46,428 nucleotides of DNA. Origin: Clostridiales bacterium. GTDB lineage: Bacteria > Bacillota > Clostridia > Christensenellales > Borkfalkiaceae. Where the stretch lies: positions 1-46,428 of the forward strand of contig SVHP01000005.1 of the NCBI GenBank assembly GCA_015055735.1. Direction: 5' to 3'. A program made the position numbers and the translations under genes. The notes under the pieces were generated by a model, which was not told the origin of the DNA, did no database searches, and worked only from the letters and a program-made list of their open reading frames with translations. Positions 1 through 46,428 of the stretch are shown here, piece after piece (positions within the stretch are counted from its first letter, which is position 1; every line of letters starts with the position of its first letter).

Positions 1-518
1 CCCTTTTTTTAGCAAAATTTTGCTCATTTTTATAAAATTTTACAATTTTTTTACCAATATTGTTAAATTATTAACAATAAAAATGTTTTTTTATTAAAAA
101 TTTGGTTTTTTATAATAACATTTTATGCAATTAAAAACCATCAAAAAAACACTAAAAATAAATAAAAAATGAAAAAATTACTGTATTTTTTATAAAATTA
201 AAGACTTTTTTATTAAAAAAATTTTGATTTAAAGGTATTTTTTTATTCAGAATTTATGCATAATATACGCATACAATTTATATTATGCAAAACGTTTGCG
301 ATTCACGTTGATTTTTGCAACCGTTTTGTATTGTATAATCAGTTTGAATATTTTTGCAAACAAAAAAACAACCGAAAAACCACCTCTTTGTTTGGTATTT
401 TTTAAGAAAAATTTTGTCACTTTCATTTTGAACACGAAGAACAACGCAAATCAAACATTTTTGTTAAACTTGCGTTGCTTTTGAAAAAACAAGGTGGCAA
501 GGCTCACGGGAACAAAAC

Positions 519-549
519 AAAAAAAGCACGGAAAACCGTGCTTTTTTTG
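519..549. terminator. Intrinsic terminator-like hairpin, potentially bidirectional
   Basis: AAAAAAAGCACGG-aaaa-CCGTGCTTTTTTT. Confidence 0.8.
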
Positions 550-699
550 TTTTTGACTAACAGCCGTAGCCACCGTCTTGTGAGTAATCTAAAATTTTGA
601 TACAAATTTATAATGGGTGCAAATTTTAGACTTATGGGTGCATTTTCTTGTAACGGGTAGCACCTATTTTAGTTCGATAAATTGGAATTTGAAAAACAA

Positions 700-730
700 G
701 AGCAGTGCACATGCAAACGCACACTGCTCC
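700..730 (-). terminator. Probable terminator hairpin downstream of the GNAT gene
   Basis: GAGCAGTG (700-707) pairs with CACTGCTC (722-729). It sits just after the ancestral GNAT stop at 741-743 (minus strand). Confidence 0.55.
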
Positions 731-833
731 GTTTGTTCGTTTAGTTAAAAAGTTGTCCTGGAAGTTTTAATTTTTCTTTGTAAGAAAATGTTTTGTCAAA
801 TTCTTCGGCTTCTTGTTCATTAACGAAGTATCC

Positions 834-1370
834 TTATGGCGGGGCATACTCCCCAGTGATGCCATCAAGATATCCTGGAATTAATTCTTTACAAAGAAAG
901 AAGGATGAATCTGCACCATCGGGCAAACCGTGATAACGAATACCGAAATCTCTGGCAAAAGTAAAACCGCTTTTTCCAAAGAAATGGATATTGCCTTCAA
1001 AGCACAGTGCGCCACAACCGAATTCCGTTGCTTTTTTCAAGGAATAATCCAACAGAATTTTACCATACCCTTGTCGTTTCAAATCGGGGATAATACAGAT
1101 TGGACCCATTGTCATAATGGGAACATCTTTACCATCATCTGTTTTGATGACCGCTCGCATAAACATATTTTGCCCAATTATTTTTCCGTCTTTCTCCATT
1201 ACAAAATCAAGTTCTGGAACAAAGGCTTCATCATTTCTGAGTTGATTGAGTACATAATGCTCTAAACACCCTGGACGGTACACATTCCAAAATGATTCTC
1301 TTACAAGAGTTTCAACTTCTCTGTATTCTTCTTTTCTTTCTAAACGAATGATGTAGTCATTTTTATTCAT
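834..1370 (-). CDS. GNAT family N-acetyltransferase, apparently prematurely terminated (30-codon in-frame tail continues to 741)
   Basis: 178-aa ORF with GNAT features (MGPICIIPDLKRQGYGKILLDYSL; NIHFFGKSGF) and SD AGGAGG upstream. An in-frame TAA at 834-836 is followed by open frame GYFVNEQEAEEFDKTFSYKEKLKLPGQLFN*. Confidence 0.8.
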   Translation of the reverse strand: MNKNDYIIRLERKEEYREVETLVRESFWNVYRPGCLEHYVLNQLRNDEAFVPELDFVMEKDGKIIGQNMFMRAVIKTDDGKDVPIMTMGPICIIPDLKRQGYGKILLDYSLKKATEFGCGALCFEGNIHFFGKSGFTFARDFGIRYHGLPDGADSSFFLCKELIPGYLDGITGEYAPP

Positions 1371-1402
1371 TGTTTTTCCTCCTGATGATTGTTGACTCCA
1401 AT

Positions 1403-1446
1403 ACTGGGAGGTTTGTGCGAGACTGTATTTGCACTAACCTCCCAGT
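1403..1446 (-). promoter_or_regulatory. Long hairpin in the 5' leader of the GNAT gene
   Basis: ACTGGGAGGTT-T-GTGC / GCAC-T-AACCTCCCAGT: 15 of 16 positions paired, 12-nt loop, ~30 nt upstream of the start codon. Confidence 0.6.
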
Positions 1447-1837
1447 TAGAATACAATCTCCAGTGTTTTGATTGTTTTCTTCAAAAAGCAATCTCCTCTA
1501 AAATATTTATAATCAAGCCTTTTGCCAGATTATCTTTTAGATAAATTCTTATTTATCGATGAGTTTATTATATCACATAATCTATTAGAAATCAATAATT
1601 TTTTAAGTGAATCAATAATTGAACGATACCCCATAAATTGAACGAAAAGGGGCGCCATAATTTAAAAATTACGGCTTGTTTTAACGTGAGTTTTTACTCT
1701 TCCCAAAAATCTTTTTTCAAAACATTTTTGGGATACCCTAAATATAAAGCGCACTTGGTACTAGGACACAATTAGGTCGTGGAAAAAATTAAATCAAACA
1801 AAAAAAGTGAAGCAAAGAAAAACTTGCTCCACTTTTT

Positions 1838-1955
1838 TGGTCCGAGCAACTGGATTTGCTTCTCTCGAGCCTCCCGCAAAATAGTCCACTGGACTATTTT
1901 TTCGCCTGTTGGCGAATACGCAAACCAAAGTTTGCTAGCTCCTAATTCAAATCCA
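1838..1955 (-). other. tRNA-tail-capped hairpin element U1 (tRNA-Pro tail)
   Basis: 1838-1858 matches the 3' end of tRNA-Pro (2010-2030) at 20/21 positions including CCA. Closing stem TGGATTTG (1851-1858)/CAAATCCA (1948-1955). Perfect hairpins at 1880-1898, 1901-1916 and 1920-1935. Confidence 0.65.
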
Positions 1956-2009
1956 TTTACATATTTAAGTGCAAATAAATATCCACCAATAAAGCTAGTG
2001 GATATTTAT

Positions 2010-2085
2010 TGGTCCGAGTAACTGGATTTGAACCAGCGACCTCTTGGTCCCGAACCAAGCGCGCTACCAACTGCGCTACACCCGG
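2010..2085 (-). tRNA. tRNA-Pro (anticodon CGG)
   Basis: Minus strand CCGGGTGTAGCGCAGTTGGTAGCGCGCTTGGTTCGGGACCAAGAGGTCGCTGGTTCAAATCCAGTTACTCGGACCA; cloverleaf with encoded CCA. Confidence 0.95.
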
Positions 2086-2111
2086 ATTTTATTATAAATA
2101 AGTTTATTTCA

Positions 2112-2192
2112 AAAACAAATCAAAAAAACTACTAAATAAATAGAAAAACTCTCAAGTAAATGAGAGTTTTTTTGGTCCGCCATCGGGGACTC
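2112..2192. repeat. 81-bp direct repeat, copy 1 (tRNA-Lys 3' tail plus terminator)
   Basis: Identical by eye to 2287-2367 (period 175 bp). Confidence 0.9.
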
Positions 2193-2286
2193 TCGCCTGT
2201 GCGACCTACCCAACAAACAGTAGGTGACTACTGTTTGGGCTGACGCCAAATTATCTTGCGATAATTTTTTCCATATTCGAGCCCCG
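2173..2286 (-). other. tRNA-tail-capped hairpin element U2 (tRNA-Lys tail)
   Basis: 2173-2192 is identical to the 3' end of tRNA-Lys(CTT) including CCA. Closing stem GGGG(a)CTC (2185-2192)/GAGCCCC (2279-2285). Perfect hairpins at 2215-2236 and 2248-2267. Confidence 0.65.
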
Positions 2287-2367
2287 AAAACAAATCAAAA
2301 AAACTACTAAATAAATAGAAAAACTCTCAAGTAAATGAGAGTTTTTTTGGTCCGCCATCGGGGACTC
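2287..2367. repeat. 81-bp direct repeat, copy 2 (overlaps the genuine tRNA-Lys 3' end and its terminator)
   Basis: Identical by eye to 2112-2192. Confidence 0.9.
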
Positions 2368-2423
2368 GAACCCCGGACACCCTGATTAAGAGTCAGGTGC
2401 TCTACCAACTGAGCTAATGGCAG
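2348..2423 (-). tRNA. tRNA-Lys (anticodon CTT)
   Basis: Minus strand CTGCCATTAGCTCAGTTGGTAGAGCACCTGACTCTTAATCAGGGTGTCCGGGGTTCGAGTCCCCGATGGCGGACCA. Confidence 0.95.
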
Positions 2424-2475
2424 TTATTTAATTTTTTATAGATGCACACCTAAAATACTTAGATGTGCATCTACT

Positions 2476-2551
2476 TGGTGATCCATCGGGGATTCGAACC
2501 CCGGACACCGTGATTAAAAGTCACGTGCTCTACCGTCTGAGCTAATGAATC
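2476..2551 (-). tRNA. tRNA-Lys (anticodon TTT)
   Basis: Minus strand GATTCATTAGCTCAGACGGTAGAGCACGTGACTTTTAATCACGGTGTCCGGGGTTCGAATCCCCGATGGATCACCA. Confidence 0.95.
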
Positions 2552-2554
2552 ATT

Positions 2555-2629
2555 TGGCAGGGGTAGCAAGATTCGAACTTACGAATGCTGGAATCAAAAT
2601 CCAGTGCCTTACCGCTTGGCGATACCCCT
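2555..2629 (-). tRNA. tRNA-Gln (anticodon TTG)
   Basis: Minus strand AGGGGTATCGCCAAGCGGTAAGGCACTGGATTTTGATTCCAGCATTCGTAAGTTCGAATCTTGCTACCCCTGCCA. Confidence 0.95.
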
Positions 2630-2642
2630 ATGTCTTAAGTAA

Positions 2643-2720
2643 TGGGGCGGGTGATGGGAATCGAACCCACGACCTCAAGGACCACAATCTTGCGCTCTAA
2701 CCAACTGAGCTACACCCGCC
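2643..2720 (-). tRNA. tRNA-His (anticodon GTG), with encoded G-1
   Basis: Minus strand GGCGGGTGTAGCTCAGTTGGTTAGAGCGCAAGATTGTGGTCCTTGAGGTCGTGGGTTCGATTCCCATCACCCGCCCCA. Confidence 0.95.
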
Positions 2721-2726
2721 ATATTA

Positions 2727-2803
2727 TGGTGCGCCTGAAGGGATTCGAACCCCTGACCCTCGGCTTAGAAGGCCGATGCTCTATCCAACTGAGCTACAGG
2801 TGC
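2727..2803 (-). tRNA. tRNA-Arg (anticodon TCT)
   Basis: Minus strand GCACCTGTAGCTCAGTTGGATAGAGCATCGGCCTTCTAAGCCGAGGGTCAGGGGTTCGAATCCCTTCAGGCGCACCA; acceptor position 3-70 is an A-C mismatch. Confidence 0.93.
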
Positions 2804-2832
2804 ATAACGACTATGTCCCCGACTTAAGTTTA

Positions 2833-2906
<74 letters not shown>

Positions 2907-3052
2907 ATAAGTCTTTACAAACAAATGCTAATGAATTATATCAAAATGATTAGACATTGTCAACTGTTTACAAAATATTTTTTAAAATTTTTATCGAAAA
3001 ATGTTTTTACTTTTTATTTTTGATCTTTAACAGCCATTAAAAATAAAAATCT

Positions 3053-3081
3053 TTGACATATATGCAAAATAATTGTATAAT
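3053..3081 (+). promoter_or_regulatory. Sigma-A-type promoter upstream of the phosphohexomutase gene
   Basis: TTGACA - 17 bp - TATAAT, both hexamers perfect consensus. Confidence 0.85.
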
Positions 3082-3148
3082 CATAGTATTGTGAAATAGT
3101 ACGGGCTTTAATGAAATTTTTTAAAAAACAAAAAATGGTAGGTTTATT

Positions 3149-4861
3149 ATGTACAAAACGTTATATAACAATTGGCTAACTAGCGACAAGTTGTCGGATA
3201 AAGAAAAAGAAGAATTAAACGAAATTTCTAGTGACGATAAGGAAATAGAATATCGCTTTGGTAAAGATTTAGAGTTTGGCACTGCAGGTATGCGTGGCTT
3301 AATAGGTTTAGGAACTAACATGCTAAACGTTTACACGGTTATGCGTGCAACACAAGGCTTGGCTGAATACGTTAAGTCGCTCGGCGAAAGCGCAAAAAAA
3401 CGAGGGGTAGTTATTTCTTACGATACTAGACGTATGTCTTACGAATTTGCTTGCGCTTCTGCGCTAGTGCTTGCAACTAACGGAGTCAAGACTTATCTAT
3501 TTAGCGACGTACATCCCGTTCCTATGCTATCTTACGCTGTTAAAGAGTTAAAGACCATTGCGGGGATTATGATTACAGCAAGCCATAACCCAAAAGAATA
3601 TAACGGTTATAAGGTTTACGGCGAAGATGGGGCGCAAATGTCGCCTGAAGCTACTAAGGAAGTGGTTAAATTTATGGACGAAATTGGCGATCCACTCTCG
3701 GACAAGATTTTGTGCGATAAGAATAAAGAAAAGCAAATTAAAATGGTTCCAAAGTCGTTGGATAGAAAATATTATAGAACTATAAAACGCCTTTGCTTAT
3801 CTAAAAACGAAGTTAAGAAAGTGGGTAAGGATATAAAACTCGTTTATACACCAGTTCACGGTAGTGGTTATATCCCTGTTACTACAATCTTGAAAAAACT
3901 AGGCATAAACGCAACGCTCGTTCCCGAACAAGTTGCAAAAGATACCGAATTTTCAACCGTTGCAGTCCCTAATCCTGAAATTAAAGAAACTTTGGAATTA
4001 GGTATTAAAATGGCTGACTTTAAGAACGCTGACGTCGTTTTCGGTACTGACCCCGACTGCGATAGACTAGGCGTTGCTATTCGTGACGATAAGGGTGAAT
4101 TTACTGCGCTATCGGGCAACCAAATTGGCGCACTCCTTTTGGATTACGTGTTAAATAAACTAAAGGAAAACGGAAAGTTAAGCAAAAAAGGGTTTGTGGT
4201 TAAAAGTTTCGTTTCAACTTCTCTCGCAAAACTCATTGCTGACGATTATGGCGTAGAACTTATGGAAACACCTGTGGGCTTTAAGTTTATCGGCGAAAAA
4301 ATCAAAGAGTACGACGATACTGGTAAGCGTGAATTCATCTTCGGGTTTGAAGAAAGTTGTGGTTACCTTCGTGGTACGCATTGTAGGGATAAAGACGCTG
4401 TGGTTGCAAGTATGCTCTTTGCTGAATTAGTGTGCTATTATACCTATATAGGCAAGGGCGTATACGAGCGCCTTATGGAAATTTACGATAAATACGGCTA
4501 CGTTTTCGATACAAACGTTAGCACTGCTTACTCGGGACTTAACGCCATGAAAGAAATGAACGCAGTAGTCGATAAAATGAAAGAAATTTCAATCGATAAT
4601 ATTGCAGGCGTAAAGGTGGTTGCAACTCGTGATTATTCTAAAGCGCAAAGAAAACTTGCCGACGGCACGATTGAAACTCTTCAAAGCCCGTTGACAAACG
4701 CCGTGTATTACGAACTTGAAGGCGGAAGTTTCGTTTGCATTAGACCTAGTGGTACTGAACCAAAATTAAAGGTTTACTATTCGGTAAAAGGCGAAAACGA
4801 AATTAAAGCAAAAGAAAGGTTTGAAAGCCTAAAATCCGACTTTGAAAAATATTTGAAATAA
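3149..4861 (+). CDS. Phospho-sugar mutase (phosphoglucomutase/phosphomannomutase family)
   Basis: 570 aa; active-site motif MITASHNPKEYNGYKVY, metal-binding FGTDPDCDRLGVA, C-terminal RPSGTEPKLKVYY. Confidence 0.95.
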   Translation: MYKTLYNNWLTSDKLSDKEKEELNEISSDDKEIEYRFGKDLEFGTAGMRGLIGLGTNMLNVYTVMRATQGLAEYVKSLGESAKKRGVVISYDTRRMSYEFACASALVLATNGVKTYLFSDVHPVPMLSYAVKELKTIAGIMITASHNPKEYNGYKVYGEDGAQMSPEATKEVVKFMDEIGDPLSDKILCDKNKEKQIKMVPKSLDRKYYRTIKRLCLSKNEVKKVGKDIKLVYTPVHGSGYIPVTTILKKLGINATLVPEQVAKDTEFSTVAVPNPEIKETLELGIKMADFKNADVVFGTDPDCDRLGVAIRDDKGEFTALSGNQIGALLLDYVLNKLKENGKLSKKGFVVKSFVSTSLAKLIADDYGVELMETPVGFKFIGEKIKEYDDTGKREFIFGFEESCGYLRGTHCRDKDAVVASMLFAELVCYYTYIGKGVYERLMEIYDKYGYVFDTNVSTAYSGLNAMKEMNAVVDKMKEISIDNIAGVKVVATRDYSKAQRKLADGTIETLQSPLTNAVYYELEGGSFVCIRPSGTEPKLKVYYSVKGENEIKAKERFESLKSDFEKYLK

Positions 4862-4872
4862 CGTGATAATTA

Positions 4873-4912
4873 AAAAACAAGCATTGTCTTATCTTTGACA
4901 ATGCTTGTTTTT
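4873..4912. terminator. Terminator between convergent genes
   Basis: AAAAACAAGCATTGTC...GACAATGCTTGTTTTT. Confidence 0.85.
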
Positions 4913-4916
4913 GCTT

Positions 4917-5123
4917 TTAAGTATTTAGCAAATCGTCGTATGAAACGTCGTACAATTTTGCAAGTTTTATAAAGTTTTGTAAAGTAGGTACGGTAATTCC
5001 AAGTTCATACGCTTGATAAGATTGATAGGTTATCCCTAATTCTTCAGCAACTTGCTTTTGGGTCTTTCCACTCTGCTTGCGTAACTGTTTCAAATTTACT
5101 GATAAATTTAAGAGTTCTTTCAT
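4917..5123 (-). CDS. XRE-family helix-turn-helix transcriptional regulator
   Basis: 68 aa; LKQLRKQSGKTQKQVAEELGITYQSYQAYELGITVPTLQNFIKLAKLYDVSYDDLL. Confidence 0.93.
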   Translation of the reverse strand: MKELLNLSVNLKQLRKQSGKTQKQVAEELGITYQSYQAYELGITVPTLQNFIKLAKLYDVSYDDLLNT

Positions 5124-5141
5124 ATTTTATCTCCTATTCAT

Positions 5142-5196
5142 TTGACATTATACAGTTTGTGACTGTATAATAAGGAAAATACAGTTTATAACTGTA
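5142..5196 (+). promoter_or_regulatory. Promoter with two palindromic operator candidates
   Basis: TTGACA (5142-5147), 18-bp spacer, TATAAT (5166-5171). TACAGT-N5-ACTGTA at 5151-5167 and again at 5180-5196. Confidence 0.75.
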
Positions 5197-5211
5197 CAAA
5201 GGAGAGTAGAT

Positions 5212-6885
5212 ATGAAAAAATTATTTTTGGTTTTATTATCAACAATTTTATTAATTAGCACGGGCATGTTTTTTGTTGGGTGTAATTCATCTAATCAAAA
5301 CAATCCCGAAGAACACGAATGCGAAGCAACTTGGGTTATAGACAAAGAGGCGACGTGCGAAGAAGACGGCTCAAAACATAGCGAGTGTACAACTTGTGGA
5401 GAAGTGTTAGAAACCGAGGTTATTTCAAAATTAGGGCATGATTATAGTGAATGTATAAGTAATGATGATAACACTCATACTAAAATTTGCTCAAACGACA
5501 TTAATCATACAATTACAGAAAATTGTTTTGGTGGAACTGCAACTTGTATAAACAAAGCAGTTTGTAAAGACTGTAAAAAAGCGTATGGAGATCTTGGGGA
5601 TTGTAACTATATAAATGGAATTTGTATAAATTGTAAATTTATTATAGGTACTGATGGGTTAGAGTACGAGTTAATAAATAATACCGCATATTCGGTGACG
5701 GGATATACTGGTACGTCAGGTGACGTTTACGTTCCTGCAACATATAAAGGATTGCCAGTGAAGAGTATAGGTGAAAATGCATTTAAAGATTGCACTATAT
5801 TAACCAATGTGGTTATATCGGAAGGTTTAACTAGTATTGGAGCAAAGGCTTTTTATCAATGTATAAAATTACAAAGCATAGAAATACCTTCGTCAGTATC
5901 GGCAATGTATACGTATGCGTTCTATAAATGCAGTTCGTTGGTGACGGTAACCTTTGGAGAAAATAGTCAATTACAGGCAATAAGTGGAATGACATTTAAT
6001 GGTTGCAGTTCTCTAGTTAGTATAGAAATACCTGCAAACGTGACAAAAATTTATAACAACTGGGCTTTTGAAGATTGTTTTAGTTTGAAGGAAATAAGAT
6101 ATAATGCGGTGAACTGTGAAAACTTGGATTATGATTGTATTACGTTTAGCGATGCAGGAAAAGAGAGTGGAGAGTTAACGGTAATTATAGGTAAGGACGT
6201 TCAAAAAATTCCTGATAGGCTTTTTTATAAGGCAAACCACGTAAAAAAATTAGTGTTTGAAGAAAACAGTGTTTGTACTAGTATTGGAGTAAGTGCTTTT
6301 AGAGAAACTCCTTTAATTAGTGTTGAACTTCCTAATTCGGTAACAATTTTAGGTCAACATGCGTTTGATGATTGCCAAAAATTAACAACTTTTACTATTA
6401 AAGAAAACAGTCAGTTAAAATATATTGGAGCTTATGCTTTCTATGGATGTAAGAGTTTAACTAGTATAGAAATTCCTGCAAGTGTAACAAAAATTTGGGG
6501 AGGTGCATTTAGAGAATGTACGTCGTTAACTAGTGTAACTTTTGCTAAAAATAGTCAACTAACTGAAATTGCAGAAAGCGCTTTTAATGGGTGTTCTGCA
6601 TTAAAGCAATTTATCATACCTAGTGGAGTTACTACTTTAGGGACGTGGGTATTTGGGAATTGTACGGCATTGACTTATTTAGTTATTCCTGCAAGCGTAC
6701 AAAGTATAGGCTATTATATAATTGTGGACTGTGGGCAAATAAAAGTTTATTGTGAAGCGGGTAGCAAGCCAAGTAGTTGGGATAGTTCTTGGGATAATTA
6801 TAGCAACTGGAATAACAATAATAAACGACCTATATATTGGCAAGGACAATGGGAATACGTGGACGGCATACCAACGGCTAAATAA
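5212..6885 (+). CDS. BspA-like leucine-rich-repeat lipoprotein
   Basis: Lipobox-type signal (LISTGMFFVGCN), Cys-rich N-terminal repeats, many LRR_5-like repeats (LTSIGAKAFYQCIKLQSIEIPSSV). Confidence 0.9.
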   Translation: MKKLFLVLLSTILLISTGMFFVGCNSSNQNNPEEHECEATWVIDKEATCEEDGSKHSECTTCGEVLETEVISKLGHDYSECISNDDNTHTKICSNDINHTITENCFGGTATCINKAVCKDCKKAYGDLGDCNYINGICINCKFIIGTDGLEYELINNTAYSVTGYTGTSGDVYVPATYKGLPVKSIGENAFKDCTILTNVVISEGLTSIGAKAFYQCIKLQSIEIPSSVSAMYTYAFYKCSSLVTVTFGENSQLQAISGMTFNGCSSLVSIEIPANVTKIYNNWAFEDCFSLKEIRYNAVNCENLDYDCITFSDAGKESGELTVIIGKDVQKIPDRLFYKANHVKKLVFEENSVCTSIGVSAFRETPLISVELPNSVTILGQHAFDDCQKLTTFTIKENSQLKYIGAYAFYGCKSLTSIEIPASVTKIWGGAFRECTSLTSVTFAKNSQLTEIAESAFNGCSALKQFIIPSGVTTLGTWVFGNCTALTYLVIPASVQSIGYYIIVDCGQIKVYCEAGSKPSSWDSSWDNYSNWNNNNKRPIYWQGQWEYVDGIPTAK

Positions 6886-6908
6886 AGTATAAAACTTAAT
6901 CAAAGGTA

Positions 6909-6939
6909 AAAAAAGGCACTTGAATAAGTGCCTTTTTTG
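6909..6939 (+). terminator. Intrinsic terminator
   Basis: AAAAAAGGCACTT-gaat-AAGTGCCTTTTTT. Confidence 0.85.
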
Positions 6940-7022
6940 GTGCGTGTAGCAAATAAAGTTGATTTGTTAGACGAAAAACTATATAATATAATGCGAATAA
7001 TTTAACAAAAGAGAGAAAACAT

Positions 7023-8420
7023 ATGGAACAAATAGTGACTGATATAAGCAATTTTTTATATAATTACGTGCTTATAATACTTTTGGTTGGTGGTGGAATA
7101 TATTTTACTGTAAGGACTAAGTTCGCTCAATTTAGACTTTTTAAGGAACAAATTAAAAGCGTTACCGAAAAGCCAAAGGATAAAAAGGGCGTATCGTCTT
7201 TTCAAGCGTTGATGGTATCGACGGCGTCAAGGGTTGGAACAGGTAATATTATCGGCGTATCGACAGCCATTTGTTTAGGTGGTTTTGGCTCGGTGTTTTG
7301 GATGTGGCTAATCGCACTTATAGGTGGTGCATCTGCGCTTATCGAAAGCACGCTTGCGCAAATCTATAAAAGAAAGGGCTTAAACGGTTGTTACGGTGGC
7401 CCTGCATATTATATTGAAAGTGGTCTAAAATGCCGTCCGTTAGCAGTAGTGTTTTCGATATTATTGATATTGACATACGGCGTGGGCTTTAATATGCTAG
7501 CGTCTTACAACTTGCAATCGACCTTTTCGGTGTTTGAATTTTACGATGCCAAAATTACGCCTTGGATAATAGGTGGCGTGGTTGCAGTTCTAGTTGGCTA
7601 TTGTTTGCTTGGTGGGGGAAAGAGAATAGTTAAAATTACTAGCGTGTTAGTTCCCGTTATGGGCGTTGCGTATATATTAGTTGCGCTCGTAATAGTTATT
7701 ATCAATATCCCTGCTCTTCCAAGCGTGTTTGTGGAAATTTTTAAGGGTGCATTCGACTTTAACGCAATATTCGGTGGGCTTAGTGGCTCGTGTTTAATGT
7801 ACGGCATTAAACGTGGATTATATTCAAACGAAGCAGGCGTAGGCTCTGCGCCTAACGCATCGGCGTCGGCAGAAGTTGCTCACCCTGTAAAGCAAGGGTT
7901 AGTTCAAGTGCTTTCGGTGTTTATAGATACCATTTTAGTTTGCTCGGCAACTGCGTTTATGTGTATGTGTTCGGGTGTTGAGCCGTCGGCTGAACTTTCG
8001 GGTGCCCAATATATTCAAGCATCGCTTTCGGCAACGCTAGGTGGGTTTGGGCCGATATTTATAACCGTTGCTATGGTATTGTTTGCTTTTACTACACTTA
8101 TAGGCAACCTTTTTTACGTTGATAAAGCCATTATCCATATATATAAAAAAGAACCAACCAAGTGGTTTAAGAATATCTATTATTTAGTTTTCTCGCTCTT
8201 GATTTTGCTCGGCGCAGGGCTTTCGGCAAACTTGCTTTGGAATATCTCGGATATCTTTATGGGTGCAATGACCCTTATCAATATCCCTGCAATTATAATT
8301 TTAGGTAAATACGCTTTCCGTGCGATTGACGATTATACCAAAAAGCGAAAAAATAGTAAAGAAATAGGCTTTTTGGCGTCCGATATTGGTCTTAAAGATA
8401 AAGTAGATTATTGGCAATAA
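7023..8420 (+). CDS. Sodium:alanine/glycine symporter (AGCS family)
   Basis: 465 aa, multi-TM; TASRVGTGNIIGVSTAI, GLYSNEAGVGSAPNASASAEVAHPVKQGL. Confidence 0.93.
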   Translation: MEQIVTDISNFLYNYVLIILLVGGGIYFTVRTKFAQFRLFKEQIKSVTEKPKDKKGVSSFQALMVSTASRVGTGNIIGVSTAICLGGFGSVFWMWLIALIGGASALIESTLAQIYKRKGLNGCYGGPAYYIESGLKCRPLAVVFSILLILTYGVGFNMLASYNLQSTFSVFEFYDAKITPWIIGGVVAVLVGYCLLGGGKRIVKITSVLVPVMGVAYILVALVIVIINIPALPSVFVEIFKGAFDFNAIFGGLSGSCLMYGIKRGLYSNEAGVGSAPNASASAEVAHPVKQGLVQVLSVFIDTILVCSATAFMCMCSGVEPSAELSGAQYIQASLSATLGGFGPIFITVAMVLFAFTTLIGNLFYVDKAIIHIYKKEPTKWFKNIYYLVFSLLILLGAGLSANLLWNISDIFMGAMTLINIPAIIILGKYAFRAIDDYTKKRKNSKEIGFLASDIGLKDKVDYWQ

Positions 8421-8443
8421 AAATTTTAAACGTTATATAATAT

Positions 8444-8473
8444 AAAAAAGGCACTTTGAACAGTGCCTTTTTT
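8444..8473. terminator. Bidirectional terminator between convergent genes
   Basis: AAAAAAGGCACT-ttgaac-AGTGCCTTTTTT. Confidence 0.85.
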
Positions 8474-8492
8474 GGTGTAGAAATTTATAAAA

Positions 8493-9236
8493 TTAGTCTA
8501 AATTCATTTCAGCGTGTAGCATTAGCATTGATAGGGCAGTTATGGCTGCCGTTTCCGTTCTTAAAATTCTTTTTCCAAGTGAAATAAGTTTTCCACCGTC
8601 TTTTTCGGCTAAAGCAATTTCGTTTGGCGAAAAGCCACCCTCAGGGCCTATGATAACGCCTACTTTGTCGCCTTTTTTAATTAGTGATAGGGCTTCCTTT
8701 GTGGAGAGAATACCCTTTTGATTTTCATACGGTACTAATAGTAAGTCTAATTCTTTTGCTTTTTCAAGAGCGAGTGTAAAAGATAAAGGCTCTAGCACTT
8801 GTGGAATAATAGTACGCTTGCTTTGCTCAGCTGCGCTTTGCGCAATCGCATTAAAACGCTGGGTTTTTTGCTTGACCTTGTTTTGTTCAATTTTGGCAAT
8901 CGAGCGTTCCATTTGTACGGGGATAATCTCTTTAACACCAAGTTCTACTGCCTTTTGAATAATTAGTTCTAACTTGTCGCTTTTAGGTAAGCCTTGAAAT
9001 AAATATAGGTCGATTGAAAGGTTAGAGTCTAAATAATCCCTTTGGGTAATTTGGGCAGTTAAAGAAGTTTGAAAAATTTCTTTTATTTGACAAAGGTGGC
9101 AAGACTGGTCGAAAGTAACCAAAAACTCGTCGCCAACTCTCATTCTTAAAACGTTTAGTATATGATTAAAATGTTCTCCGTCTATATTGACTAAATCGCC
9201 TATAATGTTAGTTTTATCAATAAAAAAATTATGCAT
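8493..9236 (-). CDS. rsmE: 16S rRNA (uracil(1498)-N(3))-methyltransferase
   Basis: 247 aa; GVIIGPEGGFSPNEI, LGKRILRTETAAITALSML. Confidence 0.94.
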   Translation of the reverse strand: MHNFFIDKTNIIGDLVNIDGEHFNHILNVLRMRVGDEFLVTFDQSCHLCQIKEIFQTSLTAQITQRDYLDSNLSIDLYLFQGLPKSDKLELIIQKAVELGVKEIIPVQMERSIAKIEQNKVKQKTQRFNAIAQSAAEQSKRTIIPQVLEPLSFTLALEKAKELDLLLVPYENQKGILSTKEALSLIKKGDKVGVIIGPEGGFSPNEIALAEKDGGKLISLGKRILRTETAAITALSMLMLHAEMNLD

Positions 9237-9397
9237 ATTATCTCCTATAAAGGTATTTTAGCAAAAATCAAGCACAAAATCAACAAAATAGTTAAAAAAG
9301 AATAATTGTTTTTAGTTCAAAAAAGTTGTTTATACAATTTATAAGTGCTATAATTGTTCTATCAACGTAAGAAAAGTATTAAGAAGGGTTAGCCGAA

Positions 9398-10660
9398 ATG
9401 GAAAAACTTAAAAAAAGTAAGGGCTTTGATTACAAGTACGTGATTATCGGCGTTTGTGCGCTTATGATTTTCGTGGGACTTGGTTTTTGTAGTTCTAGTA
9501 AGGGGATATATCTTAATCCTATATTAGAATACACGGGAATAGGCGCAGGGCCTTTTGGGTTTAGTGATAGTTTTAGATATGCAACCACTGCTATCGTAAA
9601 CATATTTTTTGGAACGCTCATTGCAAAATTCGGCGTTAAAAAACTTGTGGGAGCAGGGTTTTTATCGCTCGCCCTTTCTATGGTTTTATATTCGGTATCG
9701 ACCACAGTCGTAGGCTTTTATTTGGCAGGCGCATTTTTAGGGCTAGGGCTTGCTTGGACGACTACTACCATGATGGGTTACATCATTAGAAGATGGGTGC
9801 ATAAAAATCGTGGAACGGTCATGGGCTTTATTCTAGCCACTAACGGGCTAGGTGGGGCGTTCGCCACCACTTTGTTTTCGCCTATAATTCAATCTAGTAT
9901 GACGGGGTATAAAACGGCTTATTTGATAGTGGCTTTAATAGTGTTTATACTAGGCGTGATAGCAGTCGTATTTATTAAGGATAACAAATCCGACGCCGTT
10001 CAAGCTAGCGAGAGCAATCAAAAAAAGAAAAGGGGAGATAGTTGGATAGGAATTGAAAGCAAAGTTGCTTTTAAGAAAAGCTATTTCTATTGGGCTATTC
10101 TTTGTATTTTTTTGACGGGATTGGTAATACAAAGTATAACGGGCGTGTTCATTAGGCATATTCAAATGGTAGAAGTTAGTCAAGATTTTCAAAATATTAT
10201 TATTCCATCTCAAATGATAATCTTAACCTTTACCAAATTTTTAACCGGCTTTATGTACGATAAGTTCGGTTTAAGAATTACCATAAGCGTAAATATAGTA
10301 TGTTCTCTTATCGCCATGGTGGCGATTGCCTTAGTCGATACTACTCTTACAGGTCAAGTCCTTTGCGTTTTATACGTAATAACTGCAAACATAGCACTTC
10401 CTTTAGAAACCATTATGTTACCTATATATGCAGGCGATTTATTCGGCGAAAAAGATTATAACAAAATGTTGGGCTACATAGTATCGGCAAATACCATAGG
10501 CTACGCATTAGGCTCGCCTATAATGGGCTTTATTTCCGACATATTCGGTAGTTACGTTCCAGCCTTTTTTGGTGGAGCAGTCATAATGGCTATCGTGTTA
10601 GTTGTTATGCAATTCGTAATATCAAGCGCCAACAAACTAAAAAGGGAAGTTAGCGAATAA
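9398..10660 (+). CDS. MFS transporter, OFA-like
   Basis: 420 aa, ~12 hydrophobic segments; MGYIIRRWVHKNRGTVMGFILATNGLGGAF. Confidence 0.85.
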   Translation: MEKLKKSKGFDYKYVIIGVCALMIFVGLGFCSSSKGIYLNPILEYTGIGAGPFGFSDSFRYATTAIVNIFFGTLIAKFGVKKLVGAGFLSLALSMVLYSVSTTVVGFYLAGAFLGLGLAWTTTTMMGYIIRRWVHKNRGTVMGFILATNGLGGAFATTLFSPIIQSSMTGYKTAYLIVALIVFILGVIAVVFIKDNKSDAVQASESNQKKKRGDSWIGIESKVAFKKSYFYWAILCIFLTGLVIQSITGVFIRHIQMVEVSQDFQNIIIPSQMIILTFTKFLTGFMYDKFGLRITISVNIVCSLIAMVAIALVDTTLTGQVLCVLYVITANIALPLETIMLPIYAGDLFGEKDYNKMLGYIVSANTIGYALGSPIMGFISDIFGSYVPAFFGGAVIMAIVLVVMQFVISSANKLKREVSE

Positions 10661-10676
10661 TCAATAAATTAAAAAT

Positions 10677-10720
10677 AAAAGAGCAAACGGTCGAGATACA
10701 CTCTCACGTTTGCTCTTTTT
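10677..10720. terminator. Terminator between convergent genes
   Basis: AAAAGAGCAAACG...CGTTTGCTCTTTTT. Confidence 0.8.
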
Positions 10721-10733
10721 GCTTTTTCAAAAA

Positions 10734-11960
10734 CTATATAACCCACTCGCCGTCAGCGAATAATGTGATTTTTTCGCCGTTTTCCTTTATTCCGACAACC
10801 GAAAGGTCGGGCGTTCCTATCATAAAGTCTTCGTGTTCGGTAGAGTCGTTAAGTCCTAATTCTAAAAGTTCTTTTTTGGTCAATTTATCCCCGTTCTTAA
10901 CGGTGGTAGTGTAGCCTTGTCCTATTGCCAAATGGCAACTTGCATTTTCGTCAAACAAGGTGTTGTAGAATAAAACGTTGCTCTTTGCAATAGGCGAATT
11001 TTTACCGATTAAGGCGATTTCGCCAAGCCTAGAAGTGCCTTTATCCGTTTCTATAAGCCCCTTTAATGCGCCGTGCCCAACGTTTGCGCAGTAATCTACG
11101 ATTTTACCCTTCTTAAAGGTAATATAAAAATCGTCTATGATTTGACCGTTAACGCATAGTGGCATAGCAGACTTTAACACGCCGTCAACTCTTAATCTAT
11201 GTGGGGCAGTAAAGATCTCTTCAGTAGGCATATTAGCCATAAAAGGTACGCCGTCTTTAGCGAGTTCTCTAGCGCTCGTCCAAATATGACCATCGCAAAG
11301 CCCTACCATAAGATCGGTGCCTTTGGCGTTTTTAAGGTGAATATACGAAAACCTTTGTTGGTTTAAGAAGTTTGCACGTTTTTCAAGCACTCTAATGTGT
11401 TCTTCCCAAGCAAGAAGTGGATTTTCAGTGTTTAAGCGCATAGCCTTTTCAATTTGTTCGGATAAGCATTGTTCGGGGTCGCTTTGGTTAGGAAAAACCT
11501 TTTTAGCCCAAGCGCTGGTCGGTACTGACACCACGCACCAACGTATACCGTTAGACATAACGCAGTCCGAATATTTTTTAAGTGCCTTAGATTTGGCTTT
11601 TGAAATCTCAAAAAGTTTTTGGGCAGGGATATCCTTAAAGGCTTCTGGGTCGTCTGCCGATACGGCAACGTAACAAAAATTGTTTTGTACTAGATAGTTT
11701 TTGCTATTTACTAGCCATTTGGGTATGTCGGTAAGCGTTTCCGTCTTTGCGTTAGCGTAGTTTAACTTGTCTATTTGGTCGCAGTTCCACCTAACGTTTA
11801 CGATTTTTGCGCCGTATTTATAAGCGGCTTTAGTTAGTTCTACTGCAAACTCGCTTTTTTCGATAGGACAGGCTATTTCTAAGCCTTGTTCGGGCTGTAA
11901 GTTAACGCCTATTTTTATTATTAGTTCAGCATAATCTTGTAAAATTTTACCTTTAATCAT
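10734..11960 (-). CDS. Aminopeptidase, M29 family
   Basis: 408 aa; PTEEIFTAPHRLRVDGV, LFYNTLFDENASCHLAIGQGY, DFMIGTPDLSVVG. Confidence 0.93.
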   Translation of the reverse strand: MIKGKILQDYAELIIKIGVNLQPEQGLEIACPIEKSEFAVELTKAAYKYGAKIVNVRWNCDQIDKLNYANAKTETLTDIPKWLVNSKNYLVQNNFCYVAVSADDPEAFKDIPAQKLFEISKAKSKALKKYSDCVMSNGIRWCVVSVPTSAWAKKVFPNQSDPEQCLSEQIEKAMRLNTENPLLAWEEHIRVLEKRANFLNQQRFSYIHLKNAKGTDLMVGLCDGHIWTSARELAKDGVPFMANMPTEEIFTAPHRLRVDGVLKSAMPLCVNGQIIDDFYITFKKGKIVDYCANVGHGALKGLIETDKGTSRLGEIALIGKNSPIAKSNVLFYNTLFDENASCHLAIGQGYTTTVKNGDKLTKKELLELGLNDSTEHEDFMIGTPDLSVVGIKENGEKITLFADGEWVI

Positions 11961-12229
11961 AGTAGTACCAACCTGTATTTTAGTTCTTATTTATTTTAGT
12001 CAATATAAATCTAATATGTCAAGCGTAAATTTGGCAAAATTTGACTAAAAAAACATTTTATACTCTTTTTTGTGAGAAAAGTATGAAAAACTAATCGAAA
12101 AAGGTTAAAAATTTACACTTATTTTGTTTTGGTATTGACTTTTGATGTTATTTGTATTATAATCTATAATACGTTAGTATGACCAAAATTGCTTTAGTGT
12201 GCCTTTTTTGTGTCATTTAAGGGTTTTTT

Positions 12230-14035
12230 ATGGATATTTTAAGTGGAATAAGTCTTGCTTCGGACGTAAAAAAACTTAATAATAAAGAACTTGACTGTCT
12301 TGCAGGGCAAATTCGTGAGATGATAGTTGATGCCATTACAAAAAACGGTGGACATCTATCGTCTAATTTAGGCATTGTTGAAACTACCCTTGCGCTCTAT
12401 AAGAATTTTGATTTTCCAACCGATAAACTCATATTCGACGTTGGACATCAATGTTATGCGCATAAAATCCTTTCGGGTAGAAAGGATAACTTTAGCACTA
12501 TCCGTTTAGACGGTGGGCTTTCGGGTTTTCCTAACAAGGACGAAAGCCAGTTCGACCCGTTTACTACGGGGCATGCAGGCTCGTCCATTTCGGCAGGGTT
12601 AGGCTACTGTATGGCTAGAGATAAACTCGGTGAAGATTACACCGTTATCTCGGTCGTTGGGGACGGCTCGTTTTCTAACGGGCTAAATTTAGAAGCTTTG
12701 TTTGCATCTAATTCTAAACCTAAAAACTTTATCGTTATACTAAACGATAACGGTATGTCCATATCTAAAAACAAAAACGGCTTTTACAGTTTTATTTCTA
12801 AAAGTACGGTTAAAAGTGGTTACTTGGGCAGTAAAAGAGCCTTTCTTAAAGTGTTTAGGCGTTCTTTTATCACTCGTGCATTGTCGAGCGTCAAGAATTT
12901 TATAAAACGCCTTTTTAATCAAGACAACTATTTTGAAAATTACGGTTTTAAATACGTTGGCGTTATAGACGGCAATAATATACGAGAAATGACCGACGTT
13001 TTGCAAAAGGTTAAAAAGGTCGCAAAAGAAAGGGCTGTTTTACTTCATATAAAGACCACTAAAGGTAAAGGTTATAAAGACGCTGAAATGCACTCTGACT
13101 TTTATCACGGTGTGGGAAGTAATTTGAAAAACGAAAGTGGAAGTTTTTCGCTTGCGTTAGGACAAAAGATAAATAACCTAATAGAAAAAGATAAAACGGT
13201 TATGGCTATAACTGCAGGCATGAAGGACGGCACGGGATTGACTGCCGTTGAAAGTAAGTTTCCAAACAACTTTATAGACGTTGGTATTGCCGAAGAATAC
13301 GCAGTAACCCTAGCGTCGGGTATGGCTCGTGGTGGCTTAAAGCCGATAGTGGCTATCTATTCCACCTTTTTACAAAGGGGGTACGACCAAATTTTGCACG
13401 ACGTATGCTTGCAAAATCTTCCCGTAATATTCTGTCTTGATAGGGCTGGGCTGGTCGGAAGCGACGGAGAAACTCATCAAGGCGTGTTCGACTTAAGTTA
13501 TCTATCGCATATGCCTAATATGACTATTCTTGCCCCAAACACTACCGAAGAACTTTTTGACGCAATCGATTACGCTTTGGCGTTAAATAGTCCTGTGGCT
13601 ATAAGGTATCCAAAAAATCAAAGGGTAGAGCAACCTTTCCTTTCGCTGAAGGAAGGACTATGGAAAGAGATAAACTTAGGCAAAAAAGCCAATATCGTGG
13701 CAGTAGGTCCAACCATGCTAAATATCGCAAACAAGTGCGCTGAAAATATTTCGGGCGTTGGCGTTATATCGGCAAGAACTATTAAGCCGTTAGATGAAAG
13801 TATGCTGTTAAAGGTAAAGGATACGCCGTTAGTAGTGCTGGAAGAAAACAGTACGATAGGTGGGCTTGGTAGCATGATAACGCTGTTCTATTCAAATAAT
13901 AAAATTCAAAATAAAGTGCTTTGTTTGGGTGTAAAAGACGCTTTCGTTAAACACGGTAGCGTAGATGAACAGCTTGCAAAAACAAATCTTGATAGCAAAA
14001 GCGCGATAGGGAAAATACTTGAGTTTATTCAGTAG
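12230..14035 (+). CDS. dxs: 1-deoxy-D-xylulose-5-phosphate synthase
   Basis: 601 aa; FDVGHQCYAHKILSGR, SVVGDGSFSNGLNLEAL, DRAGLVGSDGETHQGVFDLSYL. Confidence 0.96.
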   Translation: MDILSGISLASDVKKLNNKELDCLAGQIREMIVDAITKNGGHLSSNLGIVETTLALYKNFDFPTDKLIFDVGHQCYAHKILSGRKDNFSTIRLDGGLSGFPNKDESQFDPFTTGHAGSSISAGLGYCMARDKLGEDYTVISVVGDGSFSNGLNLEALFASNSKPKNFIVILNDNGMSISKNKNGFYSFISKSTVKSGYLGSKRAFLKVFRRSFITRALSSVKNFIKRLFNQDNYFENYGFKYVGVIDGNNIREMTDVLQKVKKVAKERAVLLHIKTTKGKGYKDAEMHSDFYHGVGSNLKNESGSFSLALGQKINNLIEKDKTVMAITAGMKDGTGLTAVESKFPNNFIDVGIAEEYAVTLASGMARGGLKPIVAIYSTFLQRGYDQILHDVCLQNLPVIFCLDRAGLVGSDGETHQGVFDLSYLSHMPNMTILAPNTTEELFDAIDYALALNSPVAIRYPKNQRVEQPFLSLKEGLWKEINLGKKANIVAVGPTMLNIANKCAENISGVGVISARTIKPLDESMLLKVKDTPLVVLEENSTIGGLGSMITLFYSNNKIQNKVLCLGVKDAFVKHGSVDEQLAKTNLDSKSAIGKILEFIQ

Positions 14036-14050
14036 AGTATAGGTGAATGT

Positions 14051-15883
14051 ATGAAAAAAGAGTTTAAAATTGCAATGTATATACTTTGGGATATACTTTT
14101 GATGTTCGCATCGTATTTGATAAGTGCGTTGCTTTTCAAATATCCTATGCAAGAGTTTTTGAGCCAAAGTATAATCCATTTGATAATAGGCGTTGCCGTC
14201 GTGGTGAGTTTTAACGTCGCCCTAAAATTATACTCGGGACTATGGAAATACGTGGGCTTTACCGAAGCAGTAAAACTATGCTGTTCAGCATTAGTGTCGC
14301 TAGTATATAATTTGGTGATAGACTTATTTTTGCTAGAAAACACGGGGATTGAATGGGCTATTATTTCAACCGTATTCATTTTTATGTGCATGGTGGGGGT
14401 AAGGTTTTTACCGAGAGCAGTTTACGTTTTGAATAATTACCTAATCCAACGCACCAAAGTTAAGGGGCAAAAAAGAGTTTTAATCGTTGGCGCAGGGACG
14501 ACGGGCGCAAGTTTAATAAGGGAAATGCGTTCTAATACCGAAGCTAACCTATATCCCGTTTGCGCAATAGACGACGATAATAGTAAGGTCGGTAGATTCG
14601 TAAGTGGTATTAAGGTGGTTGGAAAAACTAACGAGATAGCTTTCTTTGTAAAAAAATATGGCATTGACCAAATAATCGTCGCTATGCCAAAAGCCGACAA
14701 AGGCACGATTAAAAGGGTAATAGTCGATTGCAAAAAATTAAATGTCGAAGTAAAAACGGTATCTAACTTATTGAAATTTAATGAAGGGCAAGCCACCGTT
14801 TCGGATATTAAGGACGTTAGTATTGACGACCTTTTAGGTAGAGAGCAAATAAAGGTTAACCTAGACGATATTCTATATTATATAGAAGGTAAGACCGTTT
14901 TGGTTACGGGTGGCGGCGGTTCGATAGGTAGCGAGCTTTGTCGTCAAATTGCAACCCATAACCCTGCAAAACTAATAATACTAGACATTTACGAAAATAA
15001 CGCTTACGATATCCAACAAGAGTTGTTGAGAAACGTTCCAAACTTAAATCTTTTAACTCTTATTGCAAGTGTTCGTGATAGGGTTAAGATAGAGGACGTG
15101 TTTAAGAAATATCGTCCGCAAATAGTTTTTCACGCCGCTGCGCATAAACACGTTCCACTTATGGAAACTAGCCCTAACGAAGCCGTTAAAAATAACGTTG
15201 GTGGGACTAGGAACGTGGCTGAAATGGCAGGCAAGTATAACGTTCAACGCTTTATCTTGATAAGTACCGATAAAGCCGTTAACCCTACTAACGTCATGGG
15301 CGCAACCAAGCGTATTTGCGAAATGATTATTCAAACTATGAATAAAAAATACGACACCGAATACGTTGCAGTTAGATTTGGCAACGTTTTGGGGTCGAAC
15401 GGGTCGGTTATTCCACTTTTTAAAAAGCAAATTCAAGAAGGTGGACCTGTGACCGTTACTCACAAGGATATAGTTAGATACTTTATGACTATTCCCGAAG
15501 CCGTTAGCCTAGTGCTTCAAGCGGGGGCTTACGCTAAGGGTGGGGAGATTTTCGTGCTAGACATGGGTGAACCGGTCAAAATTTACGACTTGGCTGAGAA
15601 TTTGATAAGACTTTCGGGGCTTACCCCTAACGTCGATATCGACATTAAGATTACGGGGCTAAGGGCTGGCGAAAAGTTGTACGAAGAAAGACTTATGGAA
15701 GAAGAAGGGCTTCAACGCACGGAAAATAAGATGATTTCTATCGGCAAGCCTTTGAATATCGACGAACAAAAACTTTACGAGTATTTGGATATTTTAAGCG
15801 AACAAGCGTATAACGAAACGGATAAAATGAAGGAATTAGTAAAAGAATTAGTTCCTACGTATAAACCTGATTTAAGGGAATAA
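14051..15883 (+). CDS. Membrane nucleoside-diphosphate-sugar 4,6-dehydratase (CapD/PglF/FlaA1-like)
   Basis: 610 aa; N-terminal TM segments, two Rossmann motifs (VGAGTTGASLIREM; VTGGGGSIGSELCRQI), FRFGNVLGSNGSVIPLF-like region. Confidence 0.93.
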   Translation: MKKEFKIAMYILWDILLMFASYLISALLFKYPMQEFLSQSIIHLIIGVAVVVSFNVALKLYSGLWKYVGFTEAVKLCCSALVSLVYNLVIDLFLLENTGIEWAIISTVFIFMCMVGVRFLPRAVYVLNNYLIQRTKVKGQKRVLIVGAGTTGASLIREMRSNTEANLYPVCAIDDDNSKVGRFVSGIKVVGKTNEIAFFVKKYGIDQIIVAMPKADKGTIKRVIVDCKKLNVEVKTVSNLLKFNEGQATVSDIKDVSIDDLLGREQIKVNLDDILYYIEGKTVLVTGGGGSIGSELCRQIATHNPAKLIILDIYENNAYDIQQELLRNVPNLNLLTLIASVRDRVKIEDVFKKYRPQIVFHAAAHKHVPLMETSPNEAVKNNVGGTRNVAEMAGKYNVQRFILISTDKAVNPTNVMGATKRICEMIIQTMNKKYDTEYVAVRFGNVLGSNGSVIPLFKKQIQEGGPVTVTHKDIVRYFMTIPEAVSLVLQAGAYAKGGEIFVLDMGEPVKIYDLAENLIRLSGLTPNVDIDIKITGLRAGEKLYEERLMEEEGLQRTENKMISIGKPLNIDEQKLYEYLDILSEQAYNETDKMKELVKELVPTYKPDLRE

Positions 15884-15950
15884 AAGTTAGTCAATAACTA
15901 TCAAAATAATAAAACAATAAAACTAAAAAGACGATATAAAACGGTATAAA

Positions 15951-17606
15951 ATGAAAAAGAATTCGACTCTAAAATGGATATTTGATAATTCAAAAAAGCA
16001 ACGAGTAAAGATAGTGTTGTTACTTATTGGCAACGCGCTTTTTTCCTTGCTTTCGGTCGTGTTCGCACTTTTGATAAGAGAAATTATCGATAGCGCATCG
16101 GTACATAAAGACGTCGATAGGTTAATTTCTTTTGCCGTGGCGATAATATGCGTGGTCTTTTTGCAGTTTGGGTTTAGAGTCTTTATTAACGCCTTAACCG
16201 AAAATATTAAGGCAAGGCTAGAACTAGACTATAAATCGCAACTATTTAGGTCGATATTAAACAAGAAACACGAAAAACTCAACGGTTATCACAGTGGTGA
16301 GTTGTTAACTAGATTAACTAGTGACGTGTCTATCGTAAGCGACGGCGTTTCGTCTATTTTACCAACCGTAGTGTCTGCTCTTTCAAGGCTTATATGCGCC
16401 GTAGTGGTGTTGGTAGTGTTAGATCCTATATTTGCACTCGCTTTCTTTGTCGCAGGCTCTCTAGTCTTTTTAGTTATTACCTTTCTTCGTGAAAAATTAA
16501 AAGGGTATCATAAGAAAACTCAAGAAACTGACGGTAAAGTTAGATCGTTTATGCAAGAATGTATCGAAAACTTGTTGGCTGTTAAGGTTTTTGCAGTAAA
16601 CGAAAAGATTGAAGGACAAGCAAACGCTCTTCAAGAAAAAAATTATAAGATAAAAATGAAACGAATGAGATATTCGGTGGTGGGGCACGCAACCTATAAC
16701 TTTATTTTTAGCGCAGGATATTTGTTCGCTCTTATTTACGGTGGGGTTAAAATACTAAACGGAGTGTTGACGTACGGCTCGCTATCGGCAATCTTGCAAT
16801 TAGTAAATAACGTGCAAGTACCGTTTGCATCGCTATCCAACGTGTTGCCAAAATATTACGCTATGATAGCGTCGGCAGAGCGAATTATGGAGATTGAAGA
16901 GGTAGAAGAAGAGCCTAAGGCAATCAAGATAAACAAAGAAGCCGTTTACAAAAAGATGAACGGCATCGCTATAGAAAACGTCAGCTTTACTTACGATAGG
17001 GATAAGGTGCTTGATAACGCTTCGATATATATCAACAAGGGCGACTTCGTTGCGATAACGGGGACTTCTGGCGTGGGAAAGAGTACTCTTATGAAATTGA
17101 TGCTAGGCGTTTATCCACTCGATAGTGGAAAGGTCTATATCGATTCGGGCGAACCACTAGCACTCGATAATAGCACTCGTCCGTTGTTCTCATACGTTCC
17201 ACAAGGAAATATGCTCTTTAGCGGAACTCTAAGAGATAACGTTACCTTTATTCGTTCTGATGCAAGCGACGAAGAGATAGATAGGGCGCTAACTATAAGT
17301 TTGGCAAAGCAATTCATAGACCAACTTCCAGAAGGCTTAAATACCGTGGTCGGTGAAAACGGGGTTGGACTTTCTGAAGGGCAAATTCAAAGAATAGCAA
17401 TCGCAAGGGCAGTTTTAACTCGTTCGCCAATATTATTGCTTGACGAAGCGACTAGCGCACTCGATGAACATACCGAAAAAATGGTACTAGATAATCTAAA
17501 AACCATAGAAGATATTACTCTAATTATAGTAACGCATAAAAAGGCGGCGTTAGAAATTTGTAATAGAAATATTCAAATTAAACAAAAAAAGATATACGAA
17601 AAGTAA
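15951..17606 (+). CDS. ABC transporter, fused permease and ATP-binding protein
   Basis: 551 aa; Walker A GTSGVGKST, signature LSEGQIQRIAIARA, Walker B ILLLDEATSALDE. Confidence 0.94.
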   Translation: MKKNSTLKWIFDNSKKQRVKIVLLLIGNALFSLLSVVFALLIREIIDSASVHKDVDRLISFAVAIICVVFLQFGFRVFINALTENIKARLELDYKSQLFRSILNKKHEKLNGYHSGELLTRLTSDVSIVSDGVSSILPTVVSALSRLICAVVVLVVLDPIFALAFFVAGSLVFLVITFLREKLKGYHKKTQETDGKVRSFMQECIENLLAVKVFAVNEKIEGQANALQEKNYKIKMKRMRYSVVGHATYNFIFSAGYLFALIYGGVKILNGVLTYGSLSAILQLVNNVQVPFASLSNVLPKYYAMIASAERIMEIEEVEEEPKAIKINKEAVYKKMNGIAIENVSFTYDRDKVLDNASIYINKGDFVAITGTSGVGKSTLMKLMLGVYPLDSGKVYIDSGEPLALDNSTRPLFSYVPQGNMLFSGTLRDNVTFIRSDASDEEIDRALTISLAKQFIDQLPEGLNTVVGENGVGLSEGQIQRIAIARAVLTRSPILLLDEATSALDEHTEKMVLDNLKTIEDITLIIVTHKKAALEICNRNIQIKQKKIYEK

Positions 17607-17736
17607 TAAATTTCAAAAAAATGCTTAAAATCCATTTGTCTTTTGTGTTTATTGTGTTAAAATAGAAAAGATAAGGGGATAAAAAACAAAAAAATAAAAA
17701 CGTTAGCTTTAGTATAAGCTGACGCTTTGGGAGTTT

Positions 17737-18561
17737 ATGATGGAAGAAAACAATGTAGAACAAAATCTCGTCGGAACGGTCAGTTATTTTTTATACGCCG
17801 TAAGAAGATACTTGGTGTTGATTCTCGCAATTATAATCGTTTGCGTTTCGGCTGGGGTAACTTTTTCGTTGGTGAGAAAGCCTAATTATAAGGCAACTGC
17901 TAAAGTCGTAGTTTCGGCTACTTTGAACGGAGCAGGTTGGTCGGATGAAACTAACTGGATTCAAAATCATATCAAGACGATTATAGACTTTTGTAATTCA
18001 GGGGTGGTCGTTGACCGTGCTAACTATTATTATCTTCAATGGGAAAAGGTTAAATATGAAGGTGCAGAAGCAGATTTAGAAGATTTTATTGAAAATCCAC
18101 CAGCATATCAAACTAATCCTGAACATAACGGTATGGCTTATAAGATAGCCCCTAGTAACATTGACACGGCTTTCGTGGAACATGAAAATTCCACTAGTAT
18201 AGTTTTTGACGTTAGTTATACCGATAAAAACCAAGAAGATGCTAAAGAAAAGGTGTCTATACTACTTTGCGCTTGTATTGAAGAAGTAAAGATAGAAGAT
18301 TCTAAGGGCGAGAAAGTATATTTTACTGCTGACGTAAACTTGAAAAACAACGGTATTGACAGTGTGGAAAAGGATATATCTACCCTAAGTATTGTTTTTG
18401 TATCGGGAGTTATGGGCGTTCTTTTGGCAGTGTTGGTATTGTACGTATTGATATTGTTAGACAATAGCATTAGATCTAAAGAAGAACTAGAAGCTATCGT
18501 AGGCGCATCAATGCTTGCTACTATTCAAAAAAATGGGGGAGGAGAGAAAAATGGAAAATAA
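17737..18561 (+). CDS. Wzz/YveK-type polysaccharide chain-length or co-polymerase-like membrane protein
   Basis: 274 aa; TM near each end, RSKEELEAIVGASMLATI near the C-terminus. Confidence 0.78.
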   Translation: MMEENNVEQNLVGTVSYFLYAVRRYLVLILAIIIVCVSAGVTFSLVRKPNYKATAKVVVSATLNGAGWSDETNWIQNHIKTIIDFCNSGVVVDRANYYYLQWEKVKYEGAEADLEDFIENPPAYQTNPEHNGMAYKIAPSNIDTAFVEHENSTSIVFDVSYTDKNQEDAKEKVSILLCACIEEVKIEDSKGEKVYFTADVNLKNNGIDSVEKDISTLSIVFVSGVMGVLLAVLVLYVLILLDNSIRSKEELEAIVGASMLATIQKNGGGEKNGK

Positions 18562-19267
18562 TTACGTTGAAACCGAAAAGTCTGTTCCTTTAGCCAAATT
18601 GATATACAAGAATTTGGTGCTTATCATAATGGTAATTGTTTTGACTTCCCTTATCGGCTTTGGTTACGCTATCATTAACGTTAAACCTACTTATACGGTA
18701 AATCGTTCGTTTATTATAAGAATGGCTAAGTTAAAAGCAAGTGAAAATAATGAGGCTGCATTAGGTAAACTTCATATGCCGGAAATCGAGCCTCTATTAA
18801 AGTTGCCAAAGTATATAGAACAAGCTAATGAAATTTATAGTGAAGAGCAAAATGGTCAAACTGAAATATCTGCAGGGGCGATAGGCGTTAAATACAACGA
18901 CGAGAGTTTAATTTTTACCCTTTCGTATACCGACGATAATATTCACGATGCGGCGGCTAAAATTCACGCTATATATCTTGTAGCAAGTAAAAACTTTGCT
19001 AGCGACTTAACGGTTGATAGCGTAAGGTTAATCGATATAGACAACGTTAATATCGACGTGAAAAAGGATATTTACGAAGGAATGTCTTCTTCGGTTAACG
19101 GTGGATATTCAAAGCATATCGTACTTGGCGCATGTGTTGGGTTAGTTATTTCGGTGTGTATACTTGTAATTTCTTACGCACTTGACAATACTCTTCATAG
19201 CAAGGAAGAATTGGAGCAAATGACGGGGGCTAGCGTTCTCGCATTTATAACTAAAAATAAAGATTGA
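18551..19267 (+). CDS. Second Wzz/YveK-like membrane protein (start refined to ATG at 18551, overlapping the upstream stop)
   Basis: Two TM segments, HSKEELEQMTGASVLAFI. ATGGAAAATAA overlaps the 3' end of the preceding CDS; SD GGAGAG at 18541. Confidence 0.78.
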   Translation: MENNYVETEKSVPLAKLIYKNLVLIIMVIVLTSLIGFGYAIINVKPTYTVNRSFIIRMAKLKASENNEAALGKLHMPEIEPLLKLPKYIEQANEIYSEEQNGQTEISAGAIGVKYNDESLIFTLSYTDDNIHDAAAKIHAIYLVASKNFASDLTVDSVRLIDIDNVNIDVKKDIYEGMSSSVNGGYSKHIVLGACVGLVISVCILVISYALDNTLHSKEELEQMTGASVLAFITKNKD

Positions 19268-19289
19268 TAAATTATAAAAACTAAAAGGC

Positions 19290-19328
19290 AAGGGTGTATG
19301 CAATCGCATACACCCTTATATTTTTTTG
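19290..19328. terminator. Terminator between convergent genes
   Basis: AAGGGTGTATGC-aatc-GCATACACCCTT followed by T-rich tract. Confidence 0.85.
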
Positions 19329-19344
19329 TTTGATGAAAGGCTGA

Positions 19345-20472
19345 TTAAGCCTTGTCGTTTAAGACTAAAGTTGCTGAAGCTTGTGCGCAAATTCCTTCTT
19401 CTCTACCGACAAATCCTAAGCCCTCCAAAGTGGTTGCGCCTATTCCTAATAGACTTGGAGCGATATCAAGCGCTTTTGCTAAATTTTCAGTGATAGTTGG
19501 AATATGTTTTAATAGTTTTGGCTTTTCAGCCATAATGGTGGCTGAAACACTTTGCACTCTATATCCCTTTTCTTTTATCATAATTAAAACTTGTTCTAGC
19601 AATTTCATGCTGTCGGCGTCTTTGTATTTAGCGTCTTTGTCGCTAAAATGATATCCTATATCTCTTAAGGATAGTGCTGATAAAATGGCGTCCATAACGG
19701 CGTGAGTCAACACGTCTGCGTCAGAGTGTCCTAAAAGTCCTTTATCGTGTGGAATAGTAATTCCACCTAAAATTAGTTTTCTATTCTCAACCAATTTATG
19801 ACAATCGAAACCTACTCCCGTTCTAGTTTGTGGTCTATCGTCTAAAAGACTAAAATCTTGAGAATAGGTAATCTTAACGTTTTTAGGGTCGCCTTGGTAA
19901 GTTGCAAGTTTACCTATATATTTTAAGTAAACTTCTCCGTCGTCGTTAAAACTTAGATCACGCGCACGCGCGTATGCGTCTATAATAAGGTTTGTCTTAA
20001 AGCCTTGTGGGGTTTGAACCGAACACAAATCGTCTTTGCCTAAATACTCGCTGACAAAAGCGCCGTCCTTTTTAAGTATGGTGTTAGGGGTGGGGATAAC
20101 AGGGATTGCGCTACCAAACTTATTTGCAGTATCAATGCAATCTTTTATCATCTTATGGGTAACGAACGGTCTTGCTCCGTCGTGAATAAGAACGATATCT
20201 CCGTTTACTTCCTTCAATGCGTTTTTAACCGACTCTGTACGGGTTAGTCCACCTAAAACGACAGTAGCCTTTTGTCCAACTAAGTTTTTGATAAACTCAA
20301 AATCGTCTTTACTAACTGAAATTACTATTTGGTCGATAAGTTGACTGCTAATAAAAGCGTTCAAAGTTTTTTCTAATAAAGTTTGATTATCGCTAGAAAA
20401 CAGCAACTTATTTTTTTGATAACCTGACCTTGCGCCCTTTCCTGCGCAAGCAAGAATTAAACTCGTTTTCAT
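19345..20472 (-). CDS. ispDF: Bifunctional IspD/IspF (MEP pathway cytidylyltransferase / cyclodiphosphate synthase)
   Basis: 375 aa; N-terminal IspD (DIVLIHDGARPFVTHKMI), C-terminal IspF (GVGFDCHKL, LGGITIPHDKGLLGHSDADVLTHAVMDAILSAL). Confidence 0.95.
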   Translation of the reverse strand: MKTSLILACAGKGARSGYQKNKLLFSSDNQTLLEKTLNAFISSQLIDQIVISVSKDDFEFIKNLVGQKATVVLGGLTRTESVKNALKEVNGDIVLIHDGARPFVTHKMIKDCIDTANKFGSAIPVIPTPNTILKKDGAFVSEYLGKDDLCSVQTPQGFKTNLIIDAYARARDLSFNDDGEVYLKYIGKLATYQGDPKNVKITYSQDFSLLDDRPQTRTGVGFDCHKLVENRKLILGGITIPHDKGLLGHSDADVLTHAVMDAILSALSLRDIGYHFSDKDAKYKDADSMKLLEQVLIMIKEKGYRVQSVSATIMAEKPKLLKHIPTITENLAKALDIAPSLLGIGATTLEGLGFVGREEGICAQASATLVLNDKA

Positions 20473-20524
20473 AATAAAATCCTTTTCGTAGATAGGGTAT
20501 AATTATAAATTTAGCGTTAGAAAA

Positions 20525-20770
20525 CTAATCTACTAAAATTTCATACATTTGTTCTGCTTGTTCTTTTCTAACCGTTTCCTTAAGCATAAGAACTTTAAAC
20601 TTTACCGTGCCACTGTTAAAGCCTAGTTCGACTATATCGCCTTCTTTGATTCTATACGAAGGCTTAACCGAACGGCCGTTAACGCTAACCCTCCCACCGT
20701 CGCACGCTTCTTGGGCGATAGTGCGTCTTTTTAGTAATCTTGATACCTTTAAGAACTTGTCAATTCTCAT
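20525..20770 (-). CDS. S4-domain RNA-binding protein (RqcP/Hsp15-like)
   Basis: 81 aa; MRIDKFLKVSRLLKRRTIAQEACDGGRVSVNGRSVKPSYRIKEGDIV. Confidence 0.9.
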   Translation of the reverse strand: MRIDKFLKVSRLLKRRTIAQEACDGGRVSVNGRSVKPSYRIKEGDIVELGFNSGTVKFKVLMLKETVRKEQAEQMYEILVD

Positions 20771-20859
20771 AAAAACTCCAAAATCGGCAAAAGTATTAGT
20801 TAAAAAAATGCCGAAAAATGACTAAAATTTAAAAAATATACAAATTGTGGTAAAAATGC

Positions 20860-20888
20860 TTGACAACTTTGATTTAAAAGTTTATCAT
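20860..20888 (+). promoter_or_regulatory. Promoter of the rpoB transcription unit
   Basis: TTGACA - 17 bp - TATCAT, about 220 bp upstream of the rpoB start. Confidence 0.7.
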
Positions 20889-21108
20889 AGTAAAATGCAT
20901 TATGATAGGTTAATATCGATTTTTGTCGCCTTTTTTAAGAAAATCGCTGAAAAAAATAATTGTTTTTTGAGGGCTTTTTCTTAGAAAAACACTAAAAAAA
21001 ACGAGAATCGGTAAAAACTTTGCTCTCAACCGTTATTATACAACATTTTTTACGTTTTGTAAAGGTTGTTAGCACAAAATAGTAATTTTTTTTAAGGAGT
21101 GTGTTTTG

Positions 21109-25122
<4,014 letters not shown>

Positions 25123-25141
25123 TAGGGAGGGATAGAAGAAT

Positions 25142-28100
25142 ATGTTTGAACTTAACAATTTTGATTCTATACAAATAGGAGTTGCGTCTCCCGAAAAAAT
25201 TAGAGAATGGTCTTACGGCGAAGTAACTAAGCCTGAAACCATTAACTATAGAACACAAAAACCAGAAATGGGTGGTCTATTCTGCGAAAGAATTTTTGGA
25301 CCTACCAAAGACTGGGAATGTCATTGTGGTAAATATAAGAGAATTAGATATAAAGGCGTTATATGTGACAAGTGTGGCGTTGAAATTACAAAGTCTAAAG
25401 TTCGTCGTGACAGAATGGGACACATCGAACTTGCTGCACCTGTTTCTCACATTTGGTACTTTAAGGGCGTTCCTTCAAGAATAGGTTTAATGCTCGATAT
25501 GAGCCCTAAAGCACTCGAACAAGTATTATACTTTGCTTGTCACGTAGTTTTAGACCCAGGTACGACACCTTTACAATACAAACAAGTTATCAACGATAGA
25601 GAAAAACTCGAAATGGAAGAACAATACGGCTTTGGTTCTTTCAAGACGGGTATGGGCGCTGAAGCTATCAAAGAATTATTGATGGCTATCGACTTAGAAC
25701 AAGAAAGCGTTGAAACTAAGAAAATTATCGCTGAAAATACTTCGGGACAAAGAAGAATTCGTGCGGTTAAGAGAATTGAAATCATAGAATCGTTCAGAAA
25801 GAGTGGCAATCGCCCTGAATGGATGATTTTAGACGTTCTTCCTGTTATCCCACCTGAACTTCGTCCTATGGTTCAATTAGACGGTGGTAGATTTGCAACG
25901 AGTGACCTTAACGACTTGTATAGAAGGGTTATCAATAGAAATAACCGTTTGAAAAAGTTGATGGAATTAGGCGCTCCTGAAATCATTATTAGAAACGAAA
26001 AGAGAATGCTTCAAGAAGCCGTAGACGCACTTATAGACAACGGTAGACGTGGTAAGGCTATAAGTGGCGCAGGCAACCGTGAACTTAAATCTCTTTCTGG
26101 TATGCTACGTGGTAAGCAAGGTCGTTTCCGTCAAAACCTACTCGGTAAACGTGTTGACTATTCAGGTCGTTCGGTTATCGTCGTTGGTCCAGAACTTAAA
26201 CTTTATCAATGTGGTTTACCAAAAGAAATGGCAATCGAACTTTTCAAACCTTTCGTAATGAAGAAGTTGGTTGAAAGCAACGTTTGTCATAACATTAAGA
26301 ACGCAAAGAGAACGGTAGAACGTGGTAAGGCTGTCGTTTGGGACGTTTTAGAAGAGGTTATTAAAGACCACCCAGTTATGCTTAACCGTGCTCCTACGCT
26401 ACACAGACTCTCTATTCAAGCGTTTGAACCTGTGCTTATCGAAGGTAGAGCAATTAAACTTCACCCACTAGTTTGTGGTGCGTTCAACGCCGACTTCGAC
26501 GGTGACCAAATGGCTGTTCACGTTCCACTTTCTGTTGAAGCACAAGCTGAAGCAAGATTCTTGATGCTCGCATCAAATAACATACTAAAACTTTCTGACG
26601 GTAAGCCTGTTATGTCGCCTTCTCAAGATATGGTTATGGGTGCATACTATCTAACCATTATTAGAAGAAAGATAGGCGAAAAATATAACGAAAAGGGTAG
26701 AAAGGACGAAAACGGTACCGTTTACGGAGTTCCTGAATACACCGTTTCTTACACTTCTCCTGAAGAAGCAGTCATGGCTTATCAAACTGGTAAAATCGGT
26801 CTTCAAGACGAAATTATCGTTCGTCGTACTATGGAAGTTGAAGGTGAAGTTATTAGTGGTAGAGTTAAGACTTCTGTCGGAAAGATTATTTTCAACGAAG
26901 CAATCCCACAAAACTTGGGATTCGTTGAAAGAAAGACAAAACAAGATTTATTGAAGTATGAAATCGATAAATTAACAGGTAAGAAAGACCTTCAAAAGAT
27001 TGTCGGCGCTTGCTTTAAGCGTCACGGCGCAAGTTGCGCTGCCGACGTTCTAGACAAGGTTAAGGCGCTCGGCTTTAAGTATTCTACCGTCGGCGCTATC
27101 ACCACGTCTGTGTTCGATATGCATATGCCAAAAGAAAAGGCTGTTATCCTAGGCGCTGCTGAAGAACACGTGTTGAAGGTTGAAACACTTTACAAAAAAG
27201 GTTTCATTACCGACGATGAAAGATATAAAAAGGTCGTTAGTATTTGGAAACAAGCAACTGACGACATTACCGAAAAACTTATGGCTACGCTCGACGAGTT
27301 TAACCCTATCCTAATGATGGCTAACTCTGGTGCGCGTGGTTCTAAGGACCAAATTAAACAACTTGCAGGTATGCGTGGTCTTATGACCGACCCTAATGGT
27401 AAAACTATTGAAATCCCTGTTAAATCGTGTTTCCGTGAAGGACTTTCAGTTCTTGAATACTTCATTTCTTCACACGGTGGACGTAAAGGTCTTGCCGATA
27501 CTGCTCTTAAAACTGCTGACTCTGGTTATTTGACTCGTCGTTTGGTTGACGTTTCTCAAGAAGTTATCATCAAAGAAGACGACTGTTTTGCTAACGCAGG
27601 CGAAGCCGTTAAGGGTGTTAAAGTTCGTGCTATCAAGGGCAGCAAGGGTGAAGAAATCGAAGGATTACGTGATAGAATCGCAGGTAGATTTACCGTTACC
27701 GATATCGTAAACCCACAAACGGGCGAAATTATGGTTAAGTCTAACGAAATGATCTCAGAAGACATGGCTGACGCTATCGTTAAAGTGGGTATCGAAGAAG
27801 TTGAAATTAGAAGTATCTTTACTTGTAAATCAAAAACTGGCGTTTGCGCTAAGTGTTACGGTAAGAACATGTCTAACAATAACCCTGTTCAAATGGGTGA
27901 AGCAGTTGGTATCATCGCCGCTCAATCAATCGGTGAACCTGGTACTCAGCTTACCATGAGAACCTTCCACACCGGTGGTATTGCAAGCACGGGCGACATT
28001 ACTCAAGGTCTTCCTAGAGTTGAAGAATTGTTCGAAGCACGTAGACCAAAACACGCTGCTATCGTTTGTGAACACAGCGGTACGGTTGAAATAGAAGAAA

Positions 28101-28753
28101 AGGATAAGATTATTCACGTTATCGTTAAACCTGACGACCCAACTGCTAAGAGTGAAGATTATACTATTCCTTTCGGTACGGGCGTTATCGTTAAATCTGG
28201 AGATAGGGTAGAACCAGGCTCAGTTTTAACTAACGGTTCAGTATATCCACAAGATATCTTAAAGACTAAGGGTATCAAGGGCGTTCAAGACTATATCTTG
28301 AAGGAAATTCAAAGCGTTTACCGTTCACAAGGCGTTGATATCAATGATAAGCACGTTGAAATTATCGTTCGTCAAATGATGAAGAAAGTACAAGTTGAAA
28401 ATCCTGGTGGGGCAGACGTTCTTCCTGGTGAAAAACTAGACGTTTATAGATTTGAAGAAGAAACTATCAAGGCTCTAGAAAACGGCTTAGAACCACCACA
28501 AGGTAAGAGAATTCTATTAGGTATCACTAAGGCTGCTCTTGCAAAAGAAAGCTTCTTGTCAGCAGCGTCTTTCCAAGAAACTGCTAGAGTATTGACCGAA
28601 GCTGCTATCAAGAATAAGATTGACCCATTAGTAGGATTGAAAGAAAACGTTATTATCGGTAAGTTAATCCCTGCAGGTACGGGAATTAAGGACTATAAAA
28701 ACGTTTCTCCACAAACGGTTATCCAAAGACCTGTAGAACAAGTGGAAAAATAA
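25142..28753 (+). CDS. rpoC: RNA polymerase subunit beta'
   Basis: 1203 aa; catalytic [17 protein letters not shown], zinc motif [22 protein letters not shown]. Confidence 0.99.
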
Positions 28754-28839
28754 TATAAAATCCATTTTTTACAAAAAAACCTATCAAATCACTAGTATTT
28801 GATTGACTAAAAGAACAATAAATGGTAAAATAATAATTC

Positions 28840-28927
28840 GGCGGGATTAAATTCCCGCCAAACAAAATTTAGTTTCATGAACGGAAATTTCCGAATCCGT
28901 TTTCTGAATATCGAAATAAACTAAGGA
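28840..28927 (+). promoter_or_regulatory. Structured 5' region of rpsL
   Basis: GGCGGGA/TCCCGCC hairpin (28840-28859), then TAGTTT (28870-28875)/AAACTA (28918-28923) closing stem enclosing ACGGA/TCCGT and TTTC/GAAA; SD AAGGAGG follows directly. Confidence 0.5.
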
Positions 28928-28935
28928 GGTGCGAT

Positions 28936-29307
28936 ATGCCAACAATTCAACAGTTAATCAGACAAGGTAGAGCAAAGATTACTTATAAGTCAAAGGCTCC
29001 AGCATTGGACGAATGTCCTCAAAAGCGTGGTGTTTGCTTATCAGTAACTACAACCACACCAAAGAAGCCTAACTCAGCGCTTCGTAAAATTGCTCGTGTA
29101 CGTTTGACAAACAAGGCTGAAGGTATCGTTTATATTCCTGGTGAAGGTCACAACCTACAAGAACACAGCTCTGTTCTTATCCGTGGCGGAAGGGTTAAAG
29201 ACTTACCTGGTGTAAGATATCATATCATTCGTGGTGCATTAGATACTGCAGGCGTTGCAAAACGTCGTCAATCAAGATCTAAATACGGCGCTAAACGTCC
29301 TAAATAA
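28936..29307 (+). CDS. rpsL: 30S ribosomal protein S12
   Basis: 123 aa; [54 protein letters not shown]. Confidence 0.99.
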
Positions 29308-29358
29308 GATCGCCTAATTAAACTACACGAAAACAAAAATTAAAACAACAAAAAGACA

Positions 29359-29494
29359 CCTACTTATAATCGATATTCGGAAAATTAACTCGATTTAGTA
29401 GGCAGTATGTCGAAAGACAGAAGGTTCGCTACTAGAAATAGCAAGCGATAGCTGTACTGAAATAAGGGTTTACCCTTAAATGCACGAAAAGTGC
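29359..29494 (+). promoter_or_regulatory. Highly structured rpsL-rpsG intergenic RNA (candidate ribosomal protein leader)
   Basis: Stem CCTACT+ATCGA/TCGAT+AGTAGG; three-way junction CAGTA/TACTG with two GAAA-capped arms; hairpins TAAGGG/CCCTTA and GCAC/GTGC before the SD. Confidence 0.6.
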
Positions 29495-29520
29495 GATAAA
29501 ATTTAAAGGAGGATTTAATT

Positions 29521-29991
29521 ATGCCAAGAAGAGGCAATATTGCAAAAAGAGATGTTTTACCAGATCCAGTGTACGGCGATAAAGTAATTACAAAGCTTAT
29601 CAACCAAGTTATGCTAGACGGTAAAAAAGGCATCGCGCAAGGCATCGTTTACGAAGCATTTACCGTTGCAGCAGAAAAAGTTGGTCAAGATCCAAAAGAA
29701 GTTTTTGCTCAAGCTTTGAATAACATTATGCCTATGGTAGAAGTAAAGGCAAGGAGAGTCGGTGGTGCAAACTATCAAGTTCCAATCGAAATCCGTGCTG
29801 AAAGAAGACAAACGCTAGCAATTAGATGGTTAGTTGCTGCTGCAAGAAAGAGAGGCGAAAGAGAAATGGCTGCTAGACTTGCTGCCGAACTCGTTGACGC
29901 ATTCAACAACACTGGTAGTGCTGTTAAGAAGAAAGAAGACACTCACAGAATGGCTGAAGCAAACAAGGCTTTCGCACATTATAGATTTTAA
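29521..29991 (+). CDS. rpsG: 30S ribosomal protein S7
   Basis: 156 aa; [40 protein letters not shown]. Confidence 0.99.
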
Positions 29992-30006
29992 TTTTGGAGA
30001 GAGATT

Positions 30007-32076
30007 ATGCCAAGAGATTTTGATTTGGGTGTAACCAGAAATATAGGTATCATGGCGCATATCGACGCTGGTAAAACAACTACCACTGAACGTATTTTGT
30101 TCTATACGGGTAAAACTCATAAGTTAGGCGAAACCCACGAAGGTGGCGCTACTATGGACTGGATGGTTCAAGAACAAGAACGTGGTATTACCATTACGTC
30201 GGCTGCTACTACCTGTTACTGGAAAGGACACCGTATAAATATTATTGACACCCCTGGCCACGTTGACTTCACAGTTGAAGTTGAAAGATCTTTACGTGTT
30301 CTAGACGGTGCTGTTGCAACCTTCTGTGCTAAGGGTGGTGTTGAACCACAAAGTGAAACCGTTTGGAGACAAGCTGATAAGTATAAAGTTCCTAGAATCG
30401 CTTATATCAATAAAATGGATATTAACGGCGCTAACTATGATAACGCTATTAAGATGATGAAGGAAAGACTTCATACTAATCCACTTCCAATCGTTATTCC
30501 TATCGGTAAAGAAGATACTTTCAAGGGCGTTGTTGACGTTATCACTAGAAAGGCTTATATCTATCTTGACGATTTAGGAAAAGAAATCGACGTAACCGAC
30601 GTTCCTGCTGACATTGCTGATTTCTGCGAAGAATGCAGAGCAGCAGTTGTTGAAGTTGCAGCAGAAACTGACGATGCTTTAATGGAAAAATTCTTCGAAG
30701 AAGGCGATCTTTCTATCGAAGAAATCAAAAAAGGTTTGCGTACTGCAACTCTTGCTATGAAGGTGACACCTGTTCTTTGTGGTTCATCTTATAGAAACAA
30801 GGGTGTTCAAAACTTACTTGACGCTATCGTTGAATACTTACCAAGTCCATTAGACGTTGGCGCAGTTGCTGGCGTTAGTGAAAAAGGTGAAGAAGATCAA
30901 AGAGCACCAGGAGACGACCAACCATTTAGTGGTCTTGCATTCAAGATTATGACCGACCCATTCGTTGGTAAGTTAGCTTTCTTCCGTGCTTACTCTGGTG
31001 TATTAAAGACAGGTTCTTACGTATACAACAGTGTTAAAGGCAAGAAGGAAAGAGTTGCTCGTATTTTAAGAATGCACGCTAACCATAGAGAAGAAGTTGA
31101 CGCTGTTTACTCTGGTGAAATTTGCGCATTAGTAGGTTTAAAAGAAACTACTACTGGTGATACTCTTTGTGACGAAGCAAACCCAATTATCCTTGAACAA
31201 ATGGAATTCCCAGATCCAGTTATTCAAGTTGCTATTGAACCAAAAACTAAACAAGGTCAAGAAAAGATGGGCTTTGCTCTTGCTAAACTTGCTGAAGAAG
31301 ACCCAACTTTCAAAACTTATACCGACCAAGAAACCGGTCAAACCATTATCGCTGGTATGGGTGAACTTCACCTAGAAATTATCGTTGATAGATTGCTTCG
31401 TGAATTTAGAGTAGAAGCAAACGTTGGTAAACCACAAGTTTCTTACAAGGAAACTATTAGACAAGCTGTTGAGGCTGAAGGTTTATTCAAACGTCAATCA
31501 GGTGGTCACGGTCAATACGGTCACTGTAAGATTCGTCTTGAACCACAAGAACCAGGTAAAGGATATGAATTTATCGACGAAACAGTTGGTGGTTCAATTC
31601 CAAAAGAATTTATCCAACCTATCAACAAAGGTATTATGGAAGCATCTAAAAATGGTATTTTAGCAGGATACGAAGTAGTTGACTTTAAGGTTACCGTTTA
31701 CGACGGAAGCTACCACGACGTTGACTCATCTGAAATGGCATTTAAGATCGCTGGTTCTATGGCACTTAAAGATGGTCTTGCAAAAGCAAAGAGCGTTCTT
31801 CTAGAACCTGTTATGAAGGTTGAAATCGTAACTCCTGACGATTACTTTGGAGACCTTATGGGTAACGTTACCGCTCGTCGTGGTATTATTCAAGGTACTG
31901 ACGATAGAAACGGCGTTAAGGTTATCGACGCTCATATCCCACTAGCAGAAATGTTTGGATACGCTACTGACCTTCGTTCAAGAACACAAGGTAGAGGTAA
32001 CTACACAATGCAGTTCTCTCACTATGCAGAAGTCCCAAAATCAGTTGCTGAAAAGATTATGGGCAAAAAAGCGTAA
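30007..32076 (+). CDS. fusA: Elongation factor G
   Basis: 689 aa; [61 protein letters not shown]. Confidence 0.99.
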
Positions 32077-32083
32077 TTAACTG

Positions 32084-32112
32084 TTGACAATTATATAATT
32101 TTATTGTAAAAT
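32084..32112 (+). promoter_or_regulatory. Promoter in the fusA-tuf intergenic region
   Basis: TTGACA - 17 bp - TAAAAT. Confidence 0.8.
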
Positions 32113-32190
32113 AGAATTACGTTATTAAAAACAAAATAAAAAAATAAAAATAAAAAATTATAATTATTGAAAAATTTGGAGGAAACCACA

Positions 32191-33411
32191 ATGGCAAAGG
32201 CTAAATTCGAAAGAAACAAACCGCACATTAACATTGGTACCATCGGTCACGTTGACCATGGTAAAACAACTCTTACCGCTGCTATCACTATGACATTATC
32301 TTCTATCGGTAATGCTCAAAAGATGAGATATGATGAAATCGATAAAGCACCGGAAGAAAAGGCAAGAGGTATTACAATTAATACTTCACACGTTGAATAT
32401 CAAACAGAAAATCGTCACTATGCACACGTTGACTGTCCAGGCCACGCTGACTATGTTAAGAACATGATTACCGGTGCTGCTCAAATGGACGGCGCTATCT
32501 TAGTTGTTGCTGCTACCGACGGTCCAATGCCACAAACTAGAGAACACATTCTTCTTGCTCGTCAAGTAGGTGTTCCATATATTGTTGTATTTATGAACAA
32601 ATGCGACCAATTAGACGATCCAGAACTTCTTGAATTAGTTGAAATGGAAATCAGAGAACTTCTTTCTGAATATGGTTTCCCTGGCGACGATACTCCTATC
32701 ATCAAGGGTTCTGCTCTTAAAGCATTAGAATTTGCACAAGCTGATCACAGTGCTGACGAAATCAAAAATTCAGCTGAATGCAAATGCATTTTCGAATTGA
32801 TGGATGCTGTTGACTCTTATATCCCAGCTCCAGAAAGAGACGATGCTAAACCTTTCTTACTTCCTGTAGAAGACGTATTCACCATCTCTGGTCGTGGTAC
32901 CGTTGCTACTGGTAGACTTGAAAGAGGTGTTGCACACATCAACGACCCTGCTGAAATCGTAGGTCTTTCAGAAGAATCTAGAAACACCGTTATTACTGGT
33001 CTTGAAATGTTTAGAAAACTTCTTGACGAAGCTCAAGCTGGTGACAACGTTGGTGCTCTTCTCCGTGGTATCGATAAGAAAGATATCGAACGTGGTCAAG
33101 TTATCGCTAAACCTGGTACAGTTAAACCACACACTTCTTTCGAAGGTCAAGTGTATATCTTAACGAAGGAAGAAGGTGGACGTCACACTCCATTCTTCAA
33201 CAACTATCGTCCACAATTCTACTTCAGAACTACTGACGTTACCGGTTCAATTAAACTTCCTGAAGGCGTAGAAATGGTTATGCCTGGTGACAACATCAAT
33301 ATGAGCGTTGAACTTATCACTCCTATCGCTATGGAAGAAGGTTTAAGATTCGCTATCCGTGAAGGTGGTAGAACTGTTGGTTCAGGCGTTGTTTCTAAAA
33401 TCGTTAAGTAA
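32191..33411 (+). CDS. tuf: Elongation factor Tu
   Basis: [39 protein letters not shown] upstream of ATG 32191. Confidence 0.99.
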
Positions 33412-33447
33412 TTTTTCGGTTTAAGAAAAACTATAAATCAATAAAAA

Positions 33448-33485
33448 AACGGCTCTCGATTTTTCGAGAGCCGTTGTTGTTTTTA
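33448..33485 (+). terminator. Intrinsic terminator after tuf
   Basis: AACGGCTCTCGA...TCGAGAGCCGTT. Confidence 0.85.
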
Positions 33486-33664
33486 AAGACTTTTTAATAA
33501 AAACTAACTTGTTTTTAACCTAAACTTTTTTAAATTATATTGACAGTTATCGTTAAATGTGATATGCTTATTTATAGTGAAATCTATCTATGAATAAAGC
33601 AATCATTGGTAAAAGTTGGTAATTACAAAAATATTTACCCATATAATATACAAAAGGAAAAAGT

Positions 33665-35458
33665 ATGCAAAATCTTATTTTAGAGCCGTTAAAATATTAC
33701 GTTCAGCACGCTAAAGGCTCGCATGAAAGAAATATTGACGAATATTTTACTTCGCTTGTTGAGAAGTCTAAAATCGACGTGCAAGAAAATAGAAAAACGG
33801 CTGAATTATTTAGGAAACAAGATAAGATTGCATCTAAGACTAAAGACAAAATTTCAAAGTTTAAGGGACTAAAAACTTTTTTAATAATTTTGTCGGTTTT
33901 AAGTGTAATAGCCTTGTTAGTAGGTATTTTTGCACTTACTGATACGGCACAAATAGTGACGATTATCGTCAGTGTTTTACTATTGATTTTTAGTATACTG
34001 TTCATAGTACTAAAACTAAATAAAGAGATTAAAAATTTTGAAGAAATTTACAAAAAACAAAGGCAAATTGCTGATGAAACCTATCGAAAAGCCCTTTCGC
34101 AAATGCAACCGTTAAACGCACTTTTTAGCGAAAATGATACTTTTAATTTGATAGAAAAGGTTGTTCCTAATCTAAAATTTAATAAGGAATATTCGGTTGA
34201 ACTAGACCAAAATTTTAGAAATAATTACGATTTTGAAAGCGATACTAACGACGATACTAGGTCGGTTGTAAATACGGTAAGTGGTAATTACAATAAAAAC
34301 CCTTTCTTGTTTTATAGGCACTTAAATCATTATATGTCCACTAAAACTTATACGGGTACACGAGTTATAACTTGGCGTGAAAGGGTTAGCGATGGTAAAG
34401 GTGGAACTCGTACGATTACAAGGTCACAAACCTTGGTTGCAACGGTCACTAAACCTTTTCCTATGTACGCTTACGCTACGGCGTTAAATTACGGGCATCA
34501 AACTGCGCCGGATTTAAGTTTTTCAAGACGATATAAACACGCTGAAGACTGGTCGGAAAATAAGGTTGAAAGACATATTAGAAAAGGCAAGAAAAAACTT
34601 CGCAAAAAAGCCGAAAAAACTATAGGTCAAGAAAAGCAATTTACCGAAATGGCAAACAGCGAGTTCGATACCTTATTCGGCGCAACCGATAGGGATCACG
34701 AAGTGCAGTTTAGAGTGATGTTTTCGCCCCTTGCTCAAATCAATATGGTTAATCTAATGAGATCGGAAGACGGATACGGCGACGACTTTTCGTTTGTGAA
34801 GAACGGAAAACATAATTATATAGTGACCGAGCATTCTCAAAATTGGGATATGGATACTAGCCCACAAAAATACTATTCTTACGATATAGACCTAGCAAAA
34901 AAACAGTTTAGCGATATAAATAGTCAATATTTCAAGTCAATGTACTTTGATTTAGCGCCTATTTTTGCTATTCCTGCATATCACGAACAGCCAAATTCAG
35001 TTTTTGAAAAGTATCAAAAAACTAAAAATAATTATACCGAATACGAATATGAGATTTTGGCAAACGTAATCGGCGCTGATAAATTTATGCACCCAATGTC
35101 TAGAACGCAAAGCATCTTAAAAGCCGAGTTCTTATACTCAAAGAACGATACTGATTGCGTTCAAGTGACAGCCCACTCGTTTACTAGCGAGCCTAGGGTA
35201 GATATCGTTCCACTTTTTGGTGGGGACGGACGACTTCATAACGTGCCTGTTCGTTGGGACGAGTATATCCCTGTTGTCAATACTAGGATAATGGTTGTAA
35301 AAAAATTGGGGTTAGACGGCTTGACGTTTGACAGTAAAAGAACTAGTATGGACGCAAGGCTATTTGATACGCCGTACGGCTATTATCACGGACTGTTCGC
35401 CAGAATTTTAGGGAATGACGACGTTGAATATATAGACAACGCCTTAAATAAAATATAA
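33665..35458 (+). CDS. Large membrane-anchored protein of unknown function, paired with LemA
   Basis: 597 aa; two adjacent TM segments near residues 68-118, long soluble C-terminal region (TYTGTRVITWRERVSDGKGGTRTITRSQTLVATV); 19 bp before the LemA CDS. Confidence 0.75.
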   Translation: MQNLILEPLKYYVQHAKGSHERNIDEYFTSLVEKSKIDVQENRKTAELFRKQDKIASKTKDKISKFKGLKTFLIILSVLSVIALLVGIFALTDTAQIVTIIVSVLLLIFSILFIVLKLNKEIKNFEEIYKKQRQIADETYRKALSQMQPLNALFSENDTFNLIEKVVPNLKFNKEYSVELDQNFRNNYDFESDTNDDTRSVVNTVSGNYNKNPFLFYRHLNHYMSTKTYTGTRVITWRERVSDGKGGTRTITRSQTLVATVTKPFPMYAYATALNYGHQTAPDLSFSRRYKHAEDWSENKVERHIRKGKKKLRKKAEKTIGQEKQFTEMANSEFDTLFGATDRDHEVQFRVMFSPLAQINMVNLMRSEDGYGDDFSFVKNGKHNYIVTEHSQNWDMDTSPQKYYSYDIDLAKKQFSDINSQYFKSMYFDLAPIFAIPAYHEQPNSVFEKYQKTKNNYTEYEYEILANVIGADKFMHPMSRTQSILKAEFLYSKNDTDCVQVTAHSFTSEPRVDIVPLFGGDGRLHNVPVRWDEYIPVVNTRIMVVKKLGLDGLTFDSKRTSMDARLFDTPYGYYHGLFARILGNDDVEYIDNALNKI

Positions 35459-35477
35459 AATCAAAGGAGAAAAAACT

Positions 35478-36140
35478 ATGTCACAACAACTCGATGAAAC
35501 AATGGTAAGTACTGAAGGTAAAGACGTAAACGTTATTCAACAAAGACTTCAAGTTAAAGTCGGTTTCGGATCTAAACTCTTTGAAATCGTGCTTTGGTGT
35601 CTTTTGATAATTCCAGGTCTTATCTTCCAGTATAGAAAGGTAAAGGCTGATAACTATTTGCAACAGCTTCAACAAAAAATTCAAAAGAACGCTTCTCAAA
35701 TCGATAACTACATGGAACAACGTGTAATGATCTTGCAAAACTGCGCAGGGTTAGTGGAAAAATCAATCGAACTAGATAAAAGCACTTTTGAAGCAATAGC
35801 AAAGTATCGCAGTGGAAACGACGAGCAAAAAGAACAAACTAGAAACGAAGTTGCTTCTAAAGTTGAAGATATGTCTAGAAATATCAACTTCGCTATGGAA
35901 AATTATCCAGAATTAAAAGCGCATCAAACTCTTCAAGACGCAATGCGCCAAAACTATCAATTACAACTTGAAATTACTGCCGCTAGAGAATTATACAACG
36001 ATTCAGTAAACGAATGGAACAGCGCAATCTTCTCTTGGCCAGCAAAAATGATAGTTGCTGCAAAGCACGGCTTTACAACCAAAATTCCTTTCTCAATTTC
36101 TTCTGAAATGAAAGAAAAAGCAAGGGGCACGTTCTTTTAA
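35478..36140 (+). CDS. LemA family protein
   Basis: 220 aa; N-terminal TM then helical LemA-like region (YLQQLQQKIQKNASQIDNYMEQRVMILQNCAGLVEKSIELDKSTFEAIAKYR). Confidence 0.8.
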   Translation: MSQQLDETMVSTEGKDVNVIQQRLQVKVGFGSKLFEIVLWCLLIIPGLIFQYRKVKADNYLQQLQQKIQKNASQIDNYMEQRVMILQNCAGLVEKSIELDKSTFEAIAKYRSGNDEQKEQTRNEVASKVEDMSRNINFAMENYPELKAHQTLQDAMRQNYQLQLEITAARELYNDSVNEWNSAIFSWPAKMIVAAKHGFTTKIPFSISSEMKEKARGTFF

Positions 36141-36178
36141 GATTAAACGTTAAGAAAAATTAAGGGAGAATAACTATC

Positions 36179-37228
36179 ATGAAAAAAGTTTTAGCACTTG
36201 TCTTAGTAATATTTATTATTACGCTAACAGGCTGTGATTTTTCTAGTTCTTCTAACGATACTTTCGATAATGAAAATATTACTTCGGTACAAGGTCAAGA
36301 AGGGTATTACGTAGACGATAAATTATCGTTTTGCGCAGAGATTAGGGGATCTTATAAATCAAATAGGGCTTTTACCTTAGATCAAGAAAACGAAAATTTG
36401 CGTGTTTGGGATAATTTCTATTTGTATGAATACGATTATTTTCAAATGGTAGCAAGTGGTAGTGCAAATATATATTATTCGGTAACGGATAAATCTTTAG
36501 AATACGTTGATATTGAAGACCAATTTGCGAAAGCAACCGTAAAATTAGGTAAATCGGGTATTTATAAAATTACCTTTGATTTATCGACTAAACTGTTCGA
36601 TTTGGAGTTCAAAAGCGAGATTACTACACCCGTTTATGAAAAAATGAACGGTTGCTCGGTATATTCTCTAAAGTCTGATTTTACAAAAATGATCGTTAAT
36701 CCTAATAATGCTGACGAACTAATGCTTGAAAATTATTCAATAGATGCAGGAGCGATAATTTCTTTTTATAATGGTGAGTCCCCACGTTTAAGTAACTATA
36801 AGGTTGTTTTAGATGAATCAGTTCAAGGTAAATGTGCATCGGCTCTTGAAGATGGCGCTAAACACGTGTCTTTTATGGTGGGTGGTGTGTATAATCTTTA
36901 TATCAATCCTACCACTTACGCTTTAAGAGTAGAATTAACCAATCCTGATACTGCGACCTATTCTTTACAAGTTTATAAAACTGCAGAAATAATAGAACAA
37001 ATACAACCGGCTGACAGTAATATTCCTTATGTGTTTACTTATCAACTTACAGTATCTAAAAATGCAAAAATTCCTATCTTTTGTAGTGCAGAATACGTTA
37101 TGTATGATTTAACGGTTAACGATTGCGAATGTTTAGATAGTATTGAACGCTTTAATACGGCAGGAACTTACTCTTTGCAAATCAATCTTAAAACGTTTAC
37201 GATAACAGTAAATTATATACCACAATAA
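36179..37228 (+). CDS. Lipoprotein with repeated beta-type segments, unknown function
   Basis: MKKVLALVLVIFIITLTGCDFSSS lipobox; recurring G(I/V/T)YxLxxN-like segments. Confidence 0.7.
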   Translation: MKKVLALVLVIFIITLTGCDFSSSSNDTFDNENITSVQGQEGYYVDDKLSFCAEIRGSYKSNRAFTLDQENENLRVWDNFYLYEYDYFQMVASGSANIYYSVTDKSLEYVDIEDQFAKATVKLGKSGIYKITFDLSTKLFDLEFKSEITTPVYEKMNGCSVYSLKSDFTKMIVNPNNADELMLENYSIDAGAIISFYNGESPRLSNYKVVLDESVQGKCASALEDGAKHVSFMVGGVYNLYINPTTYALRVELTNPDTATYSLQVYKTAEIIEQIQPADSNIPYVFTYQLTVSKNAKIPIFCSAEYVMYDLTVNDCECLDSIERFNTAGTYSLQINLKTFTITVNYIPQ

Positions 37229-37235
37229 CAAAAAC

Positions 37236-37271
37236 AAAAAACCTAACAAAAGTGATTTTGTTAGGTTTTTT
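37236..37271. terminator. Terminator between convergent genes
   Basis: AAAAACCTAACAAAA-gtga-TTTTGTTAGGTTTTT. Confidence 0.85.
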
Positions 37272-37319
37272 CGTTAATTAAATTTTAAACTCAATTAAAA
37301 AGATATTGCGTATTATATA

Positions 37320-37592
37320 TTAGTTAAAAGAATCTTTGTAAGCTTTGCCGAATTTGAAAGAAGGAACTTTTGTTTCTGCGATGCTAATTTTTTCTTGAGT
37401 TTTTGGATTGATACCTTCTCTTGCAGGCTTGGTTTTAATTTCAAACGTGCCGAAGCCAGAGATTTGAATTTTTTCTCCGTCATTCAAAGCGTCGGTAATA
37501 GCGCCAAGCACTCCGTCAAGCGCAGCAGTTGCATCTTTTAGTGTAAATCCGGTCTTGTTAGCAATAGCTCTTATTAATTCATTTTTGTTCAT
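37320..37592 (-). CDS. HU-family DNA-binding protein (start refined to MNKNELIRAIANKTG)
   Basis: 90 aa; EKIQISGFGTFEIKTKPAREGINPKTQEKISIAETKVPSFKFGKAYKDSFN; SD GGAGGG upstream of the refined start. Confidence 0.95.
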   Translation of the reverse strand: MNKNELIRAIANKTGFTLKDATAALDGVLGAITDALNDGEKIQISGFGTFEIKTKPAREGINPKTQEKISIAETKVPSFKFGKAYKDSFN

Positions 37593-37767
37593 AATTAACC
37601 CTCCATATATTGATATAATTATTATAACACATATAACAAAAATTTCAATAGGTTTTACAAAAAAAATGCAAAAAAACATACATTTTTTACTAATTTTGTG
37701 ACTTTTACATTATTTCAGCCTTTTGCTTGACTTTTTGGGTGTTTTTTCCTAATATATCTAAAAACTA

Positions 37768-38922
37768 ATGGTAGGGGCTATGCAAAATTCAAATAATAAT
37801 GGTAATAAAATTAAGATTACCCAAATTCGCACCTTAGATCAAACGGCTAGTTTAATCAGCGCTAGTATGCCTTATTCTAAGGTGACCGTTTTCTTTTTTA
37901 CCAAAGATTATTTTAAGTTTGGAATTGAGTTAGTTAAATGCTTAAAAGACAAGGGCGTTAAGCCTATAACCGTTATAATAAACGATCACTCCATACTTAA
38001 CACGACTGACTCTTTGAAAGATTATAAGTTTTTTGAAGACAATCGTGGCGTTATTATAACCGACAAAAAACTCATACCTTTTTTATCTAACGCTAATGAA
38101 GGGGTAAGGGCGTATATGCTTATTGAGGAGGCTGATATTTTAGGCTCTTTCGTCTTAAACACTTGCTTAAACCAAAATAATAGGCGTATAAATAAACCGT
38201 TTAACGCCCAAGTCGAATACCTTATAAACACTAATAAAATAGCAAAGCAATCCGACTCTAACTCCATAATGCTAAAGCAAATTGCAGTTGACGTGGTTAT
38301 GCTTATGGATTATCTCATTAAGCAAAGTTTAACCAAAGGGCAACTTGACAACGCTAGGTACAGTGAAATTAAAAGGTTATTAGTCAACAGCGTTATTCTC
38401 GATCATGGTAACGAAAACTACACGACTACGTTACTCGCTATAATTTTAAGGGTGCAATTATTACTTAACCATATTCAAGATTACTATTCGTTTAGTCCAA
38501 TCGTTTCGGCGTTTTTGATAGGGCAGGACTATTTCAATTTACATAACGCATATTTATCAAGTTTAGATATTTGCAATACCTATAAAACGCTTTTTGACCA
38601 AAAGGACGAAAAAATGAAGGCGCATAGTCAAAGCCAAATAGATTCTCTAAAAGAGTTTTCGTTTATGTCCACTTTGGACTTAAACTATATTCTTAAAGAT
38701 TACATTTGCAATAAGAGTATGCTTAGTTTAGAAAACGCTCTAAGCGTAAAACAAGAAATATTTAAGCTTACAAACCTTTTTGACGACGTTATCGATAGAA
38801 TAAATCTTATTGGCGAAAAAGACAAGATTACAAACGATAAATACGAAAGCCAAATTATAAAAGACTGCGTAAAACTTTCGGGACTTATGCCTTGCGCCAT
38901 AAACGGCATGAGCGTTATTTAA
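37768..38922 (+). CDS. Hypothetical protein (Rossmann-like N-terminus; divergent iron-containing alcohol dehydrogenase relationship is speculative)
   Basis: 384-aa uninterrupted ORF; alternative start ATG at 37780; no diagnostic motif found. Confidence 0.6.
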   Translation: MVGAMQNSNNNGNKIKITQIRTLDQTASLISASMPYSKVTVFFFTKDYFKFGIELVKCLKDKGVKPITVIINDHSILNTTDSLKDYKFFEDNRGVIITDKKLIPFLSNANEGVRAYMLIEEADILGSFVLNTCLNQNNRRINKPFNAQVEYLINTNKIAKQSDSNSIMLKQIAVDVVMLMDYLIKQSLTKGQLDNARYSEIKRLLVNSVILDHGNENYTTTLLAIILRVQLLLNHIQDYYSFSPIVSAFLIGQDYFNLHNAYLSSLDICNTYKTLFDQKDEKMKAHSQSQIDSLKEFSFMSTLDLNYILKDYICNKSMLSLENALSVKQEIFKLTNLFDDVIDRINLIGEKDKITNDKYESQIIKDCVKLSGLMPCAINGMSVI

Positions 38923-38965
38923 AAATTTTAACAGTATTAGTATAAACAAATAAAAAACTGTCAAT

Positions 38966-38995
38966 ACTCTCCCTAAACTAAAGGGAGAGTTTTTT
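38966..38995 (+). promoter_or_regulatory. Terminator-like hairpin overlapping the ribosome binding site of the next CDS
   Basis: ACTCTCCCT (38966-38974)/AGGGAGAGT (38982-38990) then T6 and ATG at 38996. Confidence 0.65.
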
Positions 38996-39412
38996 ATGCT
39001 TAAAAAAGTTTGCGTAATATTTTCGGCAGTAATTTTGGTTTTAGGCTTATACTTAAACAACAAAACGCCCGTATTTAGTGGGCTAGCAAACACTTTTGAA
39101 GTGCATTTAACCGATTATTCGGATACACGAGCGCAATTAACCTTAAAACAAAGTGAATTCGTATTTTTATCGGGTGTGAAAGGTGAGAGTTGCGTTATAG
39201 AAATTAAGGATTTTGACCTTCAAAGATACTTAGAAGAGATGAACGCTAGCGTAATATTTACTCACGAGTTTTTAGATAGCAAAAATTATTACGCTTACTC
39301 GCCAAAAATAAAGTATTGCAAAATGATTGACGGAAAGATGATTAATCTGCAAGTTTGCGTTAAAAAGGACGGGGTTAAACTCGGCAGTCCAATAATTTAC
39401 GGAAGTTTTTAA
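38996..39412 (+). CDS. Secreted or membrane protein, possibly YwmB-like
   Basis: 138 aa, N-terminal TM; AYSPKIKYCKMIDGKMINLQVCVKKD and position next to an M23 peptidase. Confidence 0.5.
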   Translation: MLKKVCVIFSAVILVLGLYLNNKTPVFSGLANTFEVHLTDYSDTRAQLTLKQSEFVFLSGVKGESCVIEIKDFDLQRYLEEMNASVIFTHEFLDSKNYYAYSPKIKYCKMIDGKMINLQVCVKKDGVKLGSPIIYGSF

Positions 39413-39492
39413 TTTTAGGTATATAAAAAATAAAAATGGTAATAATCAAAATACCAAGTTCAAATTGATAAATAAAAAAGGAGAATAAGAAT

Positions 39493-40140
39493 ATGAAAAA
39501 TGCAATGGTAAAAGTAATAGGATTTATTAAGAGAAGGGCAGTGTATTTAGTGCTTGCGCTATGTATATTAGCAGTTGGGTTAAGCGTAACCTTTATGCTA
39601 ATCAATAACCATAACGATTTGACTTTAGACTCTAACACCGATACGCCGGTTATCGTTGAGCCTGACCAAACGCCTGTGGAAAAGCCTGACGATACGGTTG
39701 ACACCAAGCCTGTTGAAAAAGTAGTTTCATTTATCATGCCTGTTGAAAATCCCACTTCGGTCGTAGAGTATAGCGAAACTATGGTGTTTAACAGCACGCT
39801 AAATAGATTTTCTTCGCATATGGCTATGGATTTTTTCAGCCCTGAAGGTAGTGACGTTTACGCCGTTTACGACGGAAAAGTTGTAGATATTGAAACCACC
39901 TTTTTGCAAGGAACGACCATAACTATTGACCACGGTAACGGTTTATACACCATTTACAATTCGCTTGCTGACGGAGATAGCGTTAGCGTGGGACAAAAGG
40001 TTGACCAAGGCGACGTAATAGGACAGGTTTCGTTAAGCAATAGACAAGAGTATAAAGCAGGTGCGCATCTTCACTTTGAAGTTAAGGAAAACGGACAACT
40101 TATCGACCCTTATAAATATTTAGAAACTCAAGACAAGTAA
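39493..40140 (+). CDS. M23 family peptidase, membrane anchored (possibly SpoIIQ-like)
   Basis: 215 aa; TM then LytM-like domain, SHMAMDFFSPEGSDVYAVYDGKV, AGAHLHFEVKENGQLIDPYKYL. Confidence 0.85.
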   Translation: MKNAMVKVIGFIKRRAVYLVLALCILAVGLSVTFMLINNHNDLTLDSNTDTPVIVEPDQTPVEKPDDTVDTKPVEKVVSFIMPVENPTSVVEYSETMVFNSTLNRFSSHMAMDFFSPEGSDVYAVYDGKVVDIETTFLQGTTITIDHGNGLYTIYNSLADGDSVSVGQKVDQGDVIGQVSLSNRQEYKAGAHLHFEVKENGQLIDPYKYLETQDK

Positions 40141-40157
40141 AAGTGGAATAATAACTT

Positions 40158-40202
40158 AAAACCCCGAATAGGATAGAGTAAATATCTTATTTGGGGTTTT
40201 TT
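40158..40202 (+). promoter_or_regulatory. Terminator-like hairpin overlapping the ribosome binding site of the M1 peptidase gene
   Basis: AAAACCCC+GAATA (40158-40170)/TATTT+GGGGTTTT (40188-40200), T-tract, ATG at 40203. Confidence 0.65.
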
Positions 40203-41660
40203 ATGAAGAAAATTGCACTTACACTCTCGTTTTTAATGATATTTTGCGCCTTTGTCGTAAATTTATCAGCTTGTTCAAACAACAAAGAAAATATAACCGA
40301 ATATCAAATAGAATGTTCGCTACAAGATAATATTCTATCGGGTAAGCAAACGGTCACTTTTTATAACGACACCGAACTCGCCTTTAACGAGTTAAAATTC
40401 AACCTATTCGCAAACGCTTTTAGAGAAAACGCTAAGTTTACACCTATTTCTAGTCAGCATACTTATAAAGCCTATCCGAACGGGCTAGATTATGGAAATA
40501 TACAAATTCAAAAGGTCAGTATAGACGATAAAGACGTGGATTTTAGTATCGGTGGAGTTGATCAAAATATACTGATCGTTCCGTTAGAAACAGAAGTCTT
40601 TCCAAACGAAAGGGTAAGCGTTTACATAGAATATACGCTAAAGTTAGCAAACGTTATTGCTCGCACGGGATACAATAGTAATACCATAAATTTAGCAAAT
40701 TTTTATCCTATTCTATGCGGTATAGACGAGCACGGTTTTTATGAGTGTGTATACTATTCGACGGGCGATCCTTTTTATAGCGACGTTGCAAGTTATTCTG
40801 TTACCTTTAGTTGCGATCAAAAGTACGTTGTGGCGTCTAGTGGGCATCAACAGTCTAGACAAGTTAAGGACGGAGTGAGTACTAGCGTTTATTATCTATC
40901 GTGTGCTAGGGATTTTACCTTGGTGTTAAGTCAAGATTTTTGTGTCGAAACAGACCTTTCAACAGGGGTGGAAATAAACTATTATTACTACGACGATAAA
41001 GAGCCTAAGACTTCTCTAAAATTTGCAGTGCAAGCCATAAATTTATTTTCGCAAAAATTTGGCGAGTATCCTTATCAAACGCTAGCAGTCGTTCAAACGC
41101 AGTTCGTTCAAGGTGGAATGGAATTTCCTGCCCTAGTTATGATAAGCGACGATTTGGAAGGGCAAAGTTACGGCGAAGTTATAGTTCACGAAACGGCGCA
41201 TCAATGGTGGCAGTCAGCCGTTGGCAATAACGAAGTTGAGTTTGGTTTTTTAGACGAAGGATTGGCTGAGTATTCGGTCGTTATGTTCTATGAAAATTAT
41301 CCCGAATATTCGTTTACAAGGCAAGATTTAATAAAGTCAAGCGAGAATACTTATAAGGTATTTTGTTCGGTTTACGATAAGGTTTTTCACTCTGTAAATA
41401 CCGTTATGATTAGAAGTCTAAAGGATTTTACTAGCGAATACGAATACGTAAATATCGCCTATATCAAGCCTTGCATTATGTTCGACTCTTTAAGGACGAC
41501 TATCGGGGAAGAAAGATTTTTTAATTCGCTAAAAAGATATTATAAGGAATATAAGTTCAAAAACGCAACGCCTGACCATTTAGTAGGTGCGTTTGAAAAG
41601 TGTGGAGCTGACGCTAACGGCTTTTTTGAAAGTTTCTTTTCGGGCAAGGTCATACTGTAA
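40203..41660 (+). CDS. M1 family metallopeptidase lipoprotein
   Basis: VIVHETAHQWWQSAVGNNEVEFGFLDEGLAEYS (HExxH-18-E); lipobox-like LSACSNN; start refined to MKKIALTL. Confidence 0.9.
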   Translation: MKKIALTLSFLMIFCAFVVNLSACSNNKENITEYQIECSLQDNILSGKQTVTFYNDTELAFNELKFNLFANAFRENAKFTPISSQHTYKAYPNGLDYGNIQIQKVSIDDKDVDFSIGGVDQNILIVPLETEVFPNERVSVYIEYTLKLANVIARTGYNSNTINLANFYPILCGIDEHGFYECVYYSTGDPFYSDVASYSVTFSCDQKYVVASSGHQQSRQVKDGVSTSVYYLSCARDFTLVLSQDFCVETDLSTGVEINYYYYDDKEPKTSLKFAVQAINLFSQKFGEYPYQTLAVVQTQFVQGGMEFPALVMISDDLEGQSYGEVIVHETAHQWWQSAVGNNEVEFGFLDEGLAEYSVVMFYENYPEYSFTRQDLIKSSENTYKVFCSVYDKVFHSVNTVMIRSLKDFTSEYEYVNIAYIKPCIMFDSLRTTIGEERFFNSLKRYYKEYKFKNATPDHLVGAFEKCGADANGFFESFFSGKVIL

Positions 41661-41858
41661 TTTTGGGTGACAAGATAAAAACTTTTGACAAAAATTAAAG
41701 ATTAATAAAATTCTATTTGAATAAAGTCGCTGAAACTAACTAAAATCTAAAAAAAGTATATTTTTTATCAGTAAAATAAATATTATCTATTGACAAAAAT
41801 CATATAAAATGTTAAACTTATTAGGTCAATTATGTAAAAAAACTAATAAGGAGTTTTT

Positions 41859-42905
41859 ATGAAGAAAATTTTTAATATATTACTTGCTGTTATGCTCGTA
41901 GTAGTTTCGGTTTTTACCTTAGTTGGTTGTGATGGTTTTACTTCTGACCAAGTAAACGACACTAAAGGTCTTTTAGTTAAAAAGAATAATAGTGGCGATT
42001 ACGTTATTTCTAAATATACCGAAGACAAGGATAATCCATTAACAAACAATACTTTAGATATCGGTGCTATTCTAACTGAAAAGAATATCCCAAAAGAGAA
42101 TGAAACTGATGCTGAAGTTATTATTAAAGCAGGCGCTTTCGACGGTAATAGCGATATTAAAACGCTTATCGTTTCAAGCAAGGTTACTAAGATAGAAAAA
42201 GGCGCTTTCAAAAACATGAACAGTTTGGAAAAGTTAGAAGTTCCTTTCGTTGGTAAGACAGTTAACGCTGATGCATATTTTGGTCAAACGGCATCTGCAA
42301 CTGATAAGTCGGTTGACGCTGAAAGAACTCTCGCTCATTTCTTTGGTGAAACTGAATATGACGGGGGTAAATCAGTAGTTATTGCAGGCGTATCAGTTTA
42401 CGTACCAGTGTACTTTACTGAAATTACGGTAAACGCAACTAAAGGTCACGACGTAATCTTTAATGAAGGAGTAAAGAATATCTATTCAATTCCTAGCGAA
42501 GCGTTTAGTGGTGCAGTCAACTTGAAAAAGGTTACCCTAACGGGTGAAAAGCTTGTTGAAATCGGTGAAAATGCATTTAATGGTTGCACAGGATTAAAAG
42601 AAATTGAAATCCCAGATACTGTTAAAACTATTTACTCTAACGCATTTAAGGGCTGTACAAGTCTTGAAAAAGTGACCGTTAACGGAACTGACGTTGTATT
42701 AAAAGATTCAGTATTCGCAGGTTGCAACGCTATGGATAAACTAAATTCTGATACTGCAAAGGTTATCGATTTATCTTGCTTTAGCGCAATCGGTGAAAAC
42801 GCACTTGACTTTGGTAGAGAATACGTAGAATTTAAGGTACAAACTACTTTCGCTCAAGAAGATTTAAACGATATGTTTGGCGAAACAAAGTGGTCTAAGA
42901 ACTAA
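41859..42905 (+). CDS. BspA-like leucine-rich-repeat lipoprotein
   Basis: FTLVGCDGF lipobox; LVEIGENAFNGCTGLKEIEIPDTVKTIYSNAFKGCTSLEKV. Confidence 0.88.
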   Translation: MKKIFNILLAVMLVVVSVFTLVGCDGFTSDQVNDTKGLLVKKNNSGDYVISKYTEDKDNPLTNNTLDIGAILTEKNIPKENETDAEVIIKAGAFDGNSDIKTLIVSSKVTKIEKGAFKNMNSLEKLEVPFVGKTVNADAYFGQTASATDKSVDAERTLAHFFGETEYDGGKSVVIAGVSVYVPVYFTEITVNATKGHDVIFNEGVKNIYSIPSEAFSGAVNLKKVTLTGEKLVEIGENAFNGCTGLKEIEIPDTVKTIYSNAFKGCTSLEKVTVNGTDVVLKDSVFAGCNAMDKLNSDTAKVIDLSCFSAIGENALDFGREYVEFKVQTTFAQEDLNDMFGETKWSKN

Positions 42906-42926
42906 CGTAGTTTATTAAAACAAAAT

Positions 42927-42960
42927 TAAAACCTATCGCATTTTAAGCGATAGGTTTTTT
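42927..42960. terminator. Terminator between convergent genes
   Basis: AAAACCTATCGC-attttaa-GCGATAGGTTTTTT. Confidence 0.85.
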
Positions 42961-42984
42961 ATATTACAAATTATTAGTAAACTA

Positions 42985-44085
42985 TTAGTTGTATTTTGCT
43001 TGCTTTAAGGTGTATTTTAATGCGCCGTAAGTAGTCATTCTTTGGTCAATTAACGGTTCAGCGTATTCAACAGGAAGTGCCTTAAATTCGGATTGTTCAG
43101 TCTTTTGTTTCTTTTGAATTTTGATAAACTTTTTAGTACCTCTATATTCGTTTGCTGATAGAACGAATGAAACGTTGTTTACAGGTATTGACGAGCGTTC
43201 GCTTTCATCTAATTTTTCACCGCTTATTAAGTCATAATTGAAGGTATAAGTTTCTTCGTTTTCAACTAATACGTGTAAGTTTTTGTATTCTCCGTATGCA
43301 AACGATACGGTTGGAAGATATACGTCTTGTTGAACTTTATCGTTATTTACTTGTTGAGTATTATATTTGATATTTCTCAATATAAAGAACAGTTGATTGT
43401 TGTCGATTAAAGTTTTTAACGTGTATTCGTAAGTTTTTTGACTTGTTTGACTTGGCTCGCCAATATCTTCTGAATTCACGTTCTCATAAATCTTTGAGTT
43501 TATCGTATAACTTGCCGTGTTATACAAGGTTTCAAACTGATAAATATCTTGTACAGGATCTAAGTCTTGAGCCGATAAATCAAAAAAAGTCATCTTCATA
43601 TAAGTCTTTGACCAAATAGGTGCGTACGATAGACTTTGTTGATAAAAACAAGTTTCGCTAACAATGATATCGTTATAAGTTTTGTCAATACTTTCTGCCG
43701 TTACCGTTAGGTCAAGTACAGTTTTAAGATAATAGATATTGCCTTTATCAAAGTCGACGTTGTTAGAGATATCCGATAAAGAAATATCTATGTCATTAGG
43801 TTTAGTATCGGTAAACGTACTTACGAAAGTGCCTTGATATTTCGGAATAGTCGCAGTCACCGTAGACGATTTTGAAATTGCATCGTTATACTTTTCAACG
43901 TACTCTACGTCGTAAATAAGTTCTTCGGTGTACGCACGACTTCCACCCGTAATATCGGAAGGGTTGCTGCCACCAGCAAAGTCGTTATTAAACGAAAGTA
44001 TGGTCGGTGGAACGCAACCAGTTGCTAGCACTGTAAATAAAACTGCCAGAGATACTGTTAAAAATCGTATTAGAAATCTTTTCAT
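42985..44085 (-). CDS. Hypothetical lipoprotein
   Basis: MKRFLIRFLTVSLAVLFTVLATGCVPP lipobox; start refined to ATG at 44085 with GGAG upstream. Confidence 0.75.
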   Translation of the reverse strand: MKRFLIRFLTVSLAVLFTVLATGCVPPTILSFNNDFAGGSNPSDITGGSRAYTEELIYDVEYVEKYNDAISKSSTVTATIPKYQGTFVSTFTDTKPNDIDISLSDISNNVDFDKGNIYYLKTVLDLTVTAESIDKTYNDIIVSETCFYQQSLSYAPIWSKTYMKMTFFDLSAQDLDPVQDIYQFETLYNTASYTINSKIYENVNSEDIGEPSQTSQKTYEYTLKTLIDNNQLFFILRNIKYNTQQVNNDKVQQDVYLPTVSFAYGEYKNLHVLVENEETYTFNYDLISGEKLDESERSSIPVNNVSFVLSANEYRGTKKFIKIQKKQKTEQSEFKALPVEYAEPLIDQRMTTYGALKYTLKQAKYN

Positions 44086-44205
44086 TATATTCTCCATATA
44101 TTAATTCTTATAATATGATATCACAAATAAAAAAAATTGTAAAACATCTATAGAAAATATATAAAAAACTTTTAATAAGTTCTTAAAATATGCTACAATA
44201 TAAAT

Positions 44206-46428
44206 ATGATCAAATTAATTACCACCGATTCATATTTTAATATGTTTGAATTACTCGTCAAGTCTTTGTCAGAAAAGCCGAACGGCATAGACAATCGCAA
44301 AATCGTTTTTTGTGAAGAAAAGGTTTCGCTTATGATAGAGCGAATGATTTCTAACGAGTTTAAGGGCTCTTTCAATACCGAAGTTTATTCGTTCGGTAAT
44401 TTTTTGCGTTCAAGAAAACAAGTGCAAAATCTTTTGACTAAAGAAGGCTCTAGCATGGTAGTTAAAAATATTTTATCAAGTCAAAAGCTAACCTGCTTTA
44501 AGGCGAGCAAGGAAAGTATTGCGCCTACCCTTTACGATTTAATAATTCAGTTAAAGAGCGCTAAGATAACGCCGAACGACATACTAAACGCTATCGAAAA
44601 CACTACGGGCGTTCTTAAAAATAAACTGATAGATATATACGCCGTTTATAACGGGTACGAAAATTTTATTGAGCAACATAATTTCGTCGATCAGTCGTCG
44701 GTTTTATCGTACTTACCTGAACTCATAGCTAATAGCCAAGAGTTATCTAACGCTAGCATTTATTTAGTTGGCTTTGCAGGGTTTACTGCCCAGATAAGAA
44801 GTGCAATACAAGCGCTTTGCCAAAAGAATAACGATATTACAGCCATTTTGTGCGAAGGGGACAACCCTTTAGTTTTCGTCAACGAAACGGCTAATTATAT
44901 TAAAACTCTTGCAAAGGATAACGGTTATCCATTTGTTTATAATAGAGAACGAAGCCAATATAACGGCAACGCTAAAATGATAATTGACAATATTTTTAAT
45001 CCGTTTGTAGAAAAGGCTGATAAAAATATAGTGGAGCGTTCGAGCGTGTATTATACTCCTCTTGCAAATATGGTAAGCGAAGTGGAAAGGATAGGTCAAA
45101 TTATTAAAAGTTTGATTATCAGTGGGGAGTGTAGATATAGGGATATAACTATCGCTATTCCCGACGAAAGTTATAACGGATACATAAAAAACGTTTTTGC
45201 TAATCTTGAAATACCTTACTTTTTAGATGAGAAGAAAAAACCTCTTCATCATCCACTTATAAAGTTAGTACTTTCGTATATTGACGTGTTTAGAAAGAAT
45301 TTCGAGAGAAAAACCGTATTATCTTTTATCAAAAATCCGTATTTTTGTCAAGACAAGGCTCTTTTAGATAGGCTTGAAAATTACGTTATCAAATATAACC
45401 TTAACTATTCAAGACTCAAACAGCCTTTTACCTTGCTTGAAAGTGACAAGGGCGACGCTAAAGACACGTTAAAAGAGATAAACGAACTTATGGATAAGTT
45501 TAGGCTTGTGTTTGAAAGGTTTGACGTAGCGAAAATGCTAGAATTACTATCGGTAGAGAGTGTTGCTGAAAAATATACTGCCTATTTATACGACAACCAA
45601 ATGTTAGAAGAAAGCGCAATAAACGGGCAAATTTTTGATGCAGTTAAGTCGCTTTTAGCCCAAATGCAATTATTGTTAGGGCAAATAAACCTTTCGTTTA
45701 ACGAATATAGAAACGTATTTTTAGGTGGAATATCTGCCTTAGAATTATCTATTATTCCACAATATAACGACGCCGTATTTATAGGAAATTATAAACAAAC
45801 GGCGCTCGCTAAAGCCAAACATCTATTTGTCATTGGGCTTACAAGTGCCGTACCTGACGTTCGTATGGACGTGTCGCTTTTATCGGATAACGATATAAAT
45901 GCGCTTGAAAAAATCAAGGTGCTAGTAGAGCCGAAAATCAATATCGTAAACCATAGAATTAGAGAGAACGTGGCGCTTGCACTATGCGCTTTTGACAAGA
46001 GTTTATACTTAACTTATCCCGTTTATTCTCTTGACGGAGATAAGAACGTTAAGAGCGAAATTATCGGCACTCTAGAAAAACTGTTTCCGTTAGGAGAATT
46101 GCCAAGCGCAAACGGATATTTGACTAAAAAGCAAGGCTTAAAAACTTTCGCTAGAGATTGTGGGGAATTTGCCGACGGTATTAGGTCTGATTTTACTATG
46201 GCATCGTCTTATTATCAAGCGGTAAATGACCAACTTGTCACTGATTTATTAAATCGTTCAAACAAAGAAATTAAGACAACTCTTAATAGTTCTACAGACA
46301 TTTTATTGAAAGAACAAACTTCGCCGACGGCTATTGAGGATTATTATAAGTGCCCGTATCGTGCTTTCTTGTCGCACGCCTTGAAACTAAAGGAGAGGGA
46401 AGAAGGTAAAGTCGACGTGTTGTCGGTA
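44206..46428 (+). CDS. addB: ATP-dependent helicase/nuclease subunit B (AddB-like), truncated by window end
   Basis: 741 codons open to the window edge (absent from the ORF track because no stop is present). AddB-like IYLVGFAGFTAQ, AIPDESYNGYIKNVFANLEIPYFLDEKKKPLHHPL, AIEDYYKCPYRAFL (first Fe-S cysteine region). Confidence 0.85.
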   Translation, partial: MIKLITTDSYFNMFELLVKSLSEKPNGIDNRKIVFCEEKVSLMIERMISNEFKGSFNTEVYSFGNFLRSRKQVQNLLTKEGSSMVVKNILSSQKLTCFKASKESIAPTLYDLIIQLKSAKITPNDILNAIENTTGVLKNKLIDIYAVYNGYENFIEQHNFVDQSSVLSYLPELIANSQELSNASIYLVGFAGFTAQIRSAIQALCQKNNDITAILCEGDNPLVFVNETANYIKTLAKDNGYPFVYNRERSQYNGNAKMIIDNIFNPFVEKADKNIVERSSVYYTPLANMVSEVERIGQIIKSLIISGECRYRDITIAIPDESYNGYIKNVFANLEIPYFLDEKKKPLHHPLIKLVLSYIDVFRKNFERKTVLSFIKNPYFCQDKALLDRLENYVIKYNLNYSRLKQPFTLLESDKGDAKDTLKEINELMDKFRLVFERFDVAKMLELLSVESVAEKYTAYLYDNQMLEESAINGQIFDAVKSLLAQMQLLLGQINLSFNEYRNVFLGGISALELSIIPQYNDAVFIGNYKQTALAKAKHLFVIGLTSAVPDVRMDVSLLSDNDINALEKIKVLVEPKINIVNHRIRENVALALCAFDKSLYLTYPVYSLDGDKNVKSEIIGTLEKLFPLGELPSANGYLTKKQGLKTFARDCGEFADGIRSDFTMASSYYQAVNDQLVTDLLNRSNKEIKTTLNSSTDILLKEQTSPTAIEDYYKCPYRAFLSHALKLKEREEGKVDVLSV

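Follow-up and report, generated by a model that had tools for sequence, protein, structure and literature searches.

The window, by which we mean the whole stretch of 46,428 nucleotides that was analysed, carries rpoB, rpoC, rpsL, rpsG, fusA and tuf in this order on its + strand and, as a separate observation, a cluster of seven tRNA genes at 2013–2906 on the − strand. The intercistronic gap between rpsL and rpsG had been singled out by a first-pass annotation as a candidate ribosomal-protein-binding leader. We distinguish the following features (window coordinates, all on the + strand):

28936–29307, +: rpsL (ribosomal protein S12), the upstream cistron, from its ORF and sequence
29308–29520, +: rpsL-rpsG intercistronic region of 213 nt containing the leader RNA (folding z-score −3.51)
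29357–29478, +: conserved RNA motif found family-wide (136.6 bits with covariance model R1, 115.8 bits with R2)
29359–29402, +: helix P1 (29359–29364/29397–29402) enclosing helix P2 (29369–29373/29390–29394), with a variable internal loop
29403–29423, +: sarcin-ricin-like module, comprising C29403, AGUA (29404–29407), hairpin P4, GAA (29420–29422) and G29423
29408–29419, +: hairpin P4 (29408–29411/29416–29419), with the strongest covariation, which remains significant on the structure-blind alignment
29426–29448, +: hairpin P5, consisting of P5a (29426–29430/29444–29448) and P5b (29432–29434/29439–29441), both significantly covarying
29449–29459, +: conserved tail UAGCUGUACUG, containing the 3′ strand that the first-pass annotation paired with CAGUA (a possible alternative conformation)
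29464–29477, +: hairpin P6, AAGGG-TTTA-CCCTT, with covariation significant on model-fitted alignments only
29482–29494, +: variable GC hairpin ahead of the ribosome-binding site, seen in the sequence and present in the genus but not conserved
29505–29512, +: rpsG Shine-Dalgarno sequence (AAAGGAGG), from the sequence
29521–29991, +: rpsG (ribosomal protein S7), probably both regulator and target, from its ORF and relatives

The description of the gap as long and densely structured held, with a fold of −48.8 kcal/mol compared to −34.8 kcal/mol for dinucleotide shuffles (z = −3.51; none of 200 shuffles was as good). The complementary segments that had been pointed out are likewise all present, namely CCTACT/AGTAGG (P1), ATCGA/TCGAT (P2), the arms TGTC-GAAA-GACA (P4) and TCGCT..AGCGA with CTA/TAG inside (P5), and two further hairpins ahead of the Shine-Dalgarno sequence (29464–29477 and 29482–29494). 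No Rfam 15 family scored above its gathering threshold in the gap, even in a permissive scan, the best chance matches (17 and 14 bits) remaining far below. A transcription attenuator upstream of rpsG might be considered, since predictions place such elements close to rpsL in other bacteria (PMC2965389), but the + strand of the gap contains no intrinsic terminator and A-rich sequence follows P6, so that we regard this explanation as very improbable. Upstream of rpsL (28803–28935) we observed a promoter-like TTGACT-17-TAAAAT followed by a variable GC hairpin and, ahead of the rpsL Shine-Dalgarno sequence, a conserved stretch AACGGAA.TTTCCGAATCCGTTTTC.GAATA.CCGAAA that is present in nearly all members of the genus. 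This element may be a separate rpsL (S12) leader.

Of the 44 genomes of the window's genus, 32 yielded rpsG, and the motif is present in exactly those 32. The 12 genomes without the motif are the 12 without an rpsG match, and the gaps in the distribution therefore reflect incomplete assemblies. All 30 genus loci that we read show the pattern CCTAC..ATCGG..CCGAT..GTAGGCAGTATG-hairpin-CAGAAGGTTCGCTACC..GGCAAGYGATAGCYGTACT..AAGGGTTTACCCTT ahead of rpsG. A covariance model built from the genus loci (R1) matched 257 of the 398 genomes of the window's bacterial family, covering all 18 sampled genera and nearly always with one copy. A second covariance model (R2) matched 72 of 90 genomes in one genus, 76 of 101 in another and 33 of 57 in a third (53 of 61, 55 of 58 and 11 of 12 when only good-quality genomes are counted). 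Outside the family, one sampled genome of the order passed, and none of those of the class did. The relatives' genomes are mostly incomplete metagenome assemblies, the named GTDB contigs among them are from gut Clostridia, the family is probably Borkfalkiaceae (order Christensenellales), and the E-values of the models are rough.

The position of the motif is steady. In alignment A3, rpsL lies upstream at all 90 sites and rpsG 22–158 nt downstream at 88 of them; at one further site (L070) the distance is 600 nt, and at the last the rpsG start could not be located. A fixed place upstream of a ribosomal-protein gene, one criterion for a ribosomal-protein leader, is thus met. At three loci (L070, L072 and L049) the motif is intact though 138–600 nt from rpsG, and one genome (G010) has two rpsG loci (contigs C15 and C17) with the motif at each, which may be a mixed assembly.

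Covariation-supported secondary structure, a further criterion for such leaders, is also met. In alignment A4, which holds 100 family sequences, 94% of cells pair and 22 of the 32 pairs changed on both sides, with shuffled and slid structures far below. Our covariation test was written in the style of R-scape, using a FastTree tree, parsimony substitutions re-dealt among columns and a G-test with average-product correction. All seven significant pairs in A3 fall in the structure, as do seven of the nine in A4, the remaining two extending P4. Because A3 and A4 were fitted to the model, we repeated the test on a structure-blind MAFFT alignment, in which P4, P5a and P5b were again significant and P6 was not. 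P1 is 99% paired and almost invariant; P2 is about 88% paired and shows some double changes without being significant alone, and the tail (29449–29459) shows no covariation and changes on one side only. An Rfam match or an absence of covariation, either of which would have refuted the proposed leader, was thus not found. The GNRA-type loops ascribed to both arms are there in the window sequence but failed as a conserved feature, the loops of P4 and P5 differing in length and sequence among relatives. One relative (L048, 1520–1960) carries an insertion of about 400 nt inside the P5 loop with both P5 strands kept, which probably constitutes independent support for the helix; two others (L068 and L080) similarly have roughly 100–400 nt inserted into this loop and retain both strands.

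The comparison of relatives establishes that the RNA between rpsL and rpsG has a conserved structure, is almost always present once per genome and contains an invariant module. GGCAGUA and GAAG are identical in 100 of 100 relatives on either side of the freely covarying P4, as expected for a non-Watson-Crick module. The first-pass annotation had instead read CAGTA/TACTG (29403–29407/29455–29459) as the helix closing a three-way junction. These segments are complementary in the window, but the pairing failed as a conserved helix: the 5′ strand is invariant while the 3′ strand varies (the outer pair is unpaired in 19 of 98 distinct sequences and the next pair in six), the tests on A3 and A4 found no covariation for it, and the RNAalifold consensus omits it. 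We therefore rejected it as a conserved junction-closing helix, although it may form as an alternative conformation.

The sarcin-ricin (bulged-G) motif, described in PMC8450098, is marked at the sequence level by an AGUA that immediately precedes a helix and a GAA that immediately follows it. AGUA, P4 and GAA are probably better read as such a module, of which CAGTA is one half, than as part of a junction-closing helix, a reading that is inferred from sequence alone. The leader shares with the sarcin-ricin (loop E) motif the AGUA/GAA consensus between two helices, and AGUA stands opposite GAA without Watson-Crick covariation, so that the sequence criterion is met while the three-dimensional base-pair pattern is only inferred. 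It differs from the prototype in probably lacking the outer non-Watson-Crick pair, as is reported for the version at a 16S rRNA junction (PMC8450098). Two caveats apply: the module was recognised after inspection and is a short pattern of seven fixed bases, and its AGUA strand can also pair with the downstream UACU, which leaves room for a fold other than the module.

The invariant bases also bear on the possibility of a ligand-free structured spacer that shields rpsG from the translation of rpsL or determines how the mRNA is processed or how stable it is. In favour of a spacer, the hairpins near the ribosome-binding site vary freely and insertions within or after the motif are tolerated in some relatives. 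Yet bases outside the Watson-Crick helices (GGCAGUA, GAAG and AUAGC) are fixed over 18 genera, a constraint not required of a spacer, and we consider this explanation unlikely.

Sarcin-ricin motifs are reported at three places in 16S rRNA, among them a sarcin-ricin-like one at the h28/h29/h43 junction (PMC8450098). In E. coli 16S rRNA, AGUA (1346–1349) and GAA (1373–1375) flank h43, and S7 crosslinks at C1378 in 30S subunits (PMC3548175); the 16S rRNA of the window's own genus has GCUAGUAAUCCCGA..UCGGGGUGAAUGCG, again AGUA-helix-GAA. The leader and this junction both have a variable hairpin (P4 and h43, respectively) that is immediately preceded by AGUA and immediately followed by GAA, and in both a helix enters AGUA from the 5′ side (P1 and h29). 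In contrast to the junction, the strands of the leader are connected in a permuted order, nothing in it corresponds to the 934–938 strand that joins h28 to h29, P5a resembles h29 only partly, and C29403-G29423 stands in place of U1345/U1376. We do not claim P5a (CAAGYGAU/UUCGCUA) as a mimic of h29, given the partial similarity, the permuted strand order and its departure from the lineage's own h29.

The E. coli S7 protein represses its own operon by binding the S12-S7 intercistronic region, with an effect on the translation that is coupled from rpsL (PMC10931766); this is the str target reportedly described by Saito and Nomura, which the same article reviews. In E. coli, the gap between rpsL and rpsG reads GUUA-AGUA-AGG...CCU-GAA-UUAAC, and such a module appeared in 12 of 2000 shuffles of this gap. 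The element that is invariant in the leader is hence the element common to 16S h43 and the known S7 mRNA target. Two criteria of likeness to the E. coli target are met, the location between rpsL and rpsG and the AGUA-helix-GAA shared with 16S rRNA, and S7 as the ligand would be a further likeness, which is proposed for the leader without binding data. The same overall secondary structure is a criterion that is not met, as helices and spacing differ: the E. coli gap has 96 nt and a short helix joining the AGUA and GAA strands closes a loop of about 50 nt, whereas in the leader a short hairpin caps the module, and P1/P2, P5 and P6 lie to its sides. By analogy, the leader probably resembles the E. 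coli target in its working and is not its homologue by structure.

Two further explanations concern the ligand. The RNA might be a protein-binding leader whose ligand is S12 or some other component of the operon, since it directly follows rpsL and ligand assignment by position can be wrong (PMC7247131). Against this, the RNA adjoins rpsG, its module matches an rRNA site near S7 and not an S12 site, the known E. coli target at the same place binds S7, and there is a separate conserved element ahead of rpsL; we hold this alternative to be improbable. A small-molecule riboswitch within the operon would fit the compact form and the conserved unpaired junction bases, but there is no Rfam match, the motif was found only ahead of rpsG and the module matches an rRNA site, leaving this explanation highly unlikely.

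The module extends beyond the family. Reading gaps directly, we found that three further families of the order have diverged homologues (L344, L348 and L351; L354; L365 and L381–L383), which all carry GCAGUAUG-hairpin-CAGAAG or a sequence near it and retain the AGUA/GAA module while P4 and P5 change. We also read the rpsL-rpsG gaps of 61 Clostridia genomes from other orders. All 52 gaps of at least 80 nt have an AGUA/GAA module whose inner helix is formed with the rpsG Shine-Dalgarno sequence (GAGUACC...AAGGAGGGAAG), compared to 8.7 of 52 expected when the upstream part was shuffled (maximum 13 in 50 rounds). GAGUACC and GGGAAG are found in 51 of the 52 long Clostridia gaps, as opposed to one and two, respectively, of 56 short gaps and none of 23 other long gaps. 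Two loci (L416 and L119) have AGUA-AC...GU-GAA, a C-G to A-U change in the inner helix. A plain alignment of this Clostridia-wide motif gave no RNAalifold consensus structure because hairpin lengths vary, and we assessed it by anchored counts instead. At the loci tested, Rfam did not match the motif; the single match, raiA in L100, lies elsewhere. We take the Clostridia-wide module, again judged from sequence alone, as support for S7 as the ligand and also as a separate finding. Its layout is GCAC..GAC-hairpin-GAGUACC...hairpin...AAGGAGGGAAG (loci L369 and L390–L449, also L087, L095, L100, L104, L112, L114 and L119). Three gaps contain an extra hairpin AGUAAUCCCG..CGGGGUGAAG closely like 16S h43 itself (L417, at gap position about 152–175, L087 and L095).

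The first-pass annotation had proposed a lineage-specific S7 leader with 16S mimicry, and this proposal is supported by the distribution, the position ahead of rpsG and the shared AGUA/GAA module. We consider it likely that the RNA is an S7 autoregulatory leader acting via an h43-like module, with the reservation that all evidence is comparative and there are no binding or expression data. In the inferred mechanism, S7 without free 16S rRNA to bind would bind the AGUA-P4-GAA module, which would adopt the sarcin-ricin fold seen at the base of 16S h43 and be flanked in the junction by helices P1 and P5. Binding would lock the leader and lower translation of rpsG, probably also that of fusA further downstream, by impeding either the entry of ribosomes or the coupling from rpsL, in the manner of the E. 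coli str operon. The effect on translation is the weakest step of this inference. In the window, about 28 nt separate P6 from the Shine-Dalgarno sequence, and the predicted ensembles of the window RNA contain no conserved pairing partner for the latter. The step from binding to repression is therefore not visible in the sequence, and an effect on coupling or stability is as likely as direct occlusion. Sequestration of the Shine-Dalgarno sequence by the 3′ half of P6 (CCCUU against AAGG) was rejected, as the predicted ensembles have no conserved partner and P6 changes freely. Pairing of the UACU tail with AGUA could give a two-state switch, which the data neither support nor exclude.

Among known RNAs, the Pelagibacter rpsL motif and predicted rpsL leaders (PMC2704228, PMC2965389) are likewise structured RNAs tied to the str operon, but most of them are located ahead of rpsL or in the rpsG-fusA gap, and reportedly they have no common feature. 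The r-leaders of Eckert and Weinberg 2020 (PMC7247131), among them the Clostridia S4 leader, are similar in being covarying conserved RNAs ahead of ribosomal-protein genes, but their table of 20 contains no S7 or S12 leader. The RNA family described here is not in Rfam; a prior description of either motif is not excluded, as we covered open-licence literature only.

Nearly all work on how S7 regulates the str operon has been done in E. coli, and the lack of studies in other phyla is regretted in a 2024 review (PMC10931766). In a survey from 2010, str leaders showed no shared feature, and the question was raised of whether all of them could bind S7 (PMC2965389). The present leader is a statistically supported S7-leader candidate with a concrete seven-base module. 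A bolder reading, towards which we lean by a narrow margin, is that AGUA/GAA, taking the sarcin-ricin fold seen at the base of 16S h43, serves as a general S7 recognition signal of str-operon mRNAs, spanning E. coli, the window's family, with the module detached from the ribosome-binding site, and Clostridia, with the module around the Shine-Dalgarno sequence and closed by S7 itself. The arrangement across Clostridia points to a direct means by which S7 could conceal the Shine-Dalgarno sequence. If the bolder reading is true, unrelated-looking leaders would be one solution rebuilt in different scaffolds. If confirmed, the module would be a shared S7 signal that earlier surveys missed, and whether there is one S7 code or many would become a directly testable question.
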